62,665 nucleotides of DNA, taken from contig NZ_JAGQBW010000018.1 of NCBI RefSeq assembly GCF_024345835.1, positions 1-62,665 on the forward strand, in the 5' to 3' direction. Both the position numbers and the translations under genes were made by a program. Source of the stretch: Synechococcus sp. HJ21-Hayes (GTDB lineage Bacteria > Cyanobacteriota > Cyanobacteriia > PCC-6307 > Cyanobiaceae). Below are positions 1 through 62,665 of this stretch, in pieces. How positions within the stretch are numbered: position 1 is the first letter of the stretch; each line of letters opens with the position of its first letter. The notes below the pieces were generated by a model. It ran no database searches, was not told the DNA's origin, and worked only from the letters and a program-made list of their open reading frames with translations.

Positions 1-572
1 CCCTGCTGCCGCTGCTGGCCCTCTCGGTGGTCGCCACCGCCATTCCAGCCCTGATGCAAAGTGCCCTGCCCCTGGATCTGGTGCGGGGCGGGCTGGAGCG
101 GGCGGCCCAACCGGAGAGCATCAGCGCGCTGCTGATCGGCCTGCAACTGGGCTTGCTGCTGCTACTGCAATGGCCTGTTGGCCGCACCCTGGCCGAGAAG
201 CCCGTGGTGGTGGGGCTGAAGCTGAGCCTGGTGTGCATGGCCATCGGCACCGCACTGTTGGCCCTCTCGGCCCTGAGCAGGCACGGGATCGGCCTGGTGG
301 TGCTGGCCCAACTGCCCCTCGCCCTGGGGGAAGCGGCCTTTCTACCGATCGCCACCGAAGCAGTGGTGGAACTCAGCCCCCCCGACCATCAGGGGCTCGC
401 CATGGCTTTGTTCTCCCAGTGCTTTGCCATCAGCGCCTTCGGTGCACCGCTGGTGGCAGGCGTGCTGCTGGACAGCCACCGGCATGGAGCCGTGCTGTGG
501 CTGCTGGTGGCCACAACATGTCTACTTGGCCTGGGGCTCCTGGGACCGATCAACAGGTACGCCAGGCGCTGA
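1..572 (+). CDS. MFS transporter, C-terminal part (5' end outside window)
   Basis: The reading frame is open from base 3 and continues from upstream, so only the C-terminal part is seen. It is almost entirely hydrophobic, with about five membrane segments separated by short loops. An acidic/charged loop (ELSPPDHQGLAMALFS) precedes a segment ending in a small basic tail, NRYARR, as in the last helices of major facilitator transporters. A cytoplasmic-membrane transporter is likely; the substrate cannot be read from this fragment. It converges with the small gene that follows, ending 3 bases before that gene's stop. Family assignment is moderately secure and specificity is unknown. Confidence 0.6.
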   Translation, partial: LLPLLALSVVATAIPALMQSALPLDLVRGGLERAAQPESISALLIGLQLGLLLLLQWPVGRTLAEKPVVVGLKLSLVCMAIGTALLALSALSRHGIGLVVLAQLPLALGEAAFLPIATEAVVELSPPDHQGLAMALFSQCFAISAFGAPLVAGVLLDSHRHGAVLWLLVATTCLLGLGLLGPINRYARR

Positions 573-575
573 AGC

Positions 576-794
576 TCAGGCGCTCTTGTCGGCGTTGCGA
601 GGCGCCACCCAGGCCTCATGGGGCAGGGGCTCGGTGCCGTATTCCCAGTCGTCGTAGTCGGGATCGTTGCGGATCTGCTGGTGCAGCTCCTTCTGAACGT
701 CGAAGTCGTGGGGATGAGAAGCATCGCCAGCGGGGGCACCCGCGGGGGTGGAAGGCTGCTGGGCGGTCATCGGGTCCACAAGCTCTGTGACCAT
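576..794 (-). CDS. Small hypothetical acidic protein downstream of ychF
   Basis: About 72 residues from the ATG giving MVTELVDPM; an upstream GTG or the internal ATG (MTAQQ) are alternatives. The N-terminal part is Ala/Pro-rich. The C-terminal half is charged and contains a run of acidic and aromatic residues (NDPDYDDWEYGTEPLPHEAW) that looks like conserved protein rather than an accidental frame. It has no signal peptide or membrane segment. It lies on the same strand as ychF, about 40 bases downstream, so the two may be co-transcribed. I do not recognise a functional family. Confidence 0.55.
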   Translation of the reverse strand: MVTELVDPMTAQQPSTPAGAPAGDASHPHDFDVQKELHQQIRNDPDYDDWEYGTEPLPHEAWVAPRNADKSA

Positions 795-837
795 TCTGGG
801 GCCTGCGGCCACATCCGCAGTGTTGCCCCAGGGCAGC

Positions 838-1929
838 TCACACGTTGAACAGGAACTCCATTACGTCACCCTCGGCCACCACATACTCCTTGCCCTCGGC
901 CCGCAGCCAGCCCTTGGTACGCGCCTCCGCCAGGGAACCGGCCTCTAGCAACTGCTTGTAGCCAATGGTCTGGGCGCGAATGAAGCCCCGCTCGAAATCG
1001 GTGTGGATCACACCGGCGGCCTGGGGGGCAGTCATGCCGGCCTGGATCGTCCAGGCACGGGTTTCCTTCTCGCCTGTGGTGAAGTAAGTACGCAGGCCCA
1101 GCAGGGTGTAAGTGGCACGGATCAGGCTCTGCAGGCCGCCCTCCTCCACCCCCAAACCGGCCAGAAATTCGGCGCGATCCTCCTCGGGCAACTCGATCAG
1201 CTCGGCCTCCACTTGGGCCGAGATCCGCACCGTGCCGGCGCCTTCCTTCTGGGCCAAAGCCGCCACTTCGTCACAGTAGGCGTTGCCTGTGGCCAGATCG
1301 TCTTCGCTCACGTTGGTGGCATAGATGATCGGTTTGGCGGTTAGCAGACCCAAGGGCTTCACCATCAGGGCCTCCTCAGCGCTGAGCTCCACGCTGCGGG
1401 CCGCACCGCCCTGTTCCAGCACCACCTGGATGCGCTCAAGGGCAGCGTCTTCGACCTGGGCCTCCTTGCTAGTTCTCACCTGCTTCTTGAGGCGCTCGCG
1501 CCGCTTCTCCACCTGGGAGAGATCGGCCAGACCCAGTTCCAGGTTGATCACCTCGGCGTCGCGGGCCGGGCCTACCGAGCCGCTCACGTGGATCACGTCG
1601 TCGTTCTCGAAGCAGCGCACCACGTGCACGATCGCGTCCACTTCGCGGATGTTGGCCAGGAACTTATTGCCCAGGCCCTCGCCCTGACTGGCTCCCTTCA
1701 CCAGGCCGGCGATATCCACAAACTCCACCTTGGTGGGAATGATCTCCTTGCTGCCACTCACATCGGAGAGCAGCTGCAGACGTGGATCCGGCACCGACAC
1801 GATGCCCGAGTTGGGCTCAATCGTGCAGAAGGGATAGTTGGCGGCTTCGGCCTGGGCATTGGCCACCAGGGCGTTGAACAGGGTCGACTTGCCAACGTTG
1901 GGCAGACCGACGATTCCGGCTTTGAGCAT
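838..1929 (-). CDS. ychF: Redox-regulated ATPase YchF (Obg-like)
   Basis: 363 residues, full length for YchF/OLA1. The P-loop is GLPNVGKS at residues 8-15, the switch II motif is [10 protein letters not shown] around 72-81, and NVSED stands where classical GTPases have NKxD. That change is typical of YchF, which prefers ATP. A coiled-coil segment rich in Arg/Lys/Glu follows the G domain, and the C-terminal 80 residues form the TGS domain ([14 protein letters not shown], then [11 protein letters not shown]). The family binds ribosomes and is linked to stress responses. The gene is divergent from the adaptor gene to its right, with about 107 bases between them. Confidence 0.96.
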
Positions 1930-2036
1930 GGCTGGAATCTACGAGCCGCCGGTGATCCACCCCCGCTGGCCGCCACAGTGGACGCCGCGACCAGGAAGAC
2001 TGGAGCGAGCGCCGGCGACCTGCCATTCCTTTCGTC

Positions 2037-3227
2037 ATGCTCCAACCCGCTCCCCAGCGCGAGGGATCTGAGCCGGCCGCTGGCAGCAAGGCCTTGCTTG
2101 CCTTGCCAGGACCGAGCTGGCTAAGGCGCCGCCGGCTTTGGGCGGGCGCGCTGGCCGCAGCCGTGGTGGTGGTGGCGGGCACCAGCCTGCTGGGACAGCG
2201 CCGCTCCGCCCAGCAGCAAACCTCCCTGGCGGATTACACCGTGGTGGCCCGGGAAGGGGCCCTACCGGGGGTGATCACCGCCAGCGGCGAGCTGGGCGCC
2301 TACCGCAGCGTGAACGTGAGTCCCAAGCGCCAAGGGGTTCTGCAGGAGCTCTACGTGGAGGAAGGCGACTCCGTGGTGGCCGGCCAACCAATTGCCTTGA
2401 TGGACAGCGGCGACCTACGCGATCGCCTGCAGGAACTCCAGGCCCTGGAGAACTCCACCAAGGCCCAGCTGGAGCGCAGCCGCAGCGAACTCGAACGCAA
2501 CAAGGGCCTCTACAGGCAAAAGGCCATCAGCCAGACCGACTACAGCCGGATCCGCAGCACCTACCTGGTGGACCTTGCAGCCATGCAAGCTGCTCAGCAA
2601 CGGCTCGAGCAGAGGCAGATCGAACGCAGCGAGCTCACCGTGCGCGCCCCCTTCTCAGGGGTGATCACCGCCCGCTTCGCCGATCCCGGCGCCTTCGTGA
2701 CTCCCACCACCTCGGCCAGCGCCAGCGCCGGGGCCAGCAGCTCCTCGATCGTGGAACTGGCCCAGGGCCTCGAAGCCATCGCCAAGGTGCCCGAGAGCGA
2801 CATTGGACGCCTCAAACTGGGGCAACCGGCCAGCGTGCGGGTGGACGCCTTCCCCGACCGCCGCTTCGCCGCCCGGGTACGCCAAATCGCGCCCCGAGCC
2901 GAAAAGCTCAACAACGTCACCTCGTTCGAGGTGAAGCTGCAACTGCTCAGTCCGCCCCCGGAACTGCGCATCGGCATGACCGCCGACATTGACTTCAACA
3001 CGGGCCAACTGGCGGCTCGCACCCTGGTGCCCACGGTGGCGGTGGTCACCGAAGAGGGGCGGCCGGGGGTGTTGCTGGTGGGCCCCAAGAATCAACCCAC
3101 CTTCCAGCCCGTCACCCTGGGAGCCAGCAGCGGCCGTGACACCCAGATCCTCGATGGCCTCAAACCTGGCGCTCGCGTGTTCATCGACCTGCCTCCCTGG
3201 GCCAAGAACAAGCGGGCCAAATCCTGA
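2037..3227 (+). CDS. Efflux periplasmic adaptor subunit (HlyD/MacA type)
   Basis: 396 residues. A short cytoplasmic N-terminus with RRRR is followed by one membrane anchor (about residues 38-53). Then come the first half of a lipoyl/barrel-sandwich domain (SPKRQGVLQELYVEEGDSVVAGQ), an alpha-helical hairpin with heptads (residues about 125-190), the second lipoyl half (LTVRAPFSGVITAR) and a beta-barrel domain. This is the order seen in membrane fusion proteins that link an inner-membrane ABC or RND pump to an outer-membrane channel. No permease or ATPase lies next to it; a MacB-like ATPase without a permease occurs about 41 kb downstream. It converges on wecB. Confidence 0.85.
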   Translation: MLQPAPQREGSEPAAGSKALLALPGPSWLRRRRLWAGALAAAVVVVAGTSLLGQRRSAQQQTSLADYTVVAREGALPGVITASGELGAYRSVNVSPKRQGVLQELYVEEGDSVVAGQPIALMDSGDLRDRLQELQALENSTKAQLERSRSELERNKGLYRQKAISQTDYSRIRSTYLVDLAAMQAAQQRLEQRQIERSELTVRAPFSGVITARFADPGAFVTPTTSASASAGASSSSIVELAQGLEAIAKVPESDIGRLKLGQPASVRVDAFPDRRFAARVRQIAPRAEKLNNVTSFEVKLQLLSPPPELRIGMTADIDFNTGQLAARTLVPTVAVVTEEGRPGVLLVGPKNQPTFQPVTLGASSGRDTQILDGLKPGARVFIDLPPWAKNKRAKS

Positions 3228-3239
3228 AGGAACGCCGCT

Positions 3240-3257
3240 CCCAGCCTTAAGGCTGGG
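3240..3257. terminator. 18-bp perfect palindrome between convergent adaptor and wecB genes
   Basis: CCCAGCC-TTAA-GGCTGGG forms a seven-pair GC-rich hairpin centred on the wecB stop codon, 13 bases after the adaptor stop. No U-tract follows on either strand, so it is not a textbook intrinsic terminator. Its place between convergent genes suggests a shared transcript end or 3'-stabilising hairpin. This is inference. Confidence 0.45.
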
Positions 3258-4374
3258 GGCTGCGCTGCTGGAGAAACCGGCGACAGGATTCGAGAATGCG
3301 GGCGCTGGCCTGGCCATCGCCGAAGGGATTGTGGGCCCGGGCCATGGCCTCATAGGCCTCGCGGTTCTCCAGCAGCAGCGCTGTTTCCCGCAGGATGTCG
3401 GCCGCATCAGTGCCGATCAACTTGGCGGTACCGGCATCGACAGCCTCCGGACGCTCCGTGGTGCGGCGCAGCACCAGCACCGGCTTGCCGAGGGCTGGAG
3501 CCTCCTCCTGCAATCCGCCGGAATCGGTGAGCAGCAGGGTGGCTCCGCGCATGGCGGCCACGAGGCGGTCGTAGTCGAGCGGCTCCGTGAGGAAGGCACG
3601 CGGATGGTTGCCCAGCAGGGCCTGCAGCGGTTCGCGCACGGTGGGATTGCGGTGCAGCGGCAGTAGCAGGGCTGTATCGGGGAAGCGCTCGAGCACCTGC
3701 AAGAAGCCGCGGCCAATCTCCTGCAGGCGCTCACCCCAGTTCTCGCGCCGATGCACCGTGGCCAGAATCACGCGCTGCTTGTCGAAATCGAGGCCGGGCA
3801 GTTCAAACGGCGGCGCCTTCTCCGCCATCAGCAGCAGCGCATCGATCACGGTGTTGCCGGTGATGCACACCTCCCCCACCACGCCAGAGGCGCGGCAGTT
3901 CGCCGCGGATACCTCAGTGGGCGCAAAGTGCAGCTGCGCCAGCTGGGAGATCAGCCGCCGATTGGCCTCCTCCGGGTAGGGATCCATGATGTTGTCCGTG
4001 CGGAGACCCGCCTCCACGTGGCCCACGGGGATCTGGGCATAGAAGGCGGCCAAGGCCGAGGCGAAGGCGGTGGTTGTATCTCCTTGAACCAGCACCAGAT
4101 CCGGCTTGTGCTGCTCGAACTCTGCCTGTAACCCCTGCAAGGCACCACTGGTGATGTGGGTGAGTGTCTGTTTGGGGGCCATGAGGGCCAGATCGTGATC
4201 GGCCTGAAGGCCGAACAGTTCCATCACCTGGGCCACCATCTCCCGGTGCTGACCGGTGAGCACCACGCGGGTGTTGAAGTCGTCGGCCTGCTGGAAAGCC
4301 TGAATCACCGGCGCCAACTTGATCGCCTCGGGCCGGGTGCCCAGCACGATGCAGACGTTATGGGGCGTGGTCAA
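3247..4374 (-). CDS. wecB: UDP-N-acetylglucosamine 2-epimerase (non-hydrolysing)
   Basis: 375 residues, the normal length. The N-terminus VCIVLGTRPEAIKLAPVI is diagnostic. Other family motifs are LTGQHREM, LVQGDTTTAFASALAAFY, GHVEAGLRT, the segment with PEEANRRLISQLA, TGNTVIDAL, ATVHRRENWG, and LTDSGGLQEEAPALGKPVLVLRRTTERPE. The enzyme interconverts UDP-GlcNAc and UDP-ManNAc in the cytoplasm, supplying ManNAc units for surface polysaccharide. No other polysaccharide gene is adjacent. It is divergent from the PilT-like gene, with about 100 bases between the starts. A distinct ManNAc-6-phosphate epimerase (nanE) occurs 20 kb away. Confidence 0.96.
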   Translation of the reverse strand: MTTPHNVCIVLGTRPEAIKLAPVIQAFQQADDFNTRVVLTGQHREMVAQVMELFGLQADHDLALMAPKQTLTHITSGALQGLQAEFEQHKPDLVLVQGDTTTAFASALAAFYAQIPVGHVEAGLRTDNIMDPYPEEANRRLISQLAQLHFAPTEVSAANCRASGVVGEVCITGNTVIDALLLMAEKAPPFELPGLDFDKQRVILATVHRRENWGERLQEIGRGFLQVLERFPDTALLLPLHRNPTVREPLQALLGNHPRAFLTEPLDYDRLVAAMRGATLLLTDSGGLQEEAPALGKPVLVLRRTTERPEAVDAGTAKLIGTDAADILRETALLLENREAYEAMARAHNPFGDGQASARILESCRRFLQQRSPQP

Positions 4375-4476
4375 GACAGTGCTGCATCCAGGCGGATCCT
4401 AAAGATGCCTCCCGCGTTGAAGGCACAGGTGGGCCTTCAACGCAATGCTGAGGCTCGTAGTCCACCGGCGGGGTCC

Positions 4477-5646
4477 ATGGCCAGTCCTGATGCGCTATTT
4501 CCCCCTAGCCTGGTTCCCCCCACACCGCCAGCGGTGATTCCGGCAGCGGCAGCGGCACCGGCCCAGCCACCGGGCAATGGCGCCATGCCCCCCAGCCTGG
4601 AGGGGATTGTGCGCCTGGCCCAGCAGCAGAACTACTCCGACGTGCACCTGGGCGTGGGCGAAGAACCGCGCTACCGAGCTCGAGGCGACATGCTGCGCAC
4701 CGGTTGGCCTGTCACCGACAGCTCCACCTTCAACGCGTGGTTGAAGGAGATGCTGTCCCCCAGCCAGATCGACCACTTCCTGAAGACCAAAGACTTCGAT
4801 GCCTCCCACGCGTTTCCGTTCGTGCGGGTGCGCATCAACCTGATGGACTCACTGCGGGGGCCAGCGATGGTGCTGCGCCTGATTCCCCAGACGATCGCCA
4901 GCCTCGATGAGCTGCGGCTACCGGCCGTGCTGCGGGAGTTATGTCAACGCCCCAAGGGCCTGGTGCTGGTGACTGGTCCCACCGGCTCGGGCAAGAGCAC
5001 CACCCTGGCCGCGATGATCGACTGGATCAACAGCACCATGCAGCGGCACATCCTCACGATTGAGGATCCCGTGGAGTTCGTGCACCAGAGCCGGGAGTCG
5101 TTGATCCGCCACCGGGAGGTGGGGCAACACACCCGCCAGTTCCACAGCGCCCTGCGGGCAGCCCTGCGGGAAGACCCCGACGTGATCCTGATCGGGGAGA
5201 TCCGCGACCAGGACACCCTGGCCACAGCCCTGGAGGCCTCTCAGACGGGTCACCTGGTGTTCGGCACCCTGCACACCAACTCAGCCGTGCGCACGGTGGA
5301 GCGCATCCTCGGGATGTTCCCCCCCGCCGAGCAGCCGCCGGTGCGGCGGGCGGTGGCGGAGTCGTTGCTGGGGGTAATCGCCCAGGGGCTGCTGAAAACA
5401 ACGGATGGCAAGCGGGCAGCCTTTCACGACATCCTGATCAATACAGACGCCTGCCGCGATTACATCCAGCGGGGCGAACTCGAAGAGATCGAACAGATCA
5501 TGGAGCGCAGCGGCTTCGATGGCATGCAGACCGCCAACCAGGCTCTGCTGCAGCTGGTGGAGGGCGGCCGCGTCAGCGCTGGCGATGCCATCGCCCAGAG
5601 CCTCAAGCCCAACGAACTGGCCCAGGCCCTCCGGGGCAAAGCCTGA
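4477..5646 (+). CDS. PilT-like type IV pilus ATPase
   Basis: 389 residues from the ATG giving MASPDALF; the frame is open further upstream, but that extension overlaps wecB. A Pro/Ala-rich leader of about 40 residues precedes a PilT N-domain (LEGIVRLAQQQNYSDVHL). Walker A is GPTGSGKS (167-174), Walker B ILIGEIRD (237-244), and the His box is GHLVFGTLH (259-267). The fold is that of hexameric secretion ATPases that power pilus retraction. The usual C-terminal AIRNLIRE signature is not conserved: ACRDYIQR (325-332) stands in its place. It may therefore be a PilT paralogue rather than the main retraction motor. No other pil genes are nearby. Confidence 0.88.
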   Translation: MASPDALFPPSLVPPTPPAVIPAAAAAPAQPPGNGAMPPSLEGIVRLAQQQNYSDVHLGVGEEPRYRARGDMLRTGWPVTDSSTFNAWLKEMLSPSQIDHFLKTKDFDASHAFPFVRVRINLMDSLRGPAMVLRLIPQTIASLDELRLPAVLRELCQRPKGLVLVTGPTGSGKSTTLAAMIDWINSTMQRHILTIEDPVEFVHQSRESLIRHREVGQHTRQFHSALRAALREDPDVILIGEIRDQDTLATALEASQTGHLVFGTLHTNSAVRTVERILGMFPPAEQPPVRRAVAESLLGVIAQGLLKTTDGKRAAFHDILINTDACRDYIQRGELEEIEQIMERSGFDGMQTANQALLQLVEGGRVSAGDAIAQSLKPNELAQALRGKA

Positions 5647-5664
5647 GGGCCGGATCGCCAGGGG

Positions 5665-5847
5665 TCAGTGGGCAGCGCTGAGGTCGCCCAGCAGGCGCAC
5701 CACCAGCAGCACACCAAGGCCGACCGACAGACCCAGCATGGCCATCCGGCCATTCCAGATCTCAGCCTGGGGAGTGAAGCCCCGCTTCCACTGATTGATC
5801 TCGTCGGGCCCGGCCTCGACCGTGTCCCGGGATTGGGCGGTGGCCAT
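5665..5847 (-). CDS. hli: High-light-inducible protein (Hli/SCP, one-helix chlorophyll-binding)
   Basis: 60 residues with the chlorophyll a/b-binding signature EIWNGRMAMLGLSVGL (about residues 29-44), in which Glu and Asn/Arg provide pigment ligands and inter-helix salt bridges. One membrane helix follows, then a short polar tail. Hli proteins are thylakoid proteins induced by excess light; they bind chlorophyll and carotenoid and protect photosystem assembly. The gene lies 35 bases downstream of tsaD on the same strand and converges with the PilT-like gene. I see no recognisable light-responsive operator in the short gap. Confidence 0.9.
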   Translation of the reverse strand: MATAQSRDTVEAGPDEINQWKRGFTPQAEIWNGRMAMLGLSVGLGVLLVVRLLGDLSAAH

Positions 5848-5882
5848 CGCAACTGCCTTTGAGTCTCAAGAGCCTAGGAAGA

Positions 5883-6965
5883 TCAGAAGGGGGCCTGAGG
5901 CCCATAGAGCAGAACTGCCTCCTCGAGGGCCAAGCGTGGTGCCACCGCCAGCCGACCATCACTGCGGCCCCCGGCCAGCAGCCGCTGCTCCGCCGCCACC
6001 CCGATCATGGCGGCGTTGTCGGTGCAGTAGGCCAGCGGGGCCACCCGCCACTCCAAGCCCAAGGCGGCGCAGCGCTGGGCCATGCACGCGCGCAGCCGCC
6101 GATTGGCCGCCACACCGCCCACCATCACCAGGGTGCCAAGGCCCTGATCACGGGCACAGCGGGTGGTGCGCTCCACCAAAACATCCGCCACCACCTGCTC
6201 AAAGCTGGCGGCCACATCCGCCAGGGGGAAGGGTGCCGTGCCGCCAGGGCCACCGGCGGCCTGCTCCTCGGCCTTGAGCTGCGTCACCAGGCGCAGCACG
6301 GCCGTTTTCAAACCACTGAAGCTGAAGTCGTAGGGGTGAAATCCTCCTTCGGGCCGCGACACCCGGCCCTTGGGCAGCGGGAACCGCCGCGGATCACCCC
6401 CCGCTGCCGCCACCTGAATGGCGGGTCCGCCGGGATAGCCCAGCTGCAACAGCCGGGCCACCTTGTCGAAGGCCTCGCCAGCGGCATCATCCCGGCTGCG
6501 GGCCAGTCGCCGGTAGTCCCCAGGACCATCCACCCGGATCATCTCGGTGTGGCCGCCGCTCACCAACAACACCAGGTATGGCCCCTCCGGCAGGGGCTCG
6601 CCCAGGTGCACCGAGCAGAGATGGCCTTCCAGATGGTGCACCCCCAAAAAGGGCTTGCCATGCAGCCGCGCCAGGCACCGCCCCGTGATGGAACCCACCA
6701 ATAGGGCCCCCACCAGACCAGGAGCCGCAGTGGCCGCAATCGCATCGAGCTCGGCGTAGGCCACGCCGCTCTCGGCCATCACCTGCTCGATCAAAGAGGG
6801 CAGGGCTTCCACATGCCGCCGCGAGGCAATCTCAGGCACCACGCCGCCAAAGCGGGCGTGCTCCTCCACCTGGGAGGCCACAGCGCTCGCCAGCACCCGC
6901 TGATCGCGCACCACCGCAGCCGCGGACTCGTCACAACTTGTTTCGAGGGATAACAGTGTGGGCAT
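5883..6965 (-). CDS. tsaD: tRNA N6-adenosine threonylcarbamoyltransferase TsaD
   Basis: 360 residues. The Kae1/TsaD signatures are present: N-terminal [23 protein letters not shown], the metal-binding histidines in [20 protein letters not shown], the region with [18 protein letters not shown], and the C-terminal [12 protein letters not shown] and CTDNAAMI. The enzyme transfers threonylcarbamoyl from TsaB-bound intermediate to A37 of ANN-decoding tRNAs. The start is divergent from psaF with an 88-base shared upstream region. The hli gene follows closely downstream. Confidence 0.97.
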
Positions 6966-7053
6966 CAGTTCTGGAGATCTCCCTTACTGTCCGCAAGTGA
7001 CATCCTGCCGTGCTGCAGGTGTCTACCCAGCACGCCATCAAGCACTGGAGCCG
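6966..7053. promoter_or_regulatory. Divergent tsaD/psaF upstream region
   Basis: The 88 bases between the two divergent starts must hold leader and promoter elements for at least psaF-psaJ. A TTACTG-like stretch and several short T/C runs are visible, but I cannot identify a convincing -10/-35 pair or a complete HLR1 (RpaB) site. Assignment rests on gene orientation only. Confidence 0.4.
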
Positions 7054-7533
7054 ATGCGCCGCCTCTTTGCCGTTCTGATTTCTGCCCTGCTGATCTTCGG
7101 CTTCGCCCCTGTGGCCAAAGCCGATGTGGCAGGTCTCACTCCCTGCGCTGAGAGCGCCCGCTTCCAACAGCGCGCCAGCGGAGCCACCACCGAGCAGGCC
7201 AAGGCCCGCTTCGAGATGTACAGCCAGGCCCTCTGCGGCGCCGATGGGCTTCCCCACCTGATCGTGGACGGCCGCTGGAGCCACGCCGGCGAGTTCATGA
7301 TCCCCGGCATCGCCTTCCTCTACATCGCAGGCTGCATCGGCTGGGCTGGACGTAACTACTTAAAAGCCATCCGTGGCGAGAAGGACGCGGCGATGAAGGA
7401 GATCCAGATCGATCTGCCTCTGGCCATCAAGAGCACCATTGCTGCTGCCACTTGGCCCCTAGCCGCCTTTGGTGAGCTCACCAGCGGCAAGTTGCTTGAG
7501 TCTGACGACAAGGTGACCGTGTCCCCCCGCTGA
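7054..7533 (+). CDS. psaF: Photosystem I reaction centre subunit III (PsaF)
   Basis: 159 residues from the ATG giving MRRLFAVL. The frame is open upstream, but the signal peptide fixes this start: a basic MRR, a hydrophobic core and an A-K-A cleavage site before DVAGLTPC. The mature lumenal part has the conserved Cys pair ([18 protein letters not shown]) and the PsaF core [15 protein letters not shown], followed by the membrane helix and [15 protein letters not shown]. PsaF sits on the lumenal/peripheral side of PSI and contacts PsaJ. psaJ follows 50 bases downstream, the standard psaFJ operon. Confidence 0.98.
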
Positions 7534-7583
7534 TCGCGGCCTCACGCTCCCCCATTCAGGCCTTTCCCCCAAGTCTTTTTCCG

Positions 7584-7700
7584 ATGAAGAAGTTCCTCAC
7601 CACCGCCCCGGTCTTCGCCGCCATCTGGTTCACCGTGACCGCCGGCATCTTGATCGAATTCAACCGGTTCTTTCCCGATCTGCTCTTCCATCCGATGTGA
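7584..7700 (+). CDS. psaJ: Photosystem I reaction centre subunit IX (PsaJ)
   Basis: 38 residues, the usual PsaJ size. The protein begins [17 protein letters not shown], has one membrane helix and ends with [17 protein letters not shown]. PsaJ is a single-span PSI subunit that binds pigments at the complex edge beside PsaF. It is co-directional with psaF and is followed 19 bases later by a strong intrinsic terminator. Confidence 0.96.
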
Positions 7701-7719
7701 GCAGCAGCGCCCATCTTTG

Positions 7720-7747
7720 AGCGGCCCCGAGTGGGCCGCTTTTTTTT
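7720..7747 (+). terminator. Rho-independent terminator of psaFJ
   Basis: AGCGGCCC - CGAGT - GGGCCGCT followed by a run of T gives an eight-pair GC-rich stem, a short loop and about seven to eight U residues. This is the clearest intrinsic terminator in the window and ends the psaFJ transcript. It also separates psaFJ from convergent gmk. Confidence 0.9.
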
Positions 7748-7775
7748 ATGGTCAACCCGATCGAGCAGAAACAGC

Positions 7776-8342
7776 TCAGCCGAGCTGCATCAGCTGTTCC
7801 AGCTCGGCTAGGGCCGTTTCGAAATCGCCGTTCACCAGCACCGCGTCAAATTCCCCCTCGGCAGCCAGCTCCACCCGAGCCCGCTCCAGGCGCTTGGCAA
7901 TGGCCTCGTCACTGTCGGTGCCGCGGCCGCGGATCCGGCGCTCCAACTCCTCAAAGCTGGGGGGCTTGATGAAAATCTGAAAGCCGGCCGGGAAGCTCTG
8001 GCGCACCTGGCGAGCCCCCTCCAATTCGATCTCCAGCAACACCGGGCGGCCAGAGGCCAACTGGGCCTCCACCGGCTGGCGCGGGGTGCCGTAGCAGTTG
8101 CCCGCGAACTCGGCCCACTCCAGCAAACCGCCCTGGGCCACGGTGGCCTCGAAACCATCGCGGGCCATGAAGAAATAGCTCTCACCCTCCACTTCACCCG
8201 TTCGTGGCGCGCGAGTGGTGGCAGAGATGGAGAGCCAGATCTGGGGATGGCGCTGCAGCAGCGCCGCGACCAGGGTGCCCTTTCCCACCCCGCTCGGGCC
8301 GGTGATCAGAAAGAGCCTGCCGGCGGGAGCGGGAGCACCCAT
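7776..8342 (-). CDS. gmk: Guanylate kinase
   Basis: 188 residues from the ATG giving [12 protein letters not shown]; longer in-frame starts would run into the divergent rqcH gene. The P-loop is GPSGVGKGT, followed by [21 protein letters not shown] (GMP-binding region), then [15 protein letters not shown] and [12 protein letters not shown], all typical of guanylate kinase. It phosphorylates GMP to GDP in purine salvage and synthesis. It is divergent from rqcH with about 60 bases between the starts, and converges with psaFJ across the terminator. Confidence 0.96.
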
Positions 8343-8403
8343 TACTGCGTCAACCACGGGCCTGCAGAGTAGGAGCGCCTCTGGAGTCCCTCCCATCGCC
8401 GCC

Positions 8404-10104
8404 ATGGCCCCCCTGCCCCTCCAGGCCATGGATCTCACCACCCTGCGGGCGGTGCTGGGGGAATTGGAGCCTCGGCTGGTGCCCAGCCGCTTCGAGAAGG
8501 CCCAGCAGGCCGATTCCCACACCCTGCAGCTCGGCTTTCGCAGCCTGGAGGGGCGCACCTGGCTGGAGCTCAGCTGGCAGGCCGAAGCCCCCAGGCTGTT
8601 CGCCATCCCCCCACCGCCCCGCGGTGGGGATGGCAGCACCCTGGCCCAGCAGTTGCAGCACGGCCTGGGTGGCCTTGCCCTGGTGGCGCTGGAGCAACCG
8701 AGTTGGGAGCGGGTGGTTCACCTCAAGTTCGCCCCACGGCCTGGCGAGGCCATCAGCCGCACCCTGGTGGTGGAACTGATGGGCCGCCACAGCAATCTCT
8801 TTCTGCTGGATGAGAACCAGCGCGTCGTGGCGGCGGCCCGCCAGGTGCGGGAGCAGCAATCCAGGTTGCGGCCCATCGCCACCGGCGATGTCTACAGCCC
8901 TCCGCCACCCCTGGCGGGCAAGCCCCCCTGCCGCGATGAATCCTTCGCGCACTGGCGGCAGGAACTGCAACTGCTGCCCCTGCCCTTGAAACAGGCCCTG
9001 CAGGGGGCTTATCAGGGCATCAGCCCAGCCCTGGCGCTGCAACTGGCGGGCGACCGGCAGTCCGAGGCCACCGCCCTGCTGAGCCAGCCGGTCGACGCCC
9101 TCACCCCGGAGCAGTGGCAACAACTGTGGCAGGGCTGGCAAACCTGGCTCGCAGCGCTGGACGAGGGCCGTTTTCAGTTCAGCGCGGGCGAGGCAACGGC
9201 CTACAGCTGCTGGAAAGCTGGTGACAGCCCTGGCGATCCCCTAGCCATCAACCAGGCTCTGGCGGACTACCACCGCCAGCAGCTGGGACAACGACGGCAG
9301 GGGCAACGGCGCCGGCAGCTGGAACAACGGCTGCAGCAGGCCCTCAGCCGTGAGCAGCAGCAACAGCAGCACCAACAGGCGCTGCTGGATCAGGTGGAGA
9401 ACAGCGACGCCTTGCAGCGCCGGGCCGATGCCCTGCTGTGCCTGCCACAACCCAGCCGCGAGCAGGTGGGAGAGGCCCAGTCTCTCTATAAAAAAGCCCG
9501 CAAACTGCGGCGTTCCGTGGCCGCGATCACCCCGCGGCTGGAGCAACACCACCAGCGCATCGCCGAGCTGGACGCGAGCCTCACCTACCTGGAGCAGCTT
9601 CCGCCCACGGCCAGCCTCAACGAGCTCACTGCCCTGGAACAGGACAGTGACCTGGTGCTCAAACAGCGCTCCAAGGGCACGGGATCACGCCAGGACGTTC
9701 CCTGCCCCCTGGAAGCACGCAGCCCCAGTGGGGCGCGCCTACAAGTGGGTCGCAACCACCGCCAGAACGAGTGGATCAGCCTGCGCCAGGCCAGGCGCGG
9801 CGATCTCTGGTTCCATGCCCAGGAATGTCCGGGCAGCCACGTGGTGCTCAAGGGGTCCGAAGCACCCCTCAGCGAGGCCGACCTGCAGGCCGCCGCAGAC
9901 CTGGCTGCCCACTTCAGTCGGGCCCGCGGCAACAGCCGGGTGGCCGTGGTGATGGTGCCCACCGAGGATCTGCAACGCATTGCAGGGGCAGCGGCAGGCA
10001 CCGTGCGCCACCGAGGTGGCACCGTGCTCTGGGCCGAACCGGCACGGGCAACAGCCCTTCTGGAGCAGGCAGTCCCTAGCCTCAAGGGGGAGCCCGAGCC
10101 ATGA
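8404..10104 (+). CDS. rqcH: Rqc2/RqcH homologue (NFACT family)
   Basis: 566 residues from the ATG giving MAPLPLQ; the ATG eight codons later (MDLTTLRAV) is equally possible. The order is an NFACT-N domain ([27 protein letters not shown]), a middle region, a very Gln-rich coiled coil (about residues 285-400) and an NFACT-R domain ([33 protein letters not shown]). RqcH binds stalled 50S-peptidyl-tRNA complexes and recruits tRNA-Ala to add C-terminal alanine degrons. The Asp-Arg pair important for tailing appears as Glu102-Arg103. The gene overlaps tatC by 4 bases. Confidence 0.9.
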
Positions 10105-10877
10105 GCGAAAACGACACCCTGCCCGCGCCAGCACCACCGCTGAGCGATCTCGGTAACGAGTTCCCGGGGGAGGTGGAGATGACCCTGGTGGATCACCTGG
10201 AGGAACTGCGCAGCCGCATCCTGCGCAGCCTGCTGGCGGTGGTGATCGGCGCGGCCGGTTGCCTGCTGCTGGTGCGCCCCCTGGTGCGACTGCTGGAGGT
10301 GCCAGCCCACGGCATCCGCTTTCTGCAGCTGGCCCCGGGTGAATTTCTGTTCGTGTCGCTCAAGGTGGCGGGCTACGCCGGCCTCACCCTGGCCCTCCCC
10401 TACGTTCTCTACGAGGGGCTTGCCTTTGTGCTGCCCGGCCTCACCCGCCGCGAACAACGCCTGGTGGCTCCAGCGGTAGCGGGCTCGGCGGTGTTGTTCG
10501 TGGCGGGCCTGGCCTTCGCCTGGTGGGCCCTGGTGCCAGCGGCCCTCAATTTCCTGGTGAGCTATGGCGCCGATGTAGTGGAGCCGATCTGGTCGATCGA
10601 GCGCTACCTGGATTTCGTGCTGCTGCTGATGGTGGCCACCGCCCTGGCGTTCCAGCTGCCGGTGCTGCAACTGCTACTGGCAGCCCTGGGGGTAGTGCGC
10701 GCCCAGACCATGCTCGGCGCCTGGCGCTGGGTGGTGGTGGCCTCGGCTCTGGCAGGAGCCGTACTCACCCCCTCCACGGATCCGATCACGATGCTGCTGC
10801 TCACCGGGGCGATCACAGCCCTTTATCTGATCGGCGTGGGCCTGGCCACTCTGGTGCAGCGGCCCCAGACGGCCTAG
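10101..10877 (+). CDS. tatC: Twin-arginine translocase subunit TatC
   Basis: 258 residues. The cytoplasmic N-terminal motif MTLVDHLEELRSRI is the Tat-signal recognition site, and the six membrane helices include the conserved block PYVLYEGLAFVLPGLTRRE and the C-terminal TPSTDPITMLLL. The protein forms the receptor for twin-arginine precursors in the thylakoid and/or plasma membrane. Its start overlaps the rqcH stop by 4 bases. PetC, whose N-terminus carries Arg-Arg, is encoded just downstream and is a likely client. Confidence 0.96.
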   Translation: MSENDTLPAPAPPLSDLGNEFPGEVEMTLVDHLEELRSRILRSLLAVVIGAAGCLLLVRPLVRLLEVPAHGIRFLQLAPGEFLFVSLKVAGYAGLTLALPYVLYEGLAFVLPGLTRREQRLVAPAVAGSAVLFVAGLAFAWWALVPAALNFLVSYGADVVEPIWSIERYLDFVLLLMVATALAFQLPVLQLLLAALGVVRAQTMLGAWRWVVVASALAGAVLTPSTDPITMLLLTGAITALYLIGVGLATLVQRPQTA

Positions 10878-11215
10878 AGCAGAAACTCGCTGGCCCGGCC
10901 TTGCGGCAGCTCCAGCGGCAGGGTCATGGCCTTGCCAAGCCGGGGTTTATCGGTGGTGCTATTGAGCCAGTGGCGCACTTGGGCGGCCACCCCCAGGCCA
11001 TTGAGCGTGCCCACCAGCTCCTCCAACTTGGCCGCGTACTGCTCGGCATCCAGCGGGAACGACTGCTGCTCCAGGTAGCCCCACATCACCTGCAGGTAAA
11101 GACGACCCCGCCTGGAAATGAGCTGCAGGTCGTAGGAGGCCTGCCAGCGACGCCGCAACAGCTCCAGCACTTCTAAGGCCACCAGGGGGGCGGCGGGGAG
11201 GTCGGCGGAATCCAA
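10874..11215 (-). CDS. DUF3067 family protein
   Basis: About 113 residues if the TTG before DSADLPAAP is used; the frame stays open to a TTG at 11296, and a GTG at PLVALEV is another candidate. The core [34 protein letters not shown] and [14 protein letters not shown] matches my recollection of DUF3067, a family of cyanobacteria and plastid-bearing organisms with no established function. It is soluble and has no signal peptide. It converges with tatC (4-base overlap) and its 5' end faces petC. Confidence 0.75.
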
Positions 11216-11343
11216 GGGTGTGGCAGCGGGCGCGCAACAGCATGTTGCAGGGTCTCGGCAGAGCCCTGTTGGGCCAAGCCGTTCAGGGCTGGGCAAGGTT
11301 CATAATGGGCGCCACGTTGCAGTGGGCTCCCCAGCCGCCCCGT

Positions 11344-11892
11344 ATGACCCAGATCCCAGCGCCCTCGTCCAGCGGTGATGTTCCCGGAATGGGTCGTCGG
11401 CAGTTCATGAATCTGCTGACCTTCGGCACGGTCACAGGCGTGGCCCTGGGTGCCCTCTACCCGGTGGTGAACTACTTCATCCCCCCCAAGGCCGCCGGTG
11501 GTGGTGGTGGCGTGACCGCCAAGGATGAGCTGGGCAACAACGTCACCGCCAGCGGCTGGCTCGGCAGCCACAAGGAAGGCGACCGCAGCCTGGTGCAGGG
11601 CCTCAAGGGCGATCCCACCTATCTGATCGTCGAGGGCAGCGATGCCATCGGCAGCTACGGCATCAACGCCATCTGCACCCACCTGGGCTGCGTGGTGCCC
11701 TGGAACGATGGGGCCAACAAGTTCATGTGCCCCTGCCACGGCTCCCAGTACGACGCAACCGGCAAGGTGGTACGCGGTCCCGCTCCCCTCTCCCTGGCCC
11801 TAGCCCACGTCTCGGTGGAGAACGACAACGTGTTCCTGAGCCAGTGGACTGAAACAGATTTCCGCACCGGCGAGAAGCCCTGGTGGGCCTGA
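11344..11892 (+). CDS. petC: Cytochrome b6f Rieske iron-sulfur subunit PetC
   Basis: 182 residues. The N-terminus has [18 protein letters not shown], an uncleaved twin-arginine-type anchor, then a Gly-rich hinge ([14 protein letters not shown]). The Rieske domain has the two 2Fe-2S motifs CTHLGC and CPCHGSQYD and the family C-terminus RTGEKPWWA. PetC carries electrons from plastoquinol to cytochrome f. The start is fixed by the normal family N-terminus; upstream codons in the open frame have no family match. petA follows after about 50 bases, the conserved petCA operon. Confidence 0.98.
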
Positions 11893-11942
11893 TCTACCCC
11901 GCGCTCGTCTCCCCCTTGCCCGCCCGCCCGCCCCAACGCCCC

Positions 11943-12875
11943 ATGCGTCGCTCCTTCTCCCTGCTGCTGAGTTCGCTCCTCGCCCTCGGCGCCCTGTTCG
12001 TGGCTCCCCAGGCAAGCTGGGCCTACCCCTTCTGGGCGCAGCAGAACTACGCCACCCCCCGGGAAGCCACCGGCAAGTTGGCCTGCGCCAACTGCCACCT
12101 GGCCAAGAAGCCCACCCAGGTGGAAGTGCCCCAGGCGGTCTTCCCCGACGAGGTGTTCAAAGTTGAGGTAAAGATCCCCTACGACACCTCTGTTCAGCAG
12201 GTTGCTGGTGACGGCAGTGCCACCGGGCTCAATGTGGGCGCCGTGGTGATGCTGCCCGATGGTTTCAAACTCGCACCGGCCGATCGCCTCAGCGAGGAGC
12301 TCAAGGAGGAAACCGCCGGTGTCTACGTGACCCAGTGGAGCGACAACGACCCCAACATCCTGCTGGTGGGCCCCCTCCCGGGTGACCAGCACCAGACGAT
12401 CACCTTCCCGATCCTCGCTCCCGATCCCGCAACCGACAGCAACATCCACTTCGGCAAGTACCAGCTACACGTGGGCGGCAACCGTGGCCGCGGCCAGGTG
12501 TATCCCACTGGCGAGAAGAGCAACAACGGCGTATTCAATGCCTCCGTTGCCGGCAGCGTGGAAGCGATCAACGCCGGTGAGAACGGCGGATCCGTGGTGG
12601 TGATCAAAACCGCCGACGGCACCAGCGTGAATGAGGCCATCCCCGCCGGCCCCACCGTGACCGCCAGCGTGGGACAGGCCGTGGTGGTGGGCGAAGCCCT
12701 CACCAACGATCCCAACGTGGGTGGGTTCGGCCAGCTCGATGCTGAGGTGGTGCTCCAGAACCCTGTGCGTATCTACGGGATGCTCGCCTTCTTCGCCGCC
12801 GTTGCCCTAGCCCAGATCATGCTGGTACTGAAGAAGAGGCAGGTAGAAAAGGTGCAGGCTGCCGAAGGCGTCTGA
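11943..12875 (+). CDS. petA: Apocytochrome f (PetA)
   Basis: 310 residues. A signal peptide ([16 protein letters not shown]..., cleaved after SWA) leaves a mature N-terminus [17 protein letters not shown], whose Tyr amino group ligates heme. The c-type heme site CANCH follows. Further family features are [20 protein letters not shown] and the C-terminal membrane anchor before [10 protein letters not shown]. The subunit accepts electrons from the Rieske protein and passes them to plastocyanin or cytochrome c6. It is co-transcribed with petC. The stop overlaps the lgt start by one base. Confidence 0.98.
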
Positions 12876-13750
12876 TGCATCTCGCTGTGTTCACCTCACC
12901 GGGGCCCTTGCTGTTTCAGCTGGGCCCTTTTTCTCTGCGCTGGTATGGCTTACTGATCGCCGTTGCGGTGTTGCTGGGCCTGATGCTCGCCACGCGCCTG
13001 GGCAGACAACGGGGCATCGAGCCGGCGATGATCGCCGACCTATTGCCGATCCTGGTGCTGGCGGCCGTGATTGGTGCTCGCGTGTACTACGTGGTGTTCG
13101 AGTGGCGGCAATACCAGTTGAACTGGCTCGATGCCCTGGCGATCTGGAGGGGAGGGATAGCCATCCACGGCGCCCTGCTCGGCGGCAGCCTCGCGGTGAT
13201 TCTCTATTGCCGCTGGCGCAAGCTCGCCTTCTGGAACCTGCTCGATGTGCTGGTGCCATCGGTAGCCCTTGGCCAGGCCATCGGCCGCTGGGGCAACTTC
13301 TTCAACTCCGAGGCCTTCGGTCTTCCCACTGATCTGCCCTGGAAACTCACCATTCCATTCGCCAATCGGCCCATTCAGTTCCTGGACCAAACCACGTTCC
13401 ACCCCACATTTCTCTACGAGTCGTTGTGGAATCTGGGGGTGGTGATCCTGCTGTTGGTGTTGTTCCAGCGGGGCCTGAAGGGCCAGCTGCCCCTGCCGGC
13501 GGGAGCCCTCAGTTGCTTCTACCTGCTCACTTACAGCACCGGGCGGCTGTGGATTGAGGGGTTACGCATCGATCCTCTCTGCCTGGCCGGCGCACCTCCC
13601 TTCTGTGACGGTGGGTTGCGCATGGCACAGCTGGTGAGCCTGGTGTTGATGGCCGCCGCAGGATTCGGCCTTTACTGGCTGTATGTCCGTCAGCGGGCTC
13701 TGCCCGATCCGAGCGGCATCAACCTGCCTTCCTCCGGCTCCCCCACTTGA
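12875..13750 (+). CDS. lgt: Prolipoprotein diacylglyceryl transferase
   Basis: 291 residues with about seven membrane helices. The signatures are [29 protein letters not shown]-like [40 protein letters not shown] and [11 protein letters not shown]. The enzyme adds diacylglycerol to the lipobox cysteine of preprolipoproteins; several probable lipoproteins are encoded in this window. The ATG overlaps the petA stop (TGATG). Codons 10-20 contain a terminator-like hairpin with a T-run, which could reduce transcription into this gene relative to petCA. Confidence 0.96.
12902..12932 (+). terminator. Terminator-like hairpin inside the 5' end of lgt, just after petA
   Basis: GGGCCC-TT-GCTG-TTT-CAGC-T-GGGCCC followed by TTTTT forms a six-pair GC stem, a small internal loop, a four-pair upper stem, a three-base loop and a U5 tract. 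It begins 27 bases after the petA stop and lies wholly within lgt codons. The geometry fits an intrinsic terminator or attenuator. The repeated Gly-Pro in Lgt might produce it by chance, so function is inferred. Confidence 0.5.
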
Positions 13751-14553
13751 ACAACGACCTCACCACAGCAACCACCGCCAAGGTCTGGGTCGTGGGGGCT
13801 GGCCCTGGAGCCCCAGATCTACTCACCATCCGGGCCCTACGGGCGATCGAACAGGCCGAGGTGTTGATCTGGACCGATTCCCTGGTGAGCCCGCAGCTGG
13901 CCGCCCTGGCTCCGTCCGCCTGTGAGCGCATTCGCACCAGCACCCTCACTTTGGAGGAGGTGATGGAGCTGATGCTGGATCGCGCCAGGGCCGGTAAGCG
14001 GGTAGTGCGCCTCCACGATGGCGATACCTGCCTCTACAGCGCCCTCAATGAACAACTCTGCCGGCTGCTGGATGCCGACATCACTGTGGAGGTGGTGCCC
14101 GGGCTCAGCGCCTACCAGGCCACCGCGGCTGCCCTGAGCAGTGAACTCACCATTCCCGGCCTGGTGCAGACCATCGTGCTTAGCCGTGCTGGTGGACGCA
14201 CAGGGTTGCCGGAGAACGAATCGCTCGAGCGGCTGGCGGCCCTGCAGGCCTCCCTGTGCCTCTACCTGAGTGCGCGCCACGTGGAGCAGGTGCAGGCCGA
14301 GCTACTGCGGCACTACCCAGCCGACACCCCCGTGGCGATCGGCTATCGCGTCAGCTGGCCCGACCAGTGGCTCACGGTGGTGCCCCTGAGCGAAATGGCT
14401 CAGGTGAGCCAGGAACGGGACCTCATCCGCACCACCCTGTACGTGGTGAGTCCGGCGTTGGCGGCCCCAGGAGAGGCACGATCCAAGCTGTATTCAGCCA
14501 GCCATCACCACCTGTTCCGCGGCGGGGCGGAGGTGGGGCCCACGATGTTTTAA
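13747..14553 (+). CDS. cobM: Precorrin-4 C11-methyltransferase
   Basis: 268 residues starting at TTG, which overlaps the lgt stop by 4 bases. The tetrapyrrole methylase fold is clear: [15 protein letters not shown] (SAM loop), [43 protein letters not shown] and, near the end, [15 protein letters not shown]. The CobM/CbiF subgroup methylates C11 in corrin-ring synthesis with S-adenosylmethionine. It sits at the end of petC-petA-lgt-cobM and is followed by tRNA-Val. No other corrin-ring gene is adjacent; a CobT-like protein is encoded 24 kb away. Confidence 0.92.
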
Positions 14554-14566
14554 GCTCTTGGGGTGC

Positions 14567-14638
<72 letters not shown>

Positions 14639-14783
14639 TATTTTGAATTCAACCCCTGCACTGCAGGAGTTTCATCGTTACGAGCCATCCCGACTGGCCC
14701 CTTTTGCGGCGCCGTACTCGGGCTGTGGTGCATAGACGGCGAATCCAGGTCACAATGCCGCCACGAGATCATCGGCCCCGCGC
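14639..14783. other. Intergenic region between tRNA-Val and the RodZ-like gene
   Basis: 145 bases with no supported coding sequence. A 13-bp palindrome, CCTGCA-C-TGCAGG, lies at 14655-14667. It is too tight for an RNA hairpin, but could be a protein-binding dyad. No clear promoter could be assigned. Confidence 0.4.
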
Positions 14784-15581
14784 GTGAGCGCCAGCATCCC
14801 CACCATGGACCTTGACGCTGGAACGCCGTCTGCCGATTCGGCCCTAGAGCGCCTGGGCCTCACCCTGAGGGAGGCTCGCCTGGCCCGCGGCATGGACTGC
14901 CGCACCCTCGCGGCTCAGTTGCGCATGGGTCCCGAACAACTGGAAGCCCTCGAAGCGGGGGATTCCAGCCGGTTACCGGAAATGGTGTTCGTGATCGCCC
15001 ATGCCCGGCGTGTGGCCGACGCCCTCGGCGTGGACGTGAACCTCTTGATCACGCCGCTGAAACAGAGTGCCAGTGCCCTGAAGCCTGCCCCGGCTCCACT
15101 CACCGCAGACACCCACACCCCCAAGACCAGCCACAGCCGTAGGCGCCAACCGTCGCTGCTGCCGGTTGTGGGCTGGGTGGCCCTCCTGGCTGGCCTGGCC
15201 GCAGCGGGGGGCTGGGGCTGGCAACAGCGCAACCAGCCCGGCGGCAGGCCCATGACCATCGCCCCATTGGTTCCGGTCCAGCCGCCCCCGCAGCCCGCCC
15301 CCGCCAAGCCAGCGGCCATGCCAACCACCCTTCGCCTCACCACTGCGGAGGCCAGCTGGCTGGAGGTGCGCACCAACACCAGCAAGCAGCTGTTTGAGGG
15401 CAACCTCAAGGGCACGCGAGTTTTCCCCCTGGGCACGGGGCTCAGGGTGTTGGCTGGCCGACCCGATCTGGTTCGCGCCAGCCTTGGCAACACCCCCGGC
15501 AAGACCCTGGGGCGAATTGATCAGCTGAGCTGGGTGGAGTTCAAGCCCTCCGCTCCGGCAGCGGCGGCTCCAACACCCTGA
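14784..15581 (+). CDS. RodZ-like protein (HTH_25 plus DUF4115)
   Basis: 265 residues from GTG. The N-terminal helix-turn-helix (ALERLGLTLREARLARG, then EQLEALEAGD, about residues 20-95) is followed by a basic linker HSRRRQP and one membrane helix (LLPVVGWVALLAGLAAAGG, about 122-140). A Pro-rich spacer leads to a C-terminal beta domain (LRLTTAEASWLEVRTN). This arrangement is that of RodZ, which links MreB filaments to the cell-wall elongation machinery. Because this organism is probably coccoid or a short rod, a shape role is inferred. The 3' end overlaps convergent ppx by about 41 bases. Confidence 0.8.
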   Translation: MSASIPTMDLDAGTPSADSALERLGLTLREARLARGMDCRTLAAQLRMGPEQLEALEAGDSSRLPEMVFVIAHARRVADALGVDVNLLITPLKQSASALKPAPAPLTADTHTPKTSHSRRRQPSLLPVVGWVALLAGLAAAGGWGWQQRNQPGGRPMTIAPLVPVQPPPQPAPAKPAAMPTTLRLTTAEASWLEVRTNTSKQLFEGNLKGTRVFPLGTGLRVLAGRPDLVRASLGNTPGKTLGRIDQLSWVEFKPSAPAAAAPTP

Positions 15582-17205
15582 GGCTCACGCCGGCGGCTTC
15601 CTGCACGGCCGGGGCACAGGCCTGCAGGCTCCAGCGCTCCAGGCTGAGGTCGAGCTCAGCAGCCATGGGCTCCAGCTGGATGCTGAGGCAACTGGTTTCC
15701 TCCAGACGCACCTGAATCCCCGCCACCGACGCCTGGGGGCGACGATCCAGGGCAACGGCCAGCCGCAGCAGCAGGGCCATGGCCGCCACCGTGCGGCGCT
15801 GCTCGCGACCATCGATCAACTGCCAGGCCTCATGCCGTTTCTTGGGCAGGCTGCGGCGGTGGTAGCGGGCCATGGCCGCCACCATGAGCTGCTCACTGTC
15901 GGAGTAGCCCAGTAGGTCGCCGTGGCGAATCAGATACCAGCTGTGCTTGTGATACGACCCCACATTGATGTGTTGGCCACAGCTGTGCAGCATCGCCGCG
16001 GCCCAGAGCAGTTGCCGGCCGCTGCCGTCATCGTTGTGCAACACCCCCTGGGTCTGGCTGTAGAGGCTGAGGGCATAGCCCGCCACCCGCTCCGCCCGAG
16101 CCTGATCCACGCCGTAGCGCTGCACCTGGTGCAGCACGGTGCGCTGGCGAATACTGCTCTGGAACGCAAAACGATCCACGATCAGATCGTTGCGCAGCAT
16201 CCAATCCACGATCAGGCCTTCTCGCAGAGCCCGCTCACTGATCACCAGCTCCTGGGCACCGAGCATCTGCATGGCGGTCTGCAGGATCAGGGCACCGGGA
16301 ACGATGATCTCGGCCCTGCGCTCGTTGAGGCAGGGCAGGGCTCGCCGCTGCTCGGGGGTCATGGTGAGCAGGCGGGCCACCAGCTGATTGAGCCGCTCCC
16401 GCGGCACCCGATAGCCCTGCATGCGCAAAGGAGGGCGAGGATCCTCCGCCGCCGCCATGGCCGCGATCGCCATGGCGGTGCCGCTGGTGCCCACCATCAC
16501 CGGCAATTCGCCTGGGTTGAGCCGCTGCTTCACCTTCAGCACCGCCGGCTCGAGGCTCCCCTGGATGTACGCCCGCAGGAACTCCACCCGCTTGGGGGGT
16601 AGCGGATCGTCGTGAACAAAATCCCGCTGCAGCCGCACGGCCCCCACCCGGGTGCTGGTAAGGGCGCGGGCATCCCGGCCATCCGCCAGGATCAATTCGG
16701 TGGAGCCTCCACCGATATCGAGGATCAGGTGGGGCTGCTCCCCGAAGGCCATGCCGGAGAGCACACCCAGATAGATAAGGCGAGCCTCCTCCGGGCCACT
16801 CACCAGATCCACCTCCAGGCCCAGCTGTTCCTGGATGGCCTGCAGGAATTCCCGGCCATTCGGGGCCTCACGCACGGCACTGGTGGCGGCCGTCACCACA
16901 TCGCCGGGCTGCACACCGTGGCTGGCGGCCAGCTCCCGGCAGTGGCGCAGGGTGATGAAGGCCCGCTCGATCGCCTCGGCGCTGAGGTCGCCGGTTTCAG
17001 GATCACGCTCCCCTAGCCGGGTGGTGGATTTCTCCGTGAGCACCACCGAGAAGCTGCGCAGGGCCGGATCCACAGCCGCGACCAGCAGGTGGATGGAATT
17101 GGTGCCGATGTCAATGCCGGCCACCGGCCGGCTCCCAGCTGTGCCGTTGCCGGCGGAGGTCTCGGTCACGCGGGACAGCAGGCGGTGCTGCTGGCACTTT
17201 CGCAT
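15541..17205 (-). CDS. ppx: Exopolyphosphatase / GppA family phosphatase
   Basis: 554 residues from the ATG giving MRKCQQHRL; an ATG ten codons upstream is possible. The ASKHA-fold motifs are GIDIGTNSIHLLVA near the N-terminus, VTAATSAVREAPNG, the phosphate-binding ILDIGGGSTEL and MVGTSGTAMAI. The C-terminal half is an HD-like helical domain (AAMLHSCGQHIN, ARYHRRSLPKKRHE). The enzyme hydrolyses polyphosphate or pppGpp. Polyphosphate storage is common in cyanobacteria, so exopolyphosphatase is favoured. It is divergent from the prenyltransferase gene, with about 50 bases between the starts. Confidence 0.92.
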   Translation of the reverse strand: MRKCQQHRLLSRVTETSAGNGTAGSRPVAGIDIGTNSIHLLVAAVDPALRSFSVVLTEKSTTRLGERDPETGDLSAEAIERAFITLRHCRELAASHGVQPGDVVTAATSAVREAPNGREFLQAIQEQLGLEVDLVSGPEEARLIYLGVLSGMAFGEQPHLILDIGGGSTELILADGRDARALTSTRVGAVRLQRDFVHDDPLPPKRVEFLRAYIQGSLEPAVLKVKQRLNPGELPVMVGTSGTAMAIAAMAAAEDPRPPLRMQGYRVPRERLNQLVARLLTMTPEQRRALPCLNERRAEIIVPGALILQTAMQMLGAQELVISERALREGLIVDWMLRNDLIVDRFAFQSSIRQRTVLHQVQRYGVDQARAERVAGYALSLYSQTQGVLHNDDGSGRQLLWAAAMLHSCGQHINVGSYHKHSWYLIRHGDLLGYSDSEQLMVAAMARYHRRSLPKKRHEAWQLIDGREQRRTVAAMALLLRLAVALDRRPQASVAGIQVRLEETSCLSIQLEPMAAELDLSLERWSLQACAPAVQEAAGVSLRVLEPPLPERRA

Positions 17206-17253
17206 CGCCGGGCCACCTAACGTGCTGCCCAACATTGGAGAGAGCCCCAGCCT

Positions 17254-18159
17254 GTGGCCGCAGCCCTTGAACTGGTTCAGGCCTGGCTGGCCCTGCTGCG
17301 CTGGGACAAGCCCAGTGGCCGGCTGATCCTGCTGATCCCCGCCGGCTGGAGCCTGTGGCTCCTGCCGGCCACCCCCCCACCAGCGGTGCTGGTGGGCTGG
17401 ATTGTGCTGGGGGGCCTGGCGGTGAGCGGGGCGGGCTGCGTGGCCAACGACCTCTGGGATCGCCGCATCGACCCCCAGGTGGAGCGCACCCGCCAGCGCC
17501 CCCTGGCCAGTGGCCGGATCGGCGTGTCCGCAGCCCTGGTGCTGCTGGGGCTGTGCCTGCTGGCAGCCCTAGCGGTGGTGCTCTGGGGTCTGCCCGCCGG
17601 CAGCCGCGGCCTCTGTCTGGCCCTGGCCCTGGCCACCCTGCCGCCGGTGCTGCTCTACCCCTCCGCCAAGCGCTGGTTTGCCTTCCCCCAGGCGGTACTG
17701 GCCCTCTGCTGGGGCTTCGCCGTGCTGATCCCCTGGGGGGCCGCCACCGGCACCCTGGACGGCGGCTGGCCGCTGTTCACCACCTGGGCGGCCACGCTGC
17801 TGTGGACCTTCGGGTTCGACACGGTGTACGCCATGGCCGACCGCCCGGATGACGCAGCCCTCGGCATCCGCAGCAGCGCCCTCAGCCTCGGGGCCCAGGC
17901 CCCTACGGCCGTGGGCCTTTGCTACGGCGCCACCGCCGTGCTGCTGGCCATCGCCGCAAGGCTGCAGGGGGCCGGCCTGCTCTTCTGGCTGATCTGGGCG
18001 GTTGCCACGGCCGGACTGCTGCGGGAGGCCTGGCTGCTGCGCCGGCCCGAACTGCCCCGATCGGCCTACGGACTGCATTTTCGCCACCAGGTGCTGCTGG
18101 GATCCCTGCTGCTACTGGCCCTGTTGCTCGGACGAACAGGCGGGGCACTGCCGGGATGA
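17254..18159 (+). CDS. 4-hydroxybenzoate polyprenyltransferase (UbiA family)
   Basis: 301 residues from GTG, with eight to nine predicted membrane helices. The two Asp-rich motifs are NDLWDRRIDPQVERTRQRP (about residues 65-83) and DTVYAMADRPDD (about 189-200), which bind Mg-prenyl diphosphate. The N-terminal LLRWDKPSGRLILLIPA matches UbiA. In cyanobacteria this family attaches solanesyl to 4-hydroxybenzoate for plastoquinone. That substrate is inferred; a chlorophyll or tocopherol prenyltransferase is less likely because the KxxGRLILLxPA signature is UbiA-like. Its stop overlaps the next start (ATGA). Confidence 0.9.
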   Translation: MAAALELVQAWLALLRWDKPSGRLILLIPAGWSLWLLPATPPPAVLVGWIVLGGLAVSGAGCVANDLWDRRIDPQVERTRQRPLASGRIGVSAALVLLGLCLLAALAVVLWGLPAGSRGLCLALALATLPPVLLYPSAKRWFAFPQAVLALCWGFAVLIPWGAATGTLDGGWPLFTTWAATLLWTFGFDTVYAMADRPDDAALGIRSSALSLGAQAPTAVGLCYGATAVLLAIAARLQGAGLLFWLIWAVATAGLLREAWLLRRPELPRSAYGLHFRHQVLLGSLLLLALLLGRTGGALPG

Positions 18160-19040
18160 CAGGGCAGCTGCCGCACCCCCTGCGGGCGGGGGACCGGGTG
18201 CAGCTGGCTGCCGCCAGCTCAGCCCTGGACAACCTGGAGCGGCTCGAGGCCGGCAGCGCCGTGCTGCAGAGCTGGGGCCTGCAGGTGGAGAGCCACCCCG
18301 AACCCCTGCGCCGCTGGGGCTACCTGGCCGGGGCCGACCTCCAGCGCCACGGCGACCTGCTGCCCCCAGCCCCGCTCACGGCCTGCATCCGCGGTGGCTG
18401 GGGTGCCGCCCGGCTCCTTGAAGCCCATCAGTCCCTGTCTCTGCCAGACGGCTGGCTGCTGGGCTTCTCGGATGTCACCTCACTGCTGTGGGCCCAGCGG
18501 ACCCAAGGGCGTTGCGGCGGCATCCACGGCCCCCTGGTCACCACCCTGGCCAGCGAGCCCGCCTGGAGCCAGGAACGACTGCGGCAGTTGCTGTTCGGTG
18601 AGCCGCTGGCGGACCTCACGGGGGAGGCCTGGAAAGCAGGCGTGGCGATAGGTCCGCTGCTGGTGGGCAACCTCACCGTGGCCACCCACCTGTTGGGAAC
18701 CCCCCACCTCCCGGATCTGCGCGGGGCAGTGCTGGTGCTGGAGGACGTGGGCGAGGCCCCCTACCGCATCGACCGCATGCTCACCCACTGGCGCCTCAGC
18801 GGAGCCCTGCAGCAACTGGCCGGCATCGGCTTCGGCAGCTTCAGCCACTGCAATGACGACGACGCGCGCGATCCGGACACCTGCTTCAGCCTCGAGCAGG
18901 TGCTGCGGGAGCGCACCGCCGACCTGGGCATCCCTGTACTGGCCCAGCTGCCGGTGGGCCATGAGCCCGGCAATGCCGCTCTCCCCCTAGGCGTTCAGGT
19001 CCGGCTGGATGCCCACCGGGGTGTGCTGCAGGTGCTCTAG
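18156..19040 (+). CDS. LD-carboxypeptidase (peptidase family S66)
   Basis: 294 residues. The catalytic triad can be placed by comparison with LdcA: Ser105 in [10 protein letters not shown], Glu in [18 protein letters not shown], and His in [15 protein letters not shown]. The substrate-loop motif [11 protein letters not shown] precedes the serine. There is no signal peptide, so it probably acts in the cytoplasm, removing D-Ala from recycled murein tetrapeptides. The ATG overlaps the prenyltransferase stop by 4 bases (translational coupling), and its stop overlaps convergent ispD by 4 bases. Confidence 0.93.
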
Positions 19041-19714
19041 CGGCCGGCCAACACCGCCGCCGCAATGGTGAGGTCGAAGGGGGTGGTGATCTTGATGTTG
19101 GAGGGGGAGGCCTCAATCACCTGCACCGCCCAGCCGAGGCGCTCGAACAGGGAGGCGTCATCGGTGACGCTCCAGCCCTCGGCAACGGCACGGGCGTGGG
19201 CATCCCTGAGCTGTTGCACCGGAAAACCCTGGGGGGTCTGGGCACCCCAGAGCTGTGAGCGATCCGGCGTGTCCTGAATCACCCCATCGCCATCCACCCG
19301 CTTAATCGTGTCGGTCACGGGCGCAGCAGCGATCACCGCCGCACCGGCGGCCACGGCCTGGGAGCAGCGGCTGATCAGATCAGGATCAACCAGGCAGCGG
19401 GCCCCGTCGTGGATCAGCACAGAGCTTGCTTCCGGAGGCAGGGCTGCGAGGCCGTTGCTCACGGATTCCTGGCGGGTGTCGCCTCCCTGGATCCACACCA
19501 CGGGACGGTCGGGGTTGACGGCGGCCACCAAACCCTCAATGGCGGCCTGATCGATGGGTTGGCCCACGATGCCAATCCAGCGGATGTCGCCGCAGGCCAG
19601 GGCGGCCTCCAGGGTCCAGGCGAGCACAGGGCGCCCCGCCACCTCCAGCAGCAGCTTGTTGCGCTCCGCTCCCATGCGGCGGCCGCTGCCGGCACAGGCG
19701 ATCAGCAAATGCAC
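19037..19714 (-). CDS. ispD: 2-C-methyl-D-erythritol 4-phosphate cytidylyltransferase
   Basis: 225 residues. The nucleotide-binding N-terminus [27 protein letters not shown] contains the dinucleotide-fold loop. Further IspD motifs are [69 protein letters not shown] and [10 protein letters not shown]. It makes CDP-methylerythritol in the plastid-type isoprenoid pathway that feeds carotenoids, phytol and plastoquinone. It converges with the LD-carboxypeptidase and is divergent from the GT9 gene. Confidence 0.96.
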
Positions 19715-19791
19715 AAGCGGGCGGCCTCCTGAGCCTGGTTGATCCGACCTCCATACAATCAGCCCGCGACCCGCCCTAGCTGCCCGCCGCC

Positions 19792-20628
19792 ATGCGCGTT
19801 CTGTTTCTGCTTCCGGGCGGCATCACCAGCCAGCTGGAGGCCCTGCCGGCCGTGGCGACTGTGGCCAGCCAACTCCAGGCCCAGGTACAGGTGGCCTGTG
19901 CCCCTGCCGCCGCCACCGCCTGGACGCTGGTACCGGCGGTGGAGAAGGTGATTCCGTTCGACTTCGACACACGGGCCAGCCTGGCGGACTGGGCCAACTT
20001 GCTGGGCAACGTGCGGGAGCCCGATTTTCAGGCCTGCATCAGCCTGGCGCAGGGGCGCCAGCTCGACCTGATGCTCTCGATGAGCCACATTCCCAACCGC
20101 GTGGCGGCGGGTGGCTTCTCCGCCACGAGCAGCGTGAGCCCCACGGACGGCTGGCAGCCCCAGGCCCTGGGGGCCTTCCTGCGCCCGCTGGGCCTGAGCC
20201 TGGATGCGGGGGCCTTCCGCCTGGCGTTACCCAAGGCCGCCCTCGAACAAGCGGCGGCCCAGCTACCGGCCGGCCAGGGCCCTGCCCTGCTGCTGAGCCC
20301 CTCTGGCACCGTCAACGACTGGCCCAGCAGCCAGTGGCAATCCCTGCCCGAACAGGTGCGCAGCAAGTTGCCCGATCTGCGGGTGGTGCAGGCCCTGCGC
20401 GGCAGCAAGCTGCAGGAGCGGGCAGCCCAGATCGCGAGCTGTGATGTGGTGCTGAGCAGCGATCCCATCACCACCGAACTGGCCCTGTTCAGCGGGGTTC
20501 CCCTGGTGGCCTTGGGCCGCGACGCCGCTCAACTGCCAACCCGACAGGGCGTACAGGGGCTGGGGGCCCGCAGCCCGCTGACCCAACTGCCCATGGCGGA
20601 GGTGCTCCAGGCCATGGGCCTGGGATGA
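19792..20628 (+). CDS. Glycosyltransferase family 9 (heptosyltransferase-like) protein
   Basis: 278 residues, short for GT9 (usually 320-350). It begins [24 protein letters not shown], the GT9 N-terminal fold. The C-terminal half has [17 protein letters not shown], then a sequence of the GT9 donor-domain type with [29 protein letters not shown]. Family members transfer sugars from NDP-heptose or similar donors to lipopolysaccharide. The classical His-rich donor motif is not obvious, so activity is uncertain. The stop overlaps the next gene by 4 bases. Confidence 0.75.
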
Positions 20629-21740
20629 GACAACCTCGGCGCACACGCCTGCGCCAGGCCCGAAGCAGGGCCTCGCTCTCAGAACTGCTGAGCCGGCGCC
20701 CCTGGGCCGGCCCCGTGCTCGCGCTGGTGATGGTGGTGAATGCCGGGGCCGCGGGCTACCGGATCAGCGAAGGCTGGGACTGGGGTGACTGCTACTGGAT
20801 GGTGCTGATCAGCCTCAGCACCCTGGGGTTCAGCGATGCGGAAACCCAGGTTCTCAGTGGAGGAGGCCGGGTGGTGACAGCCCTGCTCATCATCGGCGGC
20901 CTAGTGGTGGTGCAACAGACCATTCAGAAACTGCTGGAATTAACCAATTCCGGCTATTTCCGGCGCCTCCGGGAGCGCCGCTATCGCCAACAGCTGCAGC
21001 GCACGATGAACAACCACGTGATCCTCTGTGGCTATGGCCGCATCGGCCGCGAAATCGCCCAACAACTCAGCGCCGAAGCGGTGCCCTTGCTCGTGGTGGA
21101 GATGGATCCAGACCGCATCCAGGAGGCACAGCAGCGGGGCCTCACGGTGCTGCAGGCGGACGCCACCCTCGACGTGACGCTCGAGGAGGCTGGCGTGCAT
21201 CACTGCCGGGCCCTGGTGGCGGCCCTGCCCAGCAATGCGGCCAACCTCTACGTGATCCTCAGTGCCCGGGGCCTGGCCCCCCGGTGCCGCTTGATCGCCC
21301 GGGCCGACAGCGAGGAAGCCGAGGGCAAACTGCGCCTGGCCGGGGCCGACCAGGTGGTGAGCCCCTATGTGGCGGGCGGCCGCACCATGGCCGCCACCGC
21401 CCTGCGGCCCCTGGCGGTGAACTTCATGGAACTGCTGGCTGGCTCCGAGTGTGAGGTGGAGGAGCTGCTGCTGAGCAGCGACCCCGAGCAACTGGGCCAA
21501 CTCAATGGCCGCAGCCTGGCGGAGCTGCAGCTGGGTAGGCGCAGCGGCGCCCTGGTGCTGGCGATTCGCAACCCGACGGGCGCTGGTGCCCCCGGGGCCG
21601 ATCTGCTGGCCAATCCCAGCGGGGAGGTGCGCCTGGCGCCAGGCCAGCTCCTGGTGGTGATGGGCAGCCAGGACCAGCTGGAGCGCCTCACCGACCTGCT
21701 GGGATCGGCCCTGGCCGGCGTGGATACGCTGCAGGCCTAG
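20625..21740 (+). CDS. Potassium channel-like protein with RCK/TrkA domains
   Basis: 371 residues. A basic N-terminus leads to one membrane helix (PVLALVMVVNAGAAGY), a pore loop (DCYWMVLISLSTLGFSDAE) and a second helix (VVTALLIIGGLVVVQQ), the two-helix K+ channel plan. An RCK-N Rossmann domain follows (HVILCGYGRIGREIAQQL, about residues 128-145, acidic VVEMDPDRI), then a TrkA-C-like domain with LLVVMGSQDQLERL. The selectivity filter reads TLGFSD (66-71) rather than TVGYGD, so ion selectivity is doubtful. It overlaps the GT9 gene by 4 bases. Confidence 0.88.
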   Translation: MRQPRRTRLRQARSRASLSELLSRRPWAGPVLALVMVVNAGAAGYRISEGWDWGDCYWMVLISLSTLGFSDAETQVLSGGGRVVTALLIIGGLVVVQQTIQKLLELTNSGYFRRLRERRYRQQLQRTMNNHVILCGYGRIGREIAQQLSAEAVPLLVVEMDPDRIQEAQQRGLTVLQADATLDVTLEEAGVHHCRALVAALPSNAANLYVILSARGLAPRCRLIARADSEEAEGKLRLAGADQVVSPYVAGGRTMAATALRPLAVNFMELLAGSECEVEELLLSSDPEQLGQLNGRSLAELQLGRRSGALVLAIRNPTGAGAPGADLLANPSGEVRLAPGQLLVVMGSQDQLERLTDLLGSALAGVDTLQA

Positions 21741-21791
21741 GCGCCACCCGCAAGGCCAGGCTTACGCTCGCGCGATTGCCGCCTCTGCTCC

Positions 21792-22533
21792 ATGGCCAAC
21801 GCCACCCCCCTTGCCGGACAGGTTGCCCTGGTGACCGGCGCCAGCCGGGGCATCGGCCGCTGCATCGCCCAGGTGCTGGCCCAGGCGGGCGCCACGGTGG
21901 TGGTGAACTACGCCAGCTCGCCTGGAGCGGCGGACGCAGTGGTGGCGGAGATCCAGGCCAGTGGCGGCAAGGCCTGGGCCCATCAGGCCAACGTGGCCGA
22001 TGAGGACCAGGTGGAGGCCATGGTGAAGGACGTACTGGCGAAGGAAGGCCGGCTCGATGTGTTGGTGAACAACGCCGGCATCACCCGCGATGGCTTGCTG
22101 ATGCGCATGAAGAGCGCCGATTGGCAGAGCGTGATCGACCTCAATCTCACGGGGGTGTTCCTCTGCACCCGGGCCGTGAGCCGCTCGATGCTCAAGGCCC
22201 GCAGTGGACGCATCATCAACATCACGTCGGTGGTGGGCCTGATGGGCAACCCCGGCCAGGCCAATTACAGCGCCGCCAAGGCGGGCGTGATCGGGCTCAC
22301 CCGCAGCAGTGCGGCGGAATTCGCCAGCCGTGGCGTCACCGTGAACGCCGTGGCACCGGGCTTCATCACCACCGACATGACCAAAGACCTCAACGTGGAG
22401 CCGATCCTCTCGGCCATCCCCCTGGGTCGGATGGGCAGCCCCGATGAAGTGGCCAGCGCCGTGCGCTTCCTGGCCGCTGATCCCGCCGCCGCCTACATGA
22501 CCGGCCAGGTGCTGCAGGTGGATGGCGGCATGG

Positions 22534-22544
<11 letters not shown>
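21792..22544 (+). CDS. fabG: 3-oxoacyl-[acyl-carrier-protein] reductase FabG
   Basis: 250 residues. The NADPH-binding TGASRGIGR is near the N-terminus, followed by NNAG in [18 protein letters not shown]. The catalytic Ser is in [16 protein letters not shown] and the Tyr/Lys pair in [11 protein letters not shown]. The segment [15 protein letters not shown] and the C-terminal [12 protein letters not shown] complete a FabG match. The enzyme performs the first reduction in fatty-acid elongation. No other fab gene is adjacent. Its last 11 bases overlap the convergent small membrane-protein gene. Confidence 0.97.
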
Positions 22545-24561
<2,017 letters not shown>

Positions 24562-24565
24562 GCCG

Positions 24566-24703
24566 CTACAGCGCCCTGATCAGCCGGGCGTGGATGCGGC
24601 AGACGCTCAACGCTTCCCGGGGCGGGTCACTGCAGAGCCGCCCCAGTTCCCGGTTCAAGCCCTGAGGCTCCGCCATCGGCAGGCTTTCCACGGGAGTGCT
24701 CAT
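24566..24703 (-). CDS. 45-residue ORF with very strong Shine-Dalgarno sequence
   Basis: ATG is preceded by AAAGGAGGTG (24709-24718), a near-perfect anti-SD match, with 7 bases between GGAGG and the ATG. The product begins MSTPVESLPMAEPQG, has two cysteines (LCSDPP, SVCRIHARL) and ends in a basic helix, HARLIRAL. It has no signal peptide or membrane span. I do not recognise a family. Support is the ribosome binding site and position in an otherwise empty gap. A short upstream dyad, GAGAC-N5-GTCTC (24730-24744), could be part of its promoter. Confidence 0.45.
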   Translation of the reverse strand: MSTPVESLPMAEPQGLNRELGRLCSDPPREALSVCRIHARLIRAL

Positions 24704-24729
24704 CACTGCACCTCCTTTGAGACACCTGA

Positions 24730-24744
24730 GAGACGCGTAGTCTC
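24730..24744. promoter_or_regulatory. Small dyad upstream of the 45-residue ORF
   Basis: GAGAC-GCGTA-GTCTC sits 27 bases upstream of the ORF start and 76 bases past the nanE stop. It may be an operator half-site pair or part of a nanE 3' structure. Evidence is only the symmetry. Confidence 0.25.
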
Positions 24745-24819
24745 ACCACTAGGGTGCTGGGTGGACTTCAAACTTCAGGAAGCTTTCCTACCCAGGGAGT
24801 AACCAAGTTCCCGCCTCAG

Positions 24820-25536
24820 TCAGCGGCCAATCGCCCCGACATAGGCCGCCACCTGAAGGTCGACACCGGTAATGGCGGTGCCCACCACCACGGCATCGGC
24901 TCCCTGCTGCAACGCCGAACGGGCCTGATCGGCCGTGGCGATGCCCCCCTCACAGATCAGGCTGGTGCTGGCAGGCAACTGCTGGCGCAGTGGGGCCAGC
25001 AGCTCCCAGGCGGGCGGCCGTGAGCCCGCGGTGGTCTCCGTGTAGCCGAACAACGTGGTGCCCACCCACTGGCAGCCAAGGGCGGCCGCCCGCAAGCCGT
25101 TATCCACGGAATCGATATCAGCCATCAGTGGGGCACGGAGATCCCCTGAGGCCCGGCGCACCAAATCAGCCAGGTCCTGACCAGCGGGGCGATGCCGGTC
25201 GGTGGCATCCAGTGCAATCACATCGGCTCCAGCCGCCCACACCGCCTGGATCTCCTCCCAGCCTGGGGTGATGTAGACGGAACTATCTGGGAAGGTGCGT
25301 TTCCACAGGCCCACGATCAGGGCCTCCGGGCAGCGGCGCCGCACCGCGCCGATGTGATCGGGACTCTCCAAGCGCACACCGATGGCGCCATTGCGCAGGC
25401 TGGCTTCCGCCATGGCCGCAATCACCTGGGGATCCCGCATCGGCGACCCCTCCGGCGCCTGCACGGACACGATCAAGCCCCCCTGGAGGGCTGCACGCTC
25501 AAGCCGCACGGGGAAGCTCCGCATCAGCCTGGACAT
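24820..25536 (-). CDS. nanE: N-acetylmannosamine-6-phosphate 2-epimerase (NanE)
   Basis: 238 residues. The TIM-barrel signatures of NanE are present: GGLIVSVQAPEGSPMRDP, RNGAIGVRLES, the lysine motif IVGLWKRTFPDSSVYITP, ADVIALDATDRHRP, PLMADIDSVDNG and the closing CEGGIATADQA with ADAVVVGTAITG. The reaction interconverts ManNAc-6-P and GlcNAc-6-P. No sialate lyase (nanA), ManNAc kinase (nanK) or transporter is near, so a complete sialic-acid catabolic pathway is not supported here. Its start overlaps the upstream small gene by 38 bases, and the run continues back to the ABC exporter. Confidence 0.93.
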   Translation of the reverse strand: MSRLMRSFPVRLERAALQGGLIVSVQAPEGSPMRDPQVIAAMAEASLRNGAIGVRLESPDHIGAVRRRCPEALIVGLWKRTFPDSSVYITPGWEEIQAVWAAGADVIALDATDRHRPAGQDLADLVRRASGDLRAPLMADIDSVDNGLRAAALGCQWVGTTLFGYTETTAGSRPPAWELLAPLRQQLPASTSLICEGGIATADQARSALQQGADAVVVGTAITGVDLQVAAYVGAIGR

Positions 25537-25918
25537 CCGGGAGCCAACTGCGCAGCCGGGCCAGCGCCGGATGGCTGGGAGCTGGTGCCGGACGCGACAG
25601 CCGCGGCAGCACTGGCAGCTGCTGCACCGGGGGGGAAACTGGAAGCTGCGCGGGCTCCAGGGGTGGCTGAGTACTGGCGATGGTGGGAGCCTCCAGCAGC
25701 TCCTGCCACCACACCAGGCTCTCCGCCTGGGCCAGCTCCTGCATCAGTGCAGGCAGGGAACTGACGCCCTGGCGATGTACCCACAAACTGGACAGCCGCT
25801 GCAGGGCTGCCGCATCGCGGCGTTGTAACGCAGCGCTGAGCTCCTGGCGCAGGGCCTGCCGCCGGGCCAGGGGAGAGGGTGCGGCAGCAGGACGGACAGG
25901 CAAGGGGCGCACAGACAT
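25499..25918 (-). CDS. Hypothetical Ala/Pro-rich protein coupled to the ABC exporter
   Basis: 139 residues. Its ATG overlaps the stop of the ABC permease (TGATG), and its 3' end overlaps nanE. The N-terminal half looks helical (RRQALRQELSAALQRRDAAALQRLSSLW, in two parts), followed by VWWQELLEA. The C-terminal half is rich in Pro and Ala. There is no membrane span or signal peptide. I do not recognise the family. The one-base stop/start overlap favours a genuine, co-translated gene. Confidence 0.55.
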   Translation of the reverse strand: MSVRPLPVRPAAAPSPLARRQALRQELSAALQRRDAAALQRLSSLWVHRQGVSSLPALMQELAQAESLVWWQELLEAPTIASTQPPLEPAQLPVSPPVQQLPVLPRLSRPAPAPSHPALARLRSWLPDVQADAELPRAA

Positions 25919-26784
25919 CAGGAGAGCTTGCGATCCAGCAGGGGGCGGATCAACAGAAACAGCCCAGCCGCCAGGGCCGCCAACACCCCCAGGCAGCTGG
26001 CAGCGCTCAGCTCCCCATAGGGGGCCTGCAGCACCAGGGCCGAAAGGGAAAAGTTGCCGGCGTAGGCCGCACGGATGGGTTCAATGGCGAAGGTAAGGGG
26101 ATTCAGGGCCGCAAGCCAGCCCAACCAGGGCGGCATGAACGAAATCGGTGCCAGGGCCGTGCTGGCGAACAGCAGCGGCAGGTTGGCTACAAAGATCACC
26201 GCAATCAGCTCGATGTGGCCCGGCAGGGCAAAGGCCAGCCCGAGGCTCAGACCCGTCACGGCAAACACGAGCAGCAGCAGGGTCACCAAGACCAGCAGCA
26301 GGCCCGCCCCACCGGGCCAGCCGTAGCCCAACAACCAGGCGGTGCCCATGATCGCCAGGCTCTGCACCAGGCTCAGGGAGGTGATGTAGAGCACCGAGGC
26401 CAGCACGATCGAGCTGCGGGAGCGCAGCGGGGCCACCAGCAGCCGGTTCAGAAAACCGAATTCCCGGTCGAACATCACCGGCAGGCCCGCGTTGAGGGCG
26501 GCACTGAAGGCCGTGAACACAATCACGCCGGCCCCCAGGAAGCGGCCATAACTCATGCCATCGGGGAGCAGGCCTTCCGGGGCATTGGCAAACAGAGCCC
26601 CAAACAGCACCAGCCAGATCAGCGGTTGCAACACACCAGCCACCAGGGTGGAGGGCCTCCGCGCCAGCTGCAGGAACAGCCGCTTGGTGAGGGCCAGGGT
26701 TTCCTGGCTGAGATCGGCAAGGGCCGAGTGGTTGCCCATATCGGGCGTCACGGGGCTGAGCAGAGAGGGGGTGGCGCTGGTCAT
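25918..26784 (-). CDS. ABC-2 type transporter permease (DrrB-like)
   Basis: 288 residues from the ATG giving MTSATPSLL. An N-terminal cytoplasmic segment (LALTKRLFLQLARRPSTLVAG) is followed by six membrane helices, including the ABC-2 landmarks QPLIWLVLFGALF, FDREFGFLNRLLVAPLRS and FMPPWLGWLAALNPLTFAIE. It pairs with the ATPase encoded immediately upstream, 40 bases away, to form an exporter half. Substrate is unknown. DrrAB-type exporters carry hydrophobic molecules. It follows ctaA-ctaB and the ATPase in one leftward run. Confidence 0.9.
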   Translation of the reverse strand: MTSATPSLLSPVTPDMGNHSALADLSQETLALTKRLFLQLARRPSTLVAGVLQPLIWLVLFGALFANAPEGLLPDGMSYGRFLGAGVIVFTAFSAALNAGLPVMFDREFGFLNRLLVAPLRSRSSIVLASVLYITSLSLVQSLAIMGTAWLLGYGWPGGAGLLLVLVTLLLLVFAVTGLSLGLAFALPGHIELIAVIFVANLPLLFASTALAPISFMPPWLGWLAALNPLTFAIEPIRAAYAGNFSLSALVLQAPYGELSAASCLGVLAALAAGLFLLIRPLLDRKLS

Positions 26785-26824
26785 TGCTGGTGGAACGGGG
26801 AACACGAACTCAACGGGGCAGAGA

Positions 26825-27856
26825 TCAACGCATGGACTGCTTGCGCTCCTCCTTGGCATCGCGGCTGCCAGCCACCGCCAGCTCCGCATCCATCAGGGTG
26901 CGGCCCGTGGCCTGCAGATACACGTCGTCGAGGCTGGGGCGGCTCTGGGCCAGGGCGAACACGGGCAGCTGTGCTTCAGCCAGCTGGCGACGCAGCTGCT
27001 CCGCCACTCCGTCATGCTCCACCACCAGGTTGAGCGAAAAGCCCTGGGCCCGGTTCACAACCACCTGGCGCACACCCGCACAGCCCTGCAAAAGCTGCTG
27101 CACCCGCAGGGCCTCGGGCTCATCACTGAACTCCCGCACTCGCAGGGTCACCCGGTCTCCGCCCAGGGCCGCCTTCAGCTCGGAAGGCCTGCCCTCGGCG
27201 ATCACCCGGCCGTTCTCAATGATCGCCAGATGATCCGCAAGGGCATCCACCTCCTCGAGGTAATGGCTGCTCAGCAACACCGTGGTGCCCTGATCACGCA
27301 GCTGCTGCAACACCTGCCAGATGGCAGCTCGGCTCTCGATATCCAGCCCCACAGTGGGCTCATCCAGCACCAGCACCTGGGGCCGGTGCAGCAGCCCGGA
27401 GGCCAGATCCAGGCGGCGGCGCATACCCCCGGAATAGGTGCCGCAGCGACGATCAATCCAGTCGCCCATGGCCAGCAGGTCCTCCAGTTCAGCGATGCGC
27501 CGATCGCGCTCCGCCTTGGGCAGGTGATAGAGGTCGCCCTGGAGTTGGAGCAGCTCGCGGCCACTGAGGATCTTGTCGAGCGCCACCTCCTGGGCCACGT
27601 AGCCGAGGCGTTCGCGCACGCCGCGGGGATCCACCAAGCCATCCACCCCAGCCACCCGCACACTGCCGGAACTGGGGGCGAGCAGGGTGGCGAGGATCCG
27701 CAGGGTGGTGGTTTTACCGGCGCCGTTGGGCCCTAACAGGCCATAGAGGCTGCCCTTGGGCACCGACAAGCTGAGACCCCGCAAGGCCTCCACCGCCTTG
27801 TCGCCTTTGCCGTAACGCTTGCAGACGTCGTGGAGCTGGATCACCGCTTCTGGCAC
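26825..27856 (-). CDS. ABC transporter ATP-binding protein (DrrA-like)
   Basis: About 343 residues using the GTG that gives VPEAVIQLHDV, which is preceded by GGAG; the GTG four codons later is an alternative and no ATG is available. Walker A is GPNGAGKTT, signature TYSGGMRRRLDLASGL, Walker B VLVLDEPTVGLD, then the switch His in LLSSHYLEEVDAL. A C-terminal extension of about 100 residues (ELKAALGGDRVTLRV to RPSLDDVYLQATG) is typical of DrrA/CcmA-like exporters. It lies about 40 bases after ctaB and just before its permease. Confidence 0.92.
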   Translation of the reverse strand: MPEAVIQLHDVCKRYGKGDKAVEALRGLSLSVPKGSLYGLLGPNGAGKTTTLRILATLLAPSSGSVRVAGVDGLVDPRGVRERLGYVAQEVALDKILSGRELLQLQGDLYHLPKAERDRRIAELEDLLAMGDWIDRRCGTYSGGMRRRLDLASGLLHRPQVLVLDEPTVGLDIESRAAIWQVLQQLRDQGTTVLLSSHYLEEVDALADHLAIIENGRVIAEGRPSELKAALGGDRVTLRVREFSDEPEALRVQQLLQGCAGVRQVVVNRAQGFSLNLVVEHDGVAEQLRRQLAEAQLPVFALAQSRPSLDDVYLQATGRTLMDAELAVAGSRDAKEERKQSMR

Positions 27857-27894
27857 CGCCGGGGAACTCCGCTCAGCCGTTTTGAAAACCCAAT

Positions 27895-28896
27895 TTAGAA
27901 AGTCCTCTGCCACCCAGTGGTGGCAAGCCCTAGCAACTCGAGCCCCTGGTGGCTGAATTGGGCACCGGCGGGCATCCGGGCGATCAGCAGCAGCAGGCAG
28001 ATGCCGAACAGATAGAGGATCGACCAGCGGAACAGCCCCTTGGCCCGCTGCAGGTCGTCGGGGGCCTGCTGGAGAGCCCAGGCCATCTGCAGGAGCCTGC
28101 CGTTGAAGGGAAGCAGCAACAGGCCATAGAGCAAACCACCCGAGGGCAAGGCCCAGATGCCGAGCACACTCAGCCCAACGGTGGCAAGGGCATAGAGGCC
28201 AATGGCCTGGGCGGTGGCGGGAGCCCCTTTCACCACCGGCAGCATCGGAATGCCCACGGAGCGGTAGTCGTCCTTGAGCAGCAGGGCGAGGGCCCAGAAA
28301 TGGGCGGGGGTCCACACCATCACCAGGCCAAACAACCACCAGCTGCTCAAACCCAGATGTCCCGTGGCCGCAGCGGCCCCCACCAGGGGCGGGATGGCCC
28401 CCGCCACCCCGCCGATCACGATGTTCTGGCTGGTGCGGGGCTTGAGCAGCACCGTGTAGAGCAGCACATAGCTGCAGAGCCCGAGCAGCGAGAGGCCCGC
28501 CGCCAGGCAGTTCACCCCTCCCACCAACAGGGTTGAGGCGGTGAGGGCCAGGGCCACGGCAATGGCAAAGGCCGTGGTGACCGACAGACGACCGGAGGGC
28601 AGAGCACGGCCGCTGGTGCGCTGCATGCGGCCATCGAGTTCCTGCTCCCAGAGGCAATTGAGCACTCCGGCAGCAGCGGCGGCCAGGGCGCCACCACCGA
28701 GGGTGCAGGCCAAGCGGGCTGGGGGCAGGGGCCAGCCCTCGGAGAGGGCCATGCCGCCCAGGGTGGTGGCCAGCAGCAGCGGAATCAGCCGCGGCTTTGC
28801 GATCTCCAACCAGGGGGGCAGGCGCAGGCGTGCCCGCGAAGGCACCACCTGTTCCCGCGTGAGCCGGGGTGTTGCTGAAACCGGTGCACTAACCAC
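27895..28896 (-). CDS. ctaB: Protoheme IX farnesyltransferase (heme O synthase)
   Basis: 333 residues from a GTG with a perfect GGAGG six bases upstream (28903-28907); the frame is open further. The GTG overlaps the end of ctaA by 8 bases. UbiA-type membrane protein with Asp-motif region [18 protein letters not shown], then [17 protein letters not shown] and [14 protein letters not shown], diagnostic of CtaB/Cox10. It farnesylates heme b to heme O, which CtaA converts to heme A for the divergently encoded oxidase. The DrrAB-like exporter follows. Confidence 0.95.
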
Positions 28897-29836
28897 GGGC
28901 CACCTCCAGGGATGTTTGGGCCCAGCAGCTGCGGCCAAGCCAGCTGCGGGCGGTAAGGGCGGAAAGCACGGCCACCAGCAGGGCCGCCGTGAGCTGGTGG
29001 GCCACGGTGACCGCCGGCACCGAGAGGCTCAGCCGCAGGCTGGCGACCCCCAGGGCGATCTGAAGCACCACCAGCAGGGCGGCCAGGGTGGCCAGGGGGC
29101 GTTCAGAGCGCAGCCGCCACCAGGCCAGGGCCGCCAGCAGCAGCACGGCCAGGGCCGCCGGCGTGGCCAGCAGGCGATGGCCGTAGAGCCAGCCACAGCC
29201 CTCGCCGGAGCTGAAGCAGCGGCCAGCCGCCCACTGGGTGGCCATCAGACCCCCCATCAGGCATTGGGCCAGCACAGCCGTGGCAACCACAGGGGTCAGC
29301 CACGCCCACCAGCTCGGCAACGGCAACCGGGAGGCGCTGTTTAAGCCCTGATGGCAACCGCTCACCAACGCCACGAGCACCAAGGCCGTGACCAGGTGAG
29401 CCGTAACCACCCCAAACGGCAACAACTGGGTGACCGTGAGGGCACCCAGAGCCCCCTGCCCTGCCACGAGCAGGAGGGTTGCCGTGGCCAGAGCCGGTAG
29501 CCAGCGGGGCAGGCGCGAGCGCCAGATCCAGCTGGCTGCGGTGAGCACCAGCACGCCGACACCTACCACGAAGGCATCGAGGCGGTGAAACCACTCCAGA
29601 AACACCTGGAGGTTCATCTGGGGCCCCGGCAGCAGGGAGCCGTAACAGAGCGGCCAGTCGGGACAGGCCAGGCCGGCCTCCATCACCCGGGTAGCGCCGC
29701 CGATAGCCACCAGGGCCACCAGGGCGATCAACAGATGGGCCGTGAGGCTGGCGAGCCGACGGCCAATGGGATCAGCGGACTCACCAAGGAGAGGCGAGGC
29801 CAGGCGCTGGGGTGATTGCAAACTCGGCGCTGCCAT
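28889..29836 (-). CDS. ctaA: Heme A synthase (CtaA/Cox15)
   Basis: 315 residues from the ATG giving [10 protein letters not shown]. Eight membrane helices arranged as two related halves. Heme ligand histidines lie in [13 protein letters not shown] and in [11 protein letters not shown]; a further His-containing helix is [10 protein letters not shown] and the last is [12 protein letters not shown] conserved periplasmic motif is [16 protein letters not shown] with paired Cys. The enzyme oxidises heme O to heme A. The 3' end overlaps ctaB. The gene is divergent from ctaC, with a 217-base shared upstream region. Confidence 0.95.
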
Positions 29837-30053
29837 GCCTCGCTCAGGCCTGTTGGCGCTCACGCTAATGACAACAATTAAAAGCGCTTGGCTAGCGCGA
29901 TGAGGCCGGGGAAGAGCGACATCAACAGTGATAGTTGGGTGAGCAATCCCACACGCCAACTGAGGCCTGATGGGCTGATTGACACAGCAGGCAACAGCAA
30001 CCACGACAGGCGAGACGAATCTCCATAGGCTGGAGCGGTTATGCCCCGGGAAG
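29837..30053. promoter_or_regulatory. Divergent ctaA / ctaC regulatory region
   Basis: At 217 bases this is the longest gap in the window. It contains an AT-rich island in a GC-rich background (about 29863-29887, with ACAACAATTAAAAG), next to a dyad GCGCT-TGGCT-AGCGC (about 29884-29898). A TTGACA hexamer is at 29979-29984 on the ctaC side, but without a good -10 at standard spacing. Divergent promoters are inferred from gene orientation. Confidence 0.5.
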
Positions 30054-30893
30054 ATGCCCATTCCCGCCACAATCCTGACGCTGCTGGCAGGAATGGCCCT
30101 TGTCCTGGCTGGCCTTTGGGTCGGTCAGAACGTCAACCTGCTCCCCCTGGATGCCAGCGCCAATGCACCGGTTTATGACGAACTTTTTAAGGTTCTGTTC
30201 AGCATTGGCACGATTCTGTTCGTTGGCATCACGGGCCTCATCCTGTTCAGCCTGGTGCGCTTTCGCCGGCGCTCTGGTGATCGCACAGATGGCCTGGCCA
30301 TCGAAGGCAATCTGCCGCTGGAAATTTTATGGACAGCGATCCCCGCGATTGTGGTGCTGTTTGTAGGGATTTACAGCTACGACATCTATGACCGCATGGG
30401 TGGTATGACCCCGCTCAACGACCACAGCGCCCATGTCATGGCGGCTGGCGACGACAGGGGCCGCACCTGGGCCGGCATCAGCCCTGCTGCCATCGATGCC
30501 GAGGCCGGCACCGCGGCCCTGCCCATCGACGTGACGGCGATGCAGTTCGCCTTCATCTTCCACTACCCCGACGCGGACATCACCAGTGGGGAGCTGCACG
30601 TGCCCGTCGGGCAACCGGTGGCGCTCCACATGAAGGCCAACGACGTGATCCACGCCTTCTGGGTGCCCCAGTTCCGCCTCAAGCAGGACGTGATTCCCGG
30701 CCAGCCGACGCTGCTCAGCTTCACCGCCACCAGACCAGGGCGCTACCCGATCGTGTGCGCAGAGCTCTGCGGGCCGTACCACGGCGGCATGCGCTCCACG
30801 GTGGTCGTCGATGAGCCCGACACCTTCGCCGACTGGGTGGCCAAGAACAGTCCAGCGCCAACACCTGCCACTCCCACACCGGTGCAGTCATGA
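30054..30893 (+). CDS. ctaC: Cytochrome c oxidase subunit II
   Basis: 279 residues from the ATG giving MPIPATILT. Two membrane helices (N-terminal, and about residues 45-68) are followed by the cupredoxin domain. CuA ligands are in VIHAFWVPQF (His) and CAELCGPYHGGM (two Cys, Glu, His, Met). The subunit accepts electrons from cytochrome c6 or plastocyanin in the lumen/periplasm. The C-terminus is a Pro/Thr-rich tail. The stop overlaps the ctaD start by 4 bases, and the cluster is ctaC-ctaD-ctaE. Confidence 0.97.
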   Translation: MPIPATILTLLAGMALVLAGLWVGQNVNLLPLDASANAPVYDELFKVLFSIGTILFVGITGLILFSLVRFRRRSGDRTDGLAIEGNLPLEILWTAIPAIVVLFVGIYSYDIYDRMGGMTPLNDHSAHVMAAGDDRGRTWAGISPAAIDAEAGTAALPIDVTAMQFAFIFHYPDADITSGELHVPVGQPVALHMKANDVIHAFWVPQFRLKQDVIPGQPTLLSFTATRPGRYPIVCAELCGPYHGGMRSTVVVDEPDTFADWVAKNSPAPTPATPTPVQS

Positions 30894-32575
30894 CCCTCAG
30901 CCTCTCGCCGCCCACCACCCCCAGTGCACCGCAGCCGCTGCAACCCCAGGGCTGGCTGCGCTATCTGAGCTTCAGCACCGACCACAAAGTGATCGGCCTG
31001 CAATATCTGGTGTGCGGCTTTCTGTTCTACCTGGTGGGTGGCGCCCTAGCGGGAGCCATCCGCACCGAGCTCTTAACGCCGATCAGTGATTTCCTGCCAC
31101 GGGAAACCTACAACGAAATTCTCACCCTGCACGGCACGGTGATGATCTTTCTTTGGATCGTGCCGGTGGTGAATGGAGCCTTTGGAAACTATCTGATTCC
31201 CTTCTACGTGGGCGCGCGGGACATGGCCTTCCCCCGCCTCAATGCCGTGGCCTTCTGGCTGATTCCACCGGCGGGGCTGCTGTTGATCAGCAGCTATTTC
31301 ATCGGCAGCGCCGCTCAATCGGGCTGGACCGCCTATCCACCCCTGAGCCTCACCACCCCAGCCACTGGCCAGGTACTGTGGATCCTGAGTGTGTTGCTCT
31401 TGGGCGGCAGCTCAATCTTTGGCGGCATCAACTTCATCGCCACGATCCTCAAGCTGCGCAGGCCAGGCTTGAAGTTGATGCAACTCCCGATGTATTGCTG
31501 GGCCATGCTGGGCACCAGCATTCTGGTGGTGCTCTCCACGCCGGTATTGGCGGGCACGCTGGTACTGCTCAGCTTCGATATCATTGCCCACACCGGCTTC
31601 TTCAATCCAGCCCTTGGCGGCAATGCGGTGGTGTATCAGCACCTGTTCTGGTTCTACTCCCACCCGGCTGTATACATCATGGTACTACCAGCCTTCGGGC
31701 TGGTGAGTGAAATCCTGCCGATCCATGCCCGCAAACCGCTGTTCGGCTACACCACCATGGTGTATTCGATCATGGGCATTGTGTTTCTGGGCCTGATCGT
31801 ATGGGCTCACCACATGTTCACCAGTGGCACCCCGCCCTGGATGCGGCTGTTCTTCACGATCGCCACCGCGTTCATCGCCGTTCCCACAGGCATCAAGTTC
31901 TTCAACTGGCTCGCCACCCTCTGGGGAGGCAAATTGGCGCTCAATTCAGCCATGCTGTTTTCCTGCGCCTTCATTGTGAACTTCGTGTTCGGCGGCATTA
32001 CCGGCGTTGCCCTCGCCCAGGTGCCGTTCGACATCCACGTGCATGACACCTACTTCGTGGTGGCTCATTTCCACTACATCGTCTACGGGGGCACTGTGTT
32101 TGTGATCTTCGCCTCCGTTTACCACTGGTATCCGAAGTTCACCGGACGGATGCTGAACGAGCCCCTCGGCCGGATCCACTTCCTGCTCACCTTCGTGGGC
32201 TTCAACCTCTGCTTCGCTCCCCAGCACTGGCTCGGCCTCAATGGCATGCCGCGGCGCGTGGCTGAGTACGACCCCCAGTTCCAGCTGATCAACCAGCTCA
32301 GCAGCGTGGGAGCCCTGCTGATGGCCATCAGCACTCTGCCCTTCCTGATCAACGTGCTCCATAGCGCGTTCAAGGGCACCATCGCGGGCGATAACCCCTG
32401 GAATGCCCTCACCCCCGAGTGGCTCACGAGCTCACCGCCACCGGTGGAGAACTGGATCGGCGAAGCCCCCCTAGTAACAGAGCCCTACGGCTACGGCCTT
32501 AAGCCAGGCGAACTCGATCTCGCCGCCACCTCCGGCCGCCAGCTGTGGAGCAGCGGCAAACCCGATAACCGCTGA
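30890..32575 (+). CDS. ctaD: Cytochrome c oxidase subunit I
   Basis: 561 residues, twelve membrane helices. Ligands are visible: low-spin heme His in TLHGTVMIFLWIVP, the CuB His-Tyr pair in FWFYSHPAVYIMVLPAFG, the CuB His-His in VWAHHMFTSG, and the heme a3/heme a histidines in VVAHFHYIVYGG. The helix VI Glu is replaced or shifted as is common in this family, and HPAVY indicates an aa3-type A oxidase. It reduces O2 to water and pumps protons in respiratory membranes. It is coupled to ctaC by ATGA and followed 10 bases later by ctaE. Confidence 0.97.
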   Translation: MTLSLSPPTTPSAPQPLQPQGWLRYLSFSTDHKVIGLQYLVCGFLFYLVGGALAGAIRTELLTPISDFLPRETYNEILTLHGTVMIFLWIVPVVNGAFGNYLIPFYVGARDMAFPRLNAVAFWLIPPAGLLLISSYFIGSAAQSGWTAYPPLSLTTPATGQVLWILSVLLLGGSSIFGGINFIATILKLRRPGLKLMQLPMYCWAMLGTSILVVLSTPVLAGTLVLLSFDIIAHTGFFNPALGGNAVVYQHLFWFYSHPAVYIMVLPAFGLVSEILPIHARKPLFGYTTMVYSIMGIVFLGLIVWAHHMFTSGTPPWMRLFFTIATAFIAVPTGIKFFNWLATLWGGKLALNSAMLFSCAFIVNFVFGGITGVALAQVPFDIHVHDTYFVVAHFHYIVYGGTVFVIFASVYHWYPKFTGRMLNEPLGRIHFLLTFVGFNLCFAPQHWLGLNGMPRRVAEYDPQFQLINQLSSVGALLMAISTLPFLINVLHSAFKGTIAGDNPWNALTPEWLTSSPPPVENWIGEAPLVTEPYGYGLKPGELDLAATSGRQLWSSGKPDNR

Positions 32576-32585
32576 GGTCACGGCC

Positions 32586-33188
32586 ATGACAACCCTGAGC
32601 ACCAACACCCAAACCAGCACCGAACACCAGATGGAAGGCCATGGCGGCCATCCCGATTTCCGCCTGTTCGGCCTGGCCACCTTCCTGGTGGCCGATGGCA
32701 TGACCTTTGCCGGCTTCTTCGCCGCCTATCTCACGTTTCGGGCCGTGAACCCCCTGCCGGCTGGCTCCAGCTATGAGCTCGAGCTGCTGCTGCCCACCAT
32801 CAACACACTGCTGTTACTGGTGAGCAGTCTCACCTTCCACAGGGCCGGATCAGCACTCAAGGCCGGTAACAATCCCCTGTGCCGGCGCTGGCTGGTACTC
32901 ACGGCTGCTCTGGGCTTCACATTCCTGGCCGGCCAGATGAAGGAGTACTTCTCCCTGCCCTTCGGCCTCACCGACAACCTGTTCGCCAGCACCTTCTATG
33001 CGATCACCGGCTTCCACGGCCTGCATGTGACCCTGGGGGGGCTCATGATCCTGATCGTCTGGTGGCAGAGCCGGCCCGGTGGCCGGGTGAGCCAGCACAA
33101 TCTGTTTCCCCTGGAAGCTACCGAGCTCTACTGGCACTTCGTGGATGGGATCTGGGTAGTGCTTTACGGGATTCTCTATCTGCTGTGA
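32586..33188 (+). CDS. ctaE: Cytochrome c oxidase subunit III
   Basis: 200 residues with five membrane helices, the short bacterial form. Family landmarks are FGLATFLVADGMTFAGFFAAYLTFR at the start (in two adjacent pieces), the central segment GQMKEYFSL, ITGFHGLHVTLGG with conserved His, and the C-terminal ATELYWHFVDGIWVVLYG. It stabilises the oxidase and O2 access. It is the last gene of ctaCDE; cyAbrB follows after about 120 bases with its own upstream region. Confidence 0.96.
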   Translation: MTTLSTNTQTSTEHQMEGHGGHPDFRLFGLATFLVADGMTFAGFFAAYLTFRAVNPLPAGSSYELELLLPTINTLLLLVSSLTFHRAGSALKAGNNPLCRRWLVLTAALGFTFLAGQMKEYFSLPFGLTDNLFASTFYAITGFHGLHVTLGGLMILIVWWQSRPGGRVSQHNLFPLEATELYWHFVDGIWVVLYGILYLL

Positions 33189-33312
33189 GCCTGGCCTGAA
33201 CTGGGGACGACGCAGCTGGCTGACCCGAATCATCACGGGATGACCATTATTCTCAGGTTGTGCCCTTGCCTCTGAACGCAATCGATCGGCACAATTGTTG
33301 CGTACTAGGGCC

Positions 33313-33747
33313 GTGTCGCCGGTGTTTGTCGAAGAGAAAGTCACCGCCCAAGTGCCGATGCTGCAGGGCAAGGCGCTGCTGGACAAGGCCCGATCCCTGA
33401 GCAATCGTCCGGAGGACCAGATCGCGCGGGCCTGCGGCTATGTCGGTCCTAGCGGCCGGGTGCTGAAAAAGAGCTTCTACCGCGCTCTTGTGGAGGCCAA
33501 GGGCTACAGCTTGCCCTCCGCAAGCTCCAGCGGCAGCGGCAGCAAGGGTCGCCAGGCCGAGTTCCGCACCCGTGTGCATGGCAATGGCAACCTGCTGATT
33601 GGCCACGCCTACACCCGGCGCATGGGCCTGGAGCCCGGCCAGGAATTCAAGATTGAAATTCACCACGAGACAGGAGCCATCTGGCTACTGCCTATGGAAG
33701 GCGATGGCGCGGTGTCCGCCGGCACGGACAGCGCCGATAACCACTGA
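33313..33747 (+). CDS. cyAbrB-type transcriptional regulator
   Basis: About 144 residues from GTG; the ATG at 33358 (MLQGKALLDKA) gives a 129-residue protein that matches the usual family start, and a TTG at 33295 is also in frame. The N-terminal domain (ALLDKARSLSNRPEDQIARACGYV, KKSFYRALVEAKGY) is typical of cyAbrB. A Ser/Gly linker leads to the AbrB-like DNA-binding part (RVHGNGNLLIGHAYTRRMGLEPGQEFKIEIH). Such proteins regulate nitrogen, carbon and hydrogenase genes. It lies just after the oxidase operon. Confidence 0.85.
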   Translation: MSPVFVEEKVTAQVPMLQGKALLDKARSLSNRPEDQIARACGYVGPSGRVLKKSFYRALVEAKGYSLPSASSSGSGSKGRQAEFRTRVHGNGNLLIGHAYTRRMGLEPGQEFKIEIHHETGAIWLLPMEGDGAVSAGTDSADNH

Positions 33748-33768
33748 ACCATTGCTGCAGACGACCCT

Positions 33769-34377
33769 TCAAGCCAGCGGGGATCCCCCAGCGGCATCCG
33801 AGCGATCCCGCTCATGAAAGGCGGCGCTGAACACCAGCAGATCAATGCCGCTGAACAGGAAGCTGATCCCCACAAGGATGCCGAGCACGCTCAGCAAGCC
33901 GCCGGCCCGCATGGTCACGATGATCAGGCCGAGCAGGAGCGTCACGACACCATTGGCTAAACCCCAGCCCCAGCCAGGCATGTCGGTGTGGGAGAGCGAC
34001 ACGATGATGGCCACCACACCCTCCACCAGGAACACAATGCCGATGGCAAAGGCCAGAGCCGTGACCTGGGCTGCAGCAGGCACAATGCCGGCACTGAACT
34101 GCTGAATGATCCAGGCGCCGGTGACCAGAAACAGGGTGGACACCACCAGGCGCCAAAAGCAATGCCACCGACTCAGCCGCCGAGCGCGGTTGAGGTTGTT
34201 GACCCAGCCGATGATGCCGCCCACCAGAAAGGCCAGGGCCACCACCACCGTGACCCAGGCGGATGCAACCACGGGAAAGATCAGTGCCAGCAGGCCGAGC
34301 ACGAGCAGCAGGATGCCCTCGGCAATGGTGAAGCTGCGAAGGGAGCTCCGATCGAGCTCCGGTTTGTCAGAAACCAT
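33769..34377 (-). CDS. HdeD-family membrane protein
   Basis: 202 residues with six predicted membrane helices, often in pairs with Gly-rich turns. Characteristic segments are FTIAEGILLLVLGLLALIFP, VALAFLVGGIIGW, GAWIIQQFS and LLSVLGILVGISFLFSGIDLL. This matches the HdeD/DUF308 family, named after an E. coli acid-resistance protein. Its function in cyanobacteria is not established. It converges on cyAbrB and its start is 56 bases from the ribE stop on the same strand. Confidence 0.85.
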   Translation of the reverse strand: MVSDKPELDRSSLRSFTIAEGILLLVLGLLALIFPVVASAWVTVVVALAFLVGGIIGWVNNLNRARRLSRWHCFWRLVVSTLFLVTGAWIIQQFSAGIVPAAAQVTALAFAIGIVFLVEGVVAIIVSLSHTDMPGWGWGLANGVVTLLLGLIIVTMRAGGLLSVLGILVGISFLFSGIDLLVFSAAFHERDRSDAAGGSPLA

Positions 34378-34433
34378 GGGAGGTGTTCAGTCGAACACGT
34401 ACCCCCGGAACGTAGGCATGACGCCAGGCCTCG

Positions 34434-35099
34434 TCAGCCCCAGCCATGCTCCGCCAACCAGGCGCCCGTGATCTCCGGCGATGGGGCGTTAGGCCGGCCC
34501 TTGGTTCCCGTGAGGAGCCGTTCGGTGTATTTGGCCAGCAGATCGGCCTCGAGATTCACCACATCCCCCACCCGCAACCGCTGCAGGGTGGTGCTGGCCC
34601 AGGTATGAGGAATCACGGCGATCCAAAACTCCGCACCATCGGGGCTGCAGCCCGCCACGGTGAGGCTGATGCCATCCACCGCCACCGAGGCTTTCTCGCA
34701 GATATAGCGGCCGTAGAGAGCCTCATCCCAGCGGAGAGCCAGGCGCCAGGAGGCGGGCTGTTGCTCGATGGCCACCACCGTGCCCAAGCCATCCACATGG
34801 CCACTCACCAGATGGCCGCCAAGACGATCCGCCAACCGCAGGGCAGGCTCGAGGTTGACCCAATCCCGCCGCTCGGCCTTCGCCGCCAGGGTGCTGCGCC
34901 CCAGGGTCTCCTCACTCACATCGACATCGAAGCCAGTGGCGGAGCGGTGGGTCACGGTGAGACAGACACCATCTACCGCAACGCTGTCGCCCAGTGCCAG
35001 ACAGGCGGGATCGAGGCCTGCTCCCGCGGGGATCAACACCTGCAGCCCTCCGGCGCGGCGCTGCACTTGCCCCACGGCCTGCACCAGACCGGTAAACAT
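34434..35099 (-). CDS. ribE: Riboflavin synthase alpha subunit
   Basis: 221 residues forming two homologous lumazine-binding repeats. It starts MFTGLVQAVGQVQRR. Repeat 1 has GDSVAVDGVCLTVTH and VDVSEETLGRSTL; repeat 2 has GRYICEKASVAVDGISLTVAG and VIPHTWASTTL. RLGGHLVSGHVDGLGTV links them. The enzyme dismutates two 6,7-dimethyl-8-ribityllumazines to riboflavin. It is divergent from the bifunctional-nuclease-family gene, with about 55 bases between the starts. I see no FMN riboswitch upstream. Confidence 0.96.
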   Translation of the reverse strand: MFTGLVQAVGQVQRRAGGLQVLIPAGAGLDPACLALGDSVAVDGVCLTVTHRSATGFDVDVSEETLGRSTLAAKAERRDWVNLEPALRLADRLGGHLVSGHVDGLGTVVAIEQQPASWRLALRWDEALYGRYICEKASVAVDGISLTVAGCSPDGAEFWIAVIPHTWASTTLQRLRVGDVVNLEADLLAKYTERLLTGTKGRPNAPSPEITGAWLAEHGWG

Positions 35100-35154
35100 G
35101 CGGCGCCCCTGTCAACGATGGCCATAATCGGGCACAGGGCCCCGAGGGCAAACT

Positions 35155-35721
35155 GTGGTTGAAATGCGCGTTGCCGGCATCGCGCTGGATGCGGCCAGTC
35201 GCAGCCCGATTGTGCTCCTACGCGACCCCTCCGGCCGCCGCCAGGTGCCGATCTGGATCGACCAGGCCCAGGCCCAGAACATCATGGCGGGGCTCAAACA
35301 GGAGCAGTCGCCACGCCCCCTCAGCCACGATCTGATGGCCAGCCTGATGGCGTCTGGCGGCCTCACTCTGGAGCGGGTAATCATCCACGCCATTGAATCG
35401 GCCACCTTCCGGGCGGTGCTGAAGCTCAGGGACGCAGACGACAAGGCCAGCGAACTGGATGCACGCCCCAGCGACGCCATCGCCCTCGCCCTGCGCACCG
35501 GCAGCAGCATCTGGATGTTGGAGGAAGTGGTGGCCGACGCCTCCATCCCCGTGGATGCCGAGGCCGATGCAGAGGATGCCGCCGATTTCCGCCGCTTCCT
35601 CGACGGCATCAGTCCCGCGGAACTGGTGCGCAACGTGAACAAGGCCCGCAGCGAAGCCAAACAGGCCAATCGCGACAGTGACGACGGCCAAGAGCAAGAC
35701 GGGGAGGACACCCCTGGCTGA
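35155..35721 (+). CDS. Bifunctional nuclease family protein (DUF151)
   Basis: 188 residues from GTG. The DUF151/BFN domain occupies residues 1-125: MRVAGIALDAASRSPIVLL, VPIWIDQAQAQNIMAGL, RPLSHDLMASLM and RPSDAIALALRTGSSIWM. The C-terminal part is very acidic (EADAEDAADFRRFLDG, then DDGQEQDGEDT). Plant members were described as DNase/RNase; the cyanobacterial role is unproven. Its last 44 bases overlap the next gene in a different frame. Confidence 0.88.
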   Translation: MVEMRVAGIALDAASRSPIVLLRDPSGRRQVPIWIDQAQAQNIMAGLKQEQSPRPLSHDLMASLMASGGLTLERVIIHAIESATFRAVLKLRDADDKASELDARPSDAIALALRTGSSIWMLEEVVADASIPVDAEADAEDAADFRRFLDGISPAELVRNVNKARSEAKQANRDSDDGQEQDGEDTPG

Positions 35722-36850
35722 GCGGCGTGCTTTCGGCCGAGGGCGCCCGGTGTCGGCGTTCACCCTCGGCACCATGCGGGCCGTGGAAGGGCCCCGGCAG
35801 ATGGCGGCGGTGCTGGAGGCAGCCCTCAGCGCCGGCATCAACCACCTGGAAACCGCTCCCGCCTACGGACCGGCGGAGGCCTACCTAGGCCAGGCCCTGG
35901 CCGCGCTCGACGCCCGTGATCCCGGCGCCCGCGCCGAGCTGGTGCTCACCAGCAAGCTGCTGCCGGGCACGGATCTAGCCGCGGCCCAACAGCAACTGCG
36001 CGACTGTCTCGCGCGCCTGGGCAGCCCGCAACTCGACAACCTGGCGGTGCATGGCCTCAACCGCCCGGAACATCTGGAGTGGGCCTTAGGGGGACCCGGC
36101 TCGGAGCTGCTGGCCTGGGCCCTGGGGGAGGGTCTGGCGGCCCAGGTGGGCTTCTCCAGCCACGGCAGCAACGAGCTGATCGAGAGGGCCCTGGCCTCGG
36201 AACGCTTCAGCTTCTGCAGCCTGCATGTGCATCTGTTCGACCAGACGCGCCTGCCCCTGGCCCGCACCGCCCTGGCCGAGGGCATCGGCGTGCTGGCCAT
36301 TTCCCCCGCCGATAAGGGGGGGCGCCTCTACGACCCACCACCCGAGCTGAGCACCGCCTGCGCCCCATTTCATCCCCTCGAGCTGGCCTACCGCTTCCTG
36401 CTGGAGGAGGGGATCTCCACCTTGAGCCTGGGAGCAGCCCAGCCCTCGGATCTGATCTGGGCCAGGTGCTGGCAGGCGGGGGAGCTGCAGGGCGCAGCCC
36501 CCGCGCTGGCTGCAGCCCTGCAACGGCTGCAGCAGCAGGCCGCTGAGCAGCTCGGCACCGATCTCTGCGGCCAGTGCCGCGCCTGCCTGCCTTGCCCCAA
36601 CGCCGTGCCCATTCCCGAACTGCTGCGGCTGCGCAACCTGGCCGTGGGCCACGGCATGGAGGCCTTCGCCCAGGAGCGTTACAACCTGGTCGGCCGCGCC
36701 GGCCACTGGTGGGAAGAGCACAACGCCACGACCTGCAACCGCTGCGGCGACTGCCTGCCCCGCTGCCCCCACCAACTGCCGATTCCCGTTCTGCTGGCGG
36801 ACACCCACCAGCGCCTGGCGGCAGCGCCCCGGCGGCGACTCTGGGGCTAG
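35678..36850 (+). CDS. Aldo/keto reductase with C-terminal 4Fe-4S ferredoxin domain
   Basis: 390 residues from GTG within the preceding gene. The AKR barrel has the catalytic Tyr63 (TAPAYGPAE), Lys93 (LVLTSKLLP) and His125 (NLAVHGLNRP). The usual Asp of the tetrad is Glu58 (NHLETA). The C-terminal 95 residues carry two Cys clusters, CGQCRACLPCPN and CNRCGDCLPRCPHQLPIP, typical of 4Fe-4S binding as in predicted Fe-S oxidoreductases of the AKR superfamily. Substrate is unknown. The stop overlaps the convergent binding-protein gene by 4 bases. Confidence 0.9.
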   Translation: MTTAKSKTGRTPLAERRAFGRGRPVSAFTLGTMRAVEGPRQMAAVLEAALSAGINHLETAPAYGPAEAYLGQALAALDARDPGARAELVLTSKLLPGTDLAAAQQQLRDCLARLGSPQLDNLAVHGLNRPEHLEWALGGPGSELLAWALGEGLAAQVGFSSHGSNELIERALASERFSFCSLHVHLFDQTRLPLARTALAEGIGVLAISPADKGGRLYDPPPELSTACAPFHPLELAYRFLLEEGISTLSLGAAQPSDLIWARCWQAGELQGAAPALAAALQRLQQQAAEQLGTDLCGQCRACLPCPNAVPIPELLRLRNLAVGHGMEAFAQERYNLVGRAGHWWEEHNATTCNRCGDCLPRCPHQLPIPVLLADTHQRLAAAPRRRLWG

Positions 36851-37887
36851 AGGCTCTCGGGCGCCGCCCGGTCCCACAGATCCTGGCGACGCTGCCGCTC
36901 CATGGCCGTGAGGGGCTCCAGGTTGGTGCAGCGGGCCAGCACCGCTGGTGGGGGCAGCAGCAACCCCCGCAACTGCCGGGGCCACCGCTTCAGGGCAGGT
37001 GCCAGCTGCTCCCGGGGCAGTGGTGGCACCCAGCCCCCCGCCAGCAGACGGTCGAGCAGGGGCAGGGTGAGGCCATCACGCAGCCATTCGAGCGGCAGGG
37101 ACTTGGAGGCCGCCGCGGGGCGCAGCAGTAGGTTCCACCAGAGGGGGGATCCGGAGGCCGGCAGCAGGGCCTGGAGCCGTGGATCACTGATCAGCAGGGG
37201 GACGGCCCGATGGCTGGGCACCACCACCCCATCGGCGTCGCCGGCCAGCAGGAGGTTGAGGCCATCGCGCTCATCAAAGGCCAGGGCCTGCTGCCGCAGC
37301 TGCCGCAGGGGATCCGTCCGGAGGGTGAGGCGTGTGGCCAGCTCCATCACCACCCTGGGGCTGGAGGGCAGCACGAGCTTGCGGCACAGGCTGGGATCCA
37401 GCAGCAGATCCCAGCCCTCTGCCCCACGCCGCACGAGATCTGGACGGTTGCGCAACACCAGCACCCAGGTGCCAAAGGCCCAGGGAAAGGCCAGGGCCGG
37501 GGAGCCCTCGGGCTGGAACAGGCGACTCACCGGCGCAGCCATCGGCGCGAGTTGGGCCAGCAGTTGGGAGGCCACCAAGGGCTGGAGAACCGCGGGGTCG
37601 AGCTGAGCGGCCCAGCCATCGCTGAGCTGCAGCAGGGTCGCTGCGGGCGCACCCCGCCCCTGCATCGCCGCCTCCAGCACCGCCGCGGGCGAATCGAGGG
37701 GCTGCAGGCGCCAGGGCTTGGGGAGGGCCTTCACCCAGGCCGGCGGCAGCTCGCCACGGGCAGAGAGCAGCAGTGGGTCGTCGCTGCTGCCGCGGCAACC
37801 CGCCAGCAAGCCACTGCCAGCCACCGCGCCCCCCAGGGCAGCGAACCGGAGCAGCTGGCGACGGGGAAGCAAGGGGGATTGCACCAT
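36847..37887 (-). CDS. Extracellular solute-binding protein, Tat/lipoprotein signal
   Basis: 346 residues. The N-terminus has a twin-arginine motif (LPRRQLLRF), a hydrophobic core and a lipobox LLAGC, so it looks like a Tat-exported lipoprotein. The body resembles periplasmic polyamine/iron-type binding proteins (VLQPLVASQLLAQLAP, SPALAFPWAFGTWVLVLRNRPDLV, GDADGVVVPSHRAVPLL). No ABC permease or ATPase is adjacent. It is the last gene of the run starting at topA, 10 bases after the CobT-like gene. Ligand unknown. Confidence 0.78.
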   Translation of the reverse strand: MVQSPLLPRRQLLRFAALGGAVAGSGLLAGCRGSSDDPLLLSARGELPPAWVKALPKPWRLQPLDSPAAVLEAAMQGRGAPAATLLQLSDGWAAQLDPAVLQPLVASQLLAQLAPMAAPVSRLFQPEGSPALAFPWAFGTWVLVLRNRPDLVRRGAEGWDLLLDPSLCRKLVLPSSPRVVMELATRLTLRTDPLRQLRQQALAFDERDGLNLLLAGDADGVVVPSHRAVPLLISDPRLQALLPASGSPLWWNLLLRPAAASKSLPLEWLRDGLTLPLLDRLLAGGWVPPLPREQLAPALKRWPRQLRGLLLPPPAVLARCTNLEPLTAMERQRRQDLWDRAAPESL

Positions 37888-37897
37888 GGCGCCGACC

Positions 37898-39019
37898 CTA
37901 GGGCTGGTGCAGCTGACGGCAGGCTCGATCGCAGGCCGCGGCCAGGGCCTCAGGGGTACGGCCGCTGAGTTCCCACAACAGGGCCAAACCGCCGGCTCCC
38001 ACCCCCTCCTTCACATAGCCCTGCTCGTAGGCCAGCAACTCCGGGGAACGGCACTCGTGGAAGCGCAGGTCCGAAGCAAAGGCCAGGGGCCATTCCCCCC
38101 ATCGCTGCCGGAGGCGCTGCAACAGCACCCCCAGATCACTGCTGGCCTCATCCGCCACCCAGGCGGTGGTGCCGATGGTCACATGGGCCCCCAGGGCCTG
38201 CCGCTGCTGGGGCTTGGCCAGCGCCAGGGCCAGGGCCAGCACCGCCACCATCTGGCTGCCACCAGCCAGGAGCACCGGCAGCTGGGCCTGGGAGGCCTCG
38301 AGTACCAGGGCCGCCGCCAGGGCCTGCATCGGATCCCCCACTGCCGCCAGTACCCGTGGCACCACTGGCGGCGGTGGGGCAAGCCCCGTGAGCCCAGCCG
38401 CGGCCAAGCCCCTGGCCACCAAGGCAGCCTTGAGGTGGTGGGCTGGGGTGAGCAGGCTCCCGCTCACCAACCCGCCCGCCTCCACCCCCAGGGCCGTGAG
38501 CACCGCCTGGGCCGTGGTGGTGCCCCCTGGCACGCATTCAGCCAGCACCAAGGGCTGGCGGGTCCTGGCCAGCCCCCGCCCCCAGCGCTGGCCCAGGGCC
38601 AGTAGCTGCTGCACCCGCTTCTCCGGCATCGCCCGCCCGCTGCTAATGCAGCGGGCGGGACCCTGGCCCAGCTGAACATGGACGACAGCTGGGGCCACTG
38701 GAGCCCCCAGATCCACCACCAGGGGCTCGAGTCCCAGTTGGGCCGCCACCACCTGGGCGATCAGGGCCGGGCTCACCCCTGCCGGCAACGGCGGCAGGGC
38801 ATGGGGACGCACGGCGCCAGGGCCCAACAGCAGCAGCTCCGCATCGGCGGCGGCAGTGCAGCGGCGGGCTTCCGGGGTGGCCCCCGCCACTGAGATGCCA
38901 GGCACCGCCGCGGGGTCGGTGCCGGCCAGCAGCACCAGCACGCGGCTGTTGGCCGCGGCTGGCGCGATCCGTGCGCACCAGGCCGCGGCCAGCTGGGGAT
39001 CACCGCTCAGCTGCCGCAT
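37898..39019 (-). CDS. CobT-like phosphoribosyltransferase family protein (UPF0284)
   Basis: 373 residues. Glycine-rich segments and motifs such as LVLAECVPGGTTTAQAVL, VLLAGGSQMVAVLALAL, AWVADEASSDL and YVKEGVGAGG match the UPF0284/TIGR00303 group, which is related to nicotinate-nucleotide:dimethylbenzimidazole phosphoribosyltransferase (CobT). The classical CobT acts in cobalamin lower-ligand activation. Cyanobacteria usually make pseudocobalamin, so a role in adenine-ligand activation is an attractive but unproven idea. It is packed between DUF2232 (5-base gap) and the binding-protein gene. Confidence 0.85.
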   Translation of the reverse strand: MRQLSGDPQLAAAWCARIAPAAANSRVLVLLAGTDPAAVPGISVAGATPEARRCTAAADAELLLLGPGAVRPHALPPLPAGVSPALIAQVVAAQLGLEPLVVDLGAPVAPAVVHVQLGQGPARCISSGRAMPEKRVQQLLALGQRWGRGLARTRQPLVLAECVPGGTTTAQAVLTALGVEAGGLVSGSLLTPAHHLKAALVARGLAAAGLTGLAPPPPVVPRVLAAVGDPMQALAAALVLEASQAQLPVLLAGGSQMVAVLALALALAKPQQRQALGAHVTIGTTAWVADEASSDLGVLLQRLRQRWGEWPLAFASDLRFHECRSPELLAYEQGYVKEGVGAGGLALLWELSGRTPEALAAACDRACRQLHQP

Positions 39020-39024
39020 CGGCC

Positions 39025-39699
39025 TCAGAGGGGATCCATCGCCACCAGGGGCCGCAACAGCGGCGGCGGCTCACTGATGGGCGTCTGCAGCCGCGGGAAG
39101 ATCCAATAGGCCACCGCGTGCAGGGCCAACACGTAGATCAGGTTCTGGACCAGCACCAAACCCAGGGCCATCAGTTGCACTTGGAGCAGATCGGGCCCAC
39201 CGCCCAGCTGCAGCAGGCCACTGAGTTTCTCCAGCAACTGCGCGGCAGCGGCGGTGATCAACACCCAGAGGTTCTCTCCCAACAACACCGACAGCACCGC
39301 CACCCGCACCAGGAAGCCAGCGGCGCCAATCAATAGCCCCACCCCCCAACTGATCCACCAGCTCAGCCGCCGCGTCCAGCACCACCCCAACCAGAGGGCA
39401 AGCAAGCCATAGGGGAACAGCACCAACGGCCCGCGAATGGGCCCCATCAGCGCCACCAGCAACAGGGCCGCCACCGCCACCCCCTCCACGCCGCAGCGCC
39501 AGTTCTGACGCAGCTGCAACAGGGCGAGAGGTAGGGGCAGGGCCAGACGGAAGAGGGCGCCGCCCACCGGCAGGTAATACAGCCCCACCCAGAGCAGGGC
39601 CGTGGCGGCAGCCAGGTAAGCCGTTTCCGTGAGCTGGCGGGCCTGGCGGCGGCTCAGACTGGCCTGGAGGGGAGCATCGAGCTGGCGGGGCTTCCTCAT
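39025..39699 (-). CDS. DUF2232 family integral membrane protein
   Basis: 224 residues with six to seven membrane helices. A basic N-terminus (MRKPRQLDAPLQASLSRRQ) precedes LTETAYLAAATALLWVGLYYLPVGG. Further hydrophobic segments carry an LRQNWRCGVEGV loop and GPIRGPLVLFPYGLLALW. The arrangement matches DUF2232, a family of unknown function with transporter-like topology. The ATG overlaps the upstream lipoprotein stop by 4 bases. Function unknown; neighbours make a link to cobamide or small-molecule uptake conceivable. Confidence 0.78.
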   Translation of the reverse strand: MRKPRQLDAPLQASLSRRQARQLTETAYLAAATALLWVGLYYLPVGGALFRLALPLPLALLQLRQNWRCGVEGVAVAALLLVALMGPIRGPLVLFPYGLLALWLGWCWTRRLSWWISWGVGLLIGAAGFLVRVAVLSVLLGENLWVLITAAAAQLLEKLSGLLQLGGGPDLLQVQLMALGLVLVQNLIYVLALHAVAYWIFPRLQTPISEPPPLLRPLVAMDPL

Positions 39700-40133
39700 C
39701 GCGGAGCCGGAGCCGGGGTACGCAGCGGAGTGGCGCTGGGCTCAGGGCCAGGGGGAATGCGTTCGATGGTTTCCACTTCGAAGGCCACGCCAGCGGCCCG
39801 GAGGGCTTCGGTCACCACTTCCGCAGGGGCGGAGGGATCGGCGGCCGGCAACTTGATGGTGACGCGGTAGGGCGACGGAATGCTGGGCTGGGTTTTTGGC
39901 TTCGCAGCCAGGGGCGTGGACGCTGGCACGGTGGGCTTGGCCTGGCCGGCCGGCTTCGCCGTAGGCACCGGCTTGGCAGGCACTGCGGGCGGTGCGGCGG
40001 CTGGCGCCTTCGGGGCCGGCTGGGGTGCCGAGAAACTGCGGGAGAGCTGATCGCCAAAGGGCGTGCCGCTGCATCCGGCCAGCGCTAGGGGGCCGACCAG
40101 CAGAGCCAGGGCGGTGCGCAGGCCCCTACCCAT
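39696..40133 (-). CDS. Pro/Ala-rich lipoprotein
   Basis: 145 residues. A short signal sequence ([21 protein letters not shown]) ends in a lipobox LAGC, so the protein should be lipidated by Lgt. A long Pro/Ala/Lys linker (about residues 35-85) precedes a small C-terminal domain (SPYRVTIKLPAADPSAPAEVV, then VAFEVETIERIPPG), which ends in another Pro/Ala tail. I do not recognise a functional family. The ATG overlaps the topA stop by one base and DUF2232 overlaps its stop by four. Confidence 0.7.
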   Translation of the reverse strand: MGRGLRTALALLVGPLALAGCSGTPFGDQLSRSFSAPQPAPKAPAAAPPAVPAKPVPTAKPAGQAKPTVPASTPLAAKPKTQPSIPSPYRVTIKLPAADPSAPAEVVTEALRAAGVAFEVETIERIPPGPEPSATPLRTPAPAPR

Positions 40134-42832
40134 CAGCTATCAGCCGCCTTGATCACCCGCACGGCACTGGCCCGCAGCCGACCGGTCTTGGTGGTGGCGG
40201 GTGCCTTCTTGGCTGCCGGTTTCTTGGCGGCAGCTGTCTTGGCCCCACCGGCCGCTGCAGTCTTGCGGCCCTTGCCCTTGCCCGTGGCGGCCTTGGCAGC
40301 CAGCAGCTCCACCGCCTGCTCGAGGGTGAGGGTGTCGGCGGTGGTGCCCTCCGGCAGGGAGGCATTCACCTTGCCCTGCTTCACGTAGAGGCCGTAGGGG
40401 CCATCAAACAGCTGAATCGCCTCATCGGCGCCTTCGGGGGTGCCGAGATCCTTAAGGGCCGTGCGGCCACCGCGCCCCTTCTTGGGCATGGCCAGCAGTT
40501 CCATGGCCCGGGGGAGCTCCACCAGCAGCACGTCGTCCTCGGCCTTAAGGGAGCGGTAGTCCTTCTCGCCCTTGCCCTTGTGATGCACCACGTAGGGCCC
40601 AAAGCGGCCCAGCCCGGCCTCGATTCGGCCGCCATCGGGGTGATCACCCAACTGCCGCGGCAAGCGCAGCAGCCCCAGGGCATCCTCCAGGCTGAGCTCT
40701 TCGGGCTTGGCACCCTTGGGCAGGGAGGCCCGCTTGGGCTTCGGGTTTTCATCGCTCACCTGGCCACGCTGCACGTAGGGGCCGTACTGGCCGAACAGCA
40801 GGTAGACCTGATCGCCGGTTTCGGGATCCTCCCCCAGCGACTCAGGCCCATCCGCCTTTTGCCGAAGGATCAGCTCGGCTTTATCGGCATCGAGATCCGC
40901 CGGGGTGATCTCGTTGGGCAGGGTGGCCTTGAGCAACTCCTCAGTGCCGTCATCGGCCACCCGCTTGGTTTCCAGGTAGGCACCGAAGCGCCCGATGCGC
41001 ACCACACAGGGCAAGCCCTCCAATTCAATGGTGCGAGAGGCCGTGGGGTCGATGTCGCCCTCCCGTTGCTGCACCTGGGTTTCGAGTCCCTCGTCGCCCT
41101 TGTAGAAGCTCTCCAGGTAGGGCAGCCACTGCACCTGGCCGTGGGAGATCTCATCAAGGGTGTTCTCCATCCGAGCGGTGAAGCTCGTGTCCACCAGGTC
41201 GGGGAAGTGCTCCTCCAGCAGGGCCGTCACGGCAAAGGCCGTGAAGCTGGGGGTGAGGGCGTTGTTCTGGAGGGTGGCGTAGCCGCGGTCCACGATCGTG
41301 CCGATGATCGAGGCGTAGGTGGATGGGCGACCGATGCCCTCCTTCTCGAGCATCTTCACCAGGGCCGCTTCGCTGTAGCGGGCGGGCGGCTGGGTCTGGT
41401 GGCCGAGGGCCTCCACCGCCTTGCAGGCAGGGCTATCGCCCACCTTGAGGGCCGGTAGCAGCACCTCCTGGCCCTCGAGAGCGGCATCGGGATCATCGGA
41501 GCCCTCCACGTAGGCGCGGAAGAAGCCGGCAAAGTCGATGCGCTTGCCGGAGGCGCGGAAGCTGGCGTCGGCGCTCTTCAGCTCTACCGAGAGCATGGTG
41601 AGCCGGGCATCCGCCATCTGGCTGGCCACGGTGCGCTTCCAAATCAGCTCATAGAGGGCCAGATCCTTCTCCTTGAGGCCCGTCTCGTTGGGGGTGCGGA
41701 AGCTCTCACCAGCGGGACGGATGGCCTCGTGAGCTTCCTGGGCATTGCGGGCCTTGGTGGAAAACTGACGCGGCGAGGGGCTCAGGTAGTCCTTGCCGTA
41801 CTTCTCCGCCACGCAGCTGCGGGCGGCATTGATGGCCTGATCGCTGAGGTGCACCGAGTCGGTGCGCATGTAAGTGATGAAGCCGCGCTCGTAGAGCCCC
41901 TGGGCCGTGCGCATGGTTTCGCGGGCCGAGAGCCGCAGCTTGCGGTTCGCCTCCTGCTGCAGAGTGCTGGTGGTGAAGGGCGGCACCGGCTTGCGCACGG
42001 TGGGCTTCTCCTCCACCTCCGCCACGGTCCAGGGGGCGGATTGAACCTGGGCCTGCAGGGCTTGGGCCTCCGCCTCACTGAGCAGCTTCACCTTGCTGCC
42101 GGCCTTGAGGCCACCGGTGCTCTCATCGAAATCGGAGCCGCCGGCGATCCGCTCGCCCTTGAGGTGGGTGAGCTTGGCGTCAAAGGCGCTGCCCTCCTGT
42201 TGCAGCTGGGCCTTGAGATCCCAGTAACTGCCACTTCTAAAGGCCCGCCGGGCCCGCTCCCGCTGCACCAGCAGGCGCACCGCCACCGACTGCACACGGC
42301 CGGCAGAGAGGCCCCAGGCCACCTTTTTCCACAGCAGCGGCGAGAGGGTGTAGCCAACCAGACGATCGAGAATGCGCCGGGTTTCTTGGGCGTGCACCAG
42401 CTCCATGTCGAGCTCGCGGGTCTGCTCTAGGGCGCGGCCGATGGCCTCCTTGGTGATCTCGTGGAACACCATGCGCTTCACCGGCACCTTCGGGTTCAGC
42501 AGCTGCAGCAGGTGCCAGCTGATGCTCTCCCCTTCCCGGTCTTCGTCCGTGGCCAGCAGCAGCTGGTCGGCGCCCTTGAGCGCGTCCTTGAGTTCCTTCA
42601 CCACCTTTTTCTTGTCCTTCGGCACCACGTAGAGGGGCTCGAAGTTGTTGGCGGTGTTGACGCCGAGGTTGGCCCACTTCTCACCCTTGTGGGCCGCGGG
42701 GATCTCGCTGGCGTTGTTGGGCAGGTCGCGCACGTGCCCCATGGAGGCTTCCACCTTGAAGTCCTTGGGAAGGAACCCGCGGATGGTGCGGGCCTTCGTG
42801 GGGCTCTCGACGATGACCAGCGTGTGCGCCAC
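40133..42832 (-). CDS. topA: DNA topoisomerase I
   Basis: 899 residues. The Toprim domain starts [19 protein letters not shown] and has [17 protein letters not shown]. The active-site Tyr is in [14 protein letters not shown]. The gate domains follow, with [15 protein letters not shown]. The C-terminal third lacks Cys4 zinc fingers and instead has several repeats of the [10 protein letters not shown] / FGQYGPYVQ / GLGRFGPYV / [12 protein letters not shown] type. It ends in a Lys/Ala-rich, histone-like tail. The enzyme relaxes negative supercoils. It is divergent from ndhB and leads the leftward run to the binding-protein gene. Confidence 0.97.
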
Positions 42833-42967
42833 AGGCAGGCGTAAAACCGCTTCCCTCTTTATCGCACCGGCGAACCAGCCTGGCGACCCACCTGGGGCAG
42901 AAGGCGACCAAACCCAAAGGCCAGCGCGGCTAAAGTCCCCCTCAACGGGTGCCCCTTCCCAGCTGTG
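42833..42967. promoter_or_regulatory. Divergent topA / ndhB upstream region
   Basis: 135 bases between the divergent starts. It contains a short AT-containing stretch near topA (GTAAAACCGCTTCCCTCTTTATCG) and is otherwise GC-rich. Promoters for both genes are expected here, but I cannot assign -10/-35 boxes confidently. Confidence 0.4.
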
Positions 42968-44545
42968 ATGTCTCTCCTGGCGGCCGCTGCTTCCGCCACC
43001 GACCCCGCTAGCCCCCTGGGCCCCATTACCTCTCTGCAGCTCAACGCTGGAGCGATCGCCCCTGAGGGTGCGGTGCTCGTGGCAATGGTGGCCTGCCTAC
43101 TGGTTGATCTGGCCGGCGAAAAAGTGGCCAGCAAGTGGGTTCCGGTGTTGTCGTACCTGGGGCTGGGCACGGCCCTGGTGCTGCTTGCCCTGCAATGGGA
43201 TGCAGCCCCCCTGATGCCCTCCTTTCTCGGCTCATTCCTGGCGGACAATCTCTCCATTGCCTTCCGGGCCGTGGTGGCGGCGTCCACGCTGCTGTCGCTG
43301 CTGATCAGCTGGCGCTACGTGGAGCGGGCCGGGACGCCGGTGGGGGAATACACCGCGATCCTGCTGGCGGCCACCCTCGGCGCCATGCTGCTCTGCGGCT
43401 CTACCGACCTGGTGAGCATTTTCGTTTCACTAGAAACTCTCTCGGTGGCCAGCTATCTGCTCTCGGGCTACATGAAGCGGGATGCCCGCAGTTCCGAGGC
43501 AGCTCTCAAATATCTCCTGGTGGGTTCTGCCGCAGCGGCGGTGTTCCTCTACGGAGCCTCACTTCTCTATGGGCTCACCGGCGGTGAGACAAGCCTGGAG
43601 GCCGTAGGCCTGGCCCTTCAGACCAGCACCACGCCTGTGGCTGCCCTGGCGCTGGTCTTCGTGCTAGCCACGGTGGCCTTCAAGATCGCCGCCGTTCCGT
43701 TCCACCAGTGGACCCCAGACGTCTACGAGGGATCCCCCACACCTGTGGTGGCCTTCCTCTCGGTGGGATCCAAGGCGGCGGGTTTCGCCCTGGCCCTGCG
43801 CATCCTCGTGGGCTGCTTTGAACCATTTGAAGCCCAGTGGAAACTGCTGTTCACCGTGCTGGCCATCCTGAGCATGGTGCTGGGCAACGTCGTAGCACTG
43901 GCCCAGACCTCCATGAAGCGGATGCTGGCCTACAGCTCCATTGGCCAGGCCGGCTTTGTGATGATTGGCCTGGTGTGCGGCACTGAAGACGGCTATTCCG
44001 CGATGGTGCTCTACATGGCGGCCTACCTGTTCATGAACCTGGGGGCCTTCGCCTGCATCATCCTGTTCTCGCTGCGCACCGGCAGCGATCGCATCTCTGA
44101 CTACGCCGGTCTCTATCAGAAGGATCCACTCATCACCCTGGGGCTCAGCCTCTGCCTTCTCTCCCTCGGCGGCATCCCACCGATGCTGGGCTTCTTCGGC
44201 AAGATCTACCTGTTCTTCGCCGGCTGGGCCGATCACCAATACCTGCTCGTTGTAGTGGGCCTGCTCACCTCAGTGATCTCGATTTACTACTACATCTCCG
44301 TGATCAAGATGATGGTAGTGAAGGAGCCACAAGAGGCCTCCGATGTTGTGAAGAACTATCCTGCGTTGACTTGGAACATTGCTGGCTTGCAACCCCTTCG
44401 GGTCGCCCTGATCTCCTGCGTGGTGATCACGGCCGTGGGCGGCATCCTCTCCAACCCTCTGTTCAACTGGGCCAGTGGGGCCGTCGCCGGCACCCCCATG
44501 CTGCAGAAGGCTCTCGCAGCGGCCGGCAGCCTGCCGGTGGGCTGA
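42968..44545 (+). CDS. ndhB: NAD(P)H-quinone oxidoreductase subunit 2 (NdhB)
   Basis: 525 residues from ATG; the GTG immediately before it is also possible. About fourteen membrane helices. Family landmarks are [38 protein letters not shown], the Lys-containing [37 protein letters not shown] and [18 protein letters not shown]. NdhB is a proton-pumping membrane subunit of NDH-1, used in respiration, cyclic electron flow and CO2 uptake. The TGA overlaps the ATG of the following ABC ATPase. Confidence 0.97.
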
Positions 44546-45267
44546 TGCCCAACCAGGCATCTGACGGAACCGTCGGCCCCGTGGTTGCGGAACTCCAGCA
44601 CGTGCGCAAGGTCTATGGCCAGGGAGACACGGCCGTGGCCGCCCTGGACGATCTCTGCATGACGGTGCAGCGCGGGGAATATCTAGCAGTTATGGGCACT
44701 TCTGGCTCCGGCAAGAGCACGGCCATGAACATCCTCGGCTGCCTGGACCGGCCCAGCAGCGGCAGCTACTGGCTGAATGGCACCGCCGTGGAAGGCCTCA
44801 GCGACGATGCCCTAGCAGATCTGCGCAACCGCGAACTGGGTTTTGTGTTTCAGCAGTTCCACCTGCTGCAGGAGCTCACGGCCCTGGAGAACGTGATGCT
44901 GCCAATGGTCTACGCCGGCGTGCCGGCAGAGGAACGGCGCAGGCGGGGTGTTGCCGCCCTGGAACGGGTGGGGCTGGGGGAGCGACTGCACAACAAGCCG
45001 AACCAGCTCTCCGGCGGCCAGCAGCAACGGGTAGCCGTGGCCCGGGCCATCATCAACCAGCCCAATCTGTTGCTTGCCGATGAACCCACCGGCGCCCTGG
45101 ATTCCCGCACCACCAAAGAAGTACTGGATCTGTTCGATGAGCTGCACCAGGCCGGTATGACCGTGTTGCTAGTGACCCACGAGCACGACGTGGCTGCCAG
45201 AGCCCAGCGGGTGGTGCACTTCCATGACGGCCGGCTGGTGGACAGCGGCGCCGGATCGCAGGCCTAG
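44545..45267 (+). CDS. MacB/LolD-type ABC transporter ATP-binding protein
   Basis: 240 residues. Walker A is GTSGSGKST (with MNILGCLDRPSSG), the Q-loop VFQQFHLL, the signature NQLSGGQQQRVAVARAI, Walker B LLLADEPTGALDS and the switch LLVTHEHDVAARA. This group works in exporters of the MacB type and in lipoprotein-release systems. No permease is adjacent. The ATG overlaps the ndhB stop by one base, and the stop overlaps the convergent M23 gene by four. The MacA-like adaptor at 2.0 kb could be a distant partner; this is inference. Confidence 0.9.
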   Translation: MPNQASDGTVGPVVAELQHVRKVYGQGDTAVAALDDLCMTVQRGEYLAVMGTSGSGKSTAMNILGCLDRPSSGSYWLNGTAVEGLSDDALADLRNRELGFVFQQFHLLQELTALENVMLPMVYAGVPAEERRRRGVAALERVGLGERLHNKPNQLSGGQQQRVAVARAIINQPNLLLADEPTGALDSRTTKEVLDLFDELHQAGMTVLLVTHEHDVAARAQRVVHFHDGRLVDSGAGSQA

Positions 45268-46361
45268 CCGGCAGAGGGCTTGGGCCGCTCCAGGCTCTGC
45301 AGCAATTGCCCCATCAGCAGGGCGATGGCATCGCTGCCCTTGATGCCACCGCCGGGGTCGAGTTCGCCGGGGTCCATGGCAACCCAGCCTCCTTGGGCAG
45401 GCTGGCGCAACTCAAAATGAAGATGTGGGCCCGTGCTCAGGCCCGTGCTGCCGACACGGCCCACCACTTCGCCCTGGCGCACGATTTCGCCGGTTTTCAC
45501 ATAGAGCTCCGAGAGGTGCCCATAAAGGGTGCGGCGCAGGGGGCGCTGGTGCTCGATCTCCACAGCCAGGCCATAGCCACCGGCCAGGCCGCTGCTCACC
45601 ACCCGCCCAGATAACGCCGCAACCACAGGCGTGCCTTCAGGGGCCCCGAAATCCTGGCCGGCGTGCATGCGTAGATAGCCCAGCACCGGGTGCAGGCGCC
45701 ATCCGAAGGTGCTGGTGAGGGGGGCATCGCCGATCAGGGGGAACAGCAGCCGGCGATTGCCGTTACCGAGCAGGGGCGAGGGCCGCGGACTCACGCGGAA
45801 CACACTGGCCAGATTGAAACTTCCGCCTTCACCAGCCAGCAACGCGGACACCGGCACCGTGAGGGGCGGCAGCGGCAGGCCGTCAGCACCGATGCGACCA
45901 TAGCCAGCAACACCCACCAGGGGATCCCCCGTCGTTGTGCCGCGCCGTCCCCAGCGGATGGCCACGCCACTGCGGCACTCCTGGCTGGAGAGGGCTCCGG
46001 TGCGGCAAGCCCGCTGGTGGGCGCCGACATCCAGGGGCTGCATCGCGCCGCCCTCACCCTGGATACGGGCCCGCTCCATCGGACTCACCACCCCCTCGCG
46101 CACCAGCTCATCGAGGGATTGATCAAAGCGGCGCGGGGCCACACCGCCCAGCTGGTCCAGGTTGGGCCGCAGCGGCGCCTGGGGCGAAGCCGCTGGAAGC
46201 ACCGGTGCGACAGGAGCTGTGGAGCCACTGGGCAGGCTTCGCTCCGGCGAGGCTGGCGACGGCGTTGCGGCCTCGAGCTGCGCCCAGGCCAAGCCACCCC
46301 CCAAGAGCGCCGGCAGAGCGGCCAAGAGACTCAGGGGTTGGAGGCGAGGCAAAGCAGCCAT
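45264..46361 (-). CDS. M23 family metallopeptidase (LytM domain)
   Basis: 365 residues from the ATG giving MAALPRLQ. A signal peptide ending GLAWA is followed by a Pro-rich linker and a helical region. The C-terminal LytM domain has the Zn ligands MHAGQDFGAPEG (His, Asp) and GPHLHFELRQP (HxH), with GHLSELYVKTGEIVRQGE between. The enzyme or pseudo-enzyme acts on peptidoglycan cross-links in the periplasm. birA lies upstream on the same strand, ending 20 bases before the start. Confidence 0.92.
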   Translation of the reverse strand: MAALPRLQPLSLLAALPALLGGGLAWAQLEAATPSPASPERSLPSGSTAPVAPVLPAASPQAPLRPNLDQLGGVAPRRFDQSLDELVREGVVSPMERARIQGEGGAMQPLDVGAHQRACRTGALSSQECRSGVAIRWGRRGTTTGDPLVGVAGYGRIGADGLPLPPLTVPVSALLAGEGGSFNLASVFRVSPRPSPLLGNGNRRLLFPLIGDAPLTSTFGWRLHPVLGYLRMHAGQDFGAPEGTPVVAALSGRVVSSGLAGGYGLAVEIEHQRPLRRTLYGHLSELYVKTGEIVRQGEVVGRVGSTGLSTGPHLHFELRQPAQGGWVAMDPGELDPGGGIKGSDAIALLMGQLLQSLERPKPSAG

Positions 46362-46380
46362 AAACAAATCGCCTGCCACT

Positions 46381-47136
46381 TTAGAAACGCCGTTGCAGCA
46401 AAGCCACGGCAGTGCCGCGGCGGAGGCGCAGGCTGCCATCGGCCGCCAGGCCCGCCACACTCCAGCGCTGCCCCTCGTGCTCCAGCCACTCCGGGCGCCA
46501 GAGGCGCTGCTCCGCCTGGCGCCGCACCAGCTCGGGCTGGCCGGCGGCAGCGGCGGCCCACTCAAGCCCCCGCAGCAGCCGCGCCGCTAACCGCGCCGGC
46601 TGGGCCTGCGGATGCCGGCGATGCCCAAGCGCCTCCGCCAGGGGGATGCCACCGGCTGGCACCCGGTTCACCCCATTGAGACCCACCCCCAGCTGGGCAT
46701 AGAGCACCCGGCCGCCGCGCCAGCGCAGCCGCGGCAGGCTGCCCGCCAGCTTGCGGCCATTGAGCAGCAGATCGTTGGGCCACTTGATCTGCGGCCGCAG
46801 GCCCAGGGCCTCCAGCTGCAACGCGATCCCCACCGCCGCCGCTAGGGCCAGCGCGGCGCTGCCGGCGGGCTCCGCCGGCCAGGGCAGCGCCGCGCTCAGC
46901 CACACCCCACCGGGGGGCGCGTGCCACACCCGCCCCCGCTGGCCATGGCCATGGCGCTGCTGCCGGGCAAGCAGCGCCAGCGGCGGCGGCGTGCCTGCAA
47001 CGACCCAACGCTCCAGCTCCAGCTCGGTACTGGCGCACACCGGCAGCACCCGCAGCCGCCAGGGCAAGGGGTGATCCCCCGGCAGCTGCCGCAGCGCGGC
47101 CGCAAGTCCAGCGGCCCTCAGAGCTGGGCCAGCCAC
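46381..47136 (-). CDS. birA: Biotin--[acetyl-CoA-carboxylase] ligase
   Basis: 251 residues. Without an N-terminal HTH, so it is a ligase only. CASTELELERW, the biotinyl-AMP loop GHGQRGRVWHAPPGGVWLS (normally GRGRRGRxW, here GHGQRGR), PQIKWPNDLLLNGRKLAG and VLYAQLGVGLNGVNRVP identify it. It activates biotin and attaches it to AccB. Its 5' end overlaps the upstream aminotransferase by 19 bases. The substitutions in the biotin loop are worth noting, but the catalytic Lys is present. Confidence 0.9.
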   Translation of the reverse strand: MAGPALRAAGLAAALRQLPGDHPLPWRLRVLPVCASTELELERWVVAGTPPPLALLARQQRHGHGQRGRVWHAPPGGVWLSAALPWPAEPAGSAALALAAAVGIALQLEALGLRPQIKWPNDLLLNGRKLAGSLPRLRWRGGRVLYAQLGVGLNGVNRVPAGGIPLAEALGHRRHPQAQPARLAARLLRGLEWAAAAAGQPELVRRQAEQRLWRPEWLEHEGQRWSVAGLAADGSLRLRRGTAVALLQRRF

Positions 47137-48335
47137 TGGGCCATCCGCTGCGCACCGGCCTCCAGTTGCTCAGCCGGATGCACCAGGGCCAGGCGGGCGT
47201 AGCCCTCACCACCGGCCCCGAAGCCAGGGCCCGGCGTGAGGCACACCCCGGTGTGCTCCAGGAGCTGGGCGCAGGCCGCTTCCGCATCCAGCCCCCGGGC
47301 CCTTGCGGCCGGGGGCAGCTGGAGCCACAGATAGAGGGCCATGGAGGGCATCCGCACAGGCCAGCCCACCGCCTCCAGGGCGGCAGCCATACGATCGCGC
47401 CGCTGGCGGTACACCGCCTTGATCCGCTCCGGCCAGTCGGGCACCTGCTCCAACGCCGCGATGGCACCGGCCTGCAACGCCAGGGACTGGTTGAAATCCA
47501 CCACCCCCTTGAGCTGGCGCAGGGCCGTGATCAGGTGACCGGCGCCAATGGCAAAGGCCAGGCGATAGCCCCCGAGGCACCAGCTCTTCGAGAAGGAAAA
47601 GAACTCGATGCCGCAGGAGCGCCAGTGCTCACTGCGCAGGAGGGCTGGGGCCTCACCATCGAGGGCCAGATCCACATAGGGATTGTCGTGGGCGAACACC
47701 AGGCCGTGGCGTACGGCCCGGGCAGCGGCCTCATCCACCCAGGCCTGCTGCCCGGTGGTGGCCGTGGGGTTATGGGGGAAACCCAGCACCATCAGCTTGA
47801 GGGCCTGCCACTGGCTGGAGCTGAGCTGATCAAAATCGGGCGCAAAGCCTTGCTCAGCGCGCAAGCGAAGGAACTGTGGCTTGGCTGAGGCCAGGTGCAA
47901 TCCTCCCAGGTGGGAGGGGTAGTAGGGGTCGCAGAGCAGGGCTGCATCGCCGGGGTTGAGCACCGCCAGGGGCAGGTGGGCCGTGCCCTCCTGGGAGCCC
48001 ACCAGCAGAAGCACCTCGGCATCGGGATCCACAGCAACCCCGAACCGGCGCTGGGCCCAGCCGGCTACGGCCTCGCGAAAGGGGCGGGTCGCACTGTGGA
48101 GGCAGTAGGCCGCGCTGGAGGGCTCCCCCAGCTGGGCGCGGATCGCGGCAATGGCCGCTTCCGGCGGCTGGAGGTCCGTGGACCCCAGGGAAAGGTCGAG
48201 CAGGCGGGGGAGCCCCTGGGCGGCAGCCCTCGCGACGTAGTGCTGCTTGCGCTGATCGTTACGAGCGAAGACGCCGCTGCCCAGCCTGCCAACCCGCTCG
48301 GAAACAACGAAGGGTCTGTGCTCAGAGATGGGCAT
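47118..48335 (-). CDS. Class I/II PLP-dependent aminotransferase
   Basis: 405 residues. PLP-fold landmarks are LLDLSLGSTDLQPP, LLLVGSQEGTAHLPLAVLNPGD, DPYYPSHLGGL, GFPHNPTATTGQQAWVDEA, FAHDNPYVDLA and the Schiff-base Lys in EFFSFSKSWCLGGYRLAF. The sequence style resembles LL-diaminopimelate/DapC-type or alanine-type aminotransferases. The precise substrate cannot be set from sequence alone. Its start overlaps the thioredoxin gene by 14 bases, and birA overlaps its 3' end. Confidence 0.88.
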   Translation of the reverse strand: MPISEHRPFVVSERVGRLGSGVFARNDQRKQHYVARAAAQGLPRLLDLSLGSTDLQPPEAAIAAIRAQLGEPSSAAYCLHSATRPFREAVAGWAQRRFGVAVDPDAEVLLLVGSQEGTAHLPLAVLNPGDAALLCDPYYPSHLGGLHLASAKPQFLRLRAEQGFAPDFDQLSSSQWQALKLMVLGFPHNPTATTGQQAWVDEAAARAVRHGLVFAHDNPYVDLALDGEAPALLRSEHWRSCGIEFFSFSKSWCLGGYRLAFAIGAGHLITALRQLKGVVDFNQSLALQAGAIAALEQVPDWPERIKAVYRQRRDRMAAALEAVGWPVRMPSMALYLWLQLPPAARARGLDAEAACAQLLEHTGVCLTPGPGFGAGGEGYARLALVHPAEQLEAGAQRMAQWLAQL

Positions 48336-48642
48336 CCAAGAAGGCCTGCAGCTGGGGCTTAGCCATGGCGCCTTCGTGGCGAGCCAGCTCCTGTCCGCCC
48401 TTGAACACGATCAAGGTGGGCAGCCCCTGGATCTGCAATTGGTCGCGGCTGGCGGGGTTGGGATCGGCCTCAAGCTTTCCCACAGACAGCCGGCCGGCGT
48501 AGGCGCTGGCGGCCCAGTCCATCATCGGCGCCATCAACCGGCAGGGGCCGCACCACTCGGCCCACACATCCACCAGCACAGGGCCCGTGGCATCGAGCAC
48601 CTCGGCTTGAAAGTTGGCGTCTGTGAGGTGGACGACGGACAC
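48322..48642 (-). CDS. trxA: Thioredoxin
   Basis: 106 residues, standard size. The active site is VWAEWCGPCRLMAPMM, and the conserved cis-Pro region is IQGLPTLIVFKGGQE. The expected Lys in the core is in VGKLEADPNP. It is a small cytosolic disulfide reductase, here probably of the m-type that in cyanobacteria reduces Calvin-cycle enzymes. The 3' end overlaps the aminotransferase gene. It lies downstream of the PspA/Vipp1 gene with a 50-base gap. Confidence 0.96.
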   Translation of the reverse strand: MSVVHLTDANFQAEVLDATGPVLVDVWAEWCGPCRLMAPMMDWAASAYAGRLSVGKLEADPNPASRDQLQIQGLPTLIVFKGGQELARHEGAMAKPQLQAFLDAHL

Positions 48643-48692
48643 GGCAGCAGAAGTCAGTGGGGCGATTGTATGGAGCGCGTTGCGGCGGCCGC

Positions 48693-49469
48693 TCAGAGCT
48701 TGTCGATTGAGCGCTTGAGCTCCTCGAGATCGGCATCCACCTCGGCCACCTTCACGGCTTCCAACTGGGGCATCGGCTGATCGGGTGCCGGCAGGGCCAC
48801 AGGGGTGGAGCCGCCGGCCAGTTTCCCCTTGAGGGCGGCCAACTCCGCATCCACCTCAGGGGCACCTTCCAGGGAGGCGAACTGGCTCTCCAGATCTGCC
48901 CCAGCCAACTCAGCGGCCGCCTGGCTGCGGGCCTCCATGGCCTGCACTTTCTCCTCCATCTGCTCAAACGCCGCCATGGAGGAGTTGGTGCCCAGGCTGC
49001 CCACGGCACTTTGAAGCTGCTCCTGGGCCTGGGCTGCCTGGGCCCGGGCCTTGAGCATGTCTTTTTTGGTCTTGGCCTCGGCGATCTTGCTCTCGAGAGA
49101 CACCAGGCTCTTCTTGAGCTGGTCCACCTGGCCAGCCTGGCTCTGCAGCTGCGTGTTCAGGGCCGTGGCGGTGTCCTGGCAGGTCTTTCGGCGTCCCAGA
49201 GCTTCGCGAGCCAGGTCTTCCTCGCCCTTGTTCAGGGCCAGCTCCGCCCGCTCGTACCAGGTTTTGGCCTGGGATTCGGCCTGCTCAGCCTGGTTCTGAA
49301 TGCGCTTCTGACTGGCGATGGCGGTGGCCACGGCCTGGCGCAGCTTCACCAGGTCGGACTGCATGTCCGCCACGGACTGATCCAGGATCTTGGCGGGGTC
49401 CTCCGCCTTGCTCAGCACCGCGTTGGCATTGGCGCGCACCAGGCGACTGAGGCGATCGAAGAAGCCCAT
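48693..49469 (-). CDS. PspA/IM30 family protein (Vipp1-like)
   Basis: 258 residues from the ATG giving MGFFDRLSRL; upstream extension runs past the divergent gene. An amphipathic N-terminal helix (FFDRLSRLVRANANAVLSK) is followed by a long coiled coil (about residues 25-185) with DQSVADMQSDLVKLRQAVA, then a variable linker and a separate C-terminal helix (VDADLEELKRSIDKL). The C-terminal extension is characteristic of Vipp1/IM30 rather than bacterial PspA. Such proteins form membrane-remodelling rings that maintain thylakoids. It is divergent from the DciA-like gene. Confidence 0.92.
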   Translation of the reverse strand: MGFFDRLSRLVRANANAVLSKAEDPAKILDQSVADMQSDLVKLRQAVATAIASQKRIQNQAEQAESQAKTWYERAELALNKGEEDLAREALGRRKTCQDTATALNTQLQSQAGQVDQLKKSLVSLESKIAEAKTKKDMLKARAQAAQAQEQLQSAVGSLGTNSSMAAFEQMEEKVQAMEARSQAAAELAGADLESQFASLEGAPEVDAELAALKGKLAGGSTPVALPAPDQPMPQLEAVKVAEVDADLEELKRSIDKL

Positions 49470-49557
49470 GGATCGTGGGAAGGGGCAAGATCCAAGGCTA
49501 ACCAGGGTTCGCTGCATCCCCACTGCGGGATTGCCGCACCACCGATAGGGTTTTCCC

Positions 49558-50115
49558 ATGGCCATCGCCCCCCGCAACCAAACCCGGCGCCAGGGCGATG
49601 TGAACGTGCTGGTGCCAGCGCCACGGCCACCGATCAAAGGGATCACCAGCTGCCTGGAGCAGCTGCAGCAGCACTGGAAAGCCGATGGCAGCCTGGCCGC
49701 CCTCTGGAACGCCTGGCCCAAGATCGCCGGCCCCCAGCTGGCCTCCCACTGCCGGCCCCTGCAACTGCGGGGTGGGCGGCTGGTGGTGGGGGCCAGCCAT
49801 CCGCAGTGGCTACAGGCCCTGCGCTTCAACAAGCATCAACTGCTCGGGGCGCTGCGGGGTGCCGGCTTCTCCGTGAAAGATCTGGTCTTTCAGCACCACC
49901 TCTGCCAACCGTTACCAGCGGCAGGTACCGAGCAAGAGGCCCAGGTGTGGGCCCAGCACCCCAGCCGCGTGGACGTGTTCGGCATGGGCAGCTGCCAGGC
50001 GTGCGAGCGGCCAGCCCCCAGGGGTGAACTACAGCGCTGGGGGCACTGCAGCTTCTGCCAGCGACTGCTGATGGATGAGGGCATTGCCATGGGAACCGCC
50101 AGCGACGCGGGCTAG
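49558..50115 (+). CDS. DUF721/DciA-like protein with C-terminal Cys4 tail
   Basis: 185 residues. The DUF721 core is at residues 27-110: LEQLQQHWKADGSLAALWNAW, PQLASHCRPLQLRGGRLVVGASHPQW, LLGALRGAGF. It resembles DciA, the ancestral bacterial replicative-helicase loader. The last 40 residues hold CxxC-N14-CxxC (Cys146, 149, 164, 167), a probable zinc knuckle. The gene is divergent from pspA. DNA-binding and helicase loading are inferred from family membership. Confidence 0.8.
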   Translation: MAIAPRNQTRRQGDVNVLVPAPRPPIKGITSCLEQLQQHWKADGSLAALWNAWPKIAGPQLASHCRPLQLRGGRLVVGASHPQWLQALRFNKHQLLGALRGAGFSVKDLVFQHHLCQPLPAAGTEQEAQVWAQHPSRVDVFGMGSCQACERPAPRGELQRWGHCSFCQRLLMDEGIAMGTASDAG

Positions 50116-51923
50116 TAGCGCTCGGGCCTGGGCTGCTGCCAATCGGGCCCCGGCACTCCCGCCTGTTGCAGGGCAAGGGCCTGGCGTGCCAGGGCCGAGT
50201 GCTGCACCCGCCAGAGGCGATAGAGCCCCTCACTGGCCAACTCCTGATGGGGCAGGCTCCACCAGTACGGCAGCTGGGCCGTGCGCTGATCGATCACCAC
50301 CAACAGCGTGGCCTGCGGGTGGGGCGCAGAGGGCGTCCAGCCCTGACGGCGTTCACGGGCCAGGCGATCACTGAGGTTGATCAGCCCAACCGGTGCAATG
50401 CCTTCGAAAAGCACCACCTGACGGGTGTAGTAGTGCAAAGAGGGCTTGAGGATGCCCACCATCGCCAGGGGCTCCCTGGGGCGGCGCAAAGCCAGCACAT
50501 CGGCGGCGATGCGGCGAACCGGCAGCTGGCGCACCCCATCGCCCAGCGCCAGCAGCGGCAGGTGGGCCGTGGGCACATAGAGCAAGAGCGGCAGTTGCAA
50601 ACCCAACAGCCAGCCACCGCTCCAGCGGGGCCGCATCAGGGCCACCCCCAGCAGCAGGCTGAGGCCAAACCACAGCGCGGCCCGCAGCACGAGGCCACTG
50701 GCCAGGAGCTCTGCCGGCAGGGTGGGCAGCTCCGGATCGTTGATCAGCGGGATCCAGCGGGGCGAGACAGCCAGGCCCACCGCCAGCACCGCCACCAGCG
50801 CCAGGGTGGCGAGCCGCGCCCAGCGGGGCGGCCGGACCTGGGCCGCGAGGGCCACCAACAGGGCCGCCGCCGGCGTGGCGGGGATCCAATAGCTGGGCAG
50901 CTTGGTGGCGGCCAGGGTGAAGAAGCCCAGCACGGCCAGCAGCCAACAGGCTGCAAACAGCTGCAGCGATTGCTCCGGCGGCAGGCTGGCCCGGCGACAG
51001 CGCATGCTGGCTAGTAGGCCCTGCAGCAGCAGCGGCGTGAACGGCAGCGAGGCCACCACCAACACGGGCAGGAAAAACCACCAGGGCTGCAGGTGGTTGT
51101 TCACCACGCCGGTGAAGCGCTGCAGATTGTGGTAACCGAAGAAGCTGTCCCAGAAGGGTTGACCCTCCACCCACAGCTCAGCGGCGTACCAGGGCACGGC
51201 CACCAGGGCCGTGATCAGCAGGCCGGGCCACGGTTTCAGCCGCGCCAGCAAGCGCCGGCCATCAGCCTGTCGCCACGCAAACAGGATGAGGGTGATGGCG
51301 CTCAGCACCACGGCCACCGGGCCCTTGGCCAGCACGGCTAGACCCAACACCACCCACGCCAGCCACCAAGGGCAGCGGGCGGGCTCTGCCGTCGCGTAAC
51401 CACACCAGAACAACAACAGTGTGATGGCGAGGCAAGCACTGAAGAGGGCATCGCTCACGGCGATGCGGCTCCACAGCAACACCAGGGGCGAGAGCCCAAA
51501 CGCGAGAGCCGCACTGAAGGCGGTGATCGCCACGTGGTGGCGCCCTTGGGGCCAGCGCAGCAGCGTGGCCGCCAGGCTGAGCATCACCGCCACGCTACTC
51601 AGTGCCGAGGGCAAGCACGCTGCCCAGGTGCCCAGCGGATTCCAGATCTGCTGGGCAGGAAGCAGGTAGCCCAGCCCCATCAGCCAATACACCAGGGGCG
51701 GCTTGTCGTAGCGGGGAAGGCCATTCACCCTGGGGGTGAGCCAATCGCCGGTTTCGGCCATGGCCCGCGCCGAGGCAGCAAAAAGGGGTGGGGTTTCATC
51801 CACCAGGCCGGTGCGGCCCAGCTGCCAAACAAACAACACCAGGCCACAGGCCAAGACCCCCAACAGCACCGTCAGCACCTGCCGGCGGGGAGCCTGTTGT
51901 GGCGGGTGCTGCTGCTCGGACAC
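50112..51923 (-). CDS. Glycosyltransferase family 39 (ArnT-like) membrane protein
   Basis: 603 residues with about ten to twelve membrane helices and a C-terminal soluble region. The N-terminal periplasmic loop has the Asp-Glu motif LVDETPPLFAASARAM and GDWLTPRVNGLPRYDKPPLVYW, as in ArnT and protein mannosyltransferases. It is expected to use an undecaprenyl-phosphate sugar donor on the periplasmic side. The acceptor is unknown. It is the last gene of a tight EamA-GT4-GT39 run and converges with the DciA-like gene. Confidence 0.9.
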   Translation of the reverse strand: MSEQQHPPQQAPRRQVLTVLLGVLACGLVLFVWQLGRTGLVDETPPLFAASARAMAETGDWLTPRVNGLPRYDKPPLVYWLMGLGYLLPAQQIWNPLGTWAACLPSALSSVAVMLSLAATLLRWPQGRHHVAITAFSAALAFGLSPLVLLWSRIAVSDALFSACLAITLLLFWCGYATAEPARCPWWLAWVVLGLAVLAKGPVAVVLSAITLILFAWRQADGRRLLARLKPWPGLLITALVAVPWYAAELWVEGQPFWDSFFGYHNLQRFTGVVNNHLQPWWFFLPVLVVASLPFTPLLLQGLLASMRCRRASLPPEQSLQLFAACWLLAVLGFFTLAATKLPSYWIPATPAAALLVALAAQVRPPRWARLATLALVAVLAVGLAVSPRWIPLINDPELPTLPAELLASGLVLRAALWFGLSLLLGVALMRPRWSGGWLLGLQLPLLLYVPTAHLPLLALGDGVRQLPVRRIAADVLALRRPREPLAMVGILKPSLHYYTRQVVLFEGIAPVGLINLSDRLARERRQGWTPSAPHPQATLLVVIDQRTAQLPYWWSLPHQELASEGLYRLWRVQHSALARQALALQQAGVPGPDWQQPRPERY

Positions 51924-51929
51924 CAGGGC

Positions 51930-53036
51930 CTATGCCACGGCTTGCGACCCTATCGTCCGAGACGGAGGCAACCCACCCTGCAGCCAGGCCTCGAGCCGAG
52001 CGGCAAAGGCCTGGCGCGAGGCATGCCGCTCCACCCACTCCCGGCAGCCACGGCGATCCACGGCCACGGCCGCCTGGGCCGCAAGGGTCAAGGCCGCCAC
52101 GTCGTCAGGCTCCACCAGCAGCCCATTCACCCCAGGCTCCACCAGCTCCCCAGGACCGCCGCGCCGGTAGGCCACCACAGGCACACCGCAGGCCATGGCC
52201 TCCACCACCACGTTGCCGTAGGCCTCGTTCCACTTGGGCGTATTGAGCAGGGCCCGGCAGCGGCCCAGCTGGCGCTGGAGCTCCGCCGTGGGCAGGAACC
52301 CCCGCCAATCCAGCGTGCCGGCGGGCACCGAGGCCTCCACCGCCGCCGCGTAGGCGGCATCTTCCACCAGCCCCCACACCGCCAGCCGCTCCCCCAGCTG
52401 GGCCGCGGCGGCAGCGGCATCCTCCAGCCCCTTTTCCGGGGCAATCCGGCCCACCCAACCCAGCAGTGGTTCGGGCTCTGCGCAGAAGCTGTAGGCCTCC
52501 AGATCAAACCCATTACCCACTACCACCGGCCGGCTGGGCAGGCTGAAATCCGCGGCCTGGGCCTGGGTGTGGAAGGCCAGGCGACGCTGATCCCAGGCGG
52601 CCACCTCAATGATCACGGCATCCATGGCCCTGGACACCGAGCCCATGCTCACCAGGTGAAAGATCGGCACCGCGACCGAGGGAGTGAGCCAGAAGGGCAG
52701 CCAGTCATAGGCCAGGTTCAGCACCGCATCGAACCGGTCGCGAGGGGCCGCCTCCAGGGTCCGCCGCCAGAGGTTGGCCAGCAGTCCGCCGGCGGGCAGG
52801 GTCACGGGCGCCTCACGGCCCTGGTGCTGACAGCTGGGCTGCAAGGCACCGGGGCAAGTCCACAAGGCGGCCCCTGCGCAGGCCAGCGACAGCTCCGATC
52901 CCTGCGCCGCCAGCACGGTGAGCTCATGCCCCCGCTGGAGCAGGCCCGCCACCAGGCCCGTGAGGGTGAGCTCCACCCCCCCGCCGCGGCCACTGCCCAA
53001 AGGGCCCACCGGAGTGCTCACCACCAACAGCTTCAT
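51930..53036 (-). CDS. Glycosyltransferase family 4 protein
   Basis: 368 residues from the ATG giving MKLLVVSTP. The GT-B fold: N-terminal GGGVELTLTGLVAGLLQRGHEL, and C-terminal donor domain LGWVGRIAPEKGLEDAA, RALLNTPKWNEAYGNVVVEAM, CGVPVVAYRRGGPGELV and VNGLLVEPDDVAAL, including the EX7E-like motif. It transfers a sugar in the cytoplasm. Its ATG overlaps the upstream EamA stop (TGATG), and GT39 starts 7 bases past its stop. Confidence 0.92.
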   Translation of the reverse strand: MKLLVVSTPVGPLGSGRGGGVELTLTGLVAGLLQRGHELTVLAAQGSELSLACAGAALWTCPGALQPSCQHQGREAPVTLPAGGLLANLWRRTLEAAPRDRFDAVLNLAYDWLPFWLTPSVAVPIFHLVSMGSVSRAMDAVIIEVAAWDQRRLAFHTQAQAADFSLPSRPVVVGNGFDLEAYSFCAEPEPLLGWVGRIAPEKGLEDAAAAAAQLGERLAVWGLVEDAAYAAAVEASVPAGTLDWRGFLPTAELQRQLGRCRALLNTPKWNEAYGNVVVEAMACGVPVVAYRRGGPGELVEPGVNGLLVEPDDVAALTLAAQAAVAVDRRGCREWVERHASRQAFAARLEAWLQGGLPPSRTIGSQAVA

Positions 53037-53965
53037 CAGGGCACCTCCCAGAGCTGCTGGCGTCGGTTGATCAGCACCACACTCCCGAGCGCCAGCACCG
53101 CTCCCAACCATTGCAGGGGCCGCAACTCCTCCCCCAGCAGCACGAGCCCACAGAGCAGGGCAAACATCGGCGTAAGGAACGTGAGCGAGCTGAAGCTGGT
53201 GAGGTTTTCCTGGTTGGCAAACCAGAAGAAGAGTCCGTAGGCCAGAGCACTGCCCAGCAGGGCGGCATAGGCCATCAATCCCCATTCAGCCCCACTCCAG
53301 GCGGGCCAGAACGCCGGAGCCCCTGGATGGAAGAGCGGCGCCACGGCAGAGGCCGCCAGCAGCGGCAGTCCCCCTAGCACCATGTGCCAACCAGTGACCG
53401 CCACCGGATCACTGTGGCGACAGGCATAGCGGCTGAGCACGGTTCCGAAGGCCATGGCCAGGGCTGCACCAAGCATCCACAGCTCGCCGTGGCTCCAGGC
53501 CCGCTCCCCGATGGCCTCTGGGCCCATCAGCCACCACTGCTGCAAGAGCGGAAGAGGCAGCCCCAGACACAGGATCCCCGCGAAGCCCAGCAACAGGCCC
53601 AGCCAGCCCACGGGGTTGATCGCCTCGCCAAAGAGGCTGCGGGCCAGCAGGGCCACCGCCAGGGGCTGGGAATCAATCAACACCGATCCCAGCCCGGCAC
53701 CGGTGCCCTCCAGACCCCGAGCCAGCAGCCCCTGAAACGCTGTGGCATCCACCAAGGCAAAGAGCATCAGCCAGAAACGATCCCTGGGGTCCACCCCCAG
53801 CGAACGCCGCCACAGCGCCGCCGCCAACAGCAACACGAGCCCTGCTGGCAGCAGCCGCATCCAGGCCAGGGTGAGCGGACCGCTGCCAGCCAGCAGGGGC
53901 TTCATCGCCGCCATGGCCGTGCCCCAGAGGGCAAACGGCAACACCATCAGCAGCCAGCGCAGCAT
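53036..53965 (-). CDS. EamA family (DMT) transporter
   Basis: 309 residues with ten membrane helices in two EamA repeats. Landmarks are LPFALWGTAMAAMKPLL, GPLTLAWMRLLPAGLVLLL, RGLEGTGAGLGSVLIDSQPL and, in repeat two, LGSALAYGLFFWFANQENL and LLGEELRPLQWLGAVLALGSVVL. It is a drug/metabolite transporter of unknown substrate. It is translationally coupled to the GT4 gene. It is divergent from sppA across 59 bases. Confidence 0.92.
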   Translation of the reverse strand: MLRWLLMVLPFALWGTAMAAMKPLLAGSGPLTLAWMRLLPAGLVLLLAAALWRRSLGVDPRDRFWLMLFALVDATAFQGLLARGLEGTGAGLGSVLIDSQPLAVALLARSLFGEAINPVGWLGLLLGFAGILCLGLPLPLLQQWWLMGPEAIGERAWSHGELWMLGAALAMAFGTVLSRYACRHSDPVAVTGWHMVLGGLPLLAASAVAPLFHPGAPAFWPAWSGAEWGLMAYAALLGSALAYGLFFWFANQENLTSFSSLTFLTPMFALLCGLVLLGEELRPLQWLGAVLALGSVVLINRRQQLWEVP

Positions 53966-54024
53966 CAGCAGCCCAAGCCGCCTACAGGCACCTTTTTAAG
54001 ATCCATTCACTGCACAATGCATCA

Positions 54025-54837
54025 ATGGCCTGGCCCTGGCGACGCAAGTCCCGCCGCAAACTGGCGCGAATCGCCATCGAGGGGCCCATTGCCGGCCCCA
54101 CCCGGGAGCGGGTGCTCAAGGCACTGCGGGAGGTGGAGCAGAGGGAATGCCCCGCCCTACTGCTGCGCATCGACAGCCCCGGCGGCACCGTGGGCGATAG
54201 CCAGGAGATCCACGCCGCCATCACACGCCTGCGCAGCAAGGGCTGCCGGGTGGTGGCGAGCTTCGGCAACATCTCTGCCTCCGGGGGCGTATATGTGGGC
54301 GTGGCAGCCGAGCAGATCGTGGCCAACCCAGGCACGATCACCGGCTCCATCGGCGTGATCCTGCGGGGCAACAACCTCTCGCGGCTGCTCGAGCGAGTGG
54401 GGATCAGCTTTGAAACCGTGAAGAGCGGCCTTTACAAGGACATTCTCTCGCCGGATCGCGCCCTCACGGCCGCCGAGCGCGACCTGCTGCAAAGCCTGAT
54501 CGATTCCAGCTACAGCCAATTTGTGGATGCCGTGGCCGAAGGCCGGGGCCTGAGTCAGGCAGTGGTGAGGAGCTTCGCCGACGGACGTGTGTTCAGCGGT
54601 GCCCAAGCCAAGGAGCTGGGCCTCGTGGATGCGCTGGGCGATGAGGACACCGCCCGCCGCCTGGCCGCTCGCCTGGCGGATCTCGACGAGGAGAAGACCC
54701 GGCCGATCACCTTCGGCAAACCGCCCAAGCGCTTCGCGGGGCTGATTCCGGGCCGTGCCCTGGTGGGCCGCCTCGGTGCCGCCCTCAGCTTGGAGCTGGC
54801 CTGGAGCGGCCAACCCCTGTGGCTCTACCGGCCATGA
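54025..54837 (+). CDS. sppA: Signal peptide peptidase SppA (short form)
   Basis: 270 residues. The S49 protease motifs are LLLRIDSPGGTVGDSQEIHAAI, the catalytic Ser in NISASGGVYVGVAAEQIVA, PGTITGSIGVI, and the Lys in ETVKSGLYKDILSPDR. It is the short, single-domain type. The N-terminus is basic (WRRKSRRKLARIAIEG) and has no clear membrane anchor, unlike many SppA. It degrades cleaved signal peptides. It overlaps aroH by 4 bases. Confidence 0.93.
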   Translation: MAWPWRRKSRRKLARIAIEGPIAGPTRERVLKALREVEQRECPALLLRIDSPGGTVGDSQEIHAAITRLRSKGCRVVASFGNISASGGVYVGVAAEQIVANPGTITGSIGVILRGNNLSRLLERVGISFETVKSGLYKDILSPDRALTAAERDLLQSLIDSSYSQFVDAVAEGRGLSQAVVRSFADGRVFSGAQAKELGLVDALGDEDTARRLAARLADLDEEKTRPITFGKPPKRFAGLIPGRALVGRLGAALSLELAWSGQPLWLYRP

Positions 54838-55217
54838 GCAGCCCCCGCAGCCTGCGCTCGCTCCGGGGTGCCACCACTGCCAGCGCCAACAGCGCCGAGG
54901 CCATCGCAGAGGCCGTGGCGGAACTGCTGGATGCCCTGGTGGAGCGCAATGGGCTGGAAGGCAGCCAGGTGCTGTCGATCACCTTCTCGGTGACGACCGA
55001 TCTGAATGCCTGCTTCCCTGCAGCCATTGCCAGGCGCCGTCCGGGCTGGGATGGCGTAGCCCTACTCGACTGCCAGCAGATGGCCGTGGAGGGCGACCTA
55101 CCCCGTTGCATTCGCCTGCTGGCCCACGCCTGGGTGCAGGAGCACCAACCAGCTCGCCATGCCTACCTACGCGAGGCCGCAAGACTGCGACCCGACCTGG
55201 CTGATCAGAACAGCTGA
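54834..55217 (+). CDS. aroH: Chorismate mutase, AroH class
   Basis: 127 residues from the ATG that overlaps the sppA stop. The AroH-fold landmarks are RSLRGATTASANSAEAIAEA, LSITFSVTTDLNACFPA, VALLDCQQMAVEGDLPRCIR and a C-terminal YLREAARLRPDL. This trimeric enzyme converts chorismate to prephenate for Tyr/Phe synthesis, and cyanobacteria use this class. An upstream ATG five codons earlier is also in frame but lies inside sppA. Confidence 0.95.
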   Translation: MSSPRSLRSLRGATTASANSAEAIAEAVAELLDALVERNGLEGSQVLSITFSVTTDLNACFPAAIARRRPGWDGVALLDCQQMAVEGDLPRCIRLLAHAWVQEHQPARHAYLREAARLRPDLADQNS

Positions 55218-55327
55218 GTCACATCTGGTCACCACTGCCAGCTGGGCTGCCGCCCACCTGCGGGTCCCCGGGCCTCTGCCCCTGCTGAGAATCCGTTGAC
55301 GACTTAAGCCCTCCTCCCACTCCCTCC
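55218..55327. other. Intergenic region aroH - DUF2808 gene
   Basis: 110 bases without a supported gene. It contains GGTCACC-like and short G/C-rich repeats and a CGTTGACGACTTAAG stretch about 35 bases before the DUF2808 ATG, which may form part of a promoter. Nothing else is identified. Confidence 0.35.
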
Positions 55328-55909
55328 ATGTCTTTCCTACGCGCAGCGACAGCTGCCACGGCCATCGGCCTGGCTGGCCTCGCTGCCAGCCTCAGCCCCT
55401 TGGCGCCAGTGGCGCCAGCCCGCGCCCAAGGCACCCCTGGCCTGATGGAGTTCCGCTGGGACAGCACCAAGGACTACCGAAAGCTCTATTACTTCATGAC
55501 CGACACGGCTCGGCTGAAGCGCTCGGAGTACTACCTGCTGCTGAAACCCAAAGACCGCAAAACGGCCATCCTCAAACTCACGGTGGGCATCCCCAAGAGC
55601 TTTGACGTGGATATCAATCCCAAATACGTGCAGCTCTGCTACATGAAAGAGGGGGGCATGTTGGCGCGCACCCGCTGCGAAAAGCAGATTCCAGCCGTCG
55701 TGGAGGTGTCACAGGACCGGACCGCGATCGAGATCTTCCCGGAAACCCCCGTGCCTGTTGGCAAGACCATCGGCATCTACATGAACATCTTCAACCCCTT
55801 CAATGCGGGGATGTATCAGTTCAACGCCCTGGCCCAAGCCCCTGGAGACATCCCCATCTCCGGTTATCTGGGCAGCTGGCTGATCCAGATCGATCCGCCT
55901 AACAACTGA
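55328..55909 (+). CDS. DUF2808 family exported protein
   Basis: 193 residues. A signal peptide (MSFLRAATAATAIGLAGLA..., cleavage near PARA|QGTPG) directs it to the periplasm or lumen. The mature domain FRWDSTKDYRKLYYFMTDT, RLKRSEYYLLLKPKDRKTAI, GIPKSFDVDINPKYVQLC and GIYMNIFNPFNAGMYQFNAL matches DUF2808, a cyanobacterial family of unknown function. Upstream genes are sppA-aroH. rpmH follows after about 76 bases. A thylakoid or envelope role is only a guess. Confidence 0.82.
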   Translation: MSFLRAATAATAIGLAGLAASLSPLAPVAPARAQGTPGLMEFRWDSTKDYRKLYYFMTDTARLKRSEYYLLLKPKDRKTAILKLTVGIPKSFDVDINPKYVQLCYMKEGGMLARTRCEKQIPAVVEVSQDRTAIEIFPETPVPVGKTIGIYMNIFNPFNAGMYQFNALAQAPGDIPISGYLGSWLIQIDPPNN

Positions 55910-55985
55910 GCCCTTGGCGGCCTGGGCCCCACCACCAGCTGATAGGTTGGGCGATCGATGTTGAAGGCGTAGCCGAGCTGGAGCC

Positions 55986-56123
55986 ATGACCAAACGGACC
56001 CTCGAAGGAACCAGCCGCAAGCGCAAGCGGGTCTCCGGCTTTCGCGTTCGCATGCGCAGCCACACCGGCCGCCGTGTGATCCGCACCCGCCGTAAGCGCG
56101 GGCGCGCTCGTCTCGCCGTCTAA
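55986..56123 (+). CDS. rpmH: 50S ribosomal protein L34
   Basis: 45 residues: [20 protein letters not shown] followed by [20 protein letters not shown] and ARLAV (given in pieces). The highly basic sequence matches L34 and is near the large-subunit exit region. It is the first gene of the conserved rpmH-rnpA-(PH protein)-yidC cluster. The stop is followed by a weak GGCGG/CCGCC dyad but no T-run. Confidence 0.97.
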
Positions 56124-56186
56124 GAGGCGGCTCCCCGCCTACTCCTTCCAGCCAACGTCCCCGTCGCCACCCCGAGCCAACCGTCC

Positions 56187-56576
56187 ATGGTTTTGCCTCG
56201 GGAACACAGGCTGCGGGGACGTTTTGTGTTTGATCGGCTCTACCAGAAGGGCCGACGGCTCCACGGCACCTGGATGGTGCTTCGCACCATGGCCGCCGAG
56301 CCGGCCCTCCTCAAGCCCGACCCGCGCGACACCACCCCGACGAGCTGCCGCCTTGGTGTGGTGGTGAGTGCCAAGGTGAGCAAAAAATCGGTGCGACGCA
56401 ACCAGTTGCGGCGACTGTTCCACACCCATCTGGTGGCCGCCACAGCAGCACGGCAGGCCCAGATGGCCAACACCTGGCTGCTGATCTCCCTCAAGCCCGG
56501 CAGCGCCGACGCCAGTGATGAGGTTCTGCTGGGAGAATGTTCTGAACTCCTCGAGAAGGCAGGGCTGCGCCCATGA
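56187..56576 (+). CDS. rnpA: Ribonuclease P protein component
   Basis: 129 residues. It begins MVLPREHRLRGRFVFDRLYQ and has the RNR-type motif CRLGVVVSAKVSKKSVRRNQLRR (in two adjacent pieces), the RNA-binding signature of RnpA. It assists the P RNA in 5' maturation of tRNA precursors. It lies after rpmH, and its last four bases overlap the PH-domain gene start. Confidence 0.95.
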   Translation: MVLPREHRLRGRFVFDRLYQKGRRLHGTWMVLRTMAAEPALLKPDPRDTTPTSCRLGVVVSAKVSKKSVRRNQLRRLFHTHLVAATAARQAQMANTWLLISLKPGSADASDEVLLGECSELLEKAGLRP

Positions 56577-57019
56577 CTGCTGCGGCGAATTCAGGACCGG
56601 TGGCCCCCGGCGCGAGCATCAATGAGGACGTCTTCTACGAGGGCGGTCCCGCCAAGGGTGATCTGATCACCAACCTGCTGTTTGGCCTCACCCTGATCGG
56701 GATTCCCTTCGCCGTGGGGGCGATCGTGCGGGCCCTGTGGCTGCGGTTCACCATCACCAGCCGCCGGGTATCGGTGAGCGGCGGCTGGCTCGGCCGCGAC
56801 CGCACCCAGGTGGTGTACAAGCAGATTCGTGAGGTGCGCTCTGTGGCCCGCGGCCTGGGCTTCTGGGGCGACATGGTGCTGGTGCTCAACGACGGCATGA
56901 AGCTCGAGATGCGCGCGGTGCCCAACTACCGCGAGGCCGAGGCCTACATCCAGGAACGGATGGCGGCCAGCACCGCCACCAAGGCACCCAAGGCCGCCAA
57001 CAGCGGCTTCGCGGCCTGA
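56573..57019 (+). CDS. PH domain (bPH2/DUF304-type) membrane protein
   Basis: 148 residues. A soluble N-terminus (EDVFYEGGPAKGDLITNLL) leads to two closely spaced membrane segments (LLFGLTLIGIPFAVGAIVRALWLRF region), then the bacterial PH fold: ITSRRVSVSGGWLGRDRTQV, YKQIREVRSVARGLGFWGDM and VLVLNDGMKLEMRAV. It commonly occurs between rnpA and yidC in cyanobacteria; its function is unknown. It overlaps rnpA by 4 bases and precedes yidC by 43. Confidence 0.85.
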   Translation: MTAAANSGPVAPGASINEDVFYEGGPAKGDLITNLLFGLTLIGIPFAVGAIVRALWLRFTITSRRVSVSGGWLGRDRTQVVYKQIREVRSVARGLGFWGDMVLVLNDGMKLEMRAVPNYREAEAYIQERMAASTATKAPKAANSGFAA

Positions 57020-57062
57020 CACACTGGCCCCCAACACCCACCCCCTCTGACGTAACCACGCC

Positions 57063-58199
57063 GTGATCGGCTACATCTCCGACAATCTGCTGCTCCCGAT
57101 CCTCGATTTCTTCTACGGATTGGTGCCGAGCTACGGGCTGGCCATCATTGCCCTCACGGTGGTGATCCGTCTGGCGCTGTTCCCCCTCAGCGCCGGCTCC
57201 ATCCGCAGTGCCCGCCGCATGCGCATCGCCCAGCCGGTGATGCAAAAACGCCAGGCGGAAATCAAGGCCAAGTACGCCAACAACCCCCAAAAGCAACAGG
57301 AGGAGCTGGGCTCCCTCATGAAGGAGTTCGGCAGTCCCCTGTCGGGCTGCCTACCCCTGCTGGTGCAGATGCCGATCCTGTTCGCCCTGTTCGCCACCCT
57401 GCGGGGCTCACCGTTCGCCGATGTGCCCTACACCCTCAATCTGAAGGTGCTGCCGGCCGATCAGATCGCCGCGGTGGAGCCGAAGCCCTTCAACAGCCCC
57501 AGCCATTCGATCTTTGTCACCGACACCAACCATGTGCCGGTGATCGCCAGCCTGGAGAAGGGCACCAAGCTCGGTGTGGGCGACACCGAAACCGTGAGCC
57601 TGCACACCAAGACGGGCGACAGCTTCGCCTCGGTGCTCTCCGGCGTGGAGAACGGCAGCAGCTTCAACCCCACCTGGACCGTCACCAAGGGTGAGGGGCT
57701 GGTGAGCGTGGATCAGAACGGCACGATCCACGCCATTGCCCCCGGCGATGCCGTGGTGGAAGCCAAGATCCCCGGCCTGGCGGCCCGCAGTGGCTTCCTG
57801 TTCATCAAGGCCCTTGGCCAGGTGGGCTTCTACACCGATGGCGCTCTGAACTGGGACATCGCAATCCTGGTGGCCGCCTTCGGAGCCAGCCTGTTCGTCT
57901 CCCAGATCCTCTCGGGCATGGGCATGCCCGCCAACCCGCAGCAGTCCACCGCCAACAAGATCACCCCCGTGATGATCACGGGCATGTTCCTGTTCTTCCC
58001 CCTGCCGGCGGGCGTGCTGCTCTACATGGTGGTGGCGAACATCTTCCAGGCCGTGCAGACCTTCCTGCTCACCCGGGAATCCCTGCCCGACAACCTGCAG
58101 GCGATCCTCGACCAGCAGATGGCCCAACAGGCGGTGACGGCCACGGCCACCACGGCCGGCAGCGAGCGGCTCCCCTTCGAGCCCAAGAGCAAGAAGTAG
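57063..58199 (+). CDS. yidC: Membrane protein insertase YidC
   Basis: 378 residues from GTG. The N-terminal helix [22 protein letters not shown] is followed by a cytosolic coiled segment ([21 protein letters not shown]) and [21 protein letters not shown] periplasmic/lumenal insertion between helices (about residues 120-255) contains an Ig-like BIG2-type sequence. The remaining helices include [16 protein letters not shown] and [15 protein letters not shown]. YidC/Alb3 inserts thylakoid and plasma-membrane proteins. The next gene starts 4 bases later. Confidence 0.96.
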
Positions 58200-58203
58200 G
58201 GCC

Positions 58204-58761
58204 ATGGCTGAGTCCCGCCAGGCTGCCGCCCCCAGCGGCGACGACCTACAGCCGATTCCAATCCAGGAGCTCAAGCTCCTGGCCGATGGTCGGCAGTGGC
58301 GGCTGGATCAGCACCTGAGCGAGCTTGAGAGCCTCACCCCCGTGCGGGGCGCGGTGAAGGCCCTGCACCGCGGCAACGTGCTGGAGGTGGAAGGCCGGGC
58401 CAGCACGATCGTGACCCTCTGCTGCGACCGATGCCTGCAGCACTTCAACCACCCCCTCAGCTTTGACACCAAGGAGCTTCTCTGGCTCGGCGAGGAGGCC
58501 CGTGAGGCTGGCATCAGCGAAGACGCCGTGCTGGAAGCCGGTAGCACTGTTCTCGATCTCGATGCCGATGCGCTCACGGAGAGCCTCGACCCACGGGGGG
58601 ACTTCGATGCTGCCCACTGGGCCTTCGAGCAGCTGAGCTTGCAACTGCCCCTGGTGAACCGCTGCGGCCGTGGCTGCCCCGGTCCCAACCTGCAGGGCAG
58701 CGGCAGCGGCGACATGATCGATCCCCGCTGGGCCGCCCTCAAGGGGCTCAACCAGCGCTAG
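58204..58761 (+). CDS. DUF177/YceD family protein
   Basis: 185 residues. The YceD-type motifs are VLEVEGRASTIVTLCCDRCL, HFNHPLSFDTKELL, and a C-terminal LPLVNRCGRGCPGPNL, with paired Cys that could bind a metal. The family is usually encoded before rpmF and implicated in rRNA or lipid metabolism; in plants a homologue affects 23S rRNA maturation. Here it lies between yidC and ycf46. Confidence 0.85.
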   Translation: MAESRQAAAPSGDDLQPIPIQELKLLADGRQWRLDQHLSELESLTPVRGAVKALHRGNVLEVEGRASTIVTLCCDRCLQHFNHPLSFDTKELLWLGEEAREAGISEDAVLEAGSTVLDLDADALTESLDPRGDFDAAHWAFEQLSLQLPLVNRCGRGCPGPNLQGSGSGDMIDPRWAALKGLNQR

Positions 58762-58786
58762 AACCCACGCCGCGCGATCCCGCCCC

Positions 58787-60280
58787 ATGAGCCAGGCCTG
58801 GGCCGACCACCTTGATCTGCTGATCCGCGCCCGTACCCCCATCCTCTGGATCCGCAGCCAGGAGGAGGAACGGATCGCAGCGCTGGTGACCGCTGCGGCC
58901 AGGCGCCTCGGCAACCGGGCCATGGCCCGGTGGGATTTCATCTCGGGCCTCAGGGGGTTCCCCAGTCACGACGGAGAGGCGGCGCGCAATCCCCTGGCCG
59001 CCCTCGACAGCCTGGCCACCCTCGCCCAGGGGCAGGCGGCGATCCTGGTGCTGCACGACTTTCACCGCTACACCGACGACAGCAGCATCTGCCGCAAGCT
59101 GCGCAACCTCAGCACCTCCCTGCAACAACAGCCCCACACGGTGGTGATCACCGCCGCCGAATGGCAGGTGCCGCGGGAGCTGGAGGAATGCATCACCCTG
59201 CTGGATCTGCCCCTGCCCCAGCAGGATGAGATCCGGGGGCTCCTGCAGAGCATTGGTGAGGCCACAGGCCAAGGCCTGGATCCCGAGGTGCTGGAGCAAC
59301 TCACCCACAGCTGCAGCGGCCTGAGCGAGCAACGCATCCGCCAGGTGGCGGCCCGAGGCCTCGCCCGGCGGGGCCAGCTGGGGGCCAGCGATCTCGAGGA
59401 GGTGCTGGAGGAGAAGCGCCAGGCCATCGCCCGTAGCGAGCTGCTGGAGTACTGCCCCAGCGAGGCCACCCCTGCCGATATCGGTGGCCTCGATGCCCTC
59501 AAGCGCTGGCTAGAGCAGCGGCATCTGGCCTTCAGCGATGAAGCCCGCCGCTACGGCCTGCCGCTGCCCCGGGGGGTGCTGCTGGTGGGCCCCCAGGGCA
59601 CAGGAAAATCGCTCACCGCCAAGGCCGTGGCCCACAGCTGGAGCATGCCATTGCTGCGCCTGGATGTGGGCCGCCTGTTCGCCGGGCTGGTGGGAGCCTC
59701 CGAGGCCCGCACCCGCGACATGATTCAACGGGCCGAGGCCATGGCCCCCTGCGTGCTGTGGATCGACGAGATCGACAAGGGATTCGGGGCGGCCGCGGGC
59801 GATGGCCGCAGCGATGGCGGCACCAGCCAGCGGGTGCTGGCCAGCCTGCTCACCTGGATGGCGGAAAAAAGCAGCGCCGTGTTTGTGGTGGCCACGGCGA
59901 ACGGGGTGGAGAAACTCCCACCGGAGCTGCTGCGTAAGGGCCGCTTCGACGAGATTTTCCTACTGGATCTGCCAGATGCCAACGAGCGGCGGGCCATCCT
60001 CGACCTGCAGCTGCGGCGGCGCCGACCGGCCCATGGCCTGCCCCTCGAGGTAGTGGTGGACCGCACGGCTGGGTTTTCAGGGGCTGAACTGGAACAAGTG
60101 GTGATTGAAGCCATGCACCAGGCCTTCGGCGAGCGGCGCGAGTTTGGTGAAGCGGATCTGATCGGTGCCGCCGCCCAGCTGGTGCCCCTCTCCCGCACCG
60201 CCCGCGAACAGCTGGAGGCCCTGCAGCAGTGGGCCAGCAGCGGCCGGGCCCGCCCCGCCTCCAGCCATTGCGCCAGGTAA
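58787..60280 (+). CDS. ycf46: AAA+ ATPase Ycf46-like
   Basis: 497 residues. The N-terminal half (LLIRARTPILWIRSQEEERI, then ILVLHDFHRYTDD) is a degenerate ATPase-like domain. The C-terminal AAA+ domain has Walker A GPQGTGKSLT, Walker B CVLWIDEIDKGF, sensor ANGVEKLPPELLRKGRFDE and an Arg-finger region. This matches plastid-encoded Ycf46. A study in Synechocystis linked Ycf46 to inorganic-carbon use; the mechanism is unknown. The stop is inside a tandem 13-base repeat. Confidence 0.93.
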   Translation: MSQAWADHLDLLIRARTPILWIRSQEEERIAALVTAAARRLGNRAMARWDFISGLRGFPSHDGEAARNPLAALDSLATLAQGQAAILVLHDFHRYTDDSSICRKLRNLSTSLQQQPHTVVITAAEWQVPRELEECITLLDLPLPQQDEIRGLLQSIGEATGQGLDPEVLEQLTHSCSGLSEQRIRQVAARGLARRGQLGASDLEEVLEEKRQAIARSELLEYCPSEATPADIGGLDALKRWLEQRHLAFSDEARRYGLPLPRGVLLVGPQGTGKSLTAKAVAHSWSMPLLRLDVGRLFAGLVGASEARTRDMIQRAEAMAPCVLWIDEIDKGFGAAAGDGRSDGGTSQRVLASLLTWMAEKSSAVFVVATANGVEKLPPELLRKGRFDEIFLLDLPDANERRAILDLQLRRRRPAHGLPLEVVVDRTAGFSGAELEQVVIEAMHQAFGERREFGEADLIGAAAQLVPLSRTAREQLEALQQWASSGRARPASSHCAR

Positions 60281-60305
60281 CGAAGGCCAACTCCAGGTAA
60301 CGAAG
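60273..60305 (+). repeat. Tandem 13-base direct repeat over the ycf46 stop
   Basis: CCAGGTAACGAAG occurs at 60273-60285 and again at 60293-60305, a 20-base period (about two helical turns). The first copy contains the ycf46 stop codon TAA. It could be a small tandem duplication or paired binding sites for the following small gene. Confidence 0.6.
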
Positions 60306-60371
60306 CCGCTAAGAGCGATTGGGGGAACAGCAATCCGCCCCCATGCTGCAGCGCAAGTCGCCCTGCGCCCC

Positions 60372-60533
60372 GTGGAAAGCCGCCCCGCCATCACCACCCA
60401 ATTGGCCGTGGCCTGCCTTGGCGCCGGCGTGATCACCACCTTCGCGGTGGCCCAAGGGCAAAACCCCTTCACGGCGCTGGGCATCACCCTGTTCTCAGCC
60501 GTGGCCGCCGTGGCCCTGGGCCAGGTGATCTGA
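60372..60533 (+). CDS. Small two-helix membrane protein
   Basis: 53 residues from GTG, giving MESRPAITTQLAV. Two hydrophobic segments (about residues 9-26, and 32-50) are separated by AQGQNPFTALG. There is no strong Shine-Dalgarno. The sequence is compositionally convincing as a small hairpin membrane protein of cyanobacteria; I do not know its function. It lies between ycf46 and the PLP lyase, on the same strand. Confidence 0.6.
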   Translation: MESRPAITTQLAVACLGAGVITTFAVAQGQNPFTALGITLFSAVAAVALGQVI

Positions 60534-60567
60534 GGCATCAGGCTGGACGCAGCGATCCCGCAATCGG

Positions 60568-61743
60568 TTGACCCAGCTGCGCAACCAGATGCTCGCCTTG
60601 GCGGGCAAGACCTACTTCAACTACGGCGGCCAGGGCCCGCTGCCTGAGCCATCACTCGCGGCAATCACCGCAAGCTGGCGCACGATTCAGGAGCTGGGGC
60701 CCTTCACGAGCGACGTGTGGCCCTACATCGAGCGCACCACGGCCACGTTGCGCCAGCACCTCGCCCACTGGTTCGGGGTAGGCGCCCACCGCGTGGCCTT
60801 CACCGAAAACGTCACCAGCGGCTGTGTGCTGCCGCTGTGGGGCCTTCCCTGGCGAAGCGGCGATGAACTGCTGCTCAGCGACTGCGAACACCCCGGCGTG
60901 GTGGCGGCCTGCCGGGAGCTGGCCCGGCGCGAGGGGCTCACCATGGCCGTGCTGCCGGTACAGGATCTGCGCGGGGCAACAGCCGCCACCGATGCCGCCG
61001 TGCTGGAACGGCTGGAGCAGGCCCTTACGCCCCGCACTCGGCTTCTGGTGCTCTCGCACCTGCTGTGGAATACCGGCCAGGTGATGCCGATCGCGGCGAC
61101 CGCCGAACGGCTCCGCCAGCACGGGAACAAACCCTGGCTGCTGGTGGACGGGGCCCAGAGCCTGGGCAGCCTGCCACTGGGAGAAACGGGAGCCGCGAAT
61201 GCCGCTGCGACAGCCGATATCTACGCCTGCACAGGACACAAATGGTGCTGCGGCCCGGAGGGCCTTGGGGCCGTGGCCCTCTCGGAGCGGCTGCTGAGCG
61301 AAAGCCAGCCCACCCTGATCGGCTGGCGCAGCCTCAGCCACGAAGGGAGTGCCAGCAGTGGCTTCCATGCCGATGCCCGGCGCTTTGAGGTAGCCACCTC
61401 GTGCATCCCGCTGATGGCCGGCCTCACCCAGTCGCTGCTGCTGTTGGAAGCCGAGGGCAGGGCCGGTGAGCGCCTGGCTGGCATTCAGGCCAGCAGCCGA
61501 CTCCTGTGGGAAGGACTGCAGGCCATCCCTGGGCTTGCCACCCTGCTGGAGGTGCCGCCCCCAGCTGGCCTGGTGAGCTTCACCGCCGAGGGCAGCCCGG
61601 AAGCCCTGGTGCAGGCCCTGGGGCAGCGGGGGATCTGGCTGCGCACCCTGGATGATCCCCACTGCCTGCGGGCCTGCACCCACATCACCACCAGCGAGGC
61701 CGAGATCGATCAGCTGCTGGAGGCCCTGACGGACCTCCGCTGA
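60568..61743 (+). CDS. Class V aminotransferase, cysteine/cystine lyase-like
   Basis: 391 residues from TTG. The N-terminus KTYFNYGGQGPLPEPSL is typical of the cyanobacterial C-DES/isopenicillin-epimerase-like group. The PLP-fold motifs are AFTENVTSGCVLPLWGL, LLLSDCEHPGVVAACREL, WLLVDGAQSLGSLPL and the Schiff-base Lys in YACTGHKWCCGPEGLG. C-DES cleaves cystine/cysteine to supply sulfide for Fe-S assembly. NifS-type desulfurase activity is an alternative. It converges with aqpZ. Confidence 0.88.
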   Translation: MTQLRNQMLALAGKTYFNYGGQGPLPEPSLAAITASWRTIQELGPFTSDVWPYIERTTATLRQHLAHWFGVGAHRVAFTENVTSGCVLPLWGLPWRSGDELLLSDCEHPGVVAACRELARREGLTMAVLPVQDLRGATAATDAAVLERLEQALTPRTRLLVLSHLLWNTGQVMPIAATAERLRQHGNKPWLLVDGAQSLGSLPLGETGAANAAATADIYACTGHKWCCGPEGLGAVALSERLLSESQPTLIGWRSLSHEGSASSGFHADARRFEVATSCIPLMAGLTQSLLLLEAEGRAGERLAGIQASSRLLWEGLQAIPGLATLLEVPPPAGLVSFTAEGSPEALVQALGQRGIWLRTLDDPHCLRACTHITTSEAEIDQLLEALTDLR

Positions 61744-61753
61744 AGTTCAGGGC

Positions 61754-62512
61754 TCAGGCCTCGGCCCGCTCCCACAGGTTGCGATACACCCAACCGGCGA
61801 TCAGGGCCCCAACGATCGGCGCCAGCCAGAACAGCCACAGCTGGGCCACGGCATCGCCGCCCACCCACAGGGCCACGCCAGTGCTGCGGGCCGGGTTCAC
61901 CGAGGTGTTGGTAACAGGGATGCTGATCATGTGGATCAGGGCCAGGGTGAGGCCGATGGCAGCACCGGCGAAGCCCGAGGGAGCCAGCTTGTCGGTAGCG
62001 CCGATGATCACCAGCAGGAAGAAGAACGTGAGCACCACTTCCACAATCAGGGCCGCCCAGAAGCCGTAGCCCCCGGGGGAGTGGGCCCCCCAGCCGTTGG
62101 TAGCCAGGGGGTTGCTGCCGCTCATCACCGCCGTGAAGGCCGGACCGCCAGCAACCACCAGCTTGATGAAGCCACCGGCGAGCACGCCGCCGATCACCTG
62201 GGCCACGATGTAGGGCAGCAGGTCGGCGCTCTTGATGCGGCCACTGGCCCAGAGGCCGAAGCTCACAGCGGGATTGAGGTGGCAGCCGGAGATGTGGCCG
62301 ATGGCATAGGCCATGGTCACCACGGTGAGACCGAAGGCCAGCGACACCCCGAGGAAGCCGAGGCCGAAGGGATTACCAGGTGCAATATCCGAGCCGGTGA
62401 GATAGGGGAAGTTGGCGGCGATGGCAGCGCTACCGCAACCACCCAACACCAGCCAGAACGTGCCGAAAAGCTCCGCCAGGAACTTCTTCGATATGGGAAC
62501 ACTCTGCGCCAT
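61754..62512 (-). CDS. aqpZ: Aquaporin Z
   Basis: 252 residues from the ATG giving [20 protein letters not shown]. Six membrane helices with both NPA half-helices: [16 protein letters not shown] and [17 protein letters not shown]. The selectivity-filter region fits water-specific aquaporins. It moves water across the plasma membrane in osmotic adjustment. An upstream ATG 8 codons earlier exists, but family alignment favours this start. It converges with the lyase gene by 10 bases. Confidence 0.96.
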
Positions 62513-62643
62513 GAGCACACATACAGGCGCACGCAAACTAGGGAATCTCTGGACAAACGGGTCTTGATCCGTTCGCGGGACGCAGCAACTCTGCTTTCAC
62601 CGTGATTTTTCTGTGCGGGCTCCTTCTGGTAGACGTTGTCCCC
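62513..62643. promoter_or_regulatory. Upstream region of aqpZ
   Basis: 131 bases between aqpZ and a possible divergent gene start at 62644. A short T-run (GTGATTTTTCTG, about 62601-62612) and an AACGG-N8-CCGTT dyad are visible. A promoter for aqpZ is expected, but not resolved. Confidence 0.35.
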
Positions 62644-62665
62644 ATGCTCAGCGACCTTGGGCTGG
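62644..62665 (+). CDS. Possible start of a further gene (truncated by window end)
   Basis: ATG followed by seven open codons (MLSDLGL) to the window edge, divergent from aqpZ after a gap of normal promoter length. There is too little sequence to assign a product, and it may not be a real start. Confidence 0.25.

Follow-up and report, generated by a model that had tools for sequence, protein, structure and literature searches.

The window analysed here, a 62,665-nucleotide stretch of DNA from Synechococcus sp. HJ21-Hayes (contig NZ_JAGQBW010000018.1), contains genes for two subunits of the cytochrome b6f complex that are followed by lgt without any intergenic space. The gene order in the region is tatC, petC, petA, lgt and cobM, followed by a tRNA gene, with names assigned via NCBIfam models. 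On the plus strand, petC, encoding the Rieske subunit of cytochrome b6f, occupies positions 11344–11892 (NF045928/NF010001, over the cut-off on 11218–11889); its ATG at 11344 was read by eye, and the mechanically listed open reading frame (ORF) begins upstream, at 11218. It is followed on the same strand by petA for cytochrome f (11943–12875; NF002736, 510.4 bits with a cut-off of 500), lgt for prolipoprotein diacylglyceryl transferase (12875–13750; TIGR00544, 247.2 bits with a cut-off of 118.9) and cobM for precorrin-4 C11-methyltransferase (13747–14553; TIGR01465, 291.3 bits with a cut-off of 259.65), the latter overlapping the lgt stop codon. The petA stop codon TGA (12873–12875) and the lgt start codon ATG (12875–12877) have one base in common (TGATG). 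Transcription arriving from petC-petA would reach cobM by read-through only. The run of genes from petC to cobM leads straight into the tRNA gene (14567–14638, plus strand, 64 bits), which begins 14 bases past the cobM stop codon. An initial annotation of this DNA had pointed to a hairpin with the geometry of a terminator at 12902–12932, inside lgt and just past petA. The sequence proved to be as described, and the reading as a terminator is supported by the comparative evidence presented below: the hairpin embedded in lgt probably serves as an intrinsic terminator that ends part of the petC-petA transcripts.

The element (12902–12932, plus strand) spans lgt codons 10–19. Its GC-rich hairpin (12902–12927, codons 10–18) consists of an outer 6-bp stem, in which GGGCCC at 12902–12907 pairs with GGGCCC at 12922–12927, and an inner 4-bp stem (GCTG/CAGC) that is closed by a TTT loop at 12914–12916. 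The two stems are separated by an asymmetric 2x1 internal loop, where TT (12908–12909) faces a single T (12921). Five T follow at 12928–12932, then CTC, such that the U-tract TTTTTCTC (12928–12935, plus strand, 6 T in 8 positions) covers the end of Pro18, Phe19 as TTT, and Ser20. The stem starts at 12902, with 26 bases between it and the petA stop codon, and ends 52 nt past that stop codon; counted from the A of the lgt start codon, the hairpin begins 27 nt downstream. RNAfold predicts −17.3 kcal/mol for the 26 nt of the hairpin and −19.5 kcal/mol for a 37-nt segment, which adds a G12901·U12928 pair. Of the features expected of an intrinsic terminator, a stable GC-rich hairpin is present at the window site (z = −4.04 for the 37-mer, with the caveat that z is only −0.45 and the energy unremarkable within a context of 101 nt), the U-tract right after the stem is present in the window and lacking in some relatives, and the site lies a short distance downstream of a transcribed gene's stop codon. 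No family of Rfam 15 reaches its gathering score at the hairpin, the sole match being RF02654 (MicL) with 12.2 bits versus 56 and an E value of 4.1. We also weighed a later lgt start codon, which would place the hairpin in untranslated sequence, and dismissed it because lgt genes without an upstream petA encode the SPGP...RWYG segment too.

Terminator-like sites were ranked by a score that combines constants of d'Aubenton Carafa's discriminant with our own T-only tail sum; it serves to order sites, and no published cut-off applies to it. The hairpin, whose stem carries the 2x1 internal loop, was missed by a simple scanner that returned 8 hits where 7.3 were expected from shuffling. With a scorer tolerating internal loops, it takes rank 2 among the 439 terminator-like sites on both strands of the window. 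When 462 kb of the 2.94 Mb genome were covered (the window plus 20 stretches of at most 20 kb each), it ranked 20th among the 50 sites scoring above 0. As many as 19 of the 25 sites scoring above 20 are intergenic even though mechanically called ORFs cover 94% of the sequence, and we conclude from this that the scorer picks out gene ends. Three of the 25 lie in opposite-strand ORFs and another three, the lgt hairpin included, in same-strand ORFs. Since most high-scoring sites are intergenic, the lgt hairpin is unusual in being intragenic. The other high-scoring sites of the genome are commonly found 45–94 nt past a stop codon, some of them farther away. Two high-scoring terminator-like sites on the minus strand (L272, position 8361, and L263, position 2916) fall within the first 25 bases of same-strand mechanically called ORFs; these may be embedded terminators or misplaced ORF starts. 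An identical palindromic hairpin of 18 bases, with T-tracts on either strand, occurs within the first 150 bases of three contigs of this genome (L259, L262 and L263); it may be a repeat that interrupts the assembly.

Sequence comparison indicates that the element is spread through a family comprising Synechococcus, Cyanobium, Vulcanococcus and Prochlorococcus, whose loci were mostly taken from the best-scoring matches, with distant members under-sampled. Comparison of the hairpin and the TTT codon with the lgt genes of relatives supports the initial annotation. All 25 congeneric genomes, the window's own included, keep the hairpin, with energies from −18.7 to −23.9 kcal/mol and scores from 13.0 to 31.8, and loss of stem and U-tract by synonymous changes, which was looked for in these close relatives as a refutation, was not seen. 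Phe19 is encoded by TTT in 24 of 24 and Phe14 in 22 of 24 aligned members of the genus, compared with 109 of 340 for all lgt Phe codons. Among representatives that are rich in GC at third codon positions (GC3), Phe19 is TTT in 20 of 25, versus 9 of 80 for the other Pro-Phe contexts in lgt and petA. A Fisher test against the other lgt Phe codons gives 4e-8 when kinship is ignored. These figures indicate selection for TTT at Phe19, the codon that contributes to the U-tract.

petA is located upstream of lgt in all 150 family loci sampled, where the distance from the petA stop codon to the lgt Trp23 codon ranges from 58 to 172 nt. Together with two loci of another family (L134 and L154), these make up 152 petA-adjacent loci; L156, with petA 371 nt away, was assigned neither to this group nor to the petA-less one. 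Between the petA stop codon and Trp23, a score of at least 0 was obtained for 80 of the 152 loci (25 of 25 in the genus and 55 of 127 outside), with stems ending 46–161 nt past the petA stop codon, and 72 score below 0. Of 756 control stretches matched in length and drawn from petA and lgt at these loci, none reached this score, nor did any of the 24 lgt loci for which the kilobase of sequence retrieved lacks petA. A looser criterion (−10 kcal/mol or lower plus 4 T in 8 positions) selects 128 of the 152 targets and was rejected as a discriminator, because 300 of the 756 controls pass as well. As every family locus sampled has petA upstream, an effect of petA is inseparable from descent by these counts. 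Five sampled loci without the hairpin (L134, L154, L156, L029 and L140) have an intergenic terminator or another lgt hairpin. In L134 and L154, an intergenic terminator-like hairpin ends 50–51 nt past petA and is followed by TTTGTATTT, and in L156 such a hairpin is found between the genes at +59 from petA, followed by six T. L029 and L140 encode another peptide at lgt codons 9–19, and their lgt codons 7–17 instead form a hairpin of 13 bp with TTTTTG behind it, which ends 55 nt past petA, at about the distance of the window's hairpin. Of 5000 synonymous draws each, 0 (L029) and 2 (L140) are as stable; here, the terminator has apparently moved to other lgt codons. Across these five loci, elements resembling a terminator thus appear again downstream of petA with unrelated sequences, in two cases within lgt. 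In the Prochlorococcus-like group g40 (L143–L153), petA is adjacent, but neither the hairpin nor a substitute was found in any of the 11 loci.

If the hairpin is a partial terminator, RNA polymerase that has moved past petA would transcribe the GC-rich hairpin and next the U-tract, some complexes would release their RNA about 55–60 nt past the petA stop codon, the released petCA mRNA would carry a structured 3' end, and the remaining complexes would read on into lgt-cobM. Termination would have to be incomplete, since lgt transcripts starting at an upstream promoter need to cross the hairpin. The use of the element would be a high output of cytochrome b6f combined with a low output of Lgt and CobM. 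We infer this from codon bias, which is stronger in petA than in lgt: in the GC3-rich representatives, TTT accounts for 23 of 327 Phe codons in petA versus 133 of 475 in lgt. The same DNA seems to have two roles, coding for part of Lgt and terminating the transcript of the gene in front of it. The hairpin could also work without termination, if a petC-petA-lgt-cobM transcript were cut or trimmed and the hairpin then shielded the 3' end of the petCA mRNA, so that petCA outlived the lgt part. The stem is indeed kept more widely than the U-tract: many stems of −20 kcal/mol score below 0, and strong stems with poor tails occur at several loci (L113, L119, L054 and L084). A precedent exists in the cip-cel operon of Ruminiclostridium cellulolyticum, where stem-loops are reported to set processing and mRNA ratios (PMC10311766). 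Protection of a 3' end, however, needs no U-tract, yet the TTT of Phe19 is selected, and stabilising hairpins without a U-tract were largely missing from the transcript ends of S. elongatus (PMC13289151). We therefore regard mere protection as improbable.

Instead of serving as a terminator for petCA, the hairpin might act on lgt itself, slowing the first rounds of translation or tuning synthesis or membrane insertion of Lgt, regardless of petA. Its position within the first 20 codons would suit such a role, as would the finding that 7 of the 24 lgt loci without petA (L155, L161, L162, L163, L172, L175 and L176) form a hairpin in this part of lgt that no more than 5% of synonymous draws equal in stability. 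For these seven, however, the most favourable of six windows was taken, and not one of the 24 petA-less loci attains a score of 0. Moreover, the distance between the petA stop codon and Trp23 varies so much (58–172 nt) that the hairpin keeps no constant spacing from the lgt start, the hairpin has shifted to other codons in L029 and L140, and a U-tract would be superfluous. As the explanation of the element, an own role in lgt is therefore very unlikely, but the seven petA-less loci leave some room for such a role. The cyanobacterial lgt genes of L161, L162, L163 and L172, which have no petA upstream, form a hairpin of at least 9 bp over the same Gly-Pro motif and have no U-tract.

For the reading as a partial terminator, it matters how much of the structure is dictated by the Lgt protein. 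Gly-Pro pairs (GGN-CCN with GGN-CCN) and the Leu...Gln combination (CTN with CAR) pair via their coding letters, and the initial annotation had considered that the Gly-Pro codons may contribute by chance. This holds for part of the structure: protein sequence and codon usage together lead to a mean of about −10 to −11 kcal/mol, versus an average of −18 kcal/mol for the real sequences. Synonymous draws based on the genes' own codon usage showed for the lgt gene in the window that 339–384 of 20,000 fold as well and 27–239 of 20,000 carry 6 or more T among the eight tail bases, while stem and tail occurred together in 1 of 20,000 for each of three codon-usage tables. Across 58 representatives with less than 80% nucleotide identity, selected from 136 loci (L031, with its lgt cut short, was dropped), windows from lgt codons 7–10 have mean z values of −2.0 to −2.1, the extreme of the gene, in a region that was chosen for testing after the hairpin had been seen; all 260 lgt windows give a mean z of −0.19 with a standard deviation of 0.35. 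In 44 of 55 family representatives, at most 5% of the draws are as stable as the real sequence, and 11 of 55 exhibit no synonymous excess at the hairpin window. Excess stability is best seen in genomes poor in GC at third positions, such as L130 (GC3 0.35; −21.4 kcal/mol versus −8.2 expected, with another peptide), L028 (GC3 0.22; −16.4 versus −4.5 kcal/mol) and L131 (−16.1 versus −6.7 kcal/mol, despite one missing codon); other low-GC members of the family gave a mixed picture. All in all, the draws indicate that codon choice adds much more to the hairpin than the Lgt motif alone. That the hairpin is a chance by-product of the Lgt peptide in a GC-rich genome, as the pairing of coding letters and the energies already reached by the draws might suggest, is hardly credible in view of the single draw combining stem and tail, the extreme position among the 260 windows and the stems kept in L130 and L028 at low GC3.

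The pairing itself was also assessed by covariation. At least two registers occur in the family, along with mixtures of them: in one, codons 12 and 13 pair with codons 16 and 15, respectively, and in the other, codon 12 pairs with codon 15. Because of this variety, pairs were counted for named structures. In 57 aligned segments, 55 of them distinct, 78.2% of the cells of a 12-bp register pair and the covariation score is 0.230 versus at most 0.144 for slid controls; columns 13/27 of this register show CG, GC, GU, UG and AU. In a subset of 27 sequences, the first register pairs in 81.8% and scores 0.257, versus at most 0.152 for slid partners. The second register, with 0.121, fails against controls slid by −3, +1 and +3 (0.139, 0.126 and 0.212) and was set aside as evidence. 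A single common fold for the family failed too, the RNAalifold consensus being weak at −1.07 kcal/mol for 27 sequences. For these two reasons, we take covariation as supporting evidence only. Across 55 loci, G·U pairs make up 48 of 588 on the plus strand versus 11 of 543 on the opposite strand, and the mean z is −2.37 versus −1.88, respectively, which favours the plus strand as the functional one. A terminator on the opposite strand was rejected, as no U-tract follows the stem there and the G·U pairs favour the plus strand.

Given the TGATG overlap and the start of the hairpin 27 nt into lgt, an attenuator controlled by translation is possible. In its full form, this would be a dual code, in which the first 20 codons of lgt constitute the petCA terminator, ribosomes passing from petA to lgt over the TGATG melt the hairpin and act as anti-terminators, and translation of lgt sets the extent of read-through into lgt-cobM. 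We consider the dual code rather unlikely; if true, it would represent an intrinsic polarity switch in a phylum that, to our knowledge, has no Rho. How most cyanobacterial transcripts end remains open because of this lack of Rho, as far as we know, and because only 22% of the transcription units of S. elongatus, discussed next, have been assigned a canonical intrinsic terminator.

In S. elongatus PCC 7942, intrinsic terminators have been mapped by Rend-seq, and it is this work that arrived at the share of 22%; stronger U-tracts went along with less read-through, and two terminators proved functional in vitro, where they were stimulated by NusA (PMC13289151). Intrinsic terminators and 3' ends inside ORFs are already known (PMC13289151, PMC10319736, PMC7815308). 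What appears to be new is that the terminator of one gene would reside in the conserved coding sequence of the next and be kept family-wide via codon choice. Among the open-licence papers that our searches listed, we found no report of such a case and no title or displayed abstract describing a terminator between petA and lgt or within lgt. A terminator written in the codons of the following gene would belong to a class missed by predictors that are restricted to intergenic DNA. Confirmation would reveal a way for compact genomes to position a strongly expressed photosynthesis gene immediately ahead of genes with weak expression, and would mean that synonymous sites in the gene for a conserved enzyme experience selection for terminating the transcript of a different gene.

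The lgt hairpin resembles the canonical terminators of S. elongatus in that a GC-rich hairpin is directly followed by a U-tract, and the window site passes the sequence criteria applied there (at least 4 U in 8 positions and an energy below −10 kcal/mol) (PMC13289151). The two differ in their basis, as the lgt hairpin is known here from sequence alone and the S. elongatus terminators from mapped 3' ends. They also differ in location: the TransTermHP scan was confined to DNA between the stop codon of one gene and the start codon of the following one (PMC13289151), whereas the lgt hairpin sits within the following gene, where it specifies conserved residues. Transcripts that end within ORFs, some of them at terminator-like hairpins, have been reported for Escherichia coli (PMC7815308) and Borrelia burgdorferi (PMC10319736), where the discussion centres on premature termination of the very gene in which they lie. 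Unlike these cases, the lgt hairpin would serve the upstream gene, and codon choice keeps it family-wide. The cip-cel operon of R. cellulolyticum offers a further parallel, since a hairpin between its genes reportedly leads to unequal transcript amounts (PMC10311766); unlike the cip-cel hairpin, the lgt hairpin is placed within coding sequence and is followed by a U-tract that is under selection.
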